From: Thiorhodovibrio litoralis
Lineage (GTDB): Bacteria > Pseudomonadota > Gammaproteobacteria > Chromatiales > Chromatiaceae
Length of the DNA stretch: 64,000 bases
Assembly (NCBI RefSeq): GCF_033954455.1
Contig: NZ_CP121473.1
Span: forward strand, 1 to 64,000
Direction: 5' to 3'
The number at the start of each line of letters is the position of its first letter. The first letter of the stretch is position 1. The notes under the pieces were generated by a model. That model worked only from the letters and a program-made list of their open reading frames with translations, did not search any database and was not told the DNA's origin. Shown here piece by piece: positions 1-64,000 of the stretch. The position numbers and the translations under genes are program-made.

Positions 1-942
1 ATGCAAATCGCGGCTAACCCCGGTGGCGCCTATAACCCACTGTTTATTTATGGCGGCGTTGGTCTTGGTAAAACGCACCTGATGCAAGCCGTTGGAAACA
101 CAATTCTTGAACGTAACGGTGGTGCTTCCATTGTTTATGTACATTCTGAACGATTTGTGTCTGACATGATTAAGGCGTTACAACACAATCGGATGGATGA
201 TTTTAAGGCAAGGTATCGATCTGTTAACGCGCTTTTGATCGACGACGTGCAATTTTTCGCGGGAAAGGACCGATCACAGGAAGAATTTTTTCATACGTTT
301 AACGCACTTTTCGAGAGCGGACAACAAATCATTCTCTCGAGTGATCGCTTTCCAAAGGAGGTCAGTGGCCTGGAAGAACGGCTTCGCTCACGTTTCGGTT
401 GGGGGCTGACGGTTGCGATCGAACCGCCCGATTTGGAAACCCGCGTGGCGATTTTGCAGAGCAAGGCGAACTTGTTCCGGATCGAGCTACCTGAGGAAGT
501 CGCGTTTTTTGTCGCCAAGCGATTGCGCTCGAATGTGCGAGAGCTCGAAGGAGCCCTGCGGCGGCTTGGCGCGAACTCGAGCTTTACCGGCGTAGAGATC
601 AATCTCGAGTTCGCCAAAACGGCGCTGCACGACATGCTGATCGCGCAGGATAAGCAAGTCACCATCGACAATATTCAGAAGACTGTAGCCGGATATTACA
701 AAATCCGTACCTCGGATTTGTTATCGGCGAAACGCACCCGGTCTATCGCCCGCCCGCGACAGATGGCGATGGCCCTGGCGAAAGAACTCACGAAGAACAG
801 CCTGCCAGAGATCGGCAAGTCCTTCGGCGGGCGCGACCACAGCACTGTGATTCATGCGAACAAAAAGGTGCAGGAGCTGCGAAGCTCAGATCCTCTGGTC
901 GATGAAGACTATAAGAACCTGTTGAGAACTCTAACGGGTTAA
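1..942 (+). CDS. dnaA: Chromosomal replication initiator DnaA (5' end outside window)
   Basis: DnaA binds DnaA boxes at the origin and opens the duplex. The visible 313 residues carry the AAA+ Walker A motif GGVGLGKTH (about residue 18), Walker B LLIDDVQF, the arginine-finger region SRFGWGL, and the C-terminal DNA-binding signature [11 protein letters not shown]. The protein aligns with E. coli DnaA from just before [10 protein letters not shown] to the end, so the ATG at position 1 is an internal codon. Domains I and II lie to the left of the window. The gene is followed by dnaN, recF and gyrB, the usual gammaproteobacterial order. Its TAA stop abuts a perfect inverted DnaA box. Confidence 0.97.
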
Positions 943-943
943 C

Positions 944-952
944 TGTGGATAA
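944..952 (-). promoter_or_regulatory. DnaA box, perfect consensus
   Basis: The minus strand reads TTATCCACA, an exact match to the high-affinity DnaA box. It begins one base after the dnaA stop codon ends and faces the box at 989-997. Confidence 0.75.
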
Positions 953-988
953 CTGCGGTAGAAAGGTTGATAAAATTCCGTCGACACC

Positions 989-997
989 TTATCCACA
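989..997 (+). promoter_or_regulatory. DnaA box, perfect consensus
   Basis: The plus strand reads TTATCCACA exactly. It lies 36 bases from the oppositely oriented box at 944-952 and points toward the trinucleotide run at 1089-1103. Confidence 0.75.
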
Positions 998-1088
998 GGC
1001 TTAGCGGGAACTCATCAACGGACTATTTGCTAGATAAAGTGCTGATTTCATTTACGAAATCTAACTTTCCTCAGTTACCAACAGACCC

Positions 1089-1103
1089 TACTACTACGAC
1101 TAG
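1089..1103 (+). promoter_or_regulatory. DnaA-trio-like trinucleotide run
   Basis: TAC TAC TAC GAC TAG follows a 7-of-9 DnaA box (1075-1083) after five bases (GACCC). In known DnaA-trio elements a DnaA box is followed by a short GC-rich gap and then repeats read as TAC/TAT on the box strand, on which DnaA extends a filament over single-stranded DNA. The match is by eye and the run is short. Confidence 0.4.
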
Positions 1104-1121
1104 GTATGCTTTAAAAAGATT

Positions 1122-2231
1122 ATGAAGATAGAAGTTCAGCGCGAAGACTTGCTGCCGGCCTTGACCAGTGTCGCAGCAGTGGTCGAGCGGCGCCAAACCT
1201 TACCAATTCTAAGTAACTTGCTGGTGCAGACGACGGATGAGGGATTCGTGCTGACGGCGACTGATCTAGAATTGCAAATTTCTTGCAACATAAAGGGGAA
1301 GGTCGAAGAGCCAGGAGCCATCACCCTGCCGGCAAAGAAGTTTGCTGACCTGTGCAAGGCGCTACCGGAGAAAGGGCTGATCACGATAGAAATCGGACAA
1401 AGTCGCGCGAGTATCCGTAGCGGTCGAAGTCGATTTGCCCTCAGCACCTTACCGGCCGAGGACTATCCGCGTCTTGAAGGGGAAACGACGGAGCTGTGGT
1501 TTGAAATTGAAACGGCTGTTCTCGTCAGAATGCTGGAGCGAACAAGTTTCGCGATGGCACACCAGGATGTCCGTTACTACCTAAATGGCCTTCTACTGGA
1601 GATCAGTACCGGTAAGTTGGTGACGGTTGCGACAGATGGACACCGTCTCGCGAAGTCCGAAGCAACGCTGTCAAGTCTCGACACTTGGGAAAATACCAAG
1701 CAACTTATTCTGCCTGCAAAGTCGGTCGCTGAATTGAAACGACTGATGAGTGGTAGGGGGGGGCAACAGACCCGTCTAGAGATCGGCGATCGATCGGTGG
1801 TTATTCGTGTCGGTGAGAATGTCGTCACGACAAAATTGATTGATGGTCGCTATCCGGATTATGGCCGTGTGATTCCCAGTCAGCTTGAGCATTCGGCGAT
1901 GGTGGAACGGGATCTTCTACGCGAAGCCCTGGCGCGCACTGCAGTTCTGTCGTACGAGAAGCAAAAAGGGGTGCGGATGACTTTCGAGGAGGGGAACCTG
2001 CGCCTGGAAGTGAGCAATCCAGAGCATGAGGAAGCGCGCGAGGACATCGGCATTGATTATGACGGAGAAACAACGACAATCGGGTTCAACGTCGGATATT
2101 GGCTCGATGTGCTAAATGTCGTTGATGGAAAAGAGATAGAAATGAAATTTCTGGATTCGGAGGTCAGTGCAATTTTGAGTGATCCAGATTCGCCGGGAGA
2201 GCTATACGTCGTAATGCCGATGCGGATTTAG
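1122..2231 (+). CDS. dnaN: DNA polymerase III beta sliding clamp
   Basis: DnaN forms the ring-shaped dimeric clamp that tethers DNA polymerases and other partners to DNA. The 369 residues match the family length (366 in E. coli). The start MKIEVQREDLLPAL, the LPILSNLLV segment and the C-terminal end YVVMPMRI are typical of the three-domain clamp; the last residues help form the hydrophobic pocket that binds clamp-binding motifs. The ATG at 1122 is the only start that gives the conserved N terminus, though the preceding AAAAAG is a weak ribosome-binding site. The gene lies 179 bases after dnaA and 71 before recF. Confidence 0.97.
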   Translation: MKIEVQREDLLPALTSVAAVVERRQTLPILSNLLVQTTDEGFVLTATDLELQISCNIKGKVEEPGAITLPAKKFADLCKALPEKGLITIEIGQSRASIRSGRSRFALSTLPAEDYPRLEGETTELWFEIETAVLVRMLERTSFAMAHQDVRYYLNGLLLEISTGKLVTVATDGHRLAKSEATLSSLDTWENTKQLILPAKSVAELKRLMSGRGGQQTRLEIGDRSVVIRVGENVVTTKLIDGRYPDYGRVIPSQLEHSAMVERDLLREALARTAVLSYEKQKGVRMTFEEGNLRLEVSNPEHEEAREDIGIDYDGETTTIGFNVGYWLDVLNVVDGKEIEMKFLDSEVSAILSDPDSPGELYVVMPMRI

Positions 2232-2302
2232 ACCTGAGTCTAGAGTATGGATCGGCGGGAACGTGGTGAGTCAAAGAGAGCTGGTTAGCCCCGCGTTTGG
2301 CT

Positions 2303-3340
2303 ATGGTTATACGCAGGCTACAAGCGGAGGGGGTTCGAAATCTCGCAGCCTTTGACGTTGAAGTCGATGAACGACTTAATGTTGTTACTGGCGGTAACGG
2401 TGCTGGAAAAACAAGTCTCCTGGAATCAATCTATTTCCTAAACCGAGGGAATACCTTCCGTGGGAGAAAAGCCGGGCCTATGTACCGTCGCGGTTGTCAG
2501 AGGTGCTTTGTCAGGGCCTTTGGAGTGACGGAGTCCGGTTCTCCATGGAGCGGTAGGCGCAGTTGTGGCGGGTTTGACCAAAAGGATGGGGGCGAAGGGA
2601 AAGAGAAGGGTGGGGCGGCAAACCAACTGATGGTGCGTTTAGTTGGTGATTCCGTCTATGCGCTCGTAGAGGGGCGACCGGAGTTGCGGCGCCGGTTTAT
2701 CGACTGGAACTTGTTCCACGTGGAACATAATTACGGCGATCTGTTTCGCGAATATCGTCGAACGTCCGAACAACGTAACGCATGGCTTCGCTCGGCGGCA
2801 ACGGGTTTCCCTGTTTGGGATGAGCCTTACGCTCGCTTAAGTCGTGAGATCGACGGAAAGCGAGCCAGTTTTTGCCTGCTTCTGGATAACGCCCTCAGTG
2901 GAGCTTCTGATGACGGCGGAATGCCTAGTGGGAAACTTGGGGTCCGGTGGTCGAGTGGCTTCTCAAGTGAGACTCTCTCGGCTGATTTAGCACGCATGCT
3001 GCCAGGAGATCGTAAGCGTGGCTTCACCTTTCTAGGGCCTGATCGCGGAGATTTCCATCTTGAAGTAGCTGGAGAACCCGGCCTCGGATCGCGCGGTGAA
3101 AACAAGCTGAGGGCTGTCATGCTGCAGATTGCAGCAAGCCAAATCGTGGCTAACGACCAGCTAGGGGACCTCTGGCTCATTGATGATCTTGGAGCGGATT
3201 TGAGTAGAGATAACTCTCAACGGCTCCTTGACCTTATCCGCGGCGTCTCCAGACAAATGTTTATAACGGCAATTGAAAATCCTGGCATGACCGGCGGAAA
3301 GATGTTCCACGTGGAACAAGGACAGATCCAAAGCCTCTGA
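2303..3340 (+). CDS. recF: DNA replication and repair protein RecF
   Basis: RecF is an SMC-like ATPase that helps load RecA at single-strand gaps with RecO and RecR. The Walker A motif GGNGAGKTS lies near residue 32, a signature SRGENKL in the C-terminal half, and Walker B DLWLIDDLGADLS follows it. The conserved motif LFHVEH lies mid-protein and MFHVEQGQI near the C terminus. I chose the ATG at 2303, which gives MVIRRLQAEGVRNL like relatives; a TTG two codons upstream (2297) is the alternative. Residues about 60-105 form a poorly conserved Gly/Lys-rich insertion. Both FHVE motifs are encoded by perfect parS palindromes. Confidence 0.93.
   Translation: MVIRRLQAEGVRNLAAFDVEVDERLNVVTGGNGAGKTSLLESIYFLNRGNTFRGRKAGPMYRRGCQRCFVRAFGVTESGSPWSGRRSCGGFDQKDGGEGKEKGGAANQLMVRLVGDSVYALVEGRPELRRRFIDWNLFHVEHNYGDLFREYRRTSEQRNAWLRSAATGFPVWDEPYARLSREIDGKRASFCLLLDNALSGASDDGGMPSGKLGVRWSSGFSSETLSADLARMLPGDRKRGFTFLGPDRGDFHLEVAGEPGLGSRGENKLRAVMLQIAASQIVANDQLGDLWLIDDLGADLSRDNSQRLLDLIRGVSRQMFITAIENPGMTGGKMFHVEQGQIQSL
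2712..2727. promoter_or_regulatory. parS site 1 (ParB-binding palindrome)
   Basis: TGTTCCACGTGGAACA is a perfect 16-bp palindrome matching the chromosomal parS sequence bound by ParB in many bacteria. It lies inside recF and encodes the conserved FHVE of the motif LFHVEH. ParB would nucleate and spread from here to organise and segregate the origin region. ParA and ParB are not in this window. Confidence 0.85.
3303..3318. promoter_or_regulatory. parS site 2 (ParB-binding palindrome)
   Basis: This is a second, identical 16-bp palindrome TGTTCCACGTGGAACA, 591 bases after the first. It encodes the conserved C-terminal RecF motif MFHVEQ. Two identical perfect copies within one gene close to dnaA make chance unlikely. 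Confidence 0.85.
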
Positions 3341-3410
3341 TCTCCCTGATAGCCCTGACCCGAAAGGCCTTTTTCCCCTACGGAAAACACCGCCTGATCG
3401 CCCCTGGCGC

Positions 3411-3416
3411 TATAAT
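3411..3416 (+). promoter_or_regulatory. Possible -10 element before gyrB
   Basis: A perfect TATAAT lies 38 bases upstream of the gyrB ATG in the 114-base recF-gyrB spacer. No convincing -35 is seen at 16-18 bases. The call is tentative. Confidence 0.35.
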
Positions 3417-3418
3417 GA

Positions 3419-5860
<2,442 letters not shown>

Positions 5861-5926
5861 CTCCCGCCGTTATCCTTTCGCTAGGGTCGGCCGGAAGAAC
5901 TTGCCCGTCTCGCCTTCAGAGAGTGC

Positions 5927-8215
5927 TTATTCAATATCCAGCGCATTGCTTGCACTAACGACGGCTAGTCGCTCTACCCGGCGAAACCCTCGCGGCAGCA
6001 AGGCACCGCGACGGCCTCTTTCGCCGCGGTAGTGCAGTTGGTCAGCTGGCTTCAAGCGAAATTCGCGTTGACCGGCTTCGATAGCCAAGGTATCGCCATC
6101 ACCGAATACTGCCAGGGCGCAGACACGCTCGCCGTCTTGCTCCATCCGGGCTGCTGGAATGGCGATCAGGCGGTTTCCTTTGCCTTTGCTCAGTTCCGGA
6201 AGATCGGACAGACTAAACAACAGCAGATGTCCCGCATTGGTTGCCACTGCAATCCATTTATGCACGCTAAGGCGGACCTCTACAGGTGAAAGCAGTTGCG
6301 CGCCGGCTGGAAGATTAATCACCGCCTTACCTGTTTTTGTTTTCGCAAACAGATTGCTCGTTTGGCAGATAAAGCCGTAACCGTAGTCTGAGGAGAGGAC
6401 AAAGGCCGTACTAGCATCACCGCCTAGCACACTGAGAAACACTGCCCCAGCCGGCGGCTCAAAACGTCCGGTGAGCGGTTCACCCTGGCCGCGCGCCGAT
6501 GGCAGACTATGGGCCGGCAGGGAATAACTGCGACCGGTTGAATCAAGAAAAATCGCCTGTTGTTCGCTGCGCAGTCGCGCAGCCATTCGAAAGCTGTCGC
6601 CACCCCGGTAACTGAGGGTATGCGGATCAATCTCATGGCCCTTTGCTGCGCGTGCCCAGCCCTTCTCAGAAAGAACCACCGTGAGCGCTTCACTCGGTGT
6701 GAGCTCGTTTTCAGACAAAGCCATTGCAGCGGAGCGCTCGGAGATTGGGGACCGGCGTTCGTCGCCAAATTTCTCTGCGTCTTCGCGGATCTCAGAGATA
6801 ATCAGGCGCTTGAGTTCATCCTGGTCGTTCAGCAGCAGGGTTAGCTTCGCTTGCTCCTCGAGTAAGTCAGCCTGTTCGCCGCGAATTTTCATCTCTTCGA
6901 GGCGCGCGAGCTGCCGCAACCGAGTACTCAGCACATAGTCCGCCTGCCTCTCACTGAGCCCGAATCGTTCCATCAGGACTGGCTGCGGCTCATCCTCGCT
7001 GCGAACAATTCGTATCACTTCATCAAGATTAAGAAAGGCGATTAGCAAACCGGCGAGCAGGTGGAGCCGATCTTCGACCTTCTCGAGTCGATATCGCAAG
7101 CGTCTGCGCACGGTTGCGGTGCGGTAGCTCAACCACTCACGCAATATTTCTTGCAGCCCCATCACCTGCGGTCTACCGTCGAGCGCGATCACATTCATAT
7201 TCACCCGGTAGCTCTTTTCGAGCTCCGTACTGGCGAACAGGTGTGACATCAGTCGTTCGAGGTCAACGCGATTGGACCGCGGCGTGATCACCAAGCGGGT
7301 GGCGCATTGATGATCCGATTCGTCCCGCAGGTCCTCAATCATCGGGAGTTTCTTAGCCTGCATTTGGGCAGCAATCTGCTCCAATATGCGGTTTCCCGAT
7401 ACCTGGTGAGGGAGTGCGGTGATTACGATATCCCCCTGCTCTACCAGATACCGAGCCCGTTGCCGAACCGAACCAACGCCGGTCTGGTAGATGCGTCGAA
7501 GCTCGTCGCGGGAGCTGACGATCTCGGCTCCAGTGGGATAATCAGGGCCAGGGACCAGCTGTAGCAGTGCGTCGAGATCCGTATTAGGGTGTTCGAGTAG
7601 ATAGATGCAGGCCTGGGCTAGCTCGCGCAAATTATGTGGTGGGATATCGGTCGCCATACCCACTGCGATGCCAGAGCCTCCGTTGAGTAAAACGTTTGGC
7701 AGCCGGGCTGGAAGTTGGCGTGGTTCCTCGAGTGTCCCATCAAAATTCGGCTGCCAGTCGACCGTGCCAAGACCGACCTCGGCAAGCAACAACTCGGCAT
7801 AAGGAGCCAGTCGGGCTTCGGTATAGCGCATGGCGGCAAAGGACTTAGGATCATCTGGCGCGCCCCAGTTGCCTTGGCCATCAATAAAGGGGTATCGATA
7901 ACTGAAATCCTGCGCCATCAGCACCATGGCTTCATAACAGGCGCTATCTCCGTGAGGATGGAATTTGCCGAGCACGTCACCAACTGTGCGGGCGGACTTC
8001 TTGAATTTGGCACTCGCCGAGAGTCCCAGCTCCGACATCGCGTAAAGAATGCGCCGCTGAACCGGTTTTAGTCCATCGGCCACCTGCGGCAGGGCTCGGT
8101 CAAGAATGACGTACATGGAATAGTCCAGGTACGCCTTCTCGGAAAACAAATGCAGCGGTAACTGCTCGAGACCTTCAGGATTTTCAAGCACGGTTTCAGT
8201 CATCGGAGATTGCAC
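5927..8215 (-). CDS. parC: DNA topoisomerase IV subunit A
   Basis: ParC is the DNA-cleaving subunit of topoisomerase IV, which unlinks daughter chromosomes. The protein is 762 residues with the catalytic tyrosine at about Tyr131 (AAMRYTE) and a quinolone-target region [15 protein letters not shown] with Ser91 and Glu95. The N-terminal half is close to E. coli ParC, and the C-terminal domain is a degenerate beta-pinwheel lacking a GyrA box, which argues for ParC rather than GyrA. It carries about 17 extra N-terminal residues; a second ATG at residue 5 is possible. parE is not in this window. It follows thiL after an 18-base gap. Confidence 0.95.
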
Positions 8216-8233
8216 GTTCTGCTAAAGCAAGTG

Positions 8234-9268
8234 TCAGTCATCGGACGAATTCTGACGGAAATGGTCATAGCCGAGTTGACCGGTTAGTGGGCTAGCTCCC
8301 GTAAGGATTTCGCCGTTAGGATACCGAAGCCGGATGCCGTTTTGCTTGGTGATATGCCCGATGACGGCCAGCGGGATGTTAAGTGCCATGCCAAGCGCGA
8401 GGACGGGTTTGAGATTGGCCTGAGGAACTGTGAAACAAAGCTCGTAGTCGTCTCCCCCGCTCAGGGGCAGGCTCCAGTCCTGAGTCTTCCGAACCACAGC
8501 CTCGCTCGCGGGACTGAGTGGAATCGCATTGATCTCAAGCTCTCCACCGCGGCCGCTTTGTTCGAGGAGGTGACCGAGATCGGCAAGCAGCCCGTCGGAT
8601 ATGTCGATCGCGGCCGTCGCTAGGTCTACCAACCCGAGGCCTAATTCGACCCTTGGTGTGGGCCATTCCAGGCGTTCGCGCAGTTCTGGCTCGATAGCTT
8701 CGACCCTGGCAGAGCTTTGCTTACCCTGCTGCCGAGCTAGCAGGAGTCGTTGCAGTGCTAAGGCCGCATCGCCGAGTTGCCCGCTCACCACAATGAGATC
8801 GCCCGGCTCGGCACCTGAGCGGCGCAGCGCTCTCCGGGACTTCACGAGGCCCATGGCCTGAATGGAAATCGTCAGGGGGCCGCGGGTCAGATCGCCGCCA
8901 ACTAGCCGAACGCCGAATTGACGGGCCAATTCATGCAACCCGAGGCTAAAGCATTCGAGCCAGCAGGAATCGGGGCTGGGCAGAGTCAGGGCGAGCGTGG
9001 CCCAGGCCGGTTTTGCTCCAACAGCGGCAAGGTCGCTGAGACTGACCGCGAGGGATTTGTGGCCGAGACTTTGCGGATCTGCATCGGCGAAGAAATGTAC
9101 GCCACTGACTAAGGTATCGATGGAGAAAGCTAAGCTGAATCCAGCGGGAATCTGAGTGACTGCACAATCGTCCCCGATGTCGAGTTCCACGTCGTCGCGT
9201 GCGGCACCCCGCCCGGTGAGAAACCTCTGGATTAGTGAAAACTCACCGGAATCAGCCGTCGTGCTCAA
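8234..9268 (-). CDS. thiL: Thiamine-monophosphate kinase
   Basis: ThiL phosphorylates thiamine monophosphate to the cofactor thiamine diphosphate. The sequence matches E. coli ThiL from GEFSLIQRFL through DIGDDCAV, LAVSLSDLAAVGAKP, GGDLTRGPL, DISDGLLADLGH and SGGDDYELCFTVP to the GYDHF end. The open frame extends up to an ATG at 9376, but that would overlap nusB by 125 bases with residues absent from relatives. I therefore chose the TTG at 9268, a 17-base overlap with nusB with GGAAG just upstream. It is the last rib-nus-thi gene before parC. Confidence 0.88.
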   Translation of the reverse strand: MSTTADSGEFSLIQRFLTGRGAARDDVELDIGDDCAVTQIPAGFSLAFSIDTLVSGVHFFADADPQSLGHKSLAVSLSDLAAVGAKPAWATLALTLPSPDSCWLECFSLGLHELARQFGVRLVGGDLTRGPLTISIQAMGLVKSRRALRRSGAEPGDLIVVSGQLGDAALALQRLLLARQQGKQSSARVEAIEPELRERLEWPTPRVELGLGLVDLATAAIDISDGLLADLGHLLEQSGRGGELEINAIPLSPASEAVVRKTQDWSLPLSGGDDYELCFTVPQANLKPVLALGMALNIPLAVIGHITKQNGIRLRYPNGEILTGASPLTGQLGYDHFRQNSSDD

Positions 9269-9755
9269 GACTTCCGTGCCTGGATACGAGATCGGGCCGC
9301 TGCTGCGCGAGCTTATCAAGAACTCCGTTGATGAATCGATGACCTTGTTCAGCACCGAAGGCCTTTGCGAGATCAACTGCTTCGTCCAGAATCACGGCCG
9401 AGGGAATATGCGGGCTATGCAGAAGCTCAAAGGTGCCGAGCCGAAGAATCGCTCGCTCTACTGGATCAACGCTGGTCAGAGACCGATCCAGGAAGGGTTT
9501 CAGGGTGGCGTCGATCTCATCGACCTGCAAGGTGACGCCGCGCAGTAGTTGATCGAAGAGGCTGAGATCAAAGCGTTGGTCTGTTGGAATCGGCTGATCC
9601 TCGCCGCAACCGGCCAGTCCGCGGGCAACCGCGTCCATCCATAAGGGATCATCATAAAAGTGCTGAGCAATGTCAGCTGCCGATTGCCGACCAAGCTGCC
9701 ATTGATAAAGTGCAAGGAGCGCGTAGCAACGCGCACGACTGCGAGGTCCAGCCAT
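9252..9755 (-). CDS. nusB: Transcription antitermination factor NusB
   Basis: NusB binds boxA RNA with NusE (ribosomal protein S10) and supports rRNA antitermination. The 167 residues show the family start RSRARCYALLALYQWQLG, the central SVDPVERAILRLGTFELL and the C-terminal VILDEAVDLAKAFG...FINGVLDKLA helices. The length is near the usual 140-165. It sits between ribH (39-base gap) and thiL (short overlap), the conserved ribH-nusB-thiL order of Gammaproteobacteria. Confidence 0.95.
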   Translation of the reverse strand: MAGPRSRARCYALLALYQWQLGRQSAADIAQHFYDDPLWMDAVARGLAGCGEDQPIPTDQRFDLSLFDQLLRGVTLQVDEIDATLKPFLDRSLTSVDPVERAILRLGTFELLHSPHIPSAVILDEAVDLAKAFGAEQGHRFINGVLDKLAQQRPDLVSRHGSLEHDG

Positions 9756-9794
9756 GGTAACCGACTGCTGAAGGGAATTAGACGGGAATGCCGC

Positions 9795-10262
9795 TCAGCC
9801 GATTTGGCTGAACAGATTGGCCATTTCCATGGCCGAAAGAGCAGCTTCCGCACCCTTGTTGCCAGCCTTGGTACCGGCGCGCTCAATTGCTTGCTCAATG
9901 GTGTCGGTTGTCAGCACGCCAAAGCCGACTGGGATGCCATGGTTCAGGCTGACCTGCGCAATACCCTTGACACATTCCCCGGCGACATAGTCAAAATGCG
10001 GTGTTCCGCCACGAATGACAGCGCCAAGCGCGATCAAAGCGTCATAGCCGCCCTTGGCGGCAATCTTCTCGAGGGCGAGCGGAATCTCGAACGCGCCCGG
10101 AACGCGAAAAATTGCGATGTTCCCTTCCTCGACACCATGGCGCTTAAGCGCATCGATCGCACCTTGTTCTAAGTGCTCGACAATAAAGCTGTTCCATCGC
10201 GCGACGACGAGGCAGAAGCGGACAGATCCAGGGCGAAAGGCACCTTCGAGCGATTTAATCAT
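9795..10262 (-). CDS. ribH: 6,7-dimethyl-8-ribityllumazine synthase
   Basis: RibH condenses 3,4-dihydroxy-2-butanone 4-phosphate with a ribityl-aminopyrimidine to make lumazine, the penultimate riboflavin step. From the chosen ATG (10262) it is 155 residues, the normal length, beginning [12 protein letters not shown]. The motifs [29 protein letters not shown] and [13 protein letters not shown] are diagnostic. The frame is open 24 codons further upstream, but those residues are not family-like. It lies 77 bases after ribBA. Confidence 0.96.
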
Positions 10263-10339
10263 CGGTAACTCAGTCAAAAATGGTTGGAAATCGATAGTGG
10301 TTAAGAGCTGGAAGCGGATGCATTCGCGATCCAAGGGGT

Positions 10340-11473
10340 TCAGCGCCCTGGTTCCCCGTCAGCGCCCCTTACGTATTCTACAACTTCCAGATCGAACCCG
10401 GAGATTCCGTGCATGGCTTTGGGCGCGCTCATCACGCGCATGAGTCGCACGCCAAGGTCAGACAAAATCTGGGCGCCGATCCCATAGGTGCGCAATTCAT
10501 GGCGATCGGTCCGCAGTGGCGAAGCATTGTCCGAGGTTTTGGTCTGTGAGATTTGACGGACCTTCGCGAGAATATCCTCGCAGCTGTCACGATTACGTAA
10601 GACCACGATAACACCCTCGCCCTCAGCAACAATCTGGCGCATGGCATGTCGCAGGGGCCAGCCGCAGCCAGCAGAGGACCCGCCGAAAAGGTCGCACAGG
10701 CTGTTTTGCAGATGTACCCGAACCAGCGTCGGGCGCTCCGGGGAAATATCGCCATAGGTGAGTGCGAGATGAACCTGATCATCAATGGTGTCGCGATAGG
10801 CTGTGAGCAGGAAGTCCCCAAACTCCGTCTGGAGTTTGCACCTGTCCAGGCGGACCACGGCTTTCTCATTGGCGACCCGGTAGTGAATTAAATCGGCAAT
10901 GGTACCGATCTTCAGACCATGCTCGCGCGCGAAGTCCTCGAGATCCGCACGCCTGGCCATCGACCCATCTTCATTGAGAATTTCGACAATCACAGCCGCA
11001 GGCTCGAAACCAGCCAAGCGGGCGAGATCGCAGCCTGCTTCGGTGTGACCCGCGCGCACGAGCACCCCCCCCGGCTGAGCGATCAGTGGAAAGACATGGC
11101 CGGGTTGCACCAGGTCGGTCGGGCAGGCGTTGGCGGCGACAGCGGCCTGAATGGTGCGCGCGCGATCCGCCGCCGAGATGCCGGTCGTCACGCCCACCGC
11201 CGCCTCGATCGATACGGTGAAGGCGGTGGAATGCGCCGCCCGGTTGTTATCGACCATGAGTGGTAGCCGCAGTCTTTCGCTGCGTTCCTTGCTTAGCGTC
11301 AGGCAGATCAGGCCGCGTCCGTATTTGGCCATGAAATTGATCGCCTCGGGCGAGACACATTCGCCAGCGAGCAGAAGGTCGCCCTCGTTCTCGCGGTCTT
11401 CGTCGTCCATGATGACAACCATCCGCCCTTGGCGCAGATCCGCAATGATTTCTTCAGTGGTATTAAGACTCAT
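10340..11473 (-). CDS. ribB: 3,4-dihydroxy-2-butanone-4-phosphate synthase with degenerate GTP cyclohydrolase II-like domain
   Basis: The N-terminal half (about residues 1-205) is a complete RibB domain that converts ribulose 5-phosphate to dihydroxybutanone phosphate: [54 protein letters not shown]. The C-terminal half resembles GTP cyclohydrolase II, but the zinc-binding triad is missing: where active enzymes read SECLTGD...CDCG this one reads [20 protein letters not shown] infer an inactive or repurposed RibA-like domain, so a separate RibA is expected elsewhere. The start MSLNTTEEI (11473) fits the family; an ATG eight codons upstream (11497) is possible. Confidence 0.92.
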
Positions 11474-11512
11474 AAGATTTGGCGGTGCGCCACACAAAAC
11501 CCGAGTTGCGGG

Positions 11513-12169
11513 TTACAAAAATCCATGGCGAGCGAGAACCTCCTTGTTCAAGCTGCTGCCTTCGACCGAGCGCCCTGATTGGCCAAGAATCAGACGTTCA
11601 AGATAGCGTGCGATCAGATCCACCTCGATATTGACGGGGGTTCCCTTGCGGTAATTCGCGATGGTAGTGACCTCACGGGTGTGCGGAACGATGTTGAGCA
11701 AAAAAACGCTCCCGGTGATGTCGTTGACGGTCAGACTGATTCCGTCGACTGCAATCGAGCCCTTGCGCGCGATATAGGGCGCGAGCTCTCCGGGTGCGTG
11801 AATTTGCAGTCTGAGAGAACGCGCTTCCTCACGTAAATCGAGCAGCGTCCCGACCCCGTCGACATGACCGCTGAGGAGATGACCGCCAAGGGGTGACGAT
11901 AGCGTCAGTGCCCGCTCAAGGTTGACTGGACTTCCCTCTGGCAGCTCCCCGAGAGTGGTCAATCCCAAAGTTTCTTGCGAGACATCAGCACGGAAGCCAT
12001 CACCTACAAGACTGACGACCGTCAGGCAGACCCCGTTGACGGAGATGCTGTCGCCTACCCCGGTGTGGGAAAGATCCAGCTCCGGGCACTGTATTGTCAG
12101 GCGAGAATCACCCGCGACTTTCTCGATGCGGGCGAGGCGCCCACGGGCTTGAACAATACCGGTAAACAT
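11513..12169 (-). CDS. ribE: Riboflavin synthase alpha chain
   Basis: Riboflavin synthase dismutates two lumazine molecules into riboflavin. The 218 residues from the ATG at 12169 begin MFTGIVQARGRLARIE and show the two tandem barrel repeats, each with a short GDSISVNGVCLTV or GSIAVDGISLTVN block. A further ATG six codons upstream is less family-like. It is the first gene of the ribE-ribBA-ribH-nusB-thiL cluster; ribD is absent here. I looked for an FMN riboswitch in the upstream spacer and saw none. Confidence 0.95.
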   Translation of the reverse strand: MFTGIVQARGRLARIEKVAGDSRLTIQCPELDLSHTGVGDSISVNGVCLTVVSLVGDGFRADVSQETLGLTTLGELPEGSPVNLERALTLSSPLGGHLLSGHVDGVGTLLDLREEARSLRLQIHAPGELAPYIARKGSIAVDGISLTVNDITGSVFLLNIVPHTREVTTIANYRKGTPVNIEVDLIARYLERLILGQSGRSVEGSSLNKEVLARHGFL

Positions 12170-12225
12170 GGCGCGTGTTTCCTTCACCTGCGAAAGGCAA
12201 GACGATCGATATCAGCGGGAAACCC

Positions 12226-12257
12226 GTCACACGGCAACTCGGTCACACGGCAACTGT
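12226..12257. repeat. 16-bp tandem repeat upstream of ribE
   Basis: Two adjacent 16-base units beginning GTCACACGGCAACT (12226-12241 and 12242-12257) differ only at their last two bases. They lie in the spacer between prkB and ribE. The function is unknown; it may be a replication-slippage product or a tandem operator. Confidence 0.6.
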
Positions 12258-12323
12258 CCTCCGTGGCAGGTTGCTTGCATGCCAGAAGTTCACCCAGTCT
12301 TGCGTTCAAACAAGGTCCCGGGC

Positions 12324-13214
12324 TCAGACGTTACGCGATGCCATCATGCGCTCGATGATGGGCTGCAAAATCACCTCCATAGCAAATCCCATTTTTCCGC
12401 CTGGGACCACCATGGTGTTGCGCCGGCTCATGAAAGAGTCATGAATCATTGCCAGTAGATAGGGGAAATCGATTTCCAGTTTCTCTGGTTCGCGGAAGCG
12501 GATGATCACAAAGCTCTCGTCTGGTAACGGAATATCCCGCGCGATGAACGGATTCGAGGTATCGACAGTCGACACCCGCTGGAAATTGATGTCCGTGAGG
12601 GAGAACTGCGGCGTGATGTGGCGAATGTAGTCCGGCATGCGCCGCATGATGGTATCGACGATCGCCTCCGCCGAATAGCCGCGCTCGAGATTGTCGCGAT
12701 GGATTTTCTGAATCCATTCGAGATTGACGATGGGCACCACGCCGACACCCAAGTCGACATGCTCGGCGACATTGTCATTATCGGTGACCACGAGGCCGTG
12801 AAGACCCTCGTAAAACAGCAGGTCGGTTCCCGTCTCGATATCCTCCCAGGGAGTGAATTGACCGGGCTCAAGCTTGCTCCCCAAGCGGTTGTTGTGCTCC
12901 GCTGCCTCTTCCTTGCTGTGGAGATAATAACGCCGTTTCCCCATGCCAGTGTCGCCATAGGTATGAAACAACTCAGCCAGCAGATCGAAGCGGTTAGCTT
13001 CCGGCCCAAAATGGCTGAGCGTGCGGTGCTCATCGGCGGCCTTGGCCATCTCAGCCTTCATCTCGACGCGATCAAAGCGGTGAAAGCTGTCTCCCTCAAT
13101 CACCGCTGCCCGGATGCCGTCGCGGTAAAAAATATGCTCGAATGCGCGCTTGACCGTGGTTGTACCGGCGCCAGAGGAGCCCGTGACCGCGACAATAGGA
13201 TGCTTCTTCGACAT
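12324..13214 (-). CDS. prkB: Phosphoribulokinase
   Basis: Phosphoribulokinase makes ribulose 1,5-bisphosphate from ribulose 5-phosphate and ATP, the substrate for RuBisCO. The 296 residues begin MSKKHPIVAVTGSSGAGTTTVK with the P-loop near residue 11, then IEGDSFHRFDR, FGPEANRFDLL, FYEGLHGLVVT and the C-terminal MVVPGGKMGFAMEVILQPI. The ATG at 13214 has GGGAG upstream at good spacing; an in-frame ATG ten codons earlier lacks this support. It is the proteobacterial, roughly 290-residue type. With cbbM at 47391 it gives both Calvin-specific enzymes in this window. Confidence 0.95.
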   Translation of the reverse strand: MSKKHPIVAVTGSSGAGTTTVKRAFEHIFYRDGIRAAVIEGDSFHRFDRVEMKAEMAKAADEHRTLSHFGPEANRFDLLAELFHTYGDTGMGKRRYYLHSKEEAAEHNNRLGSKLEPGQFTPWEDIETGTDLLFYEGLHGLVVTDNDNVAEHVDLGVGVVPIVNLEWIQKIHRDNLERGYSAEAIVDTIMRRMPDYIRHITPQFSLTDINFQRVSTVDTSNPFIARDIPLPDESFVIIRFREPEKLEIDFPYLLAMIHDSFMSRRNTMVVPGGKMGFAMEVILQPIIERMMASRNV

Positions 13215-13449
13215 AGATGACTCCCGTCGTTGTGCTAGTTCCAAATCAGGAAGAAAAATCGGTGGCGCTCTGGGGGAGCTGCTGCCTTGGGGGAGCCGCG
13301 CTCGTGGGCGCAGTGGGCTCGCGCAGGCACGGAGCAGCGCCCGAACCGGTTATCCTATCACGACTGACCAGCGATATCTTCGCCATGCACACTTCATCAG
13401 CTCTTTCTGTCCCACGGGGCATCCCCGTCGGTGGGAGCGATAGCCGGGT

Positions 13450-14043
13450 ATGATGATGCGCGGACCTCAACATCAACAAGACGATTTGACGACGACAATG
13501 CCTTACCATCTTACAGACCAGCTAGCGGAAAACTCGACAGGGAAAGGGTTCTTAAGCATTATCCTGTTGCTCTTTGTGACAGTGGCAGGATCAAGCGCTT
13601 GGGCCGACGAGGACACCGGCGCGGACACCGGCGCGGTACCTGAAACGCCGCAGGTACGCGATGCCTATGCCCGCGCGGTGCCGCCCGGGCAGCAGAACAG
13701 CGCTGCTTTCATGCATATATCCAACCCGGGTCATCAAACGATGGCGCTGGTCGCTGCCGAAAGCTCAGTGGCCCGGGTGGTGGAGCTGCATACGCATGTG
13801 CAGGAAGACGGGATGATGAAAATGCGCCGCGTCGAGCGGATCGAGCTACCCCCGGCGACCGAGGTGGTGCTGCAACCCGGTGGCCTGCACCTGATGCTGA
13901 TCGGGCTCAAGCAACCGCTGGCGCCGGGCGATCCTGTCGATCTTCACCTCGTGTTTGATACTGGCAAGACTATCGATATCACCGCCGACACAAGAACCAT
14001 TATGCCAGCGCAGCGCATGCATCATAACGGGCAGGATCACTGA
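13450..14043 (+). CDS. Exported copper chaperone, PCu(A)C family
   Basis: PCu(A)C proteins carry Cu(I) in the periplasm for haem-copper oxidase assembly. The metal motif is clear: His and Met ligands in ELHTHVQEDGMMKM, followed by GLHLMLIGL, matching H(M)X10MX21HXM. A hydrophobic export signal (FLSIILLLFVTVAGSSAWA) ends near residue 51. The start is uncertain: an ATG at 13450 gives 197 residues with a long leader; the ATG at 13498 gives 181 and a leader still longer than usual. The C terminus is His/Met rich (MHHNGQDH). It lies just before cytochrome c4, an electron donor to oxidases. Confidence 0.87.
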   Translation: MMMRGPQHQQDDLTTTMPYHLTDQLAENSTGKGFLSIILLLFVTVAGSSAWADEDTGADTGAVPETPQVRDAYARAVPPGQQNSAAFMHISNPGHQTMALVAAESSVARVVELHTHVQEDGMMKMRRVERIELPPATEVVLQPGGLHLMLIGLKQPLAPGDPVDLHLVFDTGKTIDITADTRTIMPAQRMHHNGQDH

Positions 14044-14072
14044 GAGCGCGGGTCGACACCCGGCGCCGCGCA

Positions 14073-14101
14073 TTGCCCATTTCGCCGTATTCTGGTATAC
14101 A
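14073..14101 (+). promoter_or_regulatory. Candidate sigma-70 promoter for cytochrome c4
   Basis: TTGCCC (14073-14078) and TATACA (14096-14101) are 17 bases apart, with a TG one base before the -10 (extended -10). The site lies 127 bases upstream of the cytochrome c4 start. It is predicted by eye only. Confidence 0.4.
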
Positions 14102-14227
14102 TGACGGGTTTTTCAGTCGTGCGGACCAACAATGCGGGTCACAGATTGCGGCCAAGCCGAGCTGGTGACCGCACGCGCAACACCGGCCGGCATGGCCAAA
14201 CCCAGATTCAAGCAAATGGTAGGCATT

Positions 14228-14854
14228 ATGAAGCGAGTCCTGATCACAGGCATCCTGGTCGCGGGTCTGGCTGCGACCTCACTGCAGGCGGGCACCATCA
14301 CCGGGAACGCCGAAAAGGGTAAAGAAAAAGCAGGCCAGATCTGTCAGGCCTGCCATGGTATCGATGGCAATGGCGTGCCCGCTCAGCCGATATGGCCCAA
14401 GCTCGCCGGTCAGCATCCGAACTACATTTACAAGCAGCTCAACAACTTCAAGAACGACGAGCGCGCGAATGTCCAGATGACGCCAATGGCCAAGCCATTG
14501 ACGGACGAGGAGATGCGCAACGTCGCGGCCTATTACTCGAGCCTGCCGCAGTCCGGCGGCGAGGCCGAGGCCGATAAGGTTGAGCTCGGCGAGAAGATCT
14601 TCCGCGCCGGCAACCCGGCAACTGGCGTGCCCGCCTGCTCCGGCTGTCACGGGCCTGCTGGTATGGGCACCAACCTGTCCAGATTTCCGCGCCTGGCTGG
14701 CCAGTATCCTGAGTACGTCGACCAGACGCTGAAGCTCTTCCGTAAGATGGAGCGCGCCAACGATCCAAACGGCATGATGCGCGGTGTTGCAGCGCGCATG
14801 ACCGACGACGAGATCGCCGCCGTCGCCCAGTACATCTCTGGTCTGCGCCAATAG
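14228..14854 (+). CDS. Cytochrome c4 (dihaem, periplasmic)
   Basis: Cytochrome c4 is a two-domain dihaem protein that passes electrons to terminal oxidases. From the ATG at 14228 it has 208 residues, with a Sec signal MKRVLITGILVAGLAATSLQA and two haem sites, CQACH (39-43) and CSGCH (137-141), each in a c4-type domain with PKLAGQHPNYIYKQL and PRLAGQYPEYVDQTL repeats. The axial Met ligands are likely in QMTPMAKPLTDEEM and MMRGVAARMTDDEI. The frame is open for 32 further codons upstream, but those would place the signal peptide internally. Confidence 0.94.
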   Translation: MKRVLITGILVAGLAATSLQAGTITGNAEKGKEKAGQICQACHGIDGNGVPAQPIWPKLAGQHPNYIYKQLNNFKNDERANVQMTPMAKPLTDEEMRNVAAYYSSLPQSGGEAEADKVELGEKIFRAGNPATGVPACSGCHGPAGMGTNLSRFPRLAGQYPEYVDQTLKLFRKMERANDPNGMMRGVAARMTDDEIAAVAQYISGLRQ

Positions 14855-14893
14855 TCTGCACCAGTAGTTCTGAACTGCTGCCAGCTCTCGGTT

Positions 14894-14918
14894 CGCCGCT
14901 GGTCTAACACCAGCGGCG
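14894..14918 (+). terminator. Hairpin after cytochrome c4
   Basis: A perfect 10-bp stem (CGCCGCTGGT paired with ACCAGCGGCG) with a 5-base loop lies 40 bases after the stop codon. Only a weak T-rich stretch follows, so a terminator role is likely but not certain. Confidence 0.55.
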
Positions 14919-14972
14919 GCCTTGATGTTCTCTTCAGCTCCAACCACGGCGGCCCAACCCCAGCGAGCTGAC

Positions 14973-15764
14973 ATGGATCGCCTGCGACTGCTGAGTTACA
15001 ACATCCAGGCGGGGATCGCCTCAGTTCGCTTCCGCGACTACATCGCCAATAGCTGGAAGCATCTGCTGCCCCATCGGGCGCGGATGAATAATCTCAACCG
15101 CATCAGCGAGATGATCGGTGGTTATGATGTGGTCGGCCTGCAGGAAGTCGATGCCGGCAGCCTGCGCAGTGCCTTCATCGACCAGACCGAATTTCTCGCC
15201 CGCGTTGCCGGCTATCCGCACTGGCATCGCCAGATCAACCGCGACCTCGGCTCCCTGGCCCAGCACAGTAACGGCCTGCTGAGCCGCTTGCAGCCAAAGA
15301 CCATTCGTGACCACAAACTGCCCGGTCTGCCCGGGCGTGGCGTTCTGCTTGGTGAGTTTCAGACCACCAGCGGTGAGCTGCTTGCAGTCTGCGTGGCGCA
15401 TCTTGCCTTGGGAGCACGCGCGCGCAGGCGCCAGTTTGATTTCCTCGCCGAGCTCACCGGCCAATATCCCTACGCCGTGCTGATGGGGGATTTCAATAGC
15501 GGCTGTGGCTCGAGCGCCCTGCGCGCCATGGTCGAGCGCGGCGGCTGGCACGGCCTAGACTGCGAGCGAAAAACCTTCCCAAGTTGGCGCCCCCAGCACA
15601 ATCTCGACCACATCCTGGTGTCCACCAATATTGAGATCCTCGGCGCACGGGTGGTTGACTATGCCCTCTCTGATCACCTGCCGATTAGCATGGAGATTCG
15701 CCTTCCCTCGCGGATCGAACCCTGCGAGCCAATCCCACAGCAGTTGCCGGAGTTCGCTGCTTAA
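14973..15764 (+). CDS. Endonuclease/exonuclease/phosphatase-family protein
   Basis: The protein has the four-layer fold motifs of Mg2+-dependent phosphodiesterases of the DNase I/exonuclease III superfamily: YNIQAG near the N terminus, GLQEVD (metal-binding Glu), GDFNSG (catalytic Asp/Asn), LDHIL and SDHLPI (catalytic His). No signal peptide is seen, so it is probably cytoplasmic. The substrate cannot be told from the sequence. I chose the ATG at 14973 (MDRLRLLSYNIQ); starts at 14922/14925 would add 16-17 unconserved residues. Its stop shares the sequence TTAA with the stop of the convergent next gene. Confidence 0.8.
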   Translation: MDRLRLLSYNIQAGIASVRFRDYIANSWKHLLPHRARMNNLNRISEMIGGYDVVGLQEVDAGSLRSAFIDQTEFLARVAGYPHWHRQINRDLGSLAQHSNGLLSRLQPKTIRDHKLPGLPGRGVLLGEFQTTSGELLAVCVAHLALGARARRRQFDFLAELTGQYPYAVLMGDFNSGCGSSALRAMVERGGWHGLDCERKTFPSWRPQHNLDHILVSTNIEILGARVVDYALSDHLPISMEIRLPSRIEPCEPIPQQLPEFAA

Positions 15765-16354
15765 TCCTGCAGCGCAAACCAGTGCCAGGGCAGGCCGTCG
15801 CTGAATCGCTCAAGCAGCCTCGGCAGTGCGGGCAACACGGCGGCTTCGCCGGGGAAAACCTCCTCAATGGTCAAGGTCAGGCGCCCAAAGCCAGCGTGAC
15901 CACGCCAGTCCCACTGCCAGGCCAAGGAACGAGTGCCGCAAGCCGGGCAGGCAAGCTCGGTGCGCTCGGGCCAGGACCAGTCTTCCATCGCCGGGCGCCA
16001 GTCAGACACGGTCTTGCCGCACGCCGGGCAGCGCGGTGGGCGGGTATTGCGCCCGCGCCAGAAGCGCGGCTCGGTGCTTGGCGGGTCCAGGCGCAGATGA
16101 CAGCCGGCTGGTCCAGCGGTACCTGGGAGACCATCGAGCTTGACCGCGCACCCGGTGAAACCAACATAATCGAAAAAGCGCTCTCCGGGTGCGAAGCGGC
16201 TTGCATCTGATTCCGAGGCTCCGGCGCCCGGAGCAGCTGTAAGCCGCGCGCCGAGCAAGCCTGCCTGGGTCAGGGCCGCGCGTAGCGGCTCGCGAGGCGG
16301 AACTGCCTTGAGGTCCTTGGGGGTCAGAAGGAGTCTTCCGGTATGAAGCGCCAT
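15761..16354 (-). CDS. Unknown protein with zinc-ribbon-like cysteine pairs
   Basis: I do not recognise a named family. The 197-residue protein has two CPAC pairs about 27 residues apart (CPACGKTVSDW and CPACGTRSLAW), the pattern of a zinc ribbon, and is rich in Trp and Pro. It begins MALHTGRLLLTPKDLKAV and lacks a signal peptide or membrane segment. It is divergent from the methyltransferase at 16410 with only 55 bases between, and its stop overlaps that of the convergent upstream gene in one TTAA. The reading frame has the codon bias of its neighbours, so I consider it real. Confidence 0.65.
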   Translation of the reverse strand: MALHTGRLLLTPKDLKAVPPREPLRAALTQAGLLGARLTAAPGAGASESDASRFAPGERFFDYVGFTGCAVKLDGLPGTAGPAGCHLRLDPPSTEPRFWRGRNTRPPRCPACGKTVSDWRPAMEDWSWPERTELACPACGTRSLAWQWDWRGHAGFGRLTLTIEEVFPGEAAVLPALPRLLERFSDGLPWHWFALQD

Positions 16355-16409
16355 GGAAGGAACAGGAGCGTAAAAGTATGAAAGTCAAAAAGAAAGCGGG
16401 ATCATTGCA

Positions 16410-17369
16410 ATGATACAACCGACAACAGATGGCCAGGCCCTGCCGTGGCGGATGCTGGCTGCTGCAATTCTTGTGGCCTTGCTGCTTGGCGCGGTCCCGG
16501 TCGCGGCGGAGCAAGATACCGGCGGTGAGACCGGGCGGGTGCTGAGCCCGAGCATGAACAGCTACTACCTGGACGCAGACCCCGCGTTCTGGCGCGAGAC
16601 CTTCGAACGCGACGGGCGCGAGCTCTACGACAAACGCCGCGCCATTCTAAAAGCCCTGGCGCTTACACCCGGTCAGTCAGTTGCCGATGTGGGCGCCGGC
16701 AGCGGCTTTTTCAGCCTGCTGTTTGCGCAACAGGTGGGTCCGGGCGGCCGCGTCTACGCGGTCGATATCTCACAACCTTTCACCCAGGCCATCGCCGAGC
16801 GTGCGGCTGAAGCCGGGCTGGATAACCTCGTTACTATCGTCAATGACCAGCATAGCCTGGGCCTGCCCGATGACAGCGTCGATCTCATCTTCACCGCCGA
16901 TACCTATCATCACTTCGAGTTTCCACAGGCCATGCTCGCCGCCTTCAGGCGCGCACTGCGCCCAGGCGGCCAACTGGTGATCATCGACTTCCGCACCGAC
17001 CCCGCCATTGCATCTGCCTGGGTCCAGGGCCATGTGCGTGCCGGTCGTGAACAAGTCATCGCCGAGGCCGAAGCCGCCGGCTTCGTGCTGGAGGAAGATC
17101 TCAATCTGTTAAAGCGGAATTTCCTCCTGCGCTTGCGTGCGCCCGAGGATTGGGTTCCTCTCGCTGGACGATGTACAAAGCGTCCCAGAAGTCTGGCAGG
17201 CATCTGCTATCGCGCTTTAGTGCGCCTTGCTGACCTCACCTTCAAGCTCATAGACAGCGCCGCAGTAAGGGCAGACGGCACGGCGATCCGGTGCCTCATC
17301 GATCGGCAGGTAGACGCGCGGGTGCATGTTCCAAAGCGCGTGGCCGGGCCTCGGGCAGCTCAGGGGTAG
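16410..17369 (+). CDS. Exported class I SAM methyltransferase-like protein, probable 3' frameshift
   Basis: Residues 15-33 form an export signal (MLAAAILVALLLGAVPVAA), followed by a Rossmann methyltransferase with motif I VADVGAGSGFF, VYAVDIS, the acidic post-motif DDSVDLIFTADTYHHF and LRPGGQLVIIDF. The substrate is unknown. The last 50 codons (17217-17369) run antisense through the next gene and look non-coding. In another frame the sequence reads RIGFLSLDDVQSVPEVWQ and stops with TAG at 17218-17220, meeting the stop of the convergent gene. I infer a frameshift near 17130-17160, either a real mutation or a sequence error. Confidence 0.72.
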   Translation: MIQPTTDGQALPWRMLAAAILVALLLGAVPVAAEQDTGGETGRVLSPSMNSYYLDADPAFWRETFERDGRELYDKRRAILKALALTPGQSVADVGAGSGFFSLLFAQQVGPGGRVYAVDISQPFTQAIAERAAEAGLDNLVTIVNDQHSLGLPDDSVDLIFTADTYHHFEFPQAMLAAFRRALRPGGQLVIIDFRTDPAIASAWVQGHVRAGREQVIAEAEAAGFVLEEDLNLLKRNFLLRLRAPEDWVPLAGRCTKRPRSLAGICYRALVRLADLTFKLIDSAAVRADGTAIRCLIDRQVDARVHVPKRVAGPRAAQG

Positions 17370-17465
17370 GTCGGACGCCTGTACCTTGATGGCTTCTGGT
17401 GCCGGCGGTGTGCTGACGGGCGGTGCTGCTTTATCGGTGTCGAAAGGGAGTGCTGGATGCTCCAT
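17217..17465 (-). CDS. Zinc-finger (zf-CHCC type) small protein
   Basis: The 82-residue protein from the ATG at 17465 has the C-X-H-X-C-X2-C pattern of the zf-CHCC family, which includes the mitochondrial complex I subunit NDUFS6: LSCPRPGHALWNMHPRVYLPI and AVCPYCGAVYEL. Bacterial members are small, soluble and of unknown role. The frame is open to 17522, but that would overlap the 3' end of ilvE. It follows ilvE and may be co-transcribed. Confidence 0.82.
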   Translation of the reverse strand: MEHPALPFDTDKAAPPVSTPPAPEAIKVQASDLPLSCPRPGHALWNMHPRVYLPIDEAPDRRAVCPYCGAVYELEGEVSKAH

Positions 17466-17503
17466 GACGATTCTTCCTGTTTTGTGCCGATAAGGATAAG
17501 GTT

Positions 17504-18424
17504 TTACGTAAAATGAAGCCATTCGCCGCGGCTGGGATCGCGGCCCTGAACGACCTCGAAATACTTGCTCTGTAGCTTCTCGGTGATGGGGCCGCGGCCG
17601 CCGTTGCCGATCACGCGGCCGTCCACCTCGCGGATGGGTGTGACCTCGGCAGCGGTGCCGGTGAAGAAGGCCTCGTCGGCGATGTAGACCTCGTCCCGGG
17701 TGATGCGCTTTTCCTCCACCTCAAGGCCCATTTCCTCGGCGAGTGTGATCACCGTCTTGCGGGTGATGCCGTCGAGCGCGGAGGTCAGGTCCGGGGTGTA
17801 GAGGCGTCCGTCGCGCACCAGGAAGATATTCTCCCCGCTGCCCTCCATCACGCAGCCCTGAGCGTCGAGCAAAATGGCCTCGTCATAGCCGTCGCGCAAT
17901 GCCTCTTGCAGGGCCATCATGGAGTTCATGTAGTTACCATTGGCCTTGGCGCGGCACATGGTCACATTGACATGATGACGGGTAAAAGAAGACACCCGCA
18001 CGCGAATGCCATTCTTGATGTTGTCCTCGCCCAGATAAGAGCCCCAGTCCCAGGCGGCGACGATGACGTGCACCTGTAGATTATCGGCACGCAGCCCCAT
18101 CCCCTCGGAGCCGTAAAAGGCCATTGGGCGGATGTAGGCCGAGGCGAGCTTGTTCTCGCGCACCGCGAGCCGCTGGGCTTGGTTTAGGGTGTCGCGGTCA
18201 TACGGCAGCTTCATGCCGAGGATGTGAGCAGAGTTGAACAGCCGCTCGGTATGCTCCGGCAGACGGAAGATGGCCGCACCGCGGTCAGTCTCGTAGGCAC
18301 GCACGCCTTCAAAGACGCCCATGCCATAGTGCAGGGTATGGGTCAGCACATGGGTCTGGGCGTCACGCCAGGGCACCAATTCGCCGTTGTACCAAATCAC
18401 ACCGTCGCGATCGCCCATGCTCAT
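17504..18424 (-). CDS. ilvE: Branched-chain amino-acid aminotransferase
   Basis: IlvE is a PLP enzyme that performs the last step of leucine, isoleucine and valine synthesis. The 306 residues have the class IV signature with the PLP lysine at about Lys160 (MCRAKANGNYMNS), the start DGVIWYNGELVPWRDAQ, HYGMGVFEGVRAYE, and the phosphate-binding end FFTGTAAEVTPI. The length is normal (about 308). An ATG two codons in (18418) is an equal start candidate. It reads in the same direction as glnE, 182 bases downstream of it. Confidence 0.95.
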   Translation of the reverse strand: MSMGDRDGVIWYNGELVPWRDAQTHVLTHTLHYGMGVFEGVRAYETDRGAAIFRLPEHTERLFNSAHILGMKLPYDRDTLNQAQRLAVRENKLASAYIRPMAFYGSEGMGLRADNLQVHVIVAAWDWGSYLGEDNIKNGIRVRVSSFTRHHVNVTMCRAKANGNYMNSMMALQEALRDGYDEAILLDAQGCVMEGSGENIFLVRDGRLYTPDLTSALDGITRKTVITLAEEMGLEVEEKRITRDEVYIADEAFFTGTAAEVTPIREVDGRVIGNGGRGPITEKLQSKYFEVVQGRDPSRGEWLHFT

Positions 18425-18606
18425 GTTCTGAGGTCTCCAGTTGCAATGCGGGCTTTTTGCCCAACGCCGATAGATCTAAAGCGTCCAATCGGCTGTCAGT
18501 GGTTTGCTAAGCCGAGATGTTTTGCCAGTAAATCATGTTCATTTTACTTTTCATGGCGCGCTCGTACTTGCCGCTTCTTAGCACCTTCAAGGCCGTTTTG
18601 CTTAAC

Positions 18607-21594
18607 TCAAGCATTATCCATCAGGCTATCCCAAAGCTGGGACACCTGCTCGCGCACCGCGACCAGCTGGTCTTGGGAGACACGTCCGGGGGCATCCCTT
18701 AACGCATTGCGGTGATAGGCCGCGCGCAGGGATTTATACGCTTGCGTGAGCACCTCGGCGGCGTCGCCCGGGAGCAGGTCGAGCTGAGCAAGCGTCTCGA
18801 GCAGGCGGATGTTATCCGTCCAGTCGGTCAGCTCGGGGTATTGCGCGGCCCAGCGCAGCACCGCGTATTGAACCATAAACTCGATGTCGGCAATACCGCC
18901 GCGACCCTGCTTGAGGTCGAACTGCCGTGCGTTGCTCTTGTCGAGATTGGCGCGCATTTTCGCGCGCATGTCACGCACCTCCGTGCGCACCTTGTCCGGC
19001 TCGCGCGGCAGGCGCAGGATTTCGCGGCGCACCTCGGCGAAGCGCTCGGCGAGTTGTGGGTCGCCAGCGACCGGGCGGGCGCGCACCAAGGCCTGGTGCT
19101 CCCAGGTCCAGGCCTCCTCGCGCTGATAGGCGGTGAAGGACTCGAGCGAGCGCGCGATCATGCCTTTCTGGCCGTCCGGGCGCAGGCGCATGTCGATCTC
19201 ATAGAGCACGCCGGAGTAGGTGGGCGTGGTCATGATATGGATCAGCCGCTGGCCCAGGCGGATATAGAACTGCGCGGTGCTAAGCGGACGCTCGCCGTCA
19301 GTGGCCTCGGTGGCGTCCTCGCCGTTATAGAGGAACACCAGGTCGAGGTCCGAGTGGTAGCCAAGCTCTATGCCGCCGAGCTTGCCGTAGCCCAGCACCA
19401 GAAAGCCGTTGCGGCGGCTGTCGCGGCCAGCCGGGATGCCATGGCGCTGGCGCAGGCCGTCCCAGGCCAGATGCAAGCTACGCGACACCGCGGCCTCGGC
19501 GATTTCGGTCAGGTAGTCGCTGACCACCATCAGCGGGATGGCGCCGGTGATGTCGGCGGCGGCGACCCGCAGCTGATTGCCCAGAGCGAACTGGCGCAGA
19601 CGCTCCATGGGCTGCTCGAGGTCCTCGTTGGCCAGGGGGCCGAGCAGGGAGTCGAGCTCGGCGTCGAGACCGGCGCGGTGCAGCGGTGCGAACAGCCGTC
19701 GGGCATCGAGCAGTTCATCGAGCAACAGCGGCGTGCGTGCCGTGTGCTCGCTGAACCAGGGGCTCATGGCGCATAGACGCACCAGCAGGCTGAGGGCATC
19801 GGGTCGCTCGACCAGCAGCGACAGGTAGGCCGTGCGCCCAAGGATGGCATCGAGCACATGCAGCAGGCGCTCGAGCGTAAGGTCGCGTGAGATGCCTTCA
19901 TCGGAATCCGGGTTGTCTGCCGCCGCGCCAGTGGAGGCCGAATCTCCAGTTGGCGGATCACCAGAAGCTGATGGACCAGAATCGGGGGCGTCAGTTTGAC
20001 GCCCATTTTGCTCGCTACAATCGCCAATCTGCTCGAGCAATCTCGGCATCAGCGATTTCAGCCGTTGCAGCGCGATTTGCCCGAGCCCTTTGCGCTGGAC
20101 GCTATGGCGAAAATCCTCAAGGCGCTTCCAGGCGGCGTCGGGCTCGCTGAAGCCGGCTTCGGCCAGCAGGGCGGCGGCTACTGCGGGCTCAGGCGCGTCG
20201 GTCCAAAGCGTGCCGAGGCCGTGGTTTAGCGTCGGCTCGCCGCGGTCGGGATCGGCGAAAATACCGTCGAAATGCTGCTGCACGCGCTCGCGGTGCTGAT
20301 TGAGCCGCGCGAGAAAGCTCGGCCAGTCGGCAAAGTCGAGCGAGTGGGCCAGCCGCTCGCGATCCGGTTCGCGCGTCGGCAGGCTGTGGGTCTGGCGGTC
20401 GGCCCAGGCTTGCAGGCGGTTCTCGGTCAGGCGCAGGAAGTGATAGGCGGCGGTCAGATCGGCCACCACCTCGGCATCGAGCAGGCCTTTGGCAACCAGG
20501 CGCTGCAACACCAACAGAATCGGCCGGCATTGCAGATCGGGCTCGCGCCCGCCGCGCACCAGCTGAAACGACTGGCCGATGAATTCGATCTCGCGGATGC
20601 CGCCAGGGCCGAGCTTGATGTTGTCCGCCATGCCCTTGCGGCGCACTTCCTGATCGATCAGACCCTTGAGGTGGCGCAGCGAGTCGATAGCGCCGAAATC
20701 CAGATAACGCCGGTAGACAAAGGGCCGCAGCATGTCCATCAGCTCAGCCCCGGCAGTGTCGGGGCCGGCGATCACCCGCGCCTTGATCATGGCGTAGCGT
20801 TCCCACTCGCGCGCCTGGGACTCGTAATAGGTCTCGAGCGCGTCGAAGTGCATGGCGAGCGGCCCCGCGTCGCCGAAGGGACGCAGGCGGGTATCGACCC
20901 GGAACACGAAGCCCTCGGGCGTCTGTGCGTCGAGCAGCTTGACCAGGCGCTGGCACAGGCGGGTGAAGAACTGCTCGTTGGTGAGTGTGCGTGGCCCGCC
21001 CTGGGTCTCTCCGCGGCTCGGGTAGGCAAAGATCAGATCGATATCCGAGGACAGATTGAGCTCGGCAGCGCCGAGCTTGCCCATACCGAGCACGATCAGC
21101 CGCTGTGGGGTGCCGTCCTCGCCGATGGGTTCGCCAAGCTCGGCATGCAGCCAGGGCTCGAGAAGGGCGAGAGTTTCGCGCACGCAGGCATCGCCCAGAG
21201 CGCTTAAGTCCGCGAGGGTTTCCTCCAGGCTGGCCCAGCCGGACAGGTCGCGCCAGATGATGCGTAGCATCTGGGCACGGCGGAATTGCCGCAGCGTGCG
21301 GCCGAGGGTCTCCTCGTCAGCAACCTCGTCCAGCGTCTCCTGCAGTGCGCTTGACATGCTCGCCGCGCCGTCCACCCGGGCCAGGGCGCCGCTTGTCAGC
21401 AGATCGGCAAAGAGCTGCGGATGTCGCGCGGCACTGAGCGCGACGTATTCGCTGCCGGCCCAGACACGCGCGCGCGCATGGCGGAATTCGGCATCTTCCG
21501 GCACGGCAATGCCGGCCTCGGCCGCCCAGGCAACCCAATCCTGCCAGTGGCTTTCGTTCGGGCTCGTCGGCTCTGGGGTCTGTGTTGGGTTCAT
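18607..21594 (-). CDS. glnE: Bifunctional glutamine synthetase adenylyltransferase/removase
   Basis: GlnE adds or removes AMP on glutamine synthetase under control of PII and glutamine. The 995 residues hold two nucleotidyltransferase domains with their metal-binding signatures: N-terminal removase VLGMGKLGAAELNLSSDIDL, and C-terminal transferase VLGYGKLGGIELGYHSDLDL. Between them is a Ser/Asp/Gly-rich low-complexity insert (SGPSASGDPPTGDSASTG) not seen in E. coli GlnE, probably a flexible linker. The start at 21594 (MNPTQTPEPT) avoids overlap with putP; the frame remains open to 21723. Confidence 0.95.
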   Translation of the reverse strand: MNPTQTPEPTSPNESHWQDWVAWAAEAGIAVPEDAEFRHARARVWAGSEYVALSAARHPQLFADLLTSGALARVDGAASMSSALQETLDEVADEETLGRTLRQFRRAQMLRIIWRDLSGWASLEETLADLSALGDACVRETLALLEPWLHAELGEPIGEDGTPQRLIVLGMGKLGAAELNLSSDIDLIFAYPSRGETQGGPRTLTNEQFFTRLCQRLVKLLDAQTPEGFVFRVDTRLRPFGDAGPLAMHFDALETYYESQAREWERYAMIKARVIAGPDTAGAELMDMLRPFVYRRYLDFGAIDSLRHLKGLIDQEVRRKGMADNIKLGPGGIREIEFIGQSFQLVRGGREPDLQCRPILLVLQRLVAKGLLDAEVVADLTAAYHFLRLTENRLQAWADRQTHSLPTREPDRERLAHSLDFADWPSFLARLNQHRERVQQHFDGIFADPDRGEPTLNHGLGTLWTDAPEPAVAAALLAEAGFSEPDAAWKRLEDFRHSVQRKGLGQIALQRLKSLMPRLLEQIGDCSEQNGRQTDAPDSGPSASGDPPTGDSASTGAAADNPDSDEGISRDLTLERLLHVLDAILGRTAYLSLLVERPDALSLLVRLCAMSPWFSEHTARTPLLLDELLDARRLFAPLHRAGLDAELDSLLGPLANEDLEQPMERLRQFALGNQLRVAAADITGAIPLMVVSDYLTEIAEAAVSRSLHLAWDGLRQRHGIPAGRDSRRNGFLVLGYGKLGGIELGYHSDLDLVFLYNGEDATEATDGERPLSTAQFYIRLGQRLIHIMTTPTYSGVLYEIDMRLRPDGQKGMIARSLESFTAYQREEAWTWEHQALVRARPVAGDPQLAERFAEVRREILRLPREPDKVRTEVRDMRAKMRANLDKSNARQFDLKQGRGGIADIEFMVQYAVLRWAAQYPELTDWTDNIRLLETLAQLDLLPGDAAEVLTQAYKSLRAAYHRNALRDAPGRVSQDQLVAVREQVSQLWDSLMDNA

Positions 21595-21673
21595 GGCGCC
21601 TGTTTGCCTGAGGAGAGGTTTTGCCTGAGCAGAGAATGGCGAGAAGTGGGTAGTGAAATTTGTTTTCACGGAG

Positions 21674-23191
21674 CTACCCGAGCGAAGGCCTGGAGACTCC
21701 CCCCGCGCCGCCGAAGCGCTCAAAGCGCGCGAGAATGTCCGGTGCCGTTGGCGCGCTCAGGCTGCTGCCGATCACAATCGCCACGGTGGCGGCGACAATG
21801 CCAGGAACAATCTCGTAGAGTTCGAAAATTCCGCCCTCGAGCGCCTTCCAGATCACCACGGTCAGTCCGCCGACGATAATGCCAGCCAGGGCGCCAACCC
21901 GGGTCATGCCGCGCCAATAAAGCGAGAGCACCAGCACCGGGCCGAAGGCGGCGCCGAAACCGGCCCAGGCGTAGGCGACCAGTCCCAGCACCGTATTGTC
22001 GGGCTCCAGCGCCAGCAGCAACGCGATCAGCGCGAGCAGCACCACGGCGAGACGCCCGACCAGCACAATCTCTTTCCCGCTGGCCTGGCGGCGAAACAGC
22101 TGCCGGTAGAGATCCTCAGTCAACGCCGAGGAGGACACTAACAACTGCGAGTCCGCCGTGCTCATGATGGCCGCCAGAATAGCCGCCAGCAACACGCCGG
22201 CGATGGCGGGATGAAAGAGCGCCTCAACCAGTACCATGAAGATCGTCTCGGCATCGGCTAGCTCCCCACCCAGGTTGTTGTCCACCCAGGCCAGGCCTGC
22301 CAGGCCAACCAGCACGGCACCGGCGAGGCTGAGCGCTGTCCAGGTCACGGCGATGCGGCGCGCCGCCGGCACTGCCTGCTGATTCCGAATGCCGGCGAAG
22401 CGCGCCAGGATATGCGGCTGACCAAAGTACCCCAGCCCCCAGGCCGCGAGCGAGATGATGGCGATCAGTCCCAGCGGCTCGCCGTTGTCGTTGGTCCAGA
22501 CCGACATCAGCTCAGGATAATCGGCGTTGAGTGTGGTCTGCATACTCAGCAAGCCGCCATCCGCCTGCATAGCAATGACGGGCACCAGCAGCAATGCGGC
22601 TAACATGAGCAGGCCTTGCACTAGATCGGTCCAGGACACCGCAAGGAAGCCTCCGGTCAGGGTATAGGACATAATCACCAAGGCACCGATCGCGGTGGCG
22701 ATGCCAGCATCCAGTCCGAACAGCGTCTCGAACAACTTGCCGCCAGCCACCAGCCCGGAGCTGGTATAAAACAGAAAGAACAGCAAGATGAACAGCGCTG
22801 CGATCGCCTGCAGGGCATGATTGGGGTCGCCGAAGCGATTGGCCAGATATTCCGGAATGGTCAGGGCATCATTGGCCTCCGCGGTAAACTGCCGCAGTGG
22901 CCGCGCCACCAGCAGCCAGTTGAGCCAGGTGCCTAGCAGCAGGCCGCCCGCCAGCCACAGCGATTGCAACCCGGAGGTAAAGGCAAACCCCGGCAGCCCG
23001 AGCAACAGCCAGCCGCTCATGTCCGAGGCGCCGGCCGACAGCGCCGCCGGCCAGGGCCCGAGCTGCCTCCCGCCGAGGAAGTAATCAGCCGAATCATGGG
23101 TGCGGCGATAGGCCCAAACGCCGATGCCGAGCATCAGCAGCAGGTAAAGTACAAAGGTTGCCGCAACGGAAAAAGAGATCGAATGCTGCAT
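21674..23191 (-). CDS. putP: Sodium/proline symporter
   Basis: PutP is a Na+:solute symporter of the SSS family importing proline for nutrition or osmoprotection. The 505 residues form about 13 membrane helices, with the N-terminal YFLGGRQLGPWPAALSAGASDMSGWLLLG block and the central GYFGQPHILARF signature. MSTADSQLLVSSSALTEDLY in the Na+-binding core is typical. No proline catabolic gene (putA) is adjacent. It is upstream of and co-oriented with glnE and divergent from the large membrane protein, with a 222-base spacer in which I see nothing distinctive. Confidence 0.92.
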   Translation of the reverse strand: MQHSISFSVAATFVLYLLLMLGIGVWAYRRTHDSADYFLGGRQLGPWPAALSAGASDMSGWLLLGLPGFAFTSGLQSLWLAGGLLLGTWLNWLLVARPLRQFTAEANDALTIPEYLANRFGDPNHALQAIAALFILLFFLFYTSSGLVAGGKLFETLFGLDAGIATAIGALVIMSYTLTGGFLAVSWTDLVQGLLMLAALLLVPVIAMQADGGLLSMQTTLNADYPELMSVWTNDNGEPLGLIAIISLAAWGLGYFGQPHILARFAGIRNQQAVPAARRIAVTWTALSLAGAVLVGLAGLAWVDNNLGGELADAETIFMVLVEALFHPAIAGVLLAAILAAIMSTADSQLLVSSSALTEDLYRQLFRRQASGKEIVLVGRLAVVLLALIALLLALEPDNTVLGLVAYAWAGFGAAFGPVLVLSLYWRGMTRVGALAGIIVGGLTVVIWKALEGGIFELYEIVPGIVAATVAIVIGSSLSAPTAPDILARFERFGGAGGVSRPSLG

Positions 23192-23413
23192 TGGTTAAGG
23201 AGCGTGCTTTTCACAAGTGGGCTTTGCTGGCAACTTCGTCACCGGGTTCTAACCTGGGTCGAAGTTTGAGCGAAGGGATGAGATGGAATACTCGCGCCAA
23301 GCGACGGTTGCGCGCTGCGCTTGCTCCAACAGAACCGAAGCATGCCCGTTTTTGCGCCGGGCTGGCAAGTCAGCCAGTTCTGCACGGTCAGTTCTAACAG
23401 TCGATCGAGTTGT

Positions 23414-26400
23414 ATGACGGCCACTAAGCCCGATGCCATCATAGGCGCCAAGGACTTTCGCCAGGAGGTGCTGAATCCGGCGGACGGGGTCTTCCTATTC
23501 CATGCGCGCGCCATCGAGCGGCTGATCGAAGAAGAGCTTGGCGCGCGCCAGCACGAAGTCAGCATCCCCGACCTGCCCTATTATCTGATGCGGCGCGAGG
23601 ATTTCCTGTTCGGATTGGAGAGCGAAAATCCCGAGGCGTTGTCGGTCATCGAAGGGCTGAAGCTGCCGCCCTATGTGGTGCTCTTGCCCTCCCCGCGTAC
23701 CCAGGGGATCGACAGTCAGGGATTCAGCCGCCTGCGCCACGACTACTGGGCGCGCGCCTTCGAGGCCGAGGTGGCGCGCGCCTGGCAGATGGCGCGCGAT
23801 GCCGCCGGCGATCATCACGACTTCGGTGCGCGGGCGCTGCGCGCGCTGGTTGGCGAGCATGGCTTTGCCGAGCTGCGCGATGTTCTCGATCGCGACGGCC
23901 TGACGCTGCCGATCTGGGACGATGCCTTGGTCTGTCGCAGCTTTGTCGCGCGCGTGGTGCGCCTGCGCTATTTCGCCCCGGGCGCGCGCGCCTTCTACTT
24001 TCCGGCAGTGCCCGATTGGGGGCGGATCGATGTCTGGTTGGCGGCGAGCGGTCTAGAGCTGCCGCCGCTGTTCAGCGCGACGGCGGGCGTTGGGCCGCTG
24101 CCGCCGCTGCTGCAAAAAACCCGTCCCGGTTCCGGCGAGCAACCGCCGGAGCCACTACCCTTGCTGCCGGGGGGGCTGACGCGCGGTGAGCGTGATCCCG
24201 ATTATGCCGCTACCCAGCAAGCCATCCGCGCGACGGCCGTGTTGCCATCGGCCAGCTTGGCGGGACTGGCTGGTGAGTACCCGGCTCCGGATGACCTAGC
24301 AGTGCAGTTCGAAGCGCGTTGCCTGGCGGCGATGCATGAGGCCTCGAGTCTGAAGCGCAGGCAGGGTTTGTTCGCGCGGTTATGGGACTGTCCGAGTGCG
24401 CGCCTCAGCCGCCTGTTCGGGCGGCTGTTGTTTGCGCCCAGTCTCGAGCGGCTGCAGAATCGCCCGCGCCGCCCGCCCTCGGGCGCCTGGATGGGTGCCG
24501 GCCTGGGCTTGTTCCGCCATGCCATTGCCGCGGCCAATCGCAGTCAGATGCGCGGGCGTTTCGCCACCGCCCTGGTGCACCTGGCTGACGCGCGCCGGCT
24601 GTTGCTGCGGCTGATGCAGTTTTGCGGTGGCTCCGCTGGCGAGCTGTGCCGGGGGATTGCCGCTTACGAGGACGACTGCGAGCAGAGTTTGGCCGCCGAG
24701 TTGGCCGCCAAGCTGGGCCTGAAGCCTGCCGAGGCCGAGCAGCTCGACGCCCTGATCAAGCGACTGGCAGCGGAGGACCGCGGGGCCAGTGCTTCGCCCG
24801 CGGCACGCGCGCTGCTCGCGCAGCTCGAAAAAGTGCTGTGCGAGACGCGCGACGATTACTACCGCCTGCGCCTGTGGGGCTGGATTTCCGGCCGGGTGCT
24901 CGGACGGAGGCGCATCCGCGTGCGCGAAATTCTGCCCTTTCAGGCGCCCCTGCACTGTTTGCGCTCGTTGCACAGCGCGCGCGTGCGCCTCGACGATCTC
25001 GACTGGCCGCTGCACGAACTTGAGGCCCATGGTCTGCTGCTCGAGGAGATGCGCGAGCGCCTCAGCAGCCACCTGGAAGCACAGTTGATGCCGCGCCTGG
25101 CAACAGCGTTGCGCGAGGCCGACTTCGTCCCGCGCAACCATCGCGAGCGGGTAGCCGAGCACAAGATGCGGCGTGAATTGCTGGACGTCATCAAGCAGCG
25201 CCGCCATCTGAAGTTCACCGATGTGCGCGACATCGTCGCCCGCAATGTGCTGCGCTTGCCGGACCCAACGCTGGATGAGTTCTTCCGTGGCGACCGCCTG
25301 CGCCGCTTTGACCGCACCGCCGCGCGCGCCCTGCCCGGCGTCTATCGCCCGGGCGAGCTGTATATCAGAGGTTTGCAGCAGCTCTCGGCGCCGCTCTTTG
25401 GCACCCGCGCGGGGCGGGCGGTGCTGCGCCACGCGCTGCTTCCCTTCGGCGCGACCTTTCTGGCGCTAAAGAGCATCGACCTCTTGCTGCATCTGCTGCC
25501 GGACGTGGAAGCCAGCTTCCACCTGACCACCCCACTCACGGTGACCGCCGGTGCCACCCTGACCAATCTGGTGATACATACCGACATCGGTCATCATGTC
25601 CTGCGCGCCACCTGGCACGGCAGCCGCACGCTCTTTGACCTGCTGCTGATACAGGCGCCCCGCCGCTTGCTGCGATGGCCGCCGCTGGCCAGACTGCTTG
25701 GCACCGGGTTGTTCCGCGGGCTGGCGCGGAATCTCATTCAACCCCTGCTGTTCGGCATCCTGCCGCTAATGCCCATCATCGCGCTCGCGGTTCTGGTGGA
25801 AGAAATCCCCATCGAGCCCGGCTTTTGGCTACTGGGGCTGGCCTTCGCACTCGGCACCCTGGCGCGCAATACTCCGGCCGGGCGCCGTTTCATCGACAAT
25901 ATGGTCACCTACCTGGTGCAGCTGCAGCGCCGTATCAACCAGACCCTGGTGCTGGGGTTGATCCAACACATGCTCTATTTGTTCAAGGAGGCGACCCGGC
26001 GCATCGCCCAGGGGCTGCACCGAGTGGAAGAAGCGCTGATGCACCATCTGCATGAGCCGATCGGCGGCTTTCTGGTCAAAGCCCTGGCCACGCCTCTGTG
26101 GGCTCTTGCCGAGTCACTGCTGCAGTTCTACATCACGGTGCTGGTCGAGCCGCAGGTGAATCCGGTCAAACATTTCCCGATCGTCACTATCGGCCATAAG
26201 CTGTTGTTGCCCTTTCTACCCGGCATCACAGCCATGATGCTGGAGCTGACTGGCTCGGTGCTGCCCGCCGTGATCACCATTCCGCTAGTGACTCTGACCA
26301 TCTTACTGCTGCCCGGATTATTCGGCTTTGTGGTGTGGGAGCTGAAGGAGAACTGGAAGCTGTATCAGGCCAATCACACGGCCACACTGCGAGGCGCCAG

Positions 26401-27139
26401 CGAGCGCGAAGCACAGCTGGCGCTGGAACCGGCCATCATCGGCAGCCATGGCGAGACCATGCGCGGCATTCTTTACCGCGGCTTCCACAGCGGCGCGCTT
26501 CCAAAGGCGTATGACAAAGTGCGCCAGGTCATTGAGCAGCAACTGCGCGACCAGGCGCCCTACCCGCGCCGGGTGCGCGCCAGTGAGCGGCGCCTGCGTG
26601 GCATCGAGCAGTCCATCTGCGTCTTTGTCGACCGCGAGCTGACCTTCGCGCTGCGCGAGCGCTGCCGCACGCCAGGTTGCGTGCTGAGCCGGATCGAGAC
26701 CCAAACCCCGGAGCTTGCGACCAATCTGATCGCCTTGCAGCTCGCGATTTACGCCCGCCCGCGTGAAGCCGTGGCAACGCCGGGTCTGGCGTTGGCCCCA
26801 CTCGAAGCAAAGGAACAAGCACTGCAACCGGCGCAGGCCGATTGCGAGAAAGCCGATTGCGAGAAAACAGTCGACACCGCCACCGAGCTTGGCCCGGTCG
26901 AGATGCAGCTTGAGCTATCGCGCCAGCCCGATGGAATCCGCATGTCGGTGCGCATCCAGGGCGATACCAGTCTGCTCGGTGCGCGTTGCTGGGCGATGAT
27001 TTTTGAAGATCTGCGCGTCTTCGCCGGCCGCGCCGACGCCCGCCTGGACTCGGAGTTTACTGAGCCGCCAGCGCGTCGCGCACGCGCTCCAGGCGAGCGC
27101 GAACCTCGCCTGCCAGCTGGTCGACGCCGGGCTGATTGA
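23414..27139 (+). CDS. Large membrane protein of unknown function (1241 aa)
   Basis: I do not recognise a named family. The N-terminal 650 residues are soluble-looking, Arg/Leu/Ala-rich and mainly helical. Hydrophobic segments follow near residues 676-697, 778-795, 802-816 and 938-975. After the last helix comes a conserved-looking block, [19 protein letters not shown] (about 1009-1027), with HGET and HSG, then a Cys-containing tail. The ATG at 23414 ([15 protein letters not shown]) is chosen over one 31 codons earlier. The last 28 codons overlap the convergent DUF302 gene and look non-family-like, so the true end may be slightly earlier. It stands alone between divergent putP and a convergent gene. 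Confidence 0.78.
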
Positions 27140-27449
27140 CCAGCCCGAGCACCGCCTGCGGGTCCATGAAGGCGATCGTCACCTCGCCGTTCGTCTCCTC
27201 GCGCACCAGCACATTGCAGGGCAACAGCAATCCGATATCCGGGTCAGCCTCGACCGCCTGATGCGCGAGCTGCGGATTACAGGCGCCGAGAATGCGATAG
27301 CCACCGCGCTCCACGCCGAGCTTGGCCTTGAAGGTGCCTGCGACATCGATGTCGGTCATCACCCCGAAACCCTCAACCTTGAGTGCCGCGGTGGCACGGG
27401 TCACGGCGTCATCGAAAGAGGTTTTGATGCGAGTGGAAAAGCCGTACAT
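27057..27449 (-). CDS. DUF302-family protein
   Basis: The 130 residues match the DUF302 fold: [39 protein letters not shown], then [28 protein letters not shown] and the FMDPQAVL end. The family is common in sulfur-oxidising and other proteobacteria, and its function is not established; two conserved cysteines occur in GACNP and LLPCNV. No signal peptide is seen. Its 3' end overlaps that of the large membrane-protein frame by 83 bases. It lies downstream of cysZ with a 117-base gap and may be a separate unit. Confidence 0.85.
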
Positions 27450-27566
27450 GTGCGTTTGCTCCTTTGCTTTTGCTGATTGGTTAGGTGTTTTCTTTCAGTG
27501 GGGCCTTATAGCGGCGAGTTCATTCGCCAATAACCGCGTCTTCCTATTGGCGCGGTCGGATCGGTT

Positions 27567-28307
27567 TCAAGCGTGCTCCGGTCGCAGCGCGCGCAGTTCG
27601 CCGACCCAGAGCGCGGTCGCGCCGGCCACAGCGCTCGGCATCAGCAGAAAATTCAGCACCGGTACCATGCTCATGGCTGCGACCGCGCCACCGAAACCGA
27701 GGCTCAGCAGTCGCCGCCGCCCGAGCCGCTGGCGAATCTCCTTAAAGCGCAAGCCATGATTACCGAGCGGATAATCACCATACTCCACGGCCATCATCCA
27801 GGCGGTATAGAGCAGCCACAGGACAGGTCCAACCACGGGTACCAGCAACAACAGCAGAAAGGGGATGGCGAGCGCCAGCGCATAGACCAGCTTGACCAGC
27901 TCATCAAGCAAGGACGGCAGCAGCTCGGCGAGCAACTTGCGCAGGCTACCCTCAGCATCTGGAACCTGCCCGGTCAGCTCCAGCTCGACCTTCTCCGCCA
28001 GAAGGCTGTTGAAGGGCGCCGCGATTAGATTGGCCACCAGCGTGAAGGTATAGAACACCAGCACCAGCAGCACCAGCACAAAAACCGGCCACAGCAGCCA
28101 TTCCAGCCAATCAAGCCAGTCGGGAATTCGCGCCGTCATCAGATTCATCCAGTGCTCGAACTGACCGACCCCAAAGGTGATGGCCAGCACGAAAACCAGT
28201 GTATTGATCGCCAAGGGCACTGCCACGAAAGGCCGCAGCCGTGGCCGGCCAATCAGCCGCAGGCCAGTGAGCAAGTAACGGGCGCCGGTCAGGGGCTGGG
28301 TGATCAA
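27567..28307 (-). CDS. cysZ: CysZ-like sulfate transporter / EI24-domain membrane protein
   Basis: CysZ is an inner-membrane protein that takes up sulfate for cysteine synthesis in E. coli. The 246 residues (253 in E. coli) have four main hydrophobic segments, the N-terminal GARYLLTGLRLIGRPRLRPFVAVPLAINTLVF, and the diagnostic NLIAAPFNSLLAEKVE loop. The C-terminal part SLGFGGAVAAMSMVPVLNFLLMPSAVAGATALW is also typical. No other cys gene is nearby. It is divergent from the small secreted protein at 28390. Confidence 0.85.
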   Translation of the reverse strand: MITQPLTGARYLLTGLRLIGRPRLRPFVAVPLAINTLVFVLAITFGVGQFEHWMNLMTARIPDWLDWLEWLLWPVFVLVLLVLVFYTFTLVANLIAAPFNSLLAEKVELELTGQVPDAEGSLRKLLAELLPSLLDELVKLVYALALAIPFLLLLLVPVVGPVLWLLYTAWMMAVEYGDYPLGNHGLRFKEIRQRLGRRRLLSLGFGGAVAAMSMVPVLNFLLMPSAVAGATALWVGELRALRPEHA

Positions 28308-28389
28308 GACGATGGACTCCCGGTTCGCTGAGGGACTGATATGATGCGTGTGTCGTGTCTTTCCAATTTACTCTGAGGAGGGCTCAGCC

Positions 28390-28785
28390 GTGCAAACTGC
28401 CAAAACGCGTATAGGTCTGATGCTTGCTGGTTTGGTGTTGAGCGCCTCGGCGCACGCCTATGATGGGCTCGATCTTTACGACTGTGTGATCTCCGATCAG
28501 GACCGCTTCAATTCCAAGGGCGTGCGCCTAACCTCGGTGCGACAGATCCTAGCCCAGGATCGCGCAAATTATCACAGGTTCCACCGCCGTGATGCGCGCG
28601 ATGCGGGCGATCGTACCTTTGTGACCGCCGAGCAGCGCAAGCTGTGGCAATCCGCCCGAGTGGATGTCGACCCCGCGCTACGAGAAAAAATCCTCAACGG
28701 CGATAAGGTGGCGATCACCGTCTTCGTCTTCACTCCCGACTGGATCGAGCTCAGGGAGGGCTTCATACCTCCGAATGTGAGTTAG
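28390..28785 (+). CDS. Small secreted protein of unknown function
   Basis: A GTG at 28390 with a strong GAGGAGG ribosome-binding site seven bases upstream is a better start than an in-frame codon at 28348. It gives 131 residues with a clear signal peptide (KTRIGLMLAGLVLSASAHA) and a 108-residue mature protein rich in Asp and Arg with a single Cys (DLYDCVISDQDRF). No known domain is recognised. It is convergent with the PAP2 gene across a hairpin at 28827-28850. Confidence 0.72.
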   Translation: MQTAKTRIGLMLAGLVLSASAHAYDGLDLYDCVISDQDRFNSKGVRLTSVRQILAQDRANYHRFHRRDARDAGDRTFVTAEQRKLWQSARVDVDPALREKILNGDKVAITVFVFTPDWIELREGFIPPNVS

Positions 28786-28826
28786 AGTTGTTACCCGCTC
28801 AATGTTTGCTTGGCTGGGCTCGCTCG

Positions 28827-28850
28827 GCTGGTCTTAATCCCTAGACCAGC
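28827..28850. terminator. Hairpin between convergent genes
   Basis: A perfect 8-bp stem (GCTGGTCT with AGACCAGC) and 8-base loop lies between a rightward and a leftward gene. On the plus strand a run of five T follows about 20 bases later, so it is a plausible but untested bidirectional terminator. Confidence 0.5.
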
Positions 28851-28930
28851 GCGCACTGAGAACGCTTTTTGGGTGTGCGGGAATCCTTTACGGAGATGAC
28901 AACGAATTCCCCTGCGGTTTCTGGTTCCGT

Positions 28931-29461
28931 TCAGGACAGCAGCTTCAGGCTTGCGTAGCCAAGTCCAAGCCCGATGCCGGTGGCGACGATGACATCGCTG
29001 GGATAGTGCAGGCCGAGCACCACGCGCGAGGCGGCGATGAGCAGCGTGAGTGGAACCAGTAGCCAGGCGAGATGCGGGTAGTAGAAGAGCGCCACCGTCG
29101 AGAAGGCCACGGCGTGCAGGGTGTGCCCAGAGGGGAAGCTGTAGCGGTCGAGCGGTGCGACGATGGCATGGATGCCGATGCCGGCATTGCAGGGGCGCTC
29201 GCGCTTGGTGCTGTGCTTCAGGGTTTTGTATAACGCGAGCGCGACCGCGTTTGTCAGCAGCATGTGCAAGCCGGCGCGCAGGCCGTCGACCCCGTCGAAG
29301 AGCACGAAAAACGCGATCAGACTGTACCAGAACAGGCCGTCGCCAAGCCGGCTGATCACGGCAAAACCGCGCTGCATCAGCCAATATCGACTGGAGCGTC
29401 GATGCCAGTTCTGGCACCAGAACGCATCGAATTTACTCAGACGTTGCCACAAGACGCGCAT
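28931..29461 (-). CDS. PAP2-superfamily membrane phosphatase
   Basis: The three PAP2 acid-phosphatase motifs are present: KHSTKRERP, FPSGHTLHAV and SRVVLGLHYPSDV, with the conserved His in motifs 2 and 3. The protein is 176 residues with about five membrane helices. Members dephosphorylate phosphatidic acid, PGP or undecaprenyl diphosphate. Here it is the last gene of a leftward operon and overlaps the 3' end of a GT4 glycosyltransferase by 29 bases, so a role in making diacylglycerol for glycolipid synthesis is a reasonable inference. Confidence 0.87.
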   Translation of the reverse strand: MRVLWQRLSKFDAFWCQNWHRRSSRYWLMQRGFAVISRLGDGLFWYSLIAFFVLFDGVDGLRAGLHMLLTNAVALALYKTLKHSTKRERPCNAGIGIHAIVAPLDRYSFPSGHTLHAVAFSTVALFYYPHLAWLLVPLTLLIAASRVVLGLHYPSDVIVATGIGLGLGYASLKLLS

Positions 29462-30656
29462 CGGTCTCCTCCCCTTGTGCTGAAACTGGGGTTGGTTGCC
29501 GCCGCACCAGGGACAGGATATTCCGCTCCAGATCCCTGATGACCTTGTCCCAGCTCATGGCGATGGCGGTGTCGCGGGCGGCTAGCCCGAGAGTCCGCAG
29601 TCTCGCATGATCCTGTGCCAGTGCAACTGCTTGTTCGATGAACGCCTCGGGGTCATCGACAGGCACCGAAATTCCATTCCGACCAGAGTGTATATGCTGC
29701 TTGGCGGCGGCATAGTCAAACGCGATCACTGCCAGAGCGCTGGCCATGGCCTCGGGCACCACGTTGCCAAAGGTCTCGGTCAGACTCGGGAACAGGAACA
29801 TGTCCGCCGAGGCATAGCAGGCAGCCAGCGCCTGACCAACCTGGGCGCCGGCGAAGACATAATCCGGATGCTGCCTTGCCAGGCGCTCGCGCTCGGGTCC
29901 GTCGCCGACCAGAATGAACTTGCAGTCGGTTCCCGCGGCGGCAATGGCCGAAAAGGCGGCGAAGGCGAGCGCGATATTTTTCTCTGCAGCCAGACGCCCG
30001 ACATAGAGCACCGCGGTGCTGTTCTCGCCGCAGCCCCAGTCACGGCGCTGGGCGTTGCAGCGCCGCGCCGGGGAGAAGAGCTCCGTATCCACCCCGCGGC
30101 TGAAGACTCTCAGGTTCTTGAATCCATCCCGCGCCAACTCGGCCTGCAGTGCGGCGGTCGGTACCAGGGTCGCGTCGGCCCGATTATGGAAGCGCCGCAA
30201 TGAGTTGACAATGGGCCGCATCAGCAGCCCCAGTCCGTAGTAGCGGCTGTATTGATGGAACTGGGTGTGAAAGCCGGTCAGTGCTGGAATGCCGAGTCGG
30301 CGCGCGCAGTTCAGCGCCGCCCGCCCGAGCGGGCCTTCGGTGGCGATATAGACCGCGTGCGGGCGCCACTCGCGCCAGTGCGCGCACAGCTGCCCGCCGA
30401 CCGGCAGGCCGAACCGCAGGCCGCGATAACCGGGCAGGGGCAGGCCAGGGACCAGGCATTCCTCCTCTGAGCTGCCACCCGGGTCCGCCCGTCTGGGATC
30501 GCCGGGTTGGCGCGGGCGCACCAGCCGGACCTCATGTCCCAGGCGACGTAACCCACTGAGCAGTTGATACATGGTGTTGGCCACGCCGTTGATTTCCGGC
30601 GGATAGGTTTCGGTCACCACGGCCAGCCGACAGGGTTGGCGATCGCTCGGTTTCAT
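29433..30656 (-). CDS. GT4-family glycosyltransferase, possible glycolipid synthase
   Basis: The 407-residue GT-B enzyme opens with VVTETYPPEINGVANTMYQLLSGLRRLGHEV, the glycine-rich acceptor loop, and has VLYVGRLAAEKN and the catalytic EX7E motif in SLTETFGNVVPEAMASALAVIAF. It resembles the MgtA/SqdX/Agt group, which transfers sugars from nucleotide donors to diacylglycerol or mannosyl acceptors. Its ATG overlaps the stop of the acyltransferase gene (ATGA), indicating translational coupling, and its end overlaps the PAP2 gene. Lipid neighbours favour a membrane glycolipid product; the sugar is not predictable. Confidence 0.87.
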   Translation of the reverse strand: MKPSDRQPCRLAVVTETYPPEINGVANTMYQLLSGLRRLGHEVRLVRPRQPGDPRRADPGGSSEEECLVPGLPLPGYRGLRFGLPVGGQLCAHWREWRPHAVYIATEGPLGRAALNCARRLGIPALTGFHTQFHQYSRYYGLGLLMRPIVNSLRRFHNRADATLVPTAALQAELARDGFKNLRVFSRGVDTELFSPARRCNAQRRDWGCGENSTAVLYVGRLAAEKNIALAFAAFSAIAAAGTDCKFILVGDGPERERLARQHPDYVFAGAQVGQALAACYASADMFLFPSLTETFGNVVPEAMASALAVIAFDYAAAKQHIHSGRNGISVPVDDPEAFIEQAVALAQDHARLRTLGLAARDTAIAMSWDKVIRDLERNILSLVRRQPTPVSAQGEETDARLVATSE

Positions 30657-31597
30657 CGTCCACCATCCATTTGCGTGGAGCTCGGGCGGGCGGATTCCGC
30701 GTCGCCACGGTCTGGAGCCTGGGTGCCAAGCCCGCTCGAGGTTGTGCCCTGGGCCGGGTCAGCATCGTGCTCGAGCGCATCGACAATCGCCGTGCGGGTG
30801 GCCTCGGCCAGGGTGCGCCGATCGCGTCCCGTGGTGTCGATTGGCGGCAGAAACACAACCCGCACCTCAATCCCCGGGTGTTTCAGGAGGCGCCACAGGT
30901 GGGGCACGAGGATGTCGTCATTGATGAATGGCGCAACCGGGTGCGGCTGCGGGCCGCGGCCATAGCGCAGCGCGACCGGCTGGAGCTTGATGGGAGCCGC
31001 CAGATTGCCGCGCATGCTTGGGTGGGTCGCCGCTGCAGCATCTTGCCCTGGGCGACAACCGGAGTCTTGCTGATCGCGGCCCTCCCGTCCGTCATGCCCA
31101 TGATCCAGAGGCGGCTGAACAACCGCGAACAGGCGCGGCAGAAAACGCCGCACGCCGGCGCCGTTGCTGGTTGTGCCTTCGGCGAAGACAACGACCGAAA
31201 AACCGGCCGTGATGCGGGCGCGAACCGCATCGATGGCCTCGGCAAACCGGTTTGCGCCGCGCTCAATGAACAGGGTTCCGGCCACCGCGGCCATCCAGCC
31301 GAGGATCGGCCAGCGGCGCACCTCGGATTTGGATAGAAAACAGACGTGTCCGTGCGCGCCAAGGATTGGAATATCGAGCCAGGAGATGTGGTTGGCGACT
31401 ACCAGCGCGGGCTCGCGCATGTCACCGACGACCTCCACCCGCAGCGCCAGAATGCGGCACAGGCGTCGGTGCCACCAGCGCACGATGTCGGGTTGCCAAG
31501 TCGGTGCTTGCCCCAGGGCGCGCAGGGTGGCCAGGGCCAGACTGATCAGGGTGCCGGTCAGAAGATGCTCGATCGTGCGCAGCAGTCGCCAGATCAT
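30653..31597 (-). CDS. olsA: PlsC-family acyltransferase, probable lyso-ornithine lipid acyltransferase
   Basis: The protein has the acyltransferase motifs NHISWLD (NHX4D, catalytic His and Asp), ERGANRFAEA and FAEGTTSNG, within 314 residues and an N-terminal membrane segment. It could be a 1-acyl-glycerol-3-phosphate acyltransferase, but it lies seven bases after olsB, the arrangement of OlsB-OlsA ornithine-lipid pairs, where OlsA acylates lyso-ornithine lipid. A Gly/Asp/Gln-rich insert (about residues 165-195) and a disordered tail are unusual. Assignment to olsA rests on context. Confidence 0.75.
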   Translation of the reverse strand: MIWRLLRTIEHLLTGTLISLALATLRALGQAPTWQPDIVRWWHRRLCRILALRVEVVGDMREPALVVANHISWLDIPILGAHGHVCFLSKSEVRRWPILGWMAAVAGTLFIERGANRFAEAIDAVRARITAGFSVVVFAEGTTSNGAGVRRFLPRLFAVVQPPLDHGHDGREGRDQQDSGCRPGQDAAAATHPSMRGNLAAPIKLQPVALRYGRGPQPHPVAPFINDDILVPHLWRLLKHPGIEVRVVFLPPIDTTGRDRRTLAEATRTAIVDALEHDADPAQGTTSSGLGTQAPDRGDAESARPSSTQMDGGR

Positions 31598-31603
31598 CGG
31601 CCG

Positions 31604-32383
31604 TCAGACGGATGCCAGGTTGCCGTGCGAGCGGCGGATGAAGTGACGAGAGTAGCTGGGGTTGAGCTCGCGCACATCGAGCAGCATCAGCACGTCGGCG
31701 ACCTGAAAGTCGGGGTCGCGGCACGGCTCGCCGCAGGCGCGCGCGCCAAGGCGCACATAGGCCTTGACCAGCGGCGGCAGGGGTGCGTCGAGCTTGGGCT
31801 CGCCGCGCCCCTCGACGCGCAGCGGTTGGCGTGGGCTCACGCGCAGATGCGCGGGCGCCATGGCCTGCCGCCGCAGCCGGTTCATGATGGCGGCGGCCTG
31901 CGCATCGCCGGCGCCGAGCGGGATGCTGGCGCATCCGAACAGGAAATTGGCTTGGTGCATTTGAATGTACCTGGCTACGCCGGACCAGAGTACCGCGATG
32001 GCCGAGCCCTGGCGATATTCCCGCGCCACGCAGGTGCGCCCGAGCTCGGCCAGGCAGCCGTCGAGACGGCGGATCGGGCCGAGGTCGAACTCACCTTCGG
32101 AGTAGAAGCGCCCGAGCCGGCGCGCGGCCGTTTGAGCGAGAATACGGGTGCAGGCGACCACTTGCCCAGTCTCGGTCTCGCGCACCAGCAGATGTTGGCA
32201 GTGATGGTCGAAGTCGTCGTAGTCGAGTCGCTCGGCATCGCTTTTGAGCTTGGCGCCCAACTCCAAACCAAAGATGCGGTAGCGCAGCGCCAGCGCCTCG
32301 CGCACGGCGGTGTCACTATCGGCGAATTCAACCCGCAGGCGCTCTGCGCGGGCGTTGGATGAGACTGGTGCGGTGGCTCCCAT
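31604..32383 (-). CDS. olsB: Ornithine-acyl-ACP N-acyltransferase-like GNAT protein
   Basis: OlsB transfers a 3-hydroxyacyl chain from ACP to the alpha-amino group of ornithine, the first step of ornithine-lipid synthesis. The 259 residues show the family pattern ALRYRIFGLELGAK, the acidic YDDFDHHCQHLLV, FYSEGEFDLGPI, ELGRTCVAREYRQGSAIAVLWSGVARY and FLFGCASIPLG. Distinction from related hemolysin-like/N-acyl amino-acid synthases is not absolute. It leads a four-gene leftward operon, with a PHO-box-like repeat about 87 bases upstream. Confidence 0.82.
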   Translation of the reverse strand: MGATAPVSSNARAERLRVEFADSDTAVREALALRYRIFGLELGAKLKSDAERLDYDDFDHHCQHLLVRETETGQVVACTRILAQTAARRLGRFYSEGEFDLGPIRRLDGCLAELGRTCVAREYRQGSAIAVLWSGVARYIQMHQANFLFGCASIPLGAGDAQAAAIMNRLRRQAMAPAHLRVSPRQPLRVEGRGEPKLDAPLPPLVKAYVRLGARACGEPCRDPDFQVADVLMLLDVRELNPSYSRHFIRRSHGNLASV

Positions 32384-32469
32384 GACTGAAATACCCGGTA
32401 TGTCGGATGCATGATGGCAGGCGAACCTAAAAGGCTAACAGTCGATTGTTGCAGAACCATGAGCTTGAT

Positions 32470-32487
32470 ATGACTGAGCCATGACGC
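32470..32487 (-). promoter_or_regulatory. PHO-box-like direct repeat upstream of olsB
   Basis: On the minus strand the site reads GCGTCAT, four bases, CAGTCAT. Compared with the PhoB site (two CTGTCAT units on an 11-base period) the half-sites match 5/7 and 6/7. It lies in the olsB upstream spacer in the right orientation. No good -10 is seen 10-11 bases after it, so the call is tentative. Confidence 0.35.
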
Positions 32488-32532
32488 GGCGCGGTGGCCG
32501 TCGTGGTTGGCTCCGGCCCAAGGCAGAAAAAA

Positions 32533-33222
32533 TCATGCGGGATCATCTGCGTTGCCGCTGCCAGTATCGCCGCGCAGCGACATGATCGGCCAGCCGCGCT
32601 CGGCGGCGACCGCGCCGAGCTGCGGGTCAGGGTCAACAGCGACCGGGTGTTGGACTTCGCTCAGCAGCGGCAGGTCGTTGATGGAGTCGCTGTAGAACCG
32701 GCTGTCGGCTAAGGTCAACCCCTGTTCCCCTAGCCAGTGGTGCAGGCGCTCGACTTTGCCGTGCTGAAAGGCGGGTATACCGGCAACCTCACCGGTATAG
32801 CGGCCATCGCAGAATTCGGGATCGGTCGCAATCAGGTCGGCAATACCAAGGAACTCCGCAATCGGAGCCGTGACGAAGCGATTGGTGGCGGTGATAATCA
32901 GCAGTCGGTCGCCGGCACGACGGTGCTCCTCGATGAGCGCGCGAGCTTGGGGAAGGATGATAGGCTCGATTTTTTCGCGCATGAAGGCATCGCGCCAGGC
33001 ATGCAGGGTGGCAAGCGGGTGCTGACTCAGTGGTCGCAGGGAAAACCGCAGGAAGGCGTCGATATCCAGGCAGCCGTTGCGGTAGTCGGCAAAAAAGGCG
33101 CTGTTCTTGCGTTCATACTCAGTGGCGTCGACCACGCCCTGCTCGATGAGGTGGCATCCCCACAGATAATCGGAGTCGCCGGCGAGCAGGGTGTTGTCGA
33201 GATCGAAGATGGTCAGGCGCAA
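32533..33222 (-). CDS. HAD-superfamily IB hydrolase (SerB-like phosphatase)
   Basis: The N-terminal FDLDNTLLAGDSD has the two catalytic Asp residues (7 and 9), the middle IITATNRFVTAPIAEFLGI has the motif II Thr, and FYSDSINDLPLLSEV carries the Mg2+-binding acidic pair. The length (229) fits the subfamily of HAD-IB phosphatases related to phosphoserine phosphatase; the natural substrate is not known. It is co-directional with olsB, but the 149-base spacer with a candidate promoter suggests separate units. It is divergent from rppH. Confidence 0.87.
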   Translation of the reverse strand: MRLTIFDLDNTLLAGDSDYLWGCHLIEQGVVDATEYERKNSAFFADYRNGCLDIDAFLRFSLRPLSQHPLATLHAWRDAFMREKIEPIILPQARALIEEHRRAGDRLLIITATNRFVTAPIAEFLGIADLIATDPEFCDGRYTGEVAGIPAFQHGKVERLHHWLGEQGLTLADSRFYSDSINDLPLLSEVQHPVAVDPDPQLGAVAAERGWPIMSLRGDTGSGNADDPA

Positions 33223-33426
33223 GGCGGCCCTCCAGTGTGGCGCTGTTTAAGGAATGGGCAAGATTAAAGAGTATCGCCGATCCACAGTGCTCGTGGGGTG
33301 CCTTTTTGGCGGGCTGCCGGCTGGTCCCTGCTCTGGGGTGTCGTGCTGGCGCGAGTTTGGCGCCGATTTGCCGCTGTCGCGCCAAGTATGGAAAAATGCA
33401 GACGGAACTCAAAGAGGTGGCCAGGC

Positions 33427-34047
33427 TTGATCGATCGCGACGGCTTCAGACCCAATGTCGGCATCATCTTGTGCAACGCCGAGCGGCGCTTGTTCTGGGG
33501 GCGTCGTGTTGGGCAGAACGCATGGCAGTTTCCGCAGGGTGGCATCCAAGGCGATGAAACCCCGCGGGAGGCGATGTTTCGCGAACTCGAGGAGGAAGTC
33601 GGTCTGGTTCCGCGCCAGGTGACCATCCTCGGCAGCACGCGCGGCTGGCTGCGCTACCGCTTGCCAAAGCGCTTTATCCGCAGGCACTGCTGCGGGCCGA
33701 CTTGCATCGGGCAAAAGCAGGTCTGGTTTATGCTGCGGGTTGACTGCGGCGAGGATGCCTTTTGTCTCGACCACTCCCCCAAGCCGGAGTTCGACGCCTG
33801 GCGCTGGGTGCGTTACTGGAGCCCACTGCGTGAGGTGGTCTACTTCAAGCGTCAGGTTTACGAGCAGGCGCTGATTGAGTTGCAGCCCCTGCTCTATCCA
33901 GAACTGCGCGAGGATCGCCCATCACGCTCGCCCGATGGGCTGACGCGCGATTCCCAGCCCATGTCGGCGCAACCGCTGTCGCTCGACTGGGCGGCGGCGG
34001 AGCCGGTGGGGCCGGTGCAGCCACGAGCGGCCTACCGGCGCCGTTAG
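33427..34047 (+). CDS. rppH: RNA pyrophosphohydrolase
   Basis: RppH removes pyrophosphate from the 5' end of mRNA and so starts decay by RNase E. The Nudix box [23 protein letters not shown] is complete, and the N terminus [16 protein letters not shown] and W(Q/R)FPQGG match E. coli RppH. I chose the TTG at 33427, with GAGGTG seven bases upstream, rather than an ATG 43 codons earlier. The 206 residues include a C-terminal Pro/Ala-rich tail longer than usual. Its neighbour ptsP is the classic partner. Confidence 0.92.
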
Positions 34048-34169
34048 TCCCTGATGCGCATGCACCCACTAACATTAATGACTCCTCGTGATTCACGCTA
34101 ACCTTATGCGACTGTCGCGACCGCCCCGTCAATTTATCGTCTCGACTGGGCTTCAGCGGAGGCCTCGGC

Positions 34170-36401
34170 ATGCTTGAATCACTGCGGCGAATTGTTCAGG
34201 AAGTCAATCGCGCCCTGTCGCTCGACGATGCCCTGCAAATCATCGTCAGCCGGGTTAAGGAGGCCATCGGCGCCGATGTCTGCTCGGTCTATCTGACCGA
34301 TCAAAGCAATCGCGAGCATGTTCTGCTGGCTACCGACGGCTTGCGGCCGGAATCTATCGGCCGAGTGCGCATCCCGCTCAATCGCGGTCTGGTCGGCTGG
34401 GTGGCGGAAAAAGCCGACCTTGTCAGCCTGAGCGATGCATCGACGCATTCGCGCTACCTGAGTATCACCGAGACCGGGGAGAACCGCTTCCGCGGCTTTC
34501 TCGGCGTGCCCATCGTGCAGAACCGGCGCGTGCTGGGCGTGCTGGTGCTGCGCCAGCACGAGGCGCGGCGCTTTGGCGATGACGAGGTCACCTTTGTCAT
34601 CACCCTGGCGGCTCAACTGGCCGGTGCCATCGAGCTCGGGCGCATGCATCAGCAGGACCTGATGCCGAGCCGTTTTCTGTCCGGAATGGCGGCCTCGCCC
34701 GGGATTGGCTTTGGCACCATGGTGGTGGTCTATCCGCCGGCCAATCTCGAGGCTGTCCCAGACAAAGTCGTCGAGGACACCGAGGCCGAGGCGACGGCCT
34801 TTCGTGCCGCGCTCAAGGACGTCGGCGCCGAGATCGATCGCATCGGCGATCGCTTCAGCCAGGAAGACCGCGCGCTATTCGAGGCCTGGCGCATGATGCT
34901 GGAGAGCGATTCCCTGGTCGATGGGGCGCTTAAACGCATCAGCGATGGTAGCTGGGCACAGGCGGCGCTGCGCGACACCATCGCCGAGCACACCTCAGTG
35001 TTCGATCAGATGGAAGACCCCTATTTGCGCGAACGCGCCTCGGACGTGCGCGATCTCGGCCGCTGGATTTTGACTAGGCTGCAGAACCAGAGCGCACCGG
35101 CGCTCGACTACCCGGCGCAAACGATTTTGGTCGGTGATGAGATCAGTGTCATGCAGCTGAGCGCGGTGCCGAGCGAGTCGCTTGCCGGTATCGTCAGCAG
35201 CGGCGGCTCGGCCTCCTCGCATATCGCCATTCTCGCGCGCGGCATGGGGTTGCCGGCGGCCATGGGTGTCAGCGACCTGCCCGTCAGCCGCTTGAATGGG
35301 CTGGAGAGCATCGTCGATGGTTACCGCGGCCGGGTCTATGTCGACCCCGCGCCGAGCATCCGCACCGAATACGAACGCCTGGCCGCCGAGGAACAAGCCT
35401 TTGCTGCCGAGCTCGACGCGCTGCGCGGTCTGCCCTCGGAGACCACCGATGGTTACGCCCTGCCGCTTTATCTCAACACGGGCTTGGTTTCCGAGCAGCG
35501 CCCGGCCGGCAGTGACGAGGCCGCGGGCGTTGGACTCTATCGCACCGAGCTGCCCTTTTTGGTGCGCGACCGCTTTCCCGGCGAGGGTGCTCAGTACAGC
35601 AACTACCGGCGCATTCTTGAAATTTTCACACCGCGCACAGTCACCATTCGCACGCTCGATATCGGCGGTGACAAGCCGCTGTCATACTTCCCGATCGAGG
35701 AATCCAACCCTTTCCTCGGCTGGCGCGGCATCCGCATCGCGCTCGATCATCCGCAGATTTTCATGACCCAGGTGCGCGCCATGCTGTCGGCCTCGGTGGG
35801 GCTCGATAATCTGCAGTTGCTGCTGCCCATGATTACCACCATCGACGAACTCGAAGAAGCCAAGCGCATGATCTGGCGCGCGCACGACGAGCTCGTCAGC
35901 GAGGGGCATGCCGTCAGCATGCCACCGGTTGGTGTGATGATCGAGGTGCCGGCCGCGGTCTATCAGGCCGAAGCGCTGGCGAGCCGGGTGGATTTTCTCT
36001 CGATTGGCACCAACGACCTGACCCAGTACCTGCTGGCGGTGGATCGGAACAACCCACGCGTGGCCGCACTGTACGACGACCTGCACCCCGCGGTGCTTGG
36101 GGCGGTGACGACCGTGGTGGCTGGCGCGCGTGCGCATGGCAAAGAGGTCAGTGTGTGCGGCGAGCTGGCCGGTGATCCACTGGGAGCCGCGCTCTTGCTT
36201 GGCAGCGGCGTGCATAGTCTCAGTATGAGCGCCGCGAGTTTGCTGCGCGTAAAAGGCGTGATTCGCAGTTTGAGTCGCAGCCGCGCGCGCGAATTGCTAA
36301 ATGATGCACTGCGCTGCCATAGCGGGTCCGCCGTGCGCAAGGTCATGACCGCCGCGCTCGAAGACATTGGCCTTGGCGGCCTGGTGCGCCCGGGGCGCTG
36401 A
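34170..36401 (+). CDS. ptsP: Phosphoenolpyruvate-protein phosphotransferase PtsP (nitrogen PTS enzyme I)
   Basis: PtsP passes phosphate from PEP to NPr in the nitrogen-related PTS. The 743 residues comprise an N-terminal GAF domain (about 1-165), then an enzyme I-like part with the phospho-His at His351 (SASSHIAILARGMG), the PEP-binding TLDIGGDKPLSY, FLSIGTNDLTQYLLAVDR and the active-site Cys663 (VCGELAGDP). The GAF domain distinguishes it from PtsI. It follows rppH by 122 bases, and its stop precedes the next gene by four bases. Confidence 0.95.
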   Translation: MLESLRRIVQEVNRALSLDDALQIIVSRVKEAIGADVCSVYLTDQSNREHVLLATDGLRPESIGRVRIPLNRGLVGWVAEKADLVSLSDASTHSRYLSITETGENRFRGFLGVPIVQNRRVLGVLVLRQHEARRFGDDEVTFVITLAAQLAGAIELGRMHQQDLMPSRFLSGMAASPGIGFGTMVVVYPPANLEAVPDKVVEDTEAEATAFRAALKDVGAEIDRIGDRFSQEDRALFEAWRMMLESDSLVDGALKRISDGSWAQAALRDTIAEHTSVFDQMEDPYLRERASDVRDLGRWILTRLQNQSAPALDYPAQTILVGDEISVMQLSAVPSESLAGIVSSGGSASSHIAILARGMGLPAAMGVSDLPVSRLNGLESIVDGYRGRVYVDPAPSIRTEYERLAAEEQAFAAELDALRGLPSETTDGYALPLYLNTGLVSEQRPAGSDEAAGVGLYRTELPFLVRDRFPGEGAQYSNYRRILEIFTPRTVTIRTLDIGGDKPLSYFPIEESNPFLGWRGIRIALDHPQIFMTQVRAMLSASVGLDNLQLLLPMITTIDELEEAKRMIWRAHDELVSEGHAVSMPPVGVMIEVPAAVYQAEALASRVDFLSIGTNDLTQYLLAVDRNNPRVAALYDDLHPAVLGAVTTVVAGARAHGKEVSVCGELAGDPLGAALLLGSGVHSLSMSAASLLRVKGVIRSLSRSRARELLNDALRCHSGSAVRKVMTAALEDIGLGGLVRPGR

Positions 36402-36405
36402 TGTG

Positions 36406-37530
36406 ATGGATAAGGTCGCAGATACAGTCGCCGGTTTCAGTTCTGTCGGGCGTTTTTTGGTCATCGCTGGCGCCTTCGTGGTGCTGGTGGCCGGTCTGCG
36501 CGCGGCCTCGCATCTGGTCACGCCCTTTTTGCTGTCGGTTTTCATCGCCGTACTGGCTGTCGGGCCGCTGCGTTTTTTGCGCGAGCGCGGACTGCCGAGG
36601 TGGGCGGCAATGCTGGTGATTGCCGGACTGCTGCTGGGCGTCGGCACAGTGGTTGGAACGCTGTTTACGGATTCGCTGAATACTTTTAATCAGCGCCTGC
36701 CGGATTATCAGGCAAAGCTCCTTGGCGCTGCGAGCGAGATGCAAGAGTGGGTCGAGGCGCATGGGATGGAGTTGCACGAAAATGCACTGAGCTCGCTGAT
36801 CGATCCCCCGCGCATGATGTCGCTGATGCGTCAGCTGGTGACTGGCTTTAGCACCATTCTGGCCAATGCCATGCTGGTGCTGGTGGCGGTCATTTTTATT
36901 TTGCTTGAGGCCGAAAGCCTGCCCAATAAACTGCGCCTGGCCCTGCGCACGCCGGAAGAGTCCATCAATCAGGCGCAGCAGGTGATGCAATCCATCAACC
37001 GCTACATGGCGCTCAAGGCCTCGACCAGCCTGCTGACCGGCGTGCTGGTGTGGATTTTGCTCGAGATGGTCGGGGTGGACTTCGCCCCCATGTGGGGGAC
37101 CATCGCGTTTTTTCTCAATTTCGTCCCGAACATCGGCTCCTTTATCGCCGCGATTCCGGCGGTGCTGCTCGCCTTGGTGCAGATCGACTTAGAAGCTGCG
37201 CTGATGACCGCGATTGGCTTTACTGTGATCAACATCGCCATCGGTAATATTCTGGAGCCAAAAATCATGGGTCAAGGCATGGGTATGTCGACCCTGGTGG
37301 TGTTCCTTTCCCTGGTATTCTGGGGCTATGTGCTGGGTGTTGGCGGCATGTTTCTGTCAGTGCCGCTGACCATGGCGCTGAAGATCGGTCTCGGCGCCAA
37401 TTCGCAGACCCGCCCGATCGCGATTCTGCTCGGTCCCGAGGTTCAGGTTGACGAGTCAAACAGCGATGACGCCCGGGCCCATGACAACCTGTGGTCCGAG
37501 CTGACCCAGGGCGCAGAGCCTCCCAGATGA
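36406..37530 (+). CDS. AI-2E family transporter (PerM-like)
   Basis: The 374-residue protein has about eight membrane helices and the PerM/AI-2E signature blocks WGTIAFFLNFVPNIGSFIAAIPAVLLAL, GFTVINIAIGNILEPKIMGQGMGMSTLVVFLSLVFWGYVLG and GMFLSVPLTM. Family members have been linked to autoinducer-2 export or Na+/H+ exchange; the substrate here is unknown. The start at 36406 (MDKVADTVAG) lies four bases after the ptsP stop; an upstream in-frame start would overlap ptsP by 35 bases. Confidence 0.87.
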   Translation: MDKVADTVAGFSSVGRFLVIAGAFVVLVAGLRAASHLVTPFLLSVFIAVLAVGPLRFLRERGLPRWAAMLVIAGLLLGVGTVVGTLFTDSLNTFNQRLPDYQAKLLGAASEMQEWVEAHGMELHENALSSLIDPPRMMSLMRQLVTGFSTILANAMLVLVAVIFILLEAESLPNKLRLALRTPEESINQAQQVMQSINRYMALKASTSLLTGVLVWILLEMVGVDFAPMWGTIAFFLNFVPNIGSFIAAIPAVLLALVQIDLEAALMTAIGFTVINIAIGNILEPKIMGQGMGMSTLVVFLSLVFWGYVLGVGGMFLSVPLTMALKIGLGANSQTRPIAILLGPEVQVDESNSDDARAHDNLWSELTQGAEPPR

Positions 37531-37575
37531 CTAACGTATATGCACGACGGATTGATTGATTCCCAGGAGAACACT

Positions 37576-39009
37576 ATGCGCAACCTGATTCATTGCGGCA
37601 GCACAGGGGTGCTCGCCATGCTGTTGCTGATGCTTGTCACCACGCAGGCGCTCGCGTCTGACCAAAGTGGAGCTGAAGCGGCAAACAGCCAACCAAAGAG
37701 CGCACCAAAGGGCCAGGCCAGCAAGCCCATCCTCCCGCCAGCCAAGGCCTATGGGGATTTTTCCAAGGAGCGCGTTGAATATGGGCGCTACCTGACGCTG
37801 GCCGGCGACTGTCTCGGCTGCCATCTGCGCCCGGGCGGCAAGCCGTTCGAGGGCGGGCTGGCGCTTGACACACCTTTTGGCACCATCTATTCGCCCAACA
37901 TCACGCCGCACAAGGGTGAGGGGATCGGCTCATTTTCCGATAAGGACTTCCTGCGCGCGCTGCAGCACGGTATTGGCCCGGACGGCAAGCCTTACTACCC
38001 GGCCTTGCCCTATCCGTCATTCACCAAGGTCAAGGACGACGATCTGCTTGCCATCAAGGATTATCTGTTCTCGCTTGAGCCCTCGGACTACCGCCCGCCG
38101 GAAACCCAGCTGCGCTGGCCGTTTGACATCCGCGACTCGCTGTTTGGCTGGCAGGAACTGTATCTGACTGACAAGCGCTTTCAGCCCGATACCAGCAAGA
38201 GCGAGGAATGGAACCGCGGTGCCTATCTGGTCGAGGGACTCGGCCACTGCGGCTCCTGTCATACGCCGCGCAACCTGGCAGGCGCGACCGAAGCCAAGGA
38301 TGCGCTGACCGGAGCGGTGATCGATGGCTGGTATGCGCCCAACCTGACCTCCGAGCTTGGTGACGGACTCGGAGCCTGGAGTCTCGATGCGCTTATAGCC
38401 TACCTGCGCACCGGGGAGGCACCGCCAAGCGGTTCGCCAAAGGATTCCGCAGCCGGCTCCACTGCCGATTCCCAGTCTGGAGTCCAGGCAGGAACCCAAG
38501 CAGGAACCCAAGGTGGTCCGGGGACTGCCGCGCTTGGCCCCATGGCTGAAGTGGTGCACCTGAGCCTGTCGCATCTGGCTGACTCCGACGTGCGTGCCAT
38601 CGCGGTCTACCTGAAAGACCAGCCGCCGAAGCAGGCACCGCGCCAGACACCCAAGGTGCCGTATCAGCTCAGCGAGCAGGACTACATTCAGGGCCGTAAG
38701 CTGTATCAACATTACTGTGCCGGCTGTCACCAAAGCCACGGGCAGGGACTTGCGCCCTATTTTCCGGCTCTGGGCGGCAATGAGGTGGTCAATCTTGATG
38801 AGCCGAACGATGTCGTCAACACAATTTTGCTCGGCGCTCCGTCCGACCCGACCGAAGCCTTTTCCCCCCATGTGGTGATGCCATCCTTCGGCAGCCTGCT
38901 GAACGATACCCAGCTTTCAATCCTGGCGAGCTACATCCGCGCCAACTGGGGCAATGATGCGCCCCCGGTCACGGCCAAGCAGGTCAGCAAGCTGCGCAGC
39001 GGAGACTAG
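37576..39009 (+). CDS. Triheme c-type cytochrome, dehydrogenase-subunit-like
   Basis: Three haem-binding sites are visible: CLGCH (79-83), CGSCH (225-229) and CAGCH (381-385), in a 477-residue exported protein (signal peptide to about ALA28). The arrangement of three cytochrome c domains is that of membrane-associated cytochrome subunits of alcohol, aldehyde or gluconate dehydrogenases, which hand electrons to quinone or an oxidase. No such dehydrogenase is adjacent. AGGAG six bases before 37576 fixes the start. Residues 285-315 are a Gly/Ser/Gln low-complexity insert with a QAGTQAGTQ repeat. Confidence 0.87.
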   Translation: MRNLIHCGSTGVLAMLLLMLVTTQALASDQSGAEAANSQPKSAPKGQASKPILPPAKAYGDFSKERVEYGRYLTLAGDCLGCHLRPGGKPFEGGLALDTPFGTIYSPNITPHKGEGIGSFSDKDFLRALQHGIGPDGKPYYPALPYPSFTKVKDDDLLAIKDYLFSLEPSDYRPPETQLRWPFDIRDSLFGWQELYLTDKRFQPDTSKSEEWNRGAYLVEGLGHCGSCHTPRNLAGATEAKDALTGAVIDGWYAPNLTSELGDGLGAWSLDALIAYLRTGEAPPSGSPKDSAAGSTADSQSGVQAGTQAGTQGGPGTAALGPMAEVVHLSLSHLADSDVRAIAVYLKDQPPKQAPRQTPKVPYQLSEQDYIQGRKLYQHYCAGCHQSHGQGLAPYFPALGGNEVVNLDEPNDVVNTILLGAPSDPTEAFSPHVVMPSFGSLLNDTQLSILASYIRANWGNDAPPVTAKQVSKLRSGD

Positions 39010-39025
39010 CCGGACGCAGCGAAAT

Positions 39026-39047
39026 TTGGGCCCAAGGTTGGGCCCAA
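39026..39047 (+). terminator. Hairpin after triheme cytochrome gene
   Basis: The 10-bp palindrome TTGGGCCCAA occurs twice, 12 bases apart. The outer arms pair as an 8-bp stem with a 6-base loop, 16 bases after the stop codon. No T-run follows, so it may be an mRNA-end stabiliser rather than a terminator. Confidence 0.4.
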
Positions 39048-39094
39048 GATCGAAAACGCATGGGCCATCGCCGCATGGCCCCGAGGGCAAGTCG

Positions 39095-39382
39095 ATGCAA
39101 GACAGCAAGCAACAAGATCAGGACGGCGTGGTGATGGCCTTTCTCGAACGCTTCGAGAAGTTCCGCCTGCCGCGGGCGCTGGAGATCAAGGAGCGGGTCG
39201 ACCAGGGCGGTACCCTGGAGACCTTCGACATGGATTTTCTCGCCCGCGTGTTTGAAGATGCGCAGCACATCAAGTCGCTGGTGGATCAGCGCCCGGACCT
39301 GCAGCCGCTCTACACCCGCGCGGTTGATCTCTACCATGAGATCACCGAAAAGGCGCTTGCGAACGAAGAACGCGCCCAGTAG
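39095..39382 (+). CDS. Small conserved-looking helical protein of unknown function
   Basis: The 95-residue protein MQDSKQQDQDGVVMAFLERF onward is charged and helical throughout (FEKFRLPRALEIKERV, FEDAQHIKSLVDQRPDLQPLYTRAVDLYHEI), without membrane segments, cysteines or a known domain. It has GAGGG upstream of the ATG, and codon use like its neighbours. It may share a transcript with the cytochrome gene 85 bases before it, across the hairpin at 39026. I have no function to propose. Confidence 0.65.
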   Translation: MQDSKQQDQDGVVMAFLERFEKFRLPRALEIKERVDQGGTLETFDMDFLARVFEDAQHIKSLVDQRPDLQPLYTRAVDLYHEITEKALANEERAQ

Positions 39383-39423
39383 TCCTCCAATTAACCCCCT
39401 ACCTTCGCGTCACATTCCAGCTC

Positions 39424-39531
39424 GTTTTGAGCCGGATAACGGCCGCGGGGGACGCCGTGAATACTTCCCTGTAGGCTTCCCAGCGGCGTCCTGCCGCTGG
39501 AGACCCCCGCGCCCGTTATCCGCCTCAAAAC
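39424..39531. repeat. Long imperfect palindromic intergenic element
   Basis: Two 28-base arms (39424-39451 and 39504-39531) are inverted copies with 26 of 28 matches, starting GTTTTGAG and containing GGATAACGG. Inside lies a smaller perfect hairpin (CCAGCGGC 39480-39487 with GCCGCTGG 39493-39500, loop GTCCT) and the words GACGCCGTGAATAC and CCTGTAGGC. The element fills the gap between convergent genes. Its nested structure suggests a dispersed REP-like sequence that also ends transcription from both sides. Confidence 0.75.
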
Positions 39532-39572
39532 CTGAAGCTTTCTTTGGATACGATATGCTGAGTTAGAGCCGA

Positions 39573-41036
39573 TTAGAGCACGGGCCCGAGCATGGCAATG
39601 GTGTTGTTCCACAAGCGCCGGTGCCAGCTCCAGGTGGCGACCTGCTCGGCAGTCACTTCGAGCGAGTCCGCTAGGTATTGCTGCTGGCGCTCGTGCAGCG
39701 CGGCGGTTAGGGTCGGGTCGTAGAGCAGGATGTTGTTTTCGTAATTGAGCTCAAAGCTGCGCCTGTCCATGTTGGCCGAGCCGATCAAAGCGATGTCGCC
39801 GTCCATGGTCAAAGACTTGGTGTGCAGCAGGCCTTTGGGATATTCAAAAATGCGCACACCGGCAGAGAGCAGTTCGGCATAGTAGCTGCGGCTGGCGGCC
39901 GCGACGATGCGGCTGTCGTTGCGCGCGGGGAAAATAATGGTTGTGCGCACCCCGCGCCGAGCGCTGGTGCAGAGTGCCGCCTGGAGGGATTCATCCGGCA
40001 CATAGTAAGGCGTGGAGATGGTCAGCTCCCGACGCGCGCCATGGATCAGCGCCTCGAAGACCTCGGGCATGGCGGACCAGCGCACCGTCGGTCCGGTGCC
40101 GATCACCTGCGCCGGCAGACCATGGTCCTCAGTCTGGGCCGGCAGCGGGCGGTGCAACAGCGCGTCGATGTCATCCTTGAAATGGGGCATCCAGTCGCTG
40201 GCGAACAGGTACTGATTCTGCCGCGCGATCGGCCCTTCAAAGCGCACCATCAGGTCCACCCAGGGCGCGTACTTGGCTTTGACCAGGAATTCGGGGTCGG
40301 CGCAGTTCTGGCTGCCACAATAAGTAATGCGATCATCGATGACCACGATCTTGCGGTGATTGCGCAGATCGATGCGCCCGGCCAGCACGCGCAGCAACGG
40401 ATTGCCGATTGGCAGCGCGCGCGCCAGGTGCACCCCGGCGGCGGCCATCTCCTGCCAGTGCTCGGAGCCGATCATCCGCCGCGAGCCAAGATCGTCCGCC
40501 AGTGCGCGGCAGCACACCCCGCGCTGAGCCGCGCGCATCAGTGCCTCGGCGATGCGCATGCCATTGTGATCCGGCAGCCAGATGTAAAACAGGAGATGCA
40601 CATGGTCGCGGGCCGCGTCGATGTCCGCCACCATGGCCTCGATGCTCGCGTTTGAGTCTCGCATCAGGCGTGCGCTATTGCCGGTGGCGGGCAAGAAACC
40701 GCTGATGGATTCGCCCAGCCGGAACAGATGGCGGTATTGCTCCGGTACCTTCGTCGTGACGCCAGAGGTGAAATCGGGATTGGCCACCTGCGACGGAGCG
40801 GGCAGGCGCGCGAGTGACTGCTGTAGACGCGCGACCCGGCGGCGACCGATGTTGGTATCGCCCACCATCAGATAGGCGAGGAAGCCGGCGACAGGAATGG
40901 CGAAGATCACCACCACCCAGGCCATGCGCGCCGCGGGTTGGCGGTGCGGGCGAAGCATGGCGCGCATGGCAATGCCAACTTGAAGTGCGAAGTGCCCGAA
41001 CAGGAGCAAGCTGGCGATGAGGCTGGATTCAGTCAT
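39573..41036 (-). CDS. cls: Cardiolipin synthase
   Basis: Cls condenses phosphatidylglycerol to cardiolipin at the inner membrane. The 487 residues have two N-terminal membrane helices (about 8-60) and two phospholipase D HKD motifs: NHRKIVVIDDRITYCGSQN and LHTKSLTMDGDIALIGSANMDRRSF. The length and motif spacing match bacterial ClsA. It is one of several lipid genes in the window but is separated from the ols operon by about 7 kb. It is convergent with the 95-residue protein, across the palindromic element. Confidence 0.93.
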   Translation of the reverse strand: MTESSLIASLLLFGHFALQVGIAMRAMLRPHRQPAARMAWVVVIFAIPVAGFLAYLMVGDTNIGRRRVARLQQSLARLPAPSQVANPDFTSGVTTKVPEQYRHLFRLGESISGFLPATGNSARLMRDSNASIEAMVADIDAARDHVHLLFYIWLPDHNGMRIAEALMRAAQRGVCCRALADDLGSRRMIGSEHWQEMAAAGVHLARALPIGNPLLRVLAGRIDLRNHRKIVVIDDRITYCGSQNCADPEFLVKAKYAPWVDLMVRFEGPIARQNQYLFASDWMPHFKDDIDALLHRPLPAQTEDHGLPAQVIGTGPTVRWSAMPEVFEALIHGARRELTISTPYYVPDESLQAALCTSARRGVRTTIIFPARNDSRIVAAASRSYYAELLSAGVRIFEYPKGLLHTKSLTMDGDIALIGSANMDRRSFELNYENNILLYDPTLTAALHERQQQYLADSLEVTAEQVATWSWHRRLWNNTIAMLGPVL

Positions 41037-41120
41037 GAGATGTTCTACTCAAAGGGTATGGCAGTTTGGCTTGCAAAGAAAAAATGCCGTTGATGGCAGG
41101 TAGCTTCGCGCGCTCTGGTG

Positions 41121-42551
41121 TCAAGGCGCTACCGGCTCGGGGTTTGGCAGTCCTTTGCCAGGGTTGAGAATGCCCGCCGGGTCAAACTGTCGTTTGATCG
41201 CATGCATCAGCTTGAGCGCCGCCGGATCGAGCTCACGATTGACGAAGTCGCGCTTCTCGAGCCCGACGCCATGCTCACCTGACAGGGTGCCGCCGAGTCT
41301 GACAACCAGATCGAACACCGCATCCAGGCAGCGCTGGGCGCGAAGCAATTCGTCGCGATCGTCGGGATCGACCAGCAGATTCACATGGATGTTGCCATTG
41401 CCGGCATGGCCGAAGTTGACGATGCGGATGCCGGTGCGGCGGGAGAGTTGTTCGAGCGCATCGATAAACTCGGCCATGCGCGAGACCGGGACAACAACAT
41501 CCTCGTTGATCTTTTTCGGGGCGATGTGGCGCAATGCCGGCGAGAGTGCCTTGCGGGTTTTCCACAGTGCCGCCACGTCCGCAGGATCGGCCGCCGAGCG
41601 CAGTTCAAGCAGGCCCGGCACGCGCGCAGCGGCGCTGACGGCATCGGCTGATAGATCAACGCAGGCGGCGGGGCCGTCGACTTCGATCATCAACATGGCA
41701 CCGGTCTCGGGAGCCAGGCCGAGGTCTGAGAACTCGCGCACCATCTCGATAGCAGCCGCGTCCATGAACTCCAGCGCGCAAGGTGTCACCGGCTGGGCCA
41801 TGATGGCAGCAACCGCGGTCGCCGCGGCATGGATGTCGCTGTAGGTGGCTGCTAAAGTGCGCTTGGCTTCGGTCAGTGGGGTGAGCTTGAGGGTAGCCCC
41901 GACAATTAGTCCCAGCGTGCCCTCGGAGCCGATCAGCAGCCGGGTCAGGTCGTAACCGACCACGCCCTTGGTGGTGTTGACCCCGGTGCGAATCAGCTCG
42001 CCAGTGCCGATCACGGCGCTCAGCCCCAGGGTGTTCTCGCGCGGGGTGCCGTATTTGACCGCGCGCGGCCCGGCAGAATTGTAGGCGAGATTTCCCCCAA
42101 TGGTGCAGACCGCTGCGCTGGTCGGGTCCGGTGGCCAGAAAAATCCCAGTGGTGCCAGCGCCTGCTGGAGTTGTTGATTCGTCAGCCCGGGCTCGACACG
42201 CGCGAGCCGATTGGCCGCGTCGATCTCAAGCAGCTGCTTCATGCGCTCGAATGCGATGACCAGTCCGCCGCGCTCGGGCACGGTGGCGCCTGTGGTGCCG
42301 GTGCCGAGGCCGCGGGCCGTCACCGGCAGGCGTTCGGCAGCGCACAGTCGCACCAGGTGCTGCACCTGCGCGGCGTCTTTGACGAAGACGACGGCCCCCG
42401 GTTGTCCCTGACGACGGCTGTTGTCATAGCCGTAGGCCCAGCAGTCGGCTGGGTCCGTCAGCAGGGCATCGGCGCCGACGATGTCTGCCAGCGCGCGAGC
42501 GAGGCGCTCAGGGAGTCGGGGCGGATGCAGCTGTGCTGAGATGGGTGACAT
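41121..42551 (-). CDS. glcD: FAD-linked oxidase, GlcD/D-lactate dehydrogenase type
   Basis: The 476-residue flavoprotein has a PCMH-type FAD-binding domain (PVTARGLGTGTTGATVPERGG, CTIGGNLAYNSAGPRAVKYG, LLIGSEGTLGLI) and the oxidase C-terminal domain with NFGHAGNGNIHVNLL and GEHGVGLEKRDF. It is closest to glycolate oxidase subunit GlcD, which oxidises glycolate to glyoxylate; D-lactate dehydrogenase is an alternative. GlcE and GlcF are not adjacent. In a RuBisCO organism, glycolate from oxygenation is a plausible substrate. It overlaps the end of the BON lipoprotein gene by 44 bases. Confidence 0.85.
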   Translation of the reverse strand: MSPISAQLHPPRLPERLARALADIVGADALLTDPADCWAYGYDNSRRQGQPGAVVFVKDAAQVQHLVRLCAAERLPVTARGLGTGTTGATVPERGGLVIAFERMKQLLEIDAANRLARVEPGLTNQQLQQALAPLGFFWPPDPTSAAVCTIGGNLAYNSAGPRAVKYGTPRENTLGLSAVIGTGELIRTGVNTTKGVVGYDLTRLLIGSEGTLGLIVGATLKLTPLTEAKRTLAATYSDIHAAATAVAAIMAQPVTPCALEFMDAAAIEMVREFSDLGLAPETGAMLMIEVDGPAACVDLSADAVSAAARVPGLLELRSAADPADVAALWKTRKALSPALRHIAPKKINEDVVVPVSRMAEFIDALEQLSRRTGIRIVNFGHAGNGNIHVNLLVDPDDRDELLRAQRCLDAVFDLVVRLGGTLSGEHGVGLEKRDFVNRELDPAALKLMHAIKRQFDPAGILNPGKGLPNPEPVAP

Positions 42552-43182
42552 TGAAGATCCGTACCACGCGCACGACGCCGGGAATGCGTCTGACCTTGTC
42601 GACTGCCGCCTCAGCCTCCTGCGGGGCCACCAGACCCATCAGATAGACCACGCCGTTCTCGACCACCACCTTGACCCGCAGCGGGTCGAAATCTTCCAGC
42701 TTGATGCTTGCCAGCGCCAGCTTGGCGCGCGTTTGCAGATAGGTGTCCTCACTCTCGCGCGTCAGGCTGATGTCCGGGCCGATCTCGACCTCGTTATAAA
42801 CCCGGGTGACCTTGGGCAGGCGGGCGATGATTTCGGCAAAGCTGCGCGCGACCTCGGCACTTTCAGCCTGCCCGGTCAGCAGGGCCTCGTAATTGTAGCT
42901 GGTCACGCTGATACTGCTGTGCTCGCTGATGTCCGGGTTCTGGTAGTAGTAATGGAAGCCCTGCACCTCAATGGCCTTGTCATCCAGCACGGTTTGCGCC
43001 GAGCGCCGTTCATGCAGAACCGCACCGCCGTAAGCCGCGCCGGCGACGACCATTGGGCCGCAGCCGGACAGCGAAAGGCCGGCGCTGAGGACGGCGAGCA
43101 CTGCCAACAAGATCCAGGCAGAGCGACGCGCGCGGCGCCAGAGAGGATGTGAGATTCTCGCGCGGTCATGGTTCGGATGCAT
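42508..43182 (-). CDS. BON-domain outer-membrane lipoprotein (DolP/YraP-like)
   Basis: The 224-residue precursor has a signal anchor with lipobox LSGC (Cys41) and two BON domains: residues about 75-140 (SSISVTSYNYEALLTGQAES) and 150-215 (KVVVENGVVYLMGLVAPQEAEAAVDKV). DolP supports outer-membrane integrity at the division site. The order lpoA-yraN-(diaA)-dolP is conserved in Gammaproteobacteria; here diaA is missing. The ATG at 43182 gives a 17-base overlap with yraN; the frame is open to 43236. Confidence 0.87.
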   Translation of the reverse strand: MHPNHDRARISHPLWRRARRSAWILLAVLAVLSAGLSLSGCGPMVVAGAAYGGAVLHERRSAQTVLDDKAIEVQGFHYYYQNPDISEHSSISVTSYNYEALLTGQAESAEVARSFAEIIARLPKVTRVYNEVEIGPDISLTRESEDTYLQTRAKLALASIKLEDFDPLRVKVVVENGVVYLMGLVAPQEAEAAVDKVRRIPGVVRVVRIFNVTHLSTAASAPTP

Positions 43183-43585
43183 CGAACGCTCCCTTGATCC
43201 AGCGGATGTGTTCCTGGCCGTCGATTGCAACGACATCGAAGCGGCAGGGGTTGTCAGTTGGATGGCGGCTCAGGTAATGGCGCGCGGCGGTGATCAGCCG
43301 GCGCTGTTTGCGGGCATCCACGCTCGCACTTGCGCCGCCGTAGTGCTGCGATCGGCGAAAGCGTACCTCGATGAATGCGAGCACCTGGCAGTCGCGCATG
43401 ATGAGATCGATTTCCCCGAAACGGCAACGATGATTGGATGCGATCCATTCGAGTCCCTGGGCTTGGAGGTAGGCGCGTGCGCGGGCTTCGTAACTTTTCC
43501 CAGCTTTTGACCGGGCTTGGACGTCAGTTCCCGACGAGTCCTCCGCGGAGGAAGGTGCAGGCGCACGCGCGTGCTGGGCATTCAT
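43166..43585 (-). CDS. yraN: YraN-family (UPF0102) putative nuclease-fold protein
   Basis: YraN proteins have a Holliday-junction resolvase-like endonuclease fold; their substrate is unknown. The 139 residues show GKSYEARARAYLQAQGLEW, the active-site-like FGEIDLIMRDCQVLAFIEVRFR with the Asp and Glu-X-Arg pattern, and the terminal PCRFDVVAID. About 25 extra N-terminal residues precede the core. Its ATG overlaps the end of lpoA by four bases, and its 3' end overlaps the BON lipoprotein gene, so the three are probably one operon. Confidence 0.93.
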   Translation of the reverse strand: MNAQHARAPAPSSAEDSSGTDVQARSKAGKSYEARARAYLQAQGLEWIASNHRCRFGEIDLIMRDCQVLAFIEVRFRRSQHYGGASASVDARKQRRLITAARHYLSRHPTDNPCRFDVVAIDGQEHIRWIKGAFDASEP

Positions 43586-45507
43586 CGACTGGCAAACTGG
43601 CCGGTTGCGGGCGATGTCTGAGCGGTCTTGGTTTTTGCGCTCGCGTTTGCGATGCGTGCGACCGGGGTTGGCCCCGTTGCCTCCATGCGTGCGAGCGGCA
43701 GATTTCGCAGCACCCGTCCGGTTCCGTCGAAGGTCAGACCTCCGCTTACTCCCGGGAAGAAATGACCAGAGTGGGCGGACATGGCCTCAGTGCGCGGTGC
43801 GAGGCGGTAGCTGTCAATTCCCATGGCCTTCAGTCGCGTCAGCGAGGCATTGCCCGACCCTCCGGGTGGTCGCGCGAAGGCGCGCGAGGCACTGCTCGTG
43901 GGCTCGATCAGCCAGGGAATATCAACAAAGTACAGCCCGGTGAGTGCGAGTGCGCCATCTGCGGTGCCGTTGTAGACGTGGGAGGTGGCAAGCACGGGGA
44001 GATGACGGGTGTTGGCAATGGCAAGCCCGCGCCAGATGGCCGGCGCGTCGGCGCTGCTCGCGACCATGAAAATCAAATCGCCGGTGCTCGGAGCGAGCAG
44101 AGTCTCGGTGCTGCTGACCTTGCTGGCATTGGTGTCGCCATAGACAACCTCACCGGCCAGCTTGCCGCCAAGTGTCAGCCAGTGCACGCGGAAGGCGTTG
44201 GCCATGCGGCTGCCCCAGGGGCCGCTAGGATACAACAGCAAGGTCGAGCGGAAACCGGAGGCCCAGGCATGATTTGCAGCGCTGACGGCTTCATCCTCGG
44301 GCGACAGGGCAAACTGATAAAGCTGGCTGGGCAGGGAGCGGTCGTTGGTGTTTTGGTTGAGCGCGAGTGTGGGAACTGGAACCGCCTGATATCCGCTCAG
44401 GGCATTGACTGCGGGCTTTTGCAGCGGGCCGATCACTAGATCGGCACCGGCGGCGACAGCGCGCTGATAGGCCCCGTCCGCATTGGCCGTGCTATCGGCG
44501 AGGTGAAGCTGGGGACGCCTCCCGCTGTCATTTTGTCCATCCGCCTGCCGCATGCCTTGGACGATGGCCTGGCTGGCGCTGCTAAAGCGCCCGCCCTGGG
44601 GTAACAGCGCCCAGGCATCGCTGCCCGCGGGGTAGTCGCCGGTCAGGGTCGCGAAGTAAGCGCGCGGCAGTTCGTTATCAATGGGCATAGAGCCATGTTG
44701 CGAGCGCCATTGACCATAGCGGGTCAGGAGCGCGCTGTCGGCGTTGTTGGCGCTCGCCAGCAATTCAGCCAGGCTGGCCCAGCCACGCATGCGCTGGTTG
44801 CCCTGTGTCTTGAGCCGCTGCAAGCTTGCCGGCTGGAGCGTCGAGAGTGTCAACAGCAGGGAAACCTGGTTATCGCGACGCTGCGACGCGTCCTCAAGCA
44901 GCCGGTCGAGTTCATCGAGCACCTGTGCTGCCTGGACGGGATCGCCGTTTTGCCGGTAAGCTGCCGCTTCTAAGCCTAGGCGTTCGATACGCTCGGATTC
45001 AGACAGACCAAAAGACCCGAGTCTCCCCAGCGCGTTGAGCGCGCGCTCGGGAAGCGCGGCCTGCACGGCAACCCGTGCGGCGAGCAGGCGTTCCTGGTTG
45101 CGCGCGCCGGCGCTCAGTCGACCGCTGTCTATCGCACTCAGTGTGCGCAGCGCGCGTTGGGATTGTCCCGCCTGATAGAAGGCTTCGGCGGCGCGCAGCT
45201 CCAGCGCCTGGCGGGCCGGAGGCTGGGATTTCTTGGCCAAGGCCAGGTAGGCCTCGGCAGCGGCTACCGCATCGCCGGAAGTGGCGGTGGCTTCAACCTC
45301 GGCAAGCGCAGCGGGAGGCACGCTGGCGAGCAGCTCGCGCATGTCCGCGCCCGGCGTTGTGGCGCAGCCGGCGAGCAACAATAAGCCAGCGCCCAAGCCA
45401 AGCCCCAGTGCCCATGATCTAATCAGCCTTGGTGCGATAGGTCTTGATTCGATAGGCCTTGATTTGATTAGGGGCCGCAACGCGGAAACGGATAGTATCG
45501 GGTTCAT
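43582..45507 (-). CDS. lpoA: Penicillin-binding protein activator LpoA
   Basis: LpoA is an outer-membrane lipoprotein that activates PBP1A. The 641 residues contain a lipobox LLAGC (Cys48), an N-terminal TPR-like helical region (about 50-270), and a C-terminal periplasmic-binding-protein-like domain (GADLVIGPLQKPAVNAL, LLLYPSGPWGSRMANAF, LLAPSTGDLIFM). Before the signal helix a 15-bp tandem repeat encodes SRPIE-SRPIA. GGAG upstream on the minus strand supports the ATG at 45507, which overlaps the divergent rsmI ATG in a single CATG. Confidence 0.92.
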   Translation of the reverse strand: MNPILSVSALRPLIKSRPIESRPIAPRLIRSWALGLGLGAGLLLLAGCATTPGADMRELLASVPPAALAEVEATATSGDAVAAAEAYLALAKKSQPPARQALELRAAEAFYQAGQSQRALRTLSAIDSGRLSAGARNQERLLAARVAVQAALPERALNALGRLGSFGLSESERIERLGLEAAAYRQNGDPVQAAQVLDELDRLLEDASQRRDNQVSLLLTLSTLQPASLQRLKTQGNQRMRGWASLAELLASANNADSALLTRYGQWRSQHGSMPIDNELPRAYFATLTGDYPAGSDAWALLPQGGRFSSASQAIVQGMRQADGQNDSGRRPQLHLADSTANADGAYQRAVAAGADLVIGPLQKPAVNALSGYQAVPVPTLALNQNTNDRSLPSQLYQFALSPEDEAVSAANHAWASGFRSTLLLYPSGPWGSRMANAFRVHWLTLGGKLAGEVVYGDTNASKVSSTETLLAPSTGDLIFMVASSADAPAIWRGLAIANTRHLPVLATSHVYNGTADGALALTGLYFVDIPWLIEPTSSASRAFARPPGGSGNASLTRLKAMGIDSYRLAPRTEAMSAHSGHFFPGVSGGLTFDGTGRVLRNLPLARMEATGPTPVARIANASAKTKTAQTSPATGQFASR

Positions 45508-46405
45508 GCTCTCTCCGCCAAATCAGTTGGATGCGACAGTTAAGCCGAGCGTACTATACGTTGTGGCAACGCCCATCGGCAATCTCGGCGACCTGAGCTC
45601 GCGTGCCGCAGGCATCCTCGCGGGCGTGGACTTGATCGCCTGCGAGGACACGCGCCACAGCCGCCGCCTGCTCGCGCATCTGGGCATCGGCAAGCCCGTC
45701 TGCAGCTACCATGACCACAACGAGGCGCAGGCGCATGCGCGCCTGCTGGAGCGACTCGCGGCGGGCGAGAGCATCGCGCTGATCAGCGATGCCGGCACCC
45801 CGCTGATCAGCGATCCCGGCTTTGTGCTGGTGCGCGAGGCGCGCGCGCTGGGCATTGAGGTGGTGCCCATTCCCGGCCCAAGCGCTTTGATTTGTGCGCT
45901 GTCCGCGTCCGGTCTACCCAGTGATCGGTTTTTGTTTCTTGGTTTTGCACCGCGCAGCCAAAGTGCGCGGCGTGCTTTTCTTGAAACAGCGGTCGCGGAA
46001 CCCGGTACCCTAATTCTCTACGAGAGCGGCAAGCGCGTGCTGGCGACCCTGCAAGATTGCGCAGCGGTGCTGGGTGAGGCACGCCGGGCTGTGATCGCAC
46101 GTGAGCTCACTAAGCGCTTCGAGACCTACCTTTCAGACTCGCTGGCGCAGCTGCATGCGCGGGTGAGCGCGGAGACTGAGCATCAGTTGGGGGAGCTGGT
46201 GCTGCTGATCGAGGGCGCCAGCGGTGGCGCCTCGGCAGAACGTGAGCGCGAGGCCCTGGTGGTGCTCGACATCCTGCGCGCCGAATTGCCGACCCGTCAG
46301 GCCGCGGCTCTGGCGGCGCGCATCACTGGTTTGCCGCGCAACTGGCTGTATCGCGCGGCTCTTGCCGCTGAGGATGGCCACCGTAATGATGACAGGCAGT
46401 CTTGA
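45506..46405 (+). CDS. rsmI: 16S rRNA (cytidine(1402)-2'-O)-methyltransferase
   Basis: RsmI methylates the 2'-O of C1402 in the ribosomal decoding centre using SAM. The 299 residues have the tetrapyrrole-methylase fold motifs LYVVATPIGNLGDLSSRA, DLIACEDTRHSRRLL, ALISDAGTPLISDPGF and VPIPGPSALICALSASGLPSD. It is divergent from lpoA, as in E. coli. The ATG at 45506 is the best start; a TTG at 45527 would free the lpoA start region and cannot be ruled out. The open frame further upstream runs antisense through lpoA and is not coding. Confidence 0.94.
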   Translation: MLSPPNQLDATVKPSVLYVVATPIGNLGDLSSRAAGILAGVDLIACEDTRHSRRLLAHLGIGKPVCSYHDHNEAQAHARLLERLAAGESIALISDAGTPLISDPGFVLVREARALGIEVVPIPGPSALICALSASGLPSDRFLFLGFAPRSQSARRAFLETAVAEPGTLILYESGKRVLATLQDCAAVLGEARRAVIARELTKRFETYLSDSLAQLHARVSAETEHQLGELVLLIEGASGGASAEREREALVVLDILRAELPTRQAAALAARITGLPRNWLYRAALAAEDGHRNDDRQS

Positions 46406-46743
46406 TGGCAGGCCGCAGCGCAGAGGTCTGTTGTTGGTGGCGCCAGCTGCCATCGGCTGCCTGCAAGAGTCAACTCAGATAATGATTCAATGAGCTTGAG
46501 GATAAATCATGTCAACAACTCCCGTTTTTCAGGCCGTGACGGGCTGGTGAGCCGGCTGTGATGCCAGATTATCTGGCGGTGATTCTTGCCGGGCTGGTGG
46601 CCATCGGCTTTATGGTCAGCGGCTATCGACTGGCATGCCGCCGGGACCGCGCTGACCGGTCGGCGGCTGATTTTGGACTGAGTTGGCCCGGTCATCGAGA
46701 CCCGGATCGCATGACACAGGGACAGTTGCAACAGGAGAAAGGC
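46406..46743. other. Spacer between rsmI and psiE-like gene
   Basis: The 338 bases hold no recognisable RNA gene; I looked for RNase P RNA, which lies near rsmI in some relatives, and did not see its conserved core. The frame of the next gene stays open here up to GTG/ATG codons at 46558/46561 and would encode one extra membrane helix, but the strong AGGAG site lies just before 46744. Nothing else stands out. Confidence 0.5.
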
Positions 46744-47235
46744 ATGGCATCGCATCAATCGGCTGGTCATGAAGAATTCCCGATCGAGTCATCGGACCCG
46801 GTGCTGCGGGTGCTGCACTGGATCATGCGGGCGGCAGCCTATGTGCTTGCCATCGCCATGGTCGTGGTCATCGTCGAGGGCGTGATCAGCGTCATCTATC
46901 AGCTCTACCAGGCGCTCACCTCGGCGCCTTATTTTATGGTGCCGGACATCGTCAAGACCTTCGGCGGTTTTCTGGCGGTACTGATCGCGTTTGAGATCTT
47001 CGCCAATATCACCCTCTATATTCGTTCTGACGTGTTTCCGGTGAAACTGGTTATTGCCACCGCGCTGATGGCGATCGCGCGAAAGATCATCGTGCTGGAC
47101 ATGAGTGAATACAGCGCGCTTGATCTGATCGGTGTCGCAGCGGTAGTGATCGCGCTGGGCGCGACCTACTGGCTGGTCTCGCGCATCGATCAGGCTCCGG
47201 GCATCCGCGCAAGCGCTCCGGGTGACGGTTGCTGA
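46744..47235 (+). CDS. PsiE-family membrane protein
   Basis: The 163 residues begin MASHQSAGHEEFPIESSDP and show the PsiE pattern of four membrane helices with the cytoplasmic signature LRVLHWIMRAAAYVLAI, IVKTFGGFLAVLIAFEIFANITLYIRSDV and VIATALMAIARKIIVLD. The E. coli founder is phosphate-starvation inducible; the function is unknown. AGGAG six bases before the ATG at 46744 decides the start. It precedes cbbM by 155 bases in the same direction, but with a hairpin between, so linkage is uncertain. Confidence 0.82.
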   Translation: MASHQSAGHEEFPIESSDPVLRVLHWIMRAAAYVLAIAMVVVIVEGVISVIYQLYQALTSAPYFMVPDIVKTFGGFLAVLIAFEIFANITLYIRSDVFPVKLVIATALMAIARKIIVLDMSEYSALDLIGVAAVVIALGATYWLVSRIDQAPGIRASAPGDGC

Positions 47236-47318
47236 GGAGGCCGCAACCGACAAATATCGTTGGGCTGAGCTTTCCGAGTGGGTTAGGGTATTTCCCTTTT
47301 GTGAACGAGGTCTTTAAT

Positions 47319-47342
47319 CTGCCCGAGGTTGTCTTTGGGCAG
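47319..47342 (+). promoter_or_regulatory. Hairpin in the cbbM upstream region
   Basis: CTGCCC and GGGCAG form a 6-bp stem around a 12-base loop, 48 bases before the cbbM ATG. It could be a weak terminator of the psiE-like gene or part of the cbbM leader. No clear promoter or CbbR site was identified. Confidence 0.35.
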
Positions 47343-47390
47343 TGGTAAAGGCCTGAGTGTTAGACGATAACCCACTGAGGAAGCTTCTAC

Positions 47391-48770
47391 ATGGCATTAG
47401 ACCAATCCAAACGCTACGCCGATCTCAGCCTGAACGAAGACGAGCTGATCGCCGGCGGCAATCATATCCTGTGCGCCTACAAAATGAAGCCGATGGCCGG
47501 CCATGGCTATCTCGAGGCCGCCGCGCACTTTGCCGCTGAGTCCTCCACCGGCACCAATGTGGAAGTCTGCACCACCGATGACTTTACCAAGCACGTCGAT
47601 GCGCTGGTCTATCACATCGACGAGGCCACCGAGGAGATGCGCATTGCCTATCCGCTCGAGTTGTTCGATCGCAACATGATCGACGGGCGCATGATGATGG
47701 TGTCCTTTCTGACGCTCACCATCGGCAACAATCAGGGCATGGGCGACATTGAACATGCCAAGATGTACGACTTCCACGTCCCGCCGCGCGCGCTGCAGCT
47801 TTTCGACGGTCCGGCGACCGACATCAGCAATCTGTGGCGCATTCTCGGCCGTCCGGTCAAGGATGGCGGCTACATTGCCGGCACCATCATCAAGCCCAAG
47901 CTTGGCCTGCGCCCAGAACCCTTTGCCGAGGCGGCCTATTCCTTCTGGCTTGGCGGCGACTTCATCAAGAACGACGAACCCCAGGGCAACCAGGTGTTCT
48001 GCCCAACTAAAAAGGTCATTCCTCTGGTGGCCGACGCCATGAAGCGCGCCCAGGACGAGACCGGTCAGGCCAAGTTGTTCTCGATGAACGTGACCGCCGA
48101 TGACCATTACGAGATGTGCGCGCGCGCGGATTTCGTGCTCGAGACTTTCGGCTCCGATGCCGATAAGGTGGCACTGCTGGTCGATGGCTATGTCGGCGGG
48201 CCGGGCATGGTCACCACCATTCGCCGCCAGTACCCGGATCAGTACCTGCATTACCACCGTGCCGGCCACGGTGCTATCACCTCGCCAAGTTCCAAGCGCG
48301 GCTACACAGCCTTTGTGCTGGCTAAGATGGCGCGTCTGCAAGGTGCTTCAGGTATTCACGTCGGTACCATGGGCTACGGCAAGATGGAGGGTGACGCCAA
48401 GGACAAGATTATCGCCTACATGATCGAGCGCGATAGCTGTCAGGGGCCGGCCTACCATCAGGAATGGTTGGGAATGAAGCCGACCACGCCGATCATCTCC
48501 GGTGGAATGAACGCTTTGCGCCTGGTGGGCTTCTTCGAGAACCTCGGCCACGCCAACCTGATCAACACCGCGGGTGGCGGTTCTTACGGCCATGTCGATG
48601 GCCCGGCGGCCGGTGCGCGCTCGCTGCTGCAAGCCTTCGAGTGCTGGAAAGCCGGCGCTAATCCGCTCGACTGGGCGAAGGATCACAAAGAATTCGCCCG
48701 CGCCTTCGAGTCCTTCCCGCACGATGCCGATGCCATCTTCCCCGGCTGGCGCGAGAAGTTGGGCGTTTGA
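47391..48770 (+). CDS. cbbM: Ribulose-1,5-bisphosphate carboxylase, form II
   Basis: Form II RuBisCO fixes CO2 as a large-subunit-only enzyme. The 459 residues match Rhodospirillum rubrum CbbM in length and motifs: [10 protein letters not shown] with Lys168, the carbamylation site [11 protein letters not shown] with Lys193 and metal ligands Asp195/Glu196, HYHRAGHGA and loop 6 [10 protein letters not shown] with Lys331. No small subunit or cbbR is adjacent. GAGGAAG before the ATG is a good ribosome-binding site. All catalytic residues are intact. Form II has a low specificity for CO2 over O2 and suits CO2-rich or anoxic settings. Confidence 0.97.
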
Positions 48771-48802
48771 TGCGCTAACCTCGGCTTGTCCACCCGCGCC
48801 TG

Positions 48803-48828
48803 GCTTCCCTTCCTCCGCGAAGGGAGGC
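48803..48828 (+). terminator. Hairpin after cbbM
   Basis: A 9-bp stem with one G-T pair (GCTTCCCTT with AAGGGAGGC) and an 8-base loop begins 32 bases after the cbbM stop. There is no T-run, so it is only a candidate terminator. Confidence 0.4.
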
Positions 48829-49569
48829 GGGCTCTTGTAGGCTATCCGGAATTGACTGTGGAGAAACCGTTACGGGGAGTCCAGTCGGATGTGGAACGCT
48901 CAGTCGAACTCGCCTGCCCCGAGCTTGCGCAACAATGTTGGAAATTTGCGCGCCGTTCCGCGCACCCTGAACTCATTGGATGAGCTCGCGGTGGAGGGAC
49001 TGACTCCCCCGTCTGTCCGTGGCGAGCCCAACACCCCCACTCTCGGACAACTTGCCGCCATATCGAAGGTTCAACCGCAGCACCTGCGCCGGGTCAGGGC
49101 GAGCCACTAAAGCGACTGCCCGGGTTGGACCGTCAGGGAGTAGACAGAACGCTGCCGACACCAGCCAGCATTTGCACCTTTCGCCCTTCCGCTTCCGACC
49201 CAAACCAGACACTGATGCTTCAAGGACTAGGGGCCGCAGCAGCGCGGACAGGCGACACTCGCCCCTAATGATTGTGACGACGACCCCTCTTGCAAATGAA
49301 AGCCTCACAAAGCGCACTAAGTTGCTGGGAAATTATAATTACTCTAATCCTTTGTTACTTATTGTTTTTTAGAGCATAACGACATTATTATCCGTCGATA
49401 ATAGGGCACCAAAAGACGATAGAACGTGAAAAATTTCTTGATACCTGCTTAACTTGCATGGTGTGATGACGTTAAACCTTGAGCATCCGCTTTTCGCAAC
49501 GTCGCGGAAGGTGAAAACTGTTTTTAACCTCGCCAAGGATTGAGGCGGACCAACCTAGAGCCGCCTTGC
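48829..49569. other. Long non-coding spacer before the flagellin relic
   Basis: I see no supportable gene. The left part is GC-rich with short open frames lacking codon bias; from about 49310 to 49420 it becomes strongly A/T-rich, unlike the surroundings, and may hold flagellin promoters. A GTCGATAA near 49394 resembles a sigma-28 -10 element, but its -35 is poor. The composition break suggests recombination or a foreign segment. Confidence 0.45.
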
Positions 49570-49954
49570 GTGTTGACACTTCATACAAACACGATAGCTA
49601 CGACTTTCCAGCGCAACCTCAACCTCACCTCCAACGCGCAAGCATCGCCCTAGCAGCGGCTCTCCACTGGGCCGTGGGTCAATCGAGCAACGGACGATGC
49701 AGCGGGTCTAGCAATCTCTGAGCGCTTCACCTCGCAGACTAGAGGACTTGATCAGGCTATCCGTAATGCCAACGGCGGCATCTCCCTGACCCAGGTCAGG
49801 GGAAGCGCCCTGTCGACCGGCAGCGACGAACTGCAGCGCATCCTCAAGCTGGCAATTAAAGCCTCCAACGACACTCTATAGTGCCGGCGATCGGCAAAAT
49901 CTCCAAGCCGAGGTCGATGACATCATTGCGCTGATTCGCATTACCGCTAGTAGC
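49570..49954 (+). pseudogene. Decayed flagellin gene relic
   Basis: The translation from a GTG at 49570 gives QRNLNLTSNAQAS, is broken by TAG at 49651-49653, continues in the same frame as QRLSTG...[34 protein letters not shown] and [14 protein letters not shown], and stops at 49879. A +1 shift then restores SAGDRQNLQAEVDDIIALI. This is the conserved N-terminal D0/D1 region of flagellin with a nonsense mutation, a frameshift and loss of the C-terminal half. Its GC-rich codons match the genome better than the intact flagellin 20 bases downstream. Confidence 0.85.
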
Positions 49955-49974
49955 TCACTAAACAGGTAGATCAG

Positions 49975-50847
49975 ATGGCCCAAGTCATAAATACTAATGT
50001 GAAGTCTCTGACCGCTCAACGAAACCTTGCTAACTCACAGAAGGGTATTTCAAAGACACTCGCCCGACTCTCGACAGGATTTCGCATTAATAGCGCAAAA
50101 GATGATGCTGCTGGACTAGCAATTTCAGAGCGTTTCACTTCTCAGATTCGGGGTCTAAATCAGTCAATCAGAAATGCGAATGACGGCATTTCATTTTCGC
50201 AGGTTGCTGAATCTGCTCTAAGTACCATCGGTGGCAATTTGCAGCGAATTCGTGAGTTAGCCGTGCAATCTGCAAATGGGAGCAATACTGCGAGTGATCG
50301 GTTCGCGCTTGACGGCGAGTCGCAGGCACTGATCAAGGAGATTCAGCGCGTTGCGCTAAACACGGAATTTAACGGGCGGGCTGTGCTGGATGGATCGAGA
50401 AATGAAACATTTTTTCAGGTTGGGGCTAATCAAGGGCAGATGATTGCTGTGAAAGGCATTGATGCGCGGACGTCAAGTTTGGGTGGGGAAATCCATTATA
50501 GGAATGACCCTAGCATTAGTTATACAAAAAATATAACTTTAGATGAACTCAGCCTAGAAACCGCGAGGGATTCCGGGTGGGCGATTAGTCTGGCAGATGC
50601 TGCTTTGGATCAAATTAACTCCATGCGGGCTGAACTGGGAGCGGTACAAGCTAAATTTGAGAGTGCGATTAGCAACCTCAGTGTCTCTTCTGAAAACATG
50701 TCCGCTGCCCGTTCGAGAATTCGCGATGCAGACTTCGCGGCCGAGACAGCAGAACTTACTCGAGTACAAATTCTTCAGCAGGCCGGCATTTCGGTTTTGG
50801 CGCAAGCAAACTCGTCGCCACAGAGTGCTTTGTCGCTACTCCAGTAG
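49975..50847 (+). CDS. fliC: Flagellin
   Basis: Flagellin polymerises into the flagellar filament after export by the flagellar type III system. The 290 residues have the conserved N-terminal D0/D1 ([58 protein letters not shown]) and C-terminal D1/D0 ([39 protein letters not shown]) with a short central domain. The codons are A/T-rich compared with flanking genes, which suggests transfer or rapid divergence. The ribosome-binding site is weak (AGGT). No other flagellar genes are in the window. Confidence 0.93.
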
Positions 50848-51412
50848 CCGTTCTTCCAAGGTCAACTGAACGCTGGGTGCCATCGGAGCAACCCAATCAA
50901 GTAGTCATTTCATTTTTAGGGCTGGTATGCAGCTTCATGGAATTGCAGCAGTGCTATCTTACGCAGATATTGCTGTATCTAGCGCAATGATGTCTGCTAT
51001 GGTTTCTTTTGCTGTCCTCTGCCGCCTAAGAGACGCGGTCTGGAGTTGGCCGATACCAGCCGCAAAGGTCGCGGTTTACTTTGCGTCCATTTGTTCGTGC
51101 ACCATTGTGCGACCAGCCTCGAATAATTAGCGACCTTTGTATTGCTCCGCCTGAAAGCTAGTTGCCCGCATTTCTCGATAGAGGCCAACACTACAAGCCG
51201 AGTTTTCAAATAAGTGCAAATTGACCAACTCCTAACAGCCGAAGCGGCCACGCGCTGCTGACATCGCCAGAACCGCATGCCTTAACCAACAGTAGATTCC
51301 GAATACCCCTTTTGCATGCCGAGACCTCCGGGGTATTGCGTCCAGCGACCAGACCCCGGATTACCCGGGGCTGGCAGGGCAATCGCGTGCGGTCGGGAGC
51401 AGCGAGCGCAGG
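50848..51412. other. Spacer between flagellin and CBS-domain gene
   Basis: The 565 bases contain no gene I can support; a 67-codon open frame at 50927 has no ribosome-binding site or coding bias. A small hairpin (CCCCGG 51354-51359 with CCGGGG 51365-51370) near the right end could terminate the leftward CBS gene. The left half shares the A/T-richer composition of the flagellin gene. Confidence 0.45.
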
Positions 51413-51829
51413 CTAGGCCCGACTGGCGTCGGGTTCCCAGCCAGATTCGAGCTGGCGGAGTATGTCGCGGCGGCTGACGATGCCGATCAGGCGACCGTTT
51501 TCCAGCACCGGCAGGCGGCGCAGGTGGCTGGTGGCGAAGCGCTCGGCAATCTCGACGGCGGGGGTGTCGGCAGAGACGTTGATGACTGCCGGTGTCATGA
51601 AGCTCTCCACCTTGCCGCCGCTCTCGCGGTAGTAGCTCGCATCCAGCGCGACCTTCAGGCAATCGCGCTCGGTCAGCATGCCGACCAGATTGCCGAGTTG
51701 GTCGAGCACGGGTGCGCCTGAGATGCGTTTCTCGATCAGGGTGCGCACGGCCTCCAGAATGTCCATGTCGGGGCGAAAGGTCACCAGTCCTTGTGACATG
51801 ATCTCTTTGGCGGTTTTGGTTCCGGGCAT
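51413..51829 (-). CDS. CBS-domain-pair protein
   Basis: The 138 residues consist of two CBS domains: MSQGLVTFRPDMDILEAVRTLIEKRISGAPVLDQLGNLVGMLTERD and FMTPAVINVSADTPAVEIAERFATSHLRRLPVLENGRLIGIVSRRDILR. Such stand-alone pairs bind adenine nucleotides and act as energy sensors; the partner is unknown. The ATG at 51829 has a strong GAGGAGGA upstream, so the longer frame reaching 52138, which is antisense-like and Ala/Pro-rich, is rejected. It lies 82 bases after nqrM in the same direction and may be transcribed with the nqr operon. Confidence 0.88.
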   Translation of the reverse strand: MPGTKTAKEIMSQGLVTFRPDMDILEAVRTLIEKRISGAPVLDQLGNLVGMLTERDCLKVALDASYYRESGGKVESFMTPAVINVSADTPAVEIAERFATSHLRRLPVLENGRLIGIVSRRDILRQLESGWEPDASRA

Positions 51830-51911
51830 CGTTCTGTCCTCCTCGGGTGGGCCAAGGCTAGCTTGTCGTCGTTGTTGTCGTTCGAGTCGGAAATCCGTGC
51901 GGGCGGGCGGC

Positions 51912-52148
51912 TCAGGCGGGATGATCTGCGGCGGTTGGGCCATTGTCGGCATCCATATCGGCACCGGCCTCGCGCTGACAGCTGCGGCCTTCGGCGCGGC
52001 AGGCCCCGCCGCAGTCGGAGGTGATGCCGGGCAGATGGGCAAGACCGCCGCAACTGCCGGCGATGCCGCGGCCACCGCGCAGCACGCCGATAGCCATGCC
52101 GAGAAAGGCGAGAAGGAACAGCAGCAGCGCGAAAGCAAGCTCGAACAT
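51912..52148 (-). CDS. nqrM: NQR maturation protein NqrM
   Basis: NqrM (formerly DUF539) is needed to insert the Fe centre between NqrD and NqrE. The 78 residues have one N-terminal membrane helix (LAFALLLFLLAFLGMAIGVLRG) followed by the conserved IAGSCGGLAHL, and further Cys in SDCGGACRAEGRSC, which match the four-cysteine pattern. The Asp/Pro tail is longer than usual. It follows nqrF by 14 bases, its standard position. Confidence 0.88.
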   Translation of the reverse strand: MFELAFALLLFLLAFLGMAIGVLRGGRGIAGSCGGLAHLPGITSDCGGACRAEGRSCQREAGADMDADNGPTAADHPA

Positions 52149-52162
52149 GTCCTAACCTGGCC

Positions 52163-53383
52163 TTAGCCCCCGAAATTGTCGAGCAGGATGTTGTCGTCTT
52201 CGACGCCGAGGTTCTTGAGCATGCCGATAACGGCGGCGGTCATCATCGGCGGGCCGCACATGTAGTATTCGCAGTCCTCGGGCGCCGGGTGCTGGCCGAG
52301 ATATTCATCGAACAGCACTTTATGGATAAAGCCGACCGAGCCCTCCCAGTTGTCCTCCGGCTGCGGGTCGGACAGCGCGATCTTCCAGCTAAAGTTCTCA
52401 TGCTTGGCCGCCAAGCGGTCGAAATCCTCCTGGTAGAAGATTTCGCGCTTGCTGCGCGCGCCATACCAGAAGCTGATCTTGCGCTTGGAGTTCAGCCGCT
52501 CGAGCTGATCGAAAATGTGGCTTCGCATTGGCGCCATGCCGGCGCCACCGCCGACAAACACCATCTCGGCATCGGTCTCTTTGGCAAAGAATTCACCAAA
52601 GGGGCCAGAGACGGTGACATCATCGCCGGGCTTTAGATGAAAAATGTAGCTCGACATAATCCCGGGCGGTGCATTTGGCTTATTCGGCGGGGGGGTGGCG
52701 ATGCGCACATTGAGCATCACAATGCCTTGCTCGCCGGGATAATTCGCCATGGAATAAGCGCGCATCGCGGGTTCTTTGGTTTCCGCCACATAGCGCCAGA
52801 GGTCGTAATTGTCCCAGTCGGCGCGGAACATTTCGGGGATGTCGAAGTCGCGAAAGGGCACCCGATAAGGCGGGCATTCGATCTGGATGTAACCACCGGC
52901 GCGAAAGTCCATCTGCTCGCCTGCCGGCAACTCCAGCACCAGCTCTTTGATGAAGGTCGAGACGCTTCGGTTGGAGCGCACCCGGCAGTTCCATTTTTTG
53001 ACGCCAAAAACCTCGCGCGGCAATTCGATGTGCAGGTCCTGTTTGACGCCAAGCTGACATGAGAGCCGATAACCCTCGGATGCCTCGCGCTTGCTGATCA
53101 GGCTGCTCTCCGTCGGCAGCAGCTCGCCGCCACCCTCGAGCACCCGCACCCGGCACTGGCCGCAGGTACCGCCACCGCCGCAGGCCGAGGATACGAAGAG
53201 CCCCGCCTCGGCCAGAGAGCCGAGCAGCTTGTTGCCAGGGCGCGTTTGCACCCGATGCTCGCCATTGATGTGAATCGCGACGTCGCCGCTCGGCACCAGG
53301 CGGCTGCGAGCAGTCAGGATGACCGCGACCAGCAGCAGGACCACGGCGGTGAAAACAACGATGCCTAGGGTGACGTCCAGCAT
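52163..53383 (-). CDS. nqrF: Na+-translocating NADH:quinone oxidoreductase subunit F
   Basis: NqrF is the NADH-oxidising entry subunit, carrying FAD and a 2Fe-2S cluster. The 406 residues have an N-terminal membrane helix, the ferredoxin ligands [14 protein letters not shown] and LSCQLG, the FAD motif [10 protein letters not shown], the NADH-binding [15 protein letters not shown] and YMCGPPMM, and the conserved C-terminal LDNFGG. The length matches Vibrio NqrF (407). It lies 16 bases after nqrE. The genes are in order A-B-C-D-E-F-M. Confidence 0.96.
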
Positions 53384-53399
53384 GATGGCGGTGTCAGAG

Positions 53400-54005
53400 C
53401 TAAATTCCGGAGAAGGACATGAAGGCCATGGCCATCAGCCCGGTGGTGATGAAGGTAATGCCGAGTCCCTGCAGCCCGGCCGGGACATCGCTGTACTTTA
53501 GCTTTTCGCGAATCCCGGCCAGCAACACAATGGCCAAGGCCCAGCCGAGCCCGCTGCCGAATCCATAGACCAGGCTCTCGCCGAAGTCATAGCCGCGTTC
53601 CACCATAAAGAGCGAGCCGCCAAGAATGGCGCAGTTGACAGTGATCAGCGGCAGAAAGATGCCCAGGGCGGCATGCAGGGCCGGAAAATAGCGGTCGAGG
53701 ATCATCTCAAGGATCTGCACCATGGCGGCGATCACGCCGATGTAGGTGATCAGCCCAAGAAAGCTGAGATCGACCTCGCCGAGCCCCAGCCAGGTAAGGG
53801 CCCCTTCCCGCAGCAGATATTCGTTGATTAGATGATTGGCCGGCACCGTGATGGTCTGCACGACGACCACCGCGATGCCAAGCCCCAGCGCGGTGGAAAT
53901 GCGCTTGGAAACGGCCAGGAAGGTGCACATGCCGAGAAAAAAGGACAAGGCCAGATTCTCGACGAAGACCGCCTTGAACAGCAGGGAAAGGTAGTGTTCG
54001 AGCAT
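53400..54005 (-). CDS. nqrE: Na+-translocating NADH:quinone oxidoreductase subunit E
   Basis: NqrE is a six-helix membrane subunit homologous to NqrD; together they bind an Fe centre and form part of the ion path. The 201 residues contain [22 protein letters not shown] with the conserved Cys and the second-half repeat [14 protein letters not shown], both needed for the Fe site. The length is normal (198 in Vibrio). It is nine bases after nqrD. Confidence 0.96.
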
Positions 54006-54014
54006 GGCAGCGAC

Positions 54015-54677
54015 TTAAAGCACTTCGGTGCGATGGACGATGTGAATCTGATACTCGGGCTTTTCGAGTTGCTCCGACTTCCAGGTGCGCAGCCCCCAGA
54101 TCATCAGGCCGATGATGAAGAAAGCGCCCGGGGCGAGCAGCATCAGGCCATTGGGCTCATACCAGCCGCCAGTGCTGGTCAGCGGCAGGATTTGCACGCC
54201 GAGCAGGCTGCCGGAGCCGAACAGCTCGCGAATGGCACCGACCGAGATCAGAATGACACTGTAGCCGATGCTGTTGCCGATGGCGTCGAGCAGGCTTGGC
54301 CAGGGCGGGTTCTTGGAGGCGAATGCCTCGGCTCGCCCGAGCACGATACAGTTGGTAATAATCAGCCCGACGAACACCGACAATTGCTTGGACAACTCGT
54401 AGGCAAACGCCTTGAGCACCTGATCGACCACAATCACCAGCGAGGCGATGATGGTCATCATGATGATGATGCGGATGCTCGCCGGCATGTGCCGGCGGAT
54501 CAGGCTCACAATCAGGTTGGAACCCACCAGCACGAAGGTCAGCGCCAGACTCATGGTGATTGCAGGCGCCAGCTTGGTGGTCACCGCCAGCGCCGAGCAG
54601 ATGCCGAGAATCTGCAGGGTGATGGGATTGTTATCGACGATGGGCGCGATCAGCAGTTTGCGTTGGCTGGCATCCAT
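54015..54677 (-). CDS. nqrD: Na+-translocating NADH:quinone oxidoreductase subunit D
   Basis: NqrD pairs with NqrE in the membrane. The 220 residues have six helices with [25 protein letters not shown] and [24 protein letters not shown], whose cysteines coordinate Fe with those of NqrE. The ATG lies three bases from the nqrC stop. The length matches relatives (about 210-225). Confidence 0.96.
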
Positions 54678-54680
54678 GGA

Positions 54681-55562
54681 TCAGCCCTCCGTCTGGTTGC
54701 CAGCATCGGCCAGCGAGCCGGCGCGCAGTTTTTCGAGGTAAGGCCCGAAGCCCTGCTCGCCGAGCCAGAATTGCATCAGGTGAGTGACGCCATTGGTGGT
54801 CAGGGTGGCGCCAGAGAGGCCATCGACACGCTGGTCCGCATTGGGGGCGTTGGGATCGACCGGTCCTTTAGCCACGCGAATCACCGGCTCGCCGTTCGCG
54901 CCAATCAGCGTCTTGTCCTGCCACTTGGCTTGCCAGCGGGGATTGGCCACCTCACCGCCGAGACCCGCGGTCTCGAGCTGCTCGTAGAACGACAGCGCCT
55001 TGGCGCGGCGCCCGTCCGGATAGAGCGCGACCAGGCCATGCATGGTTGACCACAGGCCATAGCCGTAGACCGGCAAGATCAGGGTTTCGATCTGCTCGCC
55101 CCCGGAGGAATCAGCCGTCGAGTCAGACCGGACCAGGTAGACAGGCATCTTGTCTGGCCGGCGGCGGATGCCGGCGATATCCTGCTCGCCGAGCGCGATA
55201 CTCGCTTGCGGATCATTGCCCGCGTCGCGATAGGAATAGCTCATTGGGTCCGGATGCTCGACATAGTCGCCGCTGTCGAGGTCTACCAGGCGGACTTCGA
55301 TCGCCTCGAACGCCTGGTCGATGTCCTGGCCAGAGGTATCCAGCCCCGCAACGCGCAAAATCTCGCGTTTGAGCGCCAGGCTCTCGTTGCGCTCCTGTAG
55401 CGGTCGCAGCCCCACGGCGGTGGCTGATACAACCACCGAACAGGCCAGGCAGAGCACCAGTGCGACCGCGACCGTCTTGAGCGGGTCGTCGTTTGGCCGC
55501 GAGAAGATGCCAAAGAGCCCGCTGCCTCCAGGGGTTTGGGTGCTTTGTGCTTCAGGCGGCAT
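54681..55562 (-). CDS. nqrC: Na+-translocating NADH:quinone oxidoreductase subunit C
   Basis: NqrC carries a covalently bound FMN on a periplasmic domain. The 293 residues have one N-terminal membrane helix (VAVALVLCLACSVVVSATAVGL) and the flavinylation motif DGLSGATLTTNGV, where the Thr takes FMN by ApbE. GYGLWSTMHGLVALYPDG is also typical. A Ser/Gly insert (SDSTADSSGGEQ) lies in the middle. The ATG at 55562 overlaps nqrB by 11 bases; an earlier start at 55586 is possible. ApbE is not in the window. Confidence 0.95.
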   Translation of the reverse strand: MPPEAQSTQTPGGSGLFGIFSRPNDDPLKTVAVALVLCLACSVVVSATAVGLRPLQERNESLALKREILRVAGLDTSGQDIDQAFEAIEVRLVDLDSGDYVEHPDPMSYSYRDAGNDPQASIALGEQDIAGIRRRPDKMPVYLVRSDSTADSSGGEQIETLILPVYGYGLWSTMHGLVALYPDGRRAKALSFYEQLETAGLGGEVANPRWQAKWQDKTLIGANGEPVIRVAKGPVDPNAPNADQRVDGLSGATLTTNGVTHLMQFWLGEQGFGPYLEKLRAGSLADAGNQTEG

Positions 55563-56781
55563 GGCGTTTTGCCCTCCTGCGCACATTCGCTTGCACCACG
55601 AACCAATCGATCAGTGGCGCGAACAGGTTGCCGAACAAAATAGCCAGCATGATGCCCTCCGGATAGGCCGGATTCAGCACCCGGATCATCGCCGTCATGG
55701 CTCCGATCAGGGCGCCGTAAATCCATTTGCCAGTTTCGGTCATCGAGGCAGACACCGGATCGGTCGCCATGTAGACCATGCCGAAGGCATAGCCCCCAAG
55801 CACCAGATGCCAGTACCAGGGCATCGCCATGGCCGGATTGCTGTCGCTTGGAAAGAGATTGAAGATCAGCGTGCTGACCACTAGCCCCAGCAGCACCCCG
55901 GCCATGATGCGCCAGGAAGCGACCCGGGTGAACAGCAAAAAGCCGGCGCCGATCAGAATCATTAAGGTTGAGGTGCTGCCAACTGCGCCCTGAATGGTGC
56001 CGAAGAAAGCATCCCACCAGCCGATACCGGCGGCGGTAATGGCCTCCACGCCGCCGCTCGCGGCAAGCATCAGCGGAGTCGCCCCGCTGAAGCCATCGAC
56101 CGCGGTCCAGACCGCATCGCCCGAGATCTGCGCCGGATAGGCGAAGAACAAAAATGCCCGCCCGACCAGGGCCGGGTTGAGGAAGTTCTTGCCGGTGCCG
56201 CCAAACACCTCCTTGCCGATGACGATGCCGAAGGAAATGCCGAGCGCCACCTGCCACAGCGGGATGGTTGGCGGCAGGGTGAGCGCGAACAGGATGGAGC
56301 TGACGAAGAAGCCCTCGTTCACCTCATGGTTGCGCACCATGGCGAAGAGCACTTCCCAGAAGCCGCCCGCGGCCATGGTCACCGCATAAATGGGCAGAAA
56401 ATAGACAAAACCGTGCCAGAAATTGTCCCAGATGCTGCTCGGGTCATAGCCGCCGGCACCGAGCCAGCCGATCAGCGCTCCGCGCCAGCCCTCGGCCTCG
56501 GTCAGGCCAATCTTAGCCATCTCGGAATTTGCCTGCAGGCCGACGTTGTACATGCCAAAGAGCGCACAGGGCAGCACCGCCAGCCAGACGAAGATCATCA
56601 CCCGCTTGAGGTCGATGGCGTCGCGCACATGGGGCGCGTGCGCCGTGACCGTCGCCGGGGTGAACAGAAAAGTGTCCATCATCTCGAACAGGGCGCCGAA
56701 TTTCTCGAAGCGCCCGCCGCGCAGGAAGTGCCGCTCGTGGCGGTCGAGAAACTTGCGCAGCCCCTGGCTGATCGGTTTCAT
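55552..56781 (-). CDS. nqrB: Na+-translocating NADH:quinone oxidoreductase subunit B
   Basis: NqrB is the main membrane subunit, with a covalent FMN, riboflavin and the quinone site. The 409 residues (about ten helices) include the flavinylation motif VDGFSGATPLML, GGTGKNFLNPALVGRAFLFFAYP and the C-terminal NPAYPEGIMLAILFGNLFAPLIDWFVV. The ATG overlaps the nqrA stop by four bases (ATGA type), so the subunits are translationally coupled. Confidence 0.96.
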   Translation of the reverse strand: MKPISQGLRKFLDRHERHFLRGGRFEKFGALFEMMDTFLFTPATVTAHAPHVRDAIDLKRVMIFVWLAVLPCALFGMYNVGLQANSEMAKIGLTEAEGWRGALIGWLGAGGYDPSSIWDNFWHGFVYFLPIYAVTMAAGGFWEVLFAMVRNHEVNEGFFVSSILFALTLPPTIPLWQVALGISFGIVIGKEVFGGTGKNFLNPALVGRAFLFFAYPAQISGDAVWTAVDGFSGATPLMLAASGGVEAITAAGIGWWDAFFGTIQGAVGSTSTLMILIGAGFLLFTRVASWRIMAGVLLGLVVSTLIFNLFPSDSNPAMAMPWYWHLVLGGYAFGMVYMATDPVSASMTETGKWIYGALIGAMTAMIRVLNPAYPEGIMLAILFGNLFAPLIDWFVVQANVRRRAKRHAA

Positions 56782-58160
56782 TGATGCTCCCGCCAGATCT
56801 GGTTCAAGTTGCGGCGCAGCATGGGGCCAAAGTCATGCTTGCCGATATCGACATAGCTGCACAGGGCCAGGTCCTCCTCGTCGAGTTCCAGCGCGCCCAG
56901 GTCCTGCGCGGTTTCGGTGTCATCCACCACCAACGCGCGCAGCAACAGGGTCGGCAGGATGTCGAGCGGCATCACGCGCTCATAGGCGCCGATAGGCACC
57001 AGCGCGCGCGGGCTGCCGTTGAGATTGGTGTTGAGGGCAAACTTGGCCGCCCCGCGCACTTTGGCCATCAGGCCGCCGAGATAGACATTCTGCGCCGAGA
57101 ACTTGTCCAAGCCTGGCCCCAGCCAGCCGAGCCACTCGCGCTCGCGATACTCGGGCAGCACCGTGACCTGGTTATGAAAACGCCCGAGAAAAGCGCTGTG
57201 GCCCACCGCGTGGCGCCCGTCGAGCGCCGAGCCCGCAATGACGCGCGCTTCGCGCTCGCCGTTCAATTGCCCGGCGACCAGCTCATTGGTGGAGGCGCCA
57301 AAGCGGGTGCGGATCAGGCGCGGCTGCGCGACCATGGGACCGGCCAGGCTGATGACCCGCTCGGGGTCGATGCGCCCGGTCTTGAACAGCCGCCCGACCG
57401 CGATGCAGTCCTGATAGCCCATGTGCCAGACGCGCTGCTTCAGGCTCGCCGGATGGAGAAAATGCATGTGAGTGCCGACCAGCCCGGCCGGATGCGGGCC
57501 GGCGAATTCAACCTGCTTGATGCGCGGATCATCCGGCAACTCCAGAGGCGCACCAGGCGCGGTGCAGACATAAACAGGGCCGCCGGTCAGCTTGGAGAGT
57601 ACCAGCACCCCATCGGCGAAATCCGCTGCCGCCTCGGCAATGAAAACCGCAGGATCCGGCGCCAGCGGTCGCGTATCCATCGCCGGAATGAACAGGGCGG
57701 CTGGCTCATGATCCGGGGCCGGCACCCGGCTGAAGGGGCGCGTGCGCAGAGACAGCCACAGGCCTGAGGCGAGCAGATTCTCTTTGACCTGCGCCGCGTT
57801 CAGCCCCGCCAACTCCTCGCGCTTGTAACTGTTGAAGGTCTCGTGCTCGTCGCCTTCGAGCCGGATCACGACCGACTCCAGCAGCCGGCGCGGACCGCGA
57901 TGCACGGCCTCGATCACCCCGGCACCGGGAGACGCACACAGTACCTGCGGATAGGCCTTGCCGCGCGAAATGGGCTGCCCGAGCTTGACCCGGTCACCCG
58001 GTTGTACCAACACCTCCGGCATGCGTCGCGGGCGCAACACATCATAGCCGCTGATGGCAACATGACTGACCACCGGGGCCGGCGCGATCTGGCGTTGATC
58101 GGGAGTGCCAGCAACGGGCAGGGACAGGCCGCGCTTGATGCGAATCTGCTTAACGCTCAT
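56778..58160 (-). CDS. nqrA: Na+-translocating NADH:quinone oxidoreductase subunit A
   Basis: NqrA is the peripheral cytoplasmic subunit of NQR. From the ATG at 58160 (MSVKQIRIKRGLSLPVAG) it has 460 residues, as in relatives, with SGYDVLRPRRMPEVLVQPGDRVKLGQP, the GTHMHFLHPASLKQRVWHMGYQD block and PLDILPTLLLRALVVDD. An in-frame ATG four codons earlier (58172) is possible. The chosen ATG overlaps the TGA of an upstream mini-ORF, and the start region is the first of three 50-bp tandem repeats. It leads the operon nqrABCDEF-nqrM. Confidence 0.95.
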   Translation of the reverse strand: MSVKQIRIKRGLSLPVAGTPDQRQIAPAPVVSHVAISGYDVLRPRRMPEVLVQPGDRVKLGQPISRGKAYPQVLCASPGAGVIEAVHRGPRRLLESVVIRLEGDEHETFNSYKREELAGLNAAQVKENLLASGLWLSLRTRPFSRVPAPDHEPAALFIPAMDTRPLAPDPAVFIAEAAADFADGVLVLSKLTGGPVYVCTAPGAPLELPDDPRIKQVEFAGPHPAGLVGTHMHFLHPASLKQRVWHMGYQDCIAVGRLFKTGRIDPERVISLAGPMVAQPRLIRTRFGASTNELVAGQLNGEREARVIAGSALDGRHAVGHSAFLGRFHNQVTVLPEYREREWLGWLGPGLDKFSAQNVYLGGLMAKVRGAAKFALNTNLNGSPRALVPIGAYERVMPLDILPTLLLRALVVDDTETAQDLGALELDEEDLALCSYVDIGKHDFGPMLRRNLNQIWREHQ

Positions 58161-58210
58161 GGTCTCGGCCATCCCGGAGGATGAATCTCTGTGATTCGGC
58201 TAACGCTCAT
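58157..58210 (-). CDS. Mini-ORF B upstream of and coupled to nqrA
   Basis: The frame from the unit-2 ATG encodes MSVSRITEIHPPGWPRP (17 residues), and its TGA overlaps the nqrA ATG as ATGA. It starts with the same MSV as NqrA because of the duplication. There is no strong ribosome-binding site. A leader peptide with translational coupling is possible, but so is a neutral duplication. Confidence 0.35.
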   Translation of the reverse strand: MSVSRITEIHPPGWPRP

Positions 58211-58260
58211 GGTCCCAGCCATCCCGGAGGATGAATCCCTGTGATTCGGCTAACGCACAT
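58207..58260 (-). CDS. Mini-ORF A, first in the coupled chain
   Basis: The frame from the unit-3 ATG encodes MCVSRITGIHPPGWLGP and ends at a TGA overlapping the ATG of mini-ORF B. The two peptides share the SRIT-IHPPGW core. Expression is not shown by the sequence. Confidence 0.3.
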   Translation of the reverse strand: MCVSRITGIHPPGWLGP

Positions 58261-58300
58261 GGTCCCAGCCACCCCTGAGGATCGAGTCCTTTGGTTAGGC

Positions 58301-58587
58301 TACTGTTGCCGTTGCTAATGTCGCCGTTCGGCATGATTTCGAGAATACTCCAGCTCGCTTAAGTGGCGTTTGCGGTTAGTATCGCGGAATCACGACCCGA
58401 GTCGCAAATGGTCTTGGCCAAATGGCCGGCATTTTCGTTACCTTAATCCCTCCGAGACTCGGGGCCAGGGCGTCTCCGCCGGGCTCGACGCACATCCGAT
58501 TCTGGCCTCGGCATTTCGGTGCTCGCCCGATTCAAGCCATAATGGGGCGGTCATATCGCCATCACCCTCTGCCACGAGCCAAAACCC
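58301..58587. other. Divergent spacer between nqrA repeats and DUF3422 gene
   Basis: The 287 bases must hold promoters for nqr (leftward) and perhaps the DUF3422 gene (rightward). I see no convincing -35/-10 pair and no gene. Confidence 0.4.
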
Positions 58588-59955
58588 ATGTCCGTGCCTT
58601 TTCGCGATCATCCGCTGCGCTATGCGCTGACCGAGGAGCTGCACGCGCGCACCTTCGAGCCGTTGCGCGCCCCAGCGCGGGTGGCCCATTTGGCGGTGGT
58701 CTGCGGCGAGCGCGGCAGCGGGCGCAATGATCGGCATCTCAAACGCCTGCTCGAGCATTTCGACGCCCCGGTGCCGGAGCGGCCCGGACAATATCATTAC
58801 GCCCGGCTGTGCAATCTGCAGCTGCGCTGGGAGCGGCACACGGAATTTGTCACCTACAGCTTCGCCAGCGAGGAAGACGTCAGCGACCCCTTCGCGCGCA
58901 ACCCGCTTGAGGACCTGCCGCCAGACTGGCTGCGTGAGTTGCCAGGGGAGGTGATCAGCTCGGTGCTGCTGGTGCTCGAGCCGCGCGACGCGCCCGAGCG
59001 CGACAACCAGGGGCTGGTGGCCCTGTTCGGCGGCAATCCGGTGATGGGCTCCCAGGTCGTGGGTGGTGCAGGGCTCGCGTATTCTGACATGCGCATCCAC
59101 GATGACGGCCATGGACGCATCCTGCTGCGCGACATCGCCTTGTCTGAGGACCAGGCCGGGCGCCTGGTCAAGCGGGTGATGGAGATCAACGCCTACCGCG
59201 CGATGGCGCTGCTCGGCCTGCCACTGGCGCGTCGGGCCACGGCCCTGCTAAGCGATGCCGATCAGCGCCTGACCGAGGTCGCCAAGACCATCGCCCGATC
59301 CAGCGCTCAGCGCGATGCGGGCGCGCGCTCATCCGATGCCGTGGCGGCCAAGGTGCCGCTCGAGCGCGAGCTGTTGGCCGATTTGACCGCGCTGGCCACC
59401 GAGATCGAATCGGTCGCGGCCCAGACCACCTATCGCTTTGAGGCCTCGAGTGCCTACTACCGCATTGTCGAGCAGCGTCTGGTGCAGCTGCGCCAGCAGC
59501 GCATCGAGGGGCTGCAGACTTTGAATGAGTTTCTCGAAGCGCGCCTGGCTCCTGCGGTCGCCACCTGTGTCTCCACCGGCGAACGCCAGCAACGCCTGGC
59601 CGAACGTGCCGGGCGTCTGATCGGGCTGCTGCGCGCGCGGGTGGAAGTCAGCCTGCAGGAACAAAATCGCGGCCTGCTCGACTCCATGGACAGGCGCGCG
59701 CGCATTCAGCTGCGCTTGCAGGAAACGGTCGAAGGGCTGTCGGTCATCGCCATCAGCTACTACGGTGCGGGGCTGGTGGGCTATTTGCTCAAAGGGCTGG
59801 CTGAGACCGGATATCCGGTTAACGCCACGCTGGGCTTGGCCGCGGCGGTGCCGATTATTGCGCTGCTAACCTGGTTCGCGCTGCATCGCACCAAGCGTCA
59901 TCTGCGGCGCCAGTCCGAGTCTGGCATGGACGGGGACAGTGGCAAGCCGGGCTGA
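58588..59955 (+). CDS. DUF3422-family membrane-anchored protein
   Basis: The 455-residue protein matches DUF3422: an N-terminal domain starting FRDHPLRYALTEELHARTFEPLRAP, QYHYARLCNLQLRWERHTEFVTYSF, GSQVVGGAGLAYSDMRIH, then a long helical, probably coiled-coil region (about 220-380) and two C-terminal membrane helices (ISYYGAGLVGYLLKGL and LGLAAAVPIIALLTWFAL). The family is described as uncharacterised, with an egghead-like membrane topology; no catalytic motif is obvious. It is followed by trkH after 38 bases and may be co-transcribed with it. Confidence 0.85.
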   Translation: MSVPFRDHPLRYALTEELHARTFEPLRAPARVAHLAVVCGERGSGRNDRHLKRLLEHFDAPVPERPGQYHYARLCNLQLRWERHTEFVTYSFASEEDVSDPFARNPLEDLPPDWLRELPGEVISSVLLVLEPRDAPERDNQGLVALFGGNPVMGSQVVGGAGLAYSDMRIHDDGHGRILLRDIALSEDQAGRLVKRVMEINAYRAMALLGLPLARRATALLSDADQRLTEVAKTIARSSAQRDAGARSSDAVAAKVPLERELLADLTALATEIESVAAQTTYRFEASSAYYRIVEQRLVQLRQQRIEGLQTLNEFLEARLAPAVATCVSTGERQQRLAERAGRLIGLLRARVEVSLQEQNRGLLDSMDRRARIQLRLQETVEGLSVIAISYYGAGLVGYLLKGLAETGYPVNATLGLAAAVPIIALLTWFALHRTKRHLRRQSESGMDGDSGKPG

Positions 59956-59993
59956 CCGCAGCCTGCTTGCTCTGATCACGACCCGATAGACCG

Positions 59994-61439
59994 ATGCACT
60001 GGCGCGCAATCTTCCGGCTGTTTGGCATTTTGCTCATGCTCTATAGCTTGAGTTTTCTGCCCTCGCTTGGCGTTTCCTTCCTCTACGCGGACGGTCAGTG
60101 GCGGGTGTTTGCGCTGTCAATTTTAATCAGCACGGTCGTCGGTGCTTTGCTGTGGTTGCCCAATTTCAGTGTCAAAAGCGGGCTGTCGGTGCGTGAGGGG
60201 TTTTTGATCGTCACCCTGTTCTGGGTGGTGTTGGGTCTGGTGGGGGCGCTGCCGTTTCTGTTCGGGTTGCATCTCAGCTGGACTGACGCGGTGTTTGAGT
60301 CCATCTCCGGCTTTACCACCACCGGGGCGACGGTGATTATTGGCCTCGATGAGCTGCCCCAGTCGATTCTCTATCACCGCCAGCAGATCCAGTGGCTCGG
60401 CGGCATGGGCGTCATAGTCCTGGCCGTGGCCATTTTGCCCCTGATTGGCGTTGGCGGCATGCAGCTCTATCGCGCCGAGGCCTCGGGCGTGGCCAAGTAC
60501 GAAAAACCCACGCCGCGCATGGCAGCGACCGCGCGAGCGCTGTGGCTGCTCTATGTGGGGCTGACCTTGATGTGCGCCTTCCTTTACTGGCTGGCTGGCA
60601 TGAGCCAGTTTGATGCCATCGGCCATGCCTTCACCACGGTCGCCACGGGCGGGTTTTCTACCCATGACGCCAGCTACAGTTATTTCGATAGCGTCACGAT
60701 CGAGCTCATCGCCACTGTGTTTATGCTGGCAGGTGGTGTGAACTTTGTCGTTCACTTTATCGCCTGGCGCAAGCATGATCCGGGAATTTACCTGAGCGAC
60801 CCGGAAGTACGAGCGTACGGACTGATCTTTCTTGGTGGTGCTGGCCTGGTGGCGCTCAGTCTGTGGTGGACCGGGGAGTATAGCGACGTGTGGGAGGCGC
60901 TGCGGTTCTCCGCCTTTCAGTCCGCCTCGGTGCTGACCGGGACGGGCTACAGCACGGCTACCTTCGCAGCTTGGCCGCTGCATGTACCAATGATTCTGGT
61001 CATTCTGGCGTTTGTGGGCGGCTGTGGCGGCTCGACGGCCGGGGGATTGAAGGTGCTGCGGGTGATGTTGCTGGCCAAGCTCGGCCTGCGCCAGTTGTTC
61101 CAACTCGCGCACCCGCAGGCGATGGCGACGGTCAAGATTGGCAAACGCCCGGTGCGTGACGATGTGCTGTTTTCCGTCTGGGGATTTTATGTGCTCTACA
61201 TCGTGACCGCGCTCTTGCTCACGGTGGCGATGATGGCAGCGGGGCTCGACCTGGAAACGGCTTTCGGTGCCGTGGTCTCCACCATCAATCTGCTCGGGCC
61301 TGGTCTCGGCGAGGTGGCCTCGACCTTTACCACCATGGACCCGGTGGTGAAATGGCTGGGCGTTTTCGGCATGCTCGCCGGGCGCCTGGAAATCTTCACA
61401 CTGCTGATTCTGTTCCTGCCGGCCTACTGGCGGCACTGA
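59994..61439 (+). CDS. trkH: Trk potassium uptake protein TrkH
   Basis: TrkH is the K+-translocating membrane subunit of the Trk system, working with the cytoplasmic regulator TrkA. The 481 residues have four M1-P-M2 repeats with filter sequences SGFTTTGATV, FTTVATGGFSTHD, SASVLTGTGYSTATF and TINLLGPGLGEVA. The GGSTAGGLKVLR block is diagnostic. TrkA is not in the window. K+ uptake fits the NQR and PutP genes as part of a salt-adapted membrane physiology. Confidence 0.95.
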   Translation: MHWRAIFRLFGILLMLYSLSFLPSLGVSFLYADGQWRVFALSILISTVVGALLWLPNFSVKSGLSVREGFLIVTLFWVVLGLVGALPFLFGLHLSWTDAVFESISGFTTTGATVIIGLDELPQSILYHRQQIQWLGGMGVIVLAVAILPLIGVGGMQLYRAEASGVAKYEKPTPRMAATARALWLLYVGLTLMCAFLYWLAGMSQFDAIGHAFTTVATGGFSTHDASYSYFDSVTIELIATVFMLAGGVNFVVHFIAWRKHDPGIYLSDPEVRAYGLIFLGGAGLVALSLWWTGEYSDVWEALRFSAFQSASVLTGTGYSTATFAAWPLHVPMILVILAFVGGCGGSTAGGLKVLRVMLLAKLGLRQLFQLAHPQAMATVKIGKRPVRDDVLFSVWGFYVLYIVTALLLTVAMMAAGLDLETAFGAVVSTINLLGPGLGEVASTFTTMDPVVKWLGVFGMLAGRLEIFTLLILFLPAYWRH

Positions 61440-61458
61440 TGCTGCGCAGTGGCCAGTT

Positions 61459-61506
61459 TTGACCGTTCTGGGGTTTGACGGTTCTGGGGTTTAGCCGTCC
61501 TAGGGT
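61459..61506. repeat. Three 16-bp tandem repeats downstream of trkH
   Basis: Units 61459-61474, 61475-61490 and 61491-61506 start TTGACCGTTCTGGGGT, TTGACGGTTCTGGGGT and TTAGCCGTCCTAGGGT. The last unit covers the stop codon of the leftward gene at 61500. The repeat sits between convergent genes; its function is unknown. Confidence 0.7.
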
Positions 61507-62276
61507 TTTTGCGGGTCCTGTTCGGAGTCGAATAGATCGGCGAGTTCCTCGATTTCTTCCTGGGCATCCAGGAAGGTTACCTGCTCCTCGCCCCCATCTT
61601 CTCCCTCGTCTGCGTCGTCGGCATCGTCCGGTAGCGGGTCGATGGCGTCCAGGTTTTCTTCGGCCTCCGGAGGCTCAGAGGAGACGATGTCGAGGATCTG
61701 GTTTTCGAGACTTTCCTCTTCTTCCGGTTCCTGGGTTGCGTCTTCGCCCGCGGTGCCGTCTTCATCGTTGTGCTGAAACCTGTTGAAGGTCGCGTCGTAT
61801 TCCTCGAGCAGGCGCTCAATGATTTCCTTGTTGTGCTGGAGCTGTTCGCTGAGCTCGGCATTCTCGGCGCGCAGATCGCCCAGGGCGGAAATGTCCTCGT
61901 TGGCGCTTTCCTGCAGCTCGGTCCAGGGGATGAGCACCTTGCGCAGCTCATCGGGGACGTCCGCCAGGGACTTGCCGTCCTTGTTGAGATAGATGTTTAG
62001 CATGGCGTCGTAGAACGCCTGCTCACGCGCGAGGAACAGATTGACTGTGGTGGTCAATTTGCGGCCCTTGAGCTGCGCGTTGGCTTGAAACAGCTTGGTC
62101 AGACTCTCGCGGCGTGATGGCAGCGCACCCTGCACCGAGCTGTGCAATTCCGCGCTTTGGCTATCCTGACTCTGCGCGACTTTGTGCTGGCGCCGACGCA
62201 TGATAAACAGCATCACCACCGCGACGAGCGCGAACTCGGCGGACATGATCAAACTGGCAATCTCAAGCGTCGTCAT
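61500..62276 (-). CDS. Membrane-anchored coiled-coil protein with acidic tail
   Basis: I do not recognise a named family. The 258 residues begin with one membrane helix (IMSAEFALVAVVMLFIM), then a basic stretch, a helical region (about 55-115) and a likely coiled coil (ALGDLRAENAELSEQLQHNKEIIERLLEEYDATFNRF). The last 85 residues are extremely acidic (EPEEEESLENQ, DDADDADEGEDGGEEQ). It lies 45 bases after the VWA-domain gene and is probably its partner, with an N-out or N-in topology that cannot be decided here. Confidence 0.75.
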   Translation of the reverse strand: MTTLEIASLIMSAEFALVAVVMLFIMRRRQHKVAQSQDSQSAELHSSVQGALPSRRESLTKLFQANAQLKGRKLTTTVNLFLAREQAFYDAMLNIYLNKDGKSLADVPDELRKVLIPWTELQESANEDISALGDLRAENAELSEQLQHNKEIIERLLEEYDATFNRFQHNDEDGTAGEDATQEPEEEESLENQILDIVSSEPPEAEENLDAIDPLPDDADDADEGEDGGEEQVTFLDAQEEIEELADLFDSEQDPQKP

Positions 62277-62321
62277 TCCATGGCATCCTTGTTGATGTTG
62301 GCGGGTCGATCCGTTGCAGGA

Positions 62322-64000
62322 TTATTCAGCGTCTTCTGCCGTGGCTTTGCCCGATTGCCGCGGCTTGGACTTATCTGGCTTTGATTTATCGGGCTTCGAT
62401 TTTTTTGGTTTCTTGGTTTTTTTTGCGGCTTTGTCGGCTGGGTTGCGCGTTATCAGCAGCACCAGGGCGATGAGCACCGCGAAGATGGTTGTTCCGCCGC
62501 CGACCACGCTGGTGAGCAGGGTCCAGGAGATGGTGGTGTCTTTTTCCTCGGGCTCGCTTTGCTCCAGGCCGTCGTCGAAATCGAAAACAAAGGTTTCTTC
62601 CGGTGGCTCGAGCAGCAAGGGCTCGCCGGCCACCGTCTCTGCCTTCAGGCGTGCGGTGGCGGTGTAGGTGCCGGCGCGGGTAATCGGAATATCGTAGCTT
62701 GCGGAACTGTTTCTGAGTGCGTTGAACTCAAGCACGGCGTCTGCGCCCTGGGGGCCACTGAGGCGCAGGTAGCCGAACAGACTGCCTAGGCGGATCAGGT
62801 TGGATTCGAAATCCAGATGCACGTCCAGGCGCGCCTCGCCGGTCTCACCCGGTGGGGGCATGAGGGTTTCGTAGCTGAGCTTGAGCGGTGTCCCGGTCAC
62901 GCGCAGGCGGCGTTTGAGCTGACGCTTGAAGGTGGCACTCTCAAGCAGAATCTGCACGCTGTAGGTGCCGGGCGGGAGGGTTCCGGCCTGGACCTCCATG
63001 CTATAGGTCATGGTGTCAGGCTTCAGCGGCAAAATCAGCGAGAGCGCGGGTATCGGAGCCGGCGGAAGAGGCTCGAGATCGCTGGCGCTCAGGGCCGCGG
63101 AGTCCTGCTCTTCCTCGCCGTCCTCCGGGGCGAGATCGAACACCACCTTGGCAGTGGCCAGCTCAAGGAAATCCTTGAGTTGCACGGGTTGGCCTTTTTC
63201 TGTAGGCCATACATCCAGAAGGAAGCTCGCCTGGGAAGGGATGGCGTTTGGCAGTGGCGCCATGTCCAGGTTGAGGTCGGTCAGCACGGCAACCCGGTTG
63301 TCCTGGTCCAGGCTGCCGAGTAGCTCCCAGTCACCGGGCTCCGGGGTGGTGATAGTGACAAGATCGTAGTCGCGCGCGGCGTTCCAGGAGACCTTTGTCT
63401 TGTCCCCGCTTGGCATGCGCCCGGAGGTAATGGTCTCGCCTGCGGGCGTAATCAGGGATATTGGCGTGTCGGGTGCATGAAAGGCCAGCAGAGTGAATTC
63501 ACGCACGCCCGCGTCGATGCTGAAGCGGTTGCCCTCAATCGGGACCGTTGTCGGCGGGGCGGATTGCTCGAGCATGCGCAGAAAGGCGCGCTGGAGGTCC
63601 GCGGCGTTGTTGGCCACCTCGAGCCAGCCACCGGTTTGCTGGGTTAGCGCATCGACCAATGCGGCATCCACCTGATCAGACAGGGCCACGACGTGGGTTT
63701 TGACCTTCAGCTCCTGCAGGCGGGGGATGGATGAGTCCAAAATGCGCCGGCGTGAGGCGGCATCGCTGTCCTCGCCAGCGGCGTTTGGCTCGGCATCGGG
63801 CACGTCGACCAGGCCGTCGGTCAGCAGGACCAGATGGCGCTGCTCATCGGGCGCGGGTGGTTCGCTCCAATCCTTTAGCGCGGCATTAATGGCTGCTTCG
63901 ATATCGGTGAAATTGCCATTGGAGTGAATGCGACCGAGGCGCTTGCGGATTTGCGTCTTCCAGGCATCGTCAACGATGCCGGGAGCGATCAGCGCCTCGG
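62322..64000 (-). CDS. von Willebrand A-domain membrane protein (5' end outside window)
   Basis: The frame is open from the right edge without a stop. The visible part starts in a vWA domain: IEAAINAALKDWSEPP, LVLLTDGLVDV (a TDG MIDAS motif), KVKTHVVALSDQVDAALV and QTGGWLEVANNAADLQRAFLRM. It continues with beta-rich repeats (about 100-400) and ends in one membrane helix (VVGGGTTIFAVLIALVLLITR) and a Lys/Pro/Ser tail with KKSKPDKSKPDKSKP. A GTG at 63803 is not the start, because the vWA domain extends upstream of it. It is probably a cell-surface or periplasmic protein held by the C-terminal helix. Confidence 0.85.
   Translation of the reverse strand, partial: EALIAPGIVDDAWKTQIRKRLGRIHSNGNFTDIEAAINAALKDWSEPPAPDEQRHLVLLTDGLVDVPDAEPNAAGEDSDAASRRRILDSSIPRLQELKVKTHVVALSDQVDAALVDALTQQTGGWLEVANNAADLQRAFLRMLEQSAPPTTVPIEGNRFSIDAGVREFTLLAFHAPDTPISLITPAGETITSGRMPSGDKTKVSWNAARDYDLVTITTPEPGDWELLGSLDQDNRVAVLTDLNLDMAPLPNAIPSQASFLLDVWPTEKGQPVQLKDFLELATAKVVFDLAPEDGEEEQDSAALSASDLEPLPPAPIPALSLILPLKPDTMTYSMEVQAGTLPPGTYSVQILLESATFKRQLKRRLRVTGTPLKLSYETLMPPPGETGEARLDVHLDFESNLIRLGSLFGYLRLSGPQGADAVLEFNALRNSSASYDIPITRAGTYTATARLKAETVAGEPLLLEPPEETFVFDFDDGLEQSEPEEKDTTISWTLLTSVVGGGTTIFAVLIALVLLITRNPADKAAKKTKKPKKSKPDKSKPDKSKPRQSGKATAEDAE

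Follow-up and report, generated by a model that had tools for sequence, protein, structure and literature searches.

Two parS words within recF of Thiorhodovibrio litoralis, probably the chromosomal centromere and kept by selection on the DNA word

The recF gene of Thiorhodovibrio litoralis contains two identical copies of a 16-bp palindrome, each read in frame as the peptide FHVE, and the two words are very probably the chromosome's own parS centromere sites. Taken as a whole, the data are best explained, in our judgement with little room for doubt, by the words being the chromosome's parS, written into recF and held there by selection on the DNA word.

Two predicted parS sites in the dnaN-gyrB slot

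We analyzed a stretch of 64,000 nucleotides (the window), with the gene order dnaA-dnaN-recF-gyrB:

1..942, forward strand: dnaA, 3′ part (contig start within the gene; TIGR00362 positions 128-437)
1122..2231, forward strand: dnaN, upstream flank of the parS-recF slot (TIGR00663)
2297..3340, forward strand: recF, carrier of both words (347 codons from TTG; NCBIfam TIGR00611, 235.5 bits, cut-off 172, E 8.8e-70)
2712..2727, no strand assigned: parS site 1 (predicted), perfect palindrome TGTTCCACGTGGAACA, exact match, within the LFHVEH codons of RecF
3303..3318, no strand assigned: parS site 2 (predicted), the same 16-mer TGTTCCACGTGGAACA, exact match, in the MFHVEQ codons near the RecF C terminus
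3455..5860, forward strand: gyrB, downstream flank of the parS-recF slot (TIGR01059)

The true start of recF may lie a few codons after the TTG at 2297. The initial annotation had described one exact 16-mer at both places, spelling FHVE each time, with a spacing of 591 bp inside one gene near dnaA. A word scan recovered both coordinates; both words are in frame (TTG TTC CAC GTG GAA CAT, or LFHVEH, at site 1, and ATG TTC CAC GTG GAA CAA, or MFHVEQ, at site 2), and the two 16-mers are 591 bp apart, start to start. Both are perfect copies of the 16-bp palindromic parS consensus. In the whole genome (one contig of 5,466,623 bases), exact copies of TGTTCCACGTGGAACA are found only at these two recF positions, with no scatter; near-copies are limited to one site with one mismatch (at 2,250,611) and one with two mismatches (at 3,348,849), and the reversed control word is absent from the genome at up to two mismatches. 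Shuffled windows gave an expectation of 0.01 matches at up to two mismatches, and two matches were seen in 0 of 100 shuffles. Both exact copies lie within 2.4 kb of the dnaA end (the distance being taken to dnaA) in a genome of 5.47 Mb. A chromosomal parB is present: the genome has a single ParB-family match (TIGR00180, 194.7 bits, cut-off 58.45; G000:C1:642273-642782). In contig coordinates this only match is 642 kb from dnaA, unlike in P. aeruginosa, where parB is adjacent.

A similar arrangement has been published for P. aeruginosa. There, the parS sites closest to oriC are in recF (PMC3909081), and parS1 and parS2 are both placed in this gene (PMC5521831). ParB ChIP-seq defined parS as TGTTCCACGTGGAACM, in four copies, and found ParB on parS1-4 in vivo; parS is regarded there as the place at which the segregating force acts (PMC5098823). 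In strain PAO1 the two recF sites have the same word as here, about 4 kb from oriC (parS2 is TGTTCCACGTGGAACA, and parS1 has one end mismatch), and one of the four bound sites is enough for segregation (PMC3909081, PMC5521831, PMC4368675, PMC5098823). When parS sites were recoded, with the protein designed to be unchanged, ParB binding was 2- to 10-fold lower at almost all sites tested (all but parS5), and mutation of all four oriC-proximal sites gave a strain with a parS-null phenotype, like parA or parB nulls (PMC4368675). The two species differ in that P. aeruginosa has strong parS3 and parS4 sites near PA0011 and PA0013, whereas here the recF pair comprises the only exact copies, and in that parAB is about 7 kb from oriC in P. 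aeruginosa, in contrast to the 642 kb between parB and dnaA here. Since the P. aeruginosa recF pair is already published, the bare arrangement is not new; the literature that we searched, mostly at abstract level and apart from the likeliest place (the Livny et al. 2007 survey), yielded no statement of a class-wide rule or of the overlap with codons. The suggestion that the pair would form a “compact ParB loading platform” agrees, by analogy, with the P. aeruginosa work (PMC4368675, PMC5098823). With chromosomal parS of ParABS systems in general, the T. litoralis words have in common the 16-bp palindrome, the few copies, the location near dnaA and the presence of parB, whereas a recF-borne parS was not seen in the other classes of the phylum that were sampled.

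Two genomes of the same genus were compared with the window. The window RecF shares 54% identity with that of the first (G001; L007), compared with 78% for DnaN and 91% for GyrB (first 426 residues), and recF is broken in the second (G002), so recF evolves fast in this genus. In both genomes another parS core lies some 9 kb past recF (G001:C1:12671 and G002:C1:11841), and the window has no counterpart of it at up to two mismatches of its own word.

The core word across Gammaproteobacteria

We counted the core word, GTTYCACGTGRAAC, in 184 genomes drawn across the class (more than 140 families, completeness floor 90%; the sample contains no close E. coli relative, the best RecF identity being 43%). 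The core is present in 156 of the 184 genomes, with 332 sites in total (12 of them from one genome), and 114 genomes have exactly two; the control, the core read backwards, was found in 7 genomes, a single time in each. The core word is not universal, since 28 of the 184 genomes lack it though a ParB-family gene is found in 176. We could read recF in 150 of these genomes: 101 have the core at both aligned positions, 31 at one (site 1 only in 21, site 2 only in 10) and 18 at neither, and among these 18, six have paired variant words (see below) and the rest do not. In the same 150 genomes, 236 of 292 cores genome-wide are inside recF, and in 101 of the 139 genomes with any core all cores are confined to this gene.

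With further relatives added and duplicates removed, the recF set comprises 175 genes: 122 contain both cores, 23 only site 1, 10 only site 2, and 20 neither at the aligned columns (including L166 and L183, the latter from G002, which have a core in the open reading frame off these columns). The spacing of the cores across the recF set is 465-669 bp, 621 and 615 being the commonest values. The window recF has in-frame parS words at both FHVE positions, and the conservation of FHVE in relatives that had been proposed from the window holds across the set, with FHV[EK] at site 1 in 149 of 175 genes and at site 2 in 139. Some recF genes without the C-terminal word (L022, L119, and L122) have a core about 20 bp or less past the open frame. 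Other individual genomes depart from the common pattern: two drafts (G148 and G149, 90 and 95% complete) have cores and no parB that we could find, G095 has a recF without sites and parS elsewhere, and in G126 and G033 parS is elsewhere and recF was not found (for G033, the search used only the window protein).

Constraint on the DNA word and on the peptide

FHVE might be a RecF protein motif needed for repair, with the palindrome as a by-product of favoured codons; its conservation at two places would fit, and so would the persistence of F, and often H, in RecF proteins without parS (CFHNEP, VFHSES). The codon choice, however, is far from the usage of the same genes. At site 1, among 149 FHV[EK] genes, the H codon is CAC in 147 (63 expected on the codon usage of these genes), the V codon GTG in 147 (48 expected), and the E/K codon GAA or AAA in all 149 (79 expected); at site 2, among 139 such genes, the counts are 136 (59 expected), 136 (46 expected), and 139 (75 expected), respectively, so that CAC, GTG, and RAA are nearly fixed where FHV[EK] occurs. 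Bases flanking the four codons are fixed too, while the residues vary: the codon before FHV[EK] ends in G in 287 of 288 cases (149/149 at site 1, 138/139 at site 2), and the codon after it starts with C in 288 of 288 (149/149 and 139/139). Despite the fixed G, the preceding residue at site 1 is V, L, M, A, T or S, and at site 2 it is of eleven different kinds; over both sites, A, E, I, K, L, M, Q, R, S, T, V, and W are found before the motif and H, L, P, Q, and R after it. The initial annotation had asked how variable the synonymous sites are here, and the FHVE codons turn out to show the most constrained synonymous choice in recF: in a codon-bias score over 178 RecF columns, the seven highest columns fall within the two sites (z 10.1-17.1), and the best column elsewhere reaches 8.0. 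No other 16-nt window of recF is as informative as these two (23.8 and 20.7 bits, compared with 20.1 for Walker A). In addition, full-length RecF proteins without FHVE exist (L043, L070, and L089).

Six genomes (G119, G057, G182, G196, G036, and G064) have variant words that are paired within recF. For example, G119 has GTTTCATATGAAAC at both sites (peptide FHMK), G057 has GTTCCACATGGAAC at both (FHME), G182 has GTTCCACGTAGAAC at both, and G196 has GTTCCATGTGGAAC at both. Under a looser pattern, GTTYYAYRTRRAAC, the recF pair makes up both genome matches in G057, G182, and G196 and two of the four in G119, and the reversed control of this pattern gives 0 or 1 match per genome in these four. In G036 (L136), one site has GTTTCACATGAAAC and the other its reverse complement, GTTTCATGTGAAAC, which is the same DNA word spelling different peptides (FHMK and FHVK; 2/2 matches), and in G064 the two recF words differ by one base (2/2 matches). 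The paired FHM variants track the changed DNA word, a pattern that would be predicted by a DNA-binding site and not by a protein motif. We also aligned 20 ParB proteins from 21 loci (the G078 stretch gave no ParB), three of them from paired-variant genomes (G119, G057, and G182). The ParB of G057 (L296) has GLSR where most aligned ParBs have G[RK]SR, possibly a specificity change, but G182 has the usual residue, and we make no claim of a ParB residue that tracks the variant word.

The word also occupies this slot in genomes that lack recF. No recF open reading frame was read in 34 class genomes, of which 17 contain cores; we examined 16 (G136, with two cores and a weaker recF match, was left out). 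The parS sites adjoin gyrB in 15 of the 16: they are between the DnaN and GyrB matches in 13 and just upstream of gyrB in two (dnaN not found in the stretch), the exception being G126. One genome, G106, has a third core outside the dnaN-gyrB gap. In G135 (L195), twelve tandem parS cores with a 43-bp period (1287-1773) precede gyrB, with no strong recF match; in G208 (L189), parS sites at 1501 and 2223, 722 bp apart, are in a dnaN-gyrB gap of about 880 bp, and no recF remnant was recognized between them. Of the two sites, a shortened, frameshifted recF remnant in G002 retains only site 2 (KVFHVEQGRI in one of the frames); the second core of this genome is the one at 11,841.

The codons, the slots without recF, the paired variants, and the G002 remnant all display a selective constraint on the DNA word that is independent of coding, which indicates, at the level of sequence comparison, that it is the DNA word, and not the peptide it spells, that evolution maintains. 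A protein-only origin of FHVE was rejected on the codon statistics and the flanking bases, and we regard the protein-motif explanation as very improbable. Since F, and in many cases H, is retained by RecF proteins that no longer have parS, the protein seems to contribute something. The earlier proposal that word and peptide may each constrain the other stands strongly in one direction, from DNA onto protein; the protein side seems limited to keeping F and often H.

Lineages without the sites, and the origin and probable role of the pair

We added recF genes from 56 genomes hand-picked from 299 (recF over the cut-off in 49). Three families, f152, f153, and f155, are called Pasteurellaceae-, Enterobacteriaceae-, and Vibrionaceae-like here from their RecF identity to E. 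coli (52-56, 74-95, and 56-58%, respectively) and parS counts. The core is absent from all 12 Enterobacteriaceae-like recF genes (11 f153 genomes and E. coli K-12) and from the three Pasteurellaceae-like ones; both families are reported to be without par genes (PMC3909081, PMC4368675). The Enterobacteriaceae-like recF is the same gene, with the aligned positions still recognizable (CFHNEP; MFTVEK, MFRVEQ), but it lacks the core, some genes being one base away at site 2 (e.g., ATGTTCCGCGTGGAACAG). None of six Vibrionaceae-like recF genes has the core, although the same genomes have cores elsewhere; site 1 is lost in all six, and site 2 is one base off (TGTTYCATGTGGAACA). In V. cholerae, the reported distance of parS from oriC is 63-69 kb (PMC5098823). 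In G189, where parB was not found, both recF sites have decayed, and the same-genus G060 has two cores in recF. The other added in-class recF genes (n=19) have both cores in 13 cases, one in three, and none in three.

The word might instead be another type of site that resembles parS, e.g., an operator or RNA element of the dnaN-recF-gyrB region, as it is located there, and in the dnaN-gyrB gap even without recF. We think this less probable still than a protein motif: the same word was defined as parS by P. aeruginosa ParB ChIP-seq (PMC5098823), it is missing from the recF of the 11 Enterobacteriaceae-like and three Pasteurellaceae-like genomes, whose families are reported as lacking par genes (PMC3909081, PMC4368675), and it is decayed in G189 and intact in G060. 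The identity of the two 16-mers in the T. litoralis genome might suggest chance or recent copying of one word to a second place, but this is the least credible explanation, chance being ruled out by the shuffled windows, the genome-wide count and the class-wide counts against the backwards word, and recent copying by the occupancy of both positions in 122 of 175 recF genes, in a sample across more than 140 families. On the three points that the initial annotation had named as able to overturn its parS assignment, the copies are unscattered, parB is present, and the FHVE codons are highly constrained; its assignment of the words to parS is supported.

In other classes of the phylum, the core is absent from all ten recF genes sampled, and 30 stretches of roughly 3 kb around parS (the 26 listed come from other classes) showed no RecF-like open reading frame. 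On a RecF tree (FastTree only, 224 rows, sites masked, L183 of G002 left out), parsimony at gain costs of 1-2 gives one to two gains per site, with 27-29 losses of site 1 and 36-37 of site 2; at a gain cost of 3, both sites are placed at the root instead of being gained. Given the lack of the core in the sampled recF genes of other classes, and these gains and losses, recF probably gained the pair close to the base of the Gammaproteobacteria.

Returning to parS as the preferred reading, we infer from P. aeruginosa that ParB binds the two words in T. litoralis and that they act in segregation: ParB would nucleate on each word and spread over recF and its neighbours, and ParA would move the ParB-parS complex, so that the newly copied origin separates early. 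Probably recF took up the two words at the base of the class or close to it, in the frame that spells (L/M/V)-F-H-V-(E/K)-(H/Q/P); as this frame would spell a peptide tolerated by RecF at both places, recF could host the site. Selection on the DNA word would then hold the bases, and the peptide with them. Where ParABS is lost, word and peptide would decay, the loss being the presumed cause of the decay; where recF is lost, parS would be kept or re-formed in the same dnaN-gyrB slot.

More broadly, we consider it likely, with less assurance than for the parS reading itself, that the recF parS pair is the ancestral centromere of Gammaproteobacteria, that the two “conserved motifs” of RecF are a DNA motif read in frame, with the protein following the word even when the word changes, and that recF may stay in the dnaN-gyrB slot partly as a centromere carrier. 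The recF words are a clear, class-spread case of a protein motif that owes its conservation to an overlapping DNA element. Gene loss, co-varying site pairs, and lineages reported without a partition system serve as natural controls, and the case cautions against taking FHVE of RecF as a functional protein motif. The variant words, with CATATG, CACATG, and CACGTA centres, offer material for testing natural changes of ParB specificity. Sequence alone points to the likely centromere in many Gammaproteobacteria, and in T. litoralis the probable centromere of the 5.47-Mb chromosome is the pair of words at 2712 and 3303.
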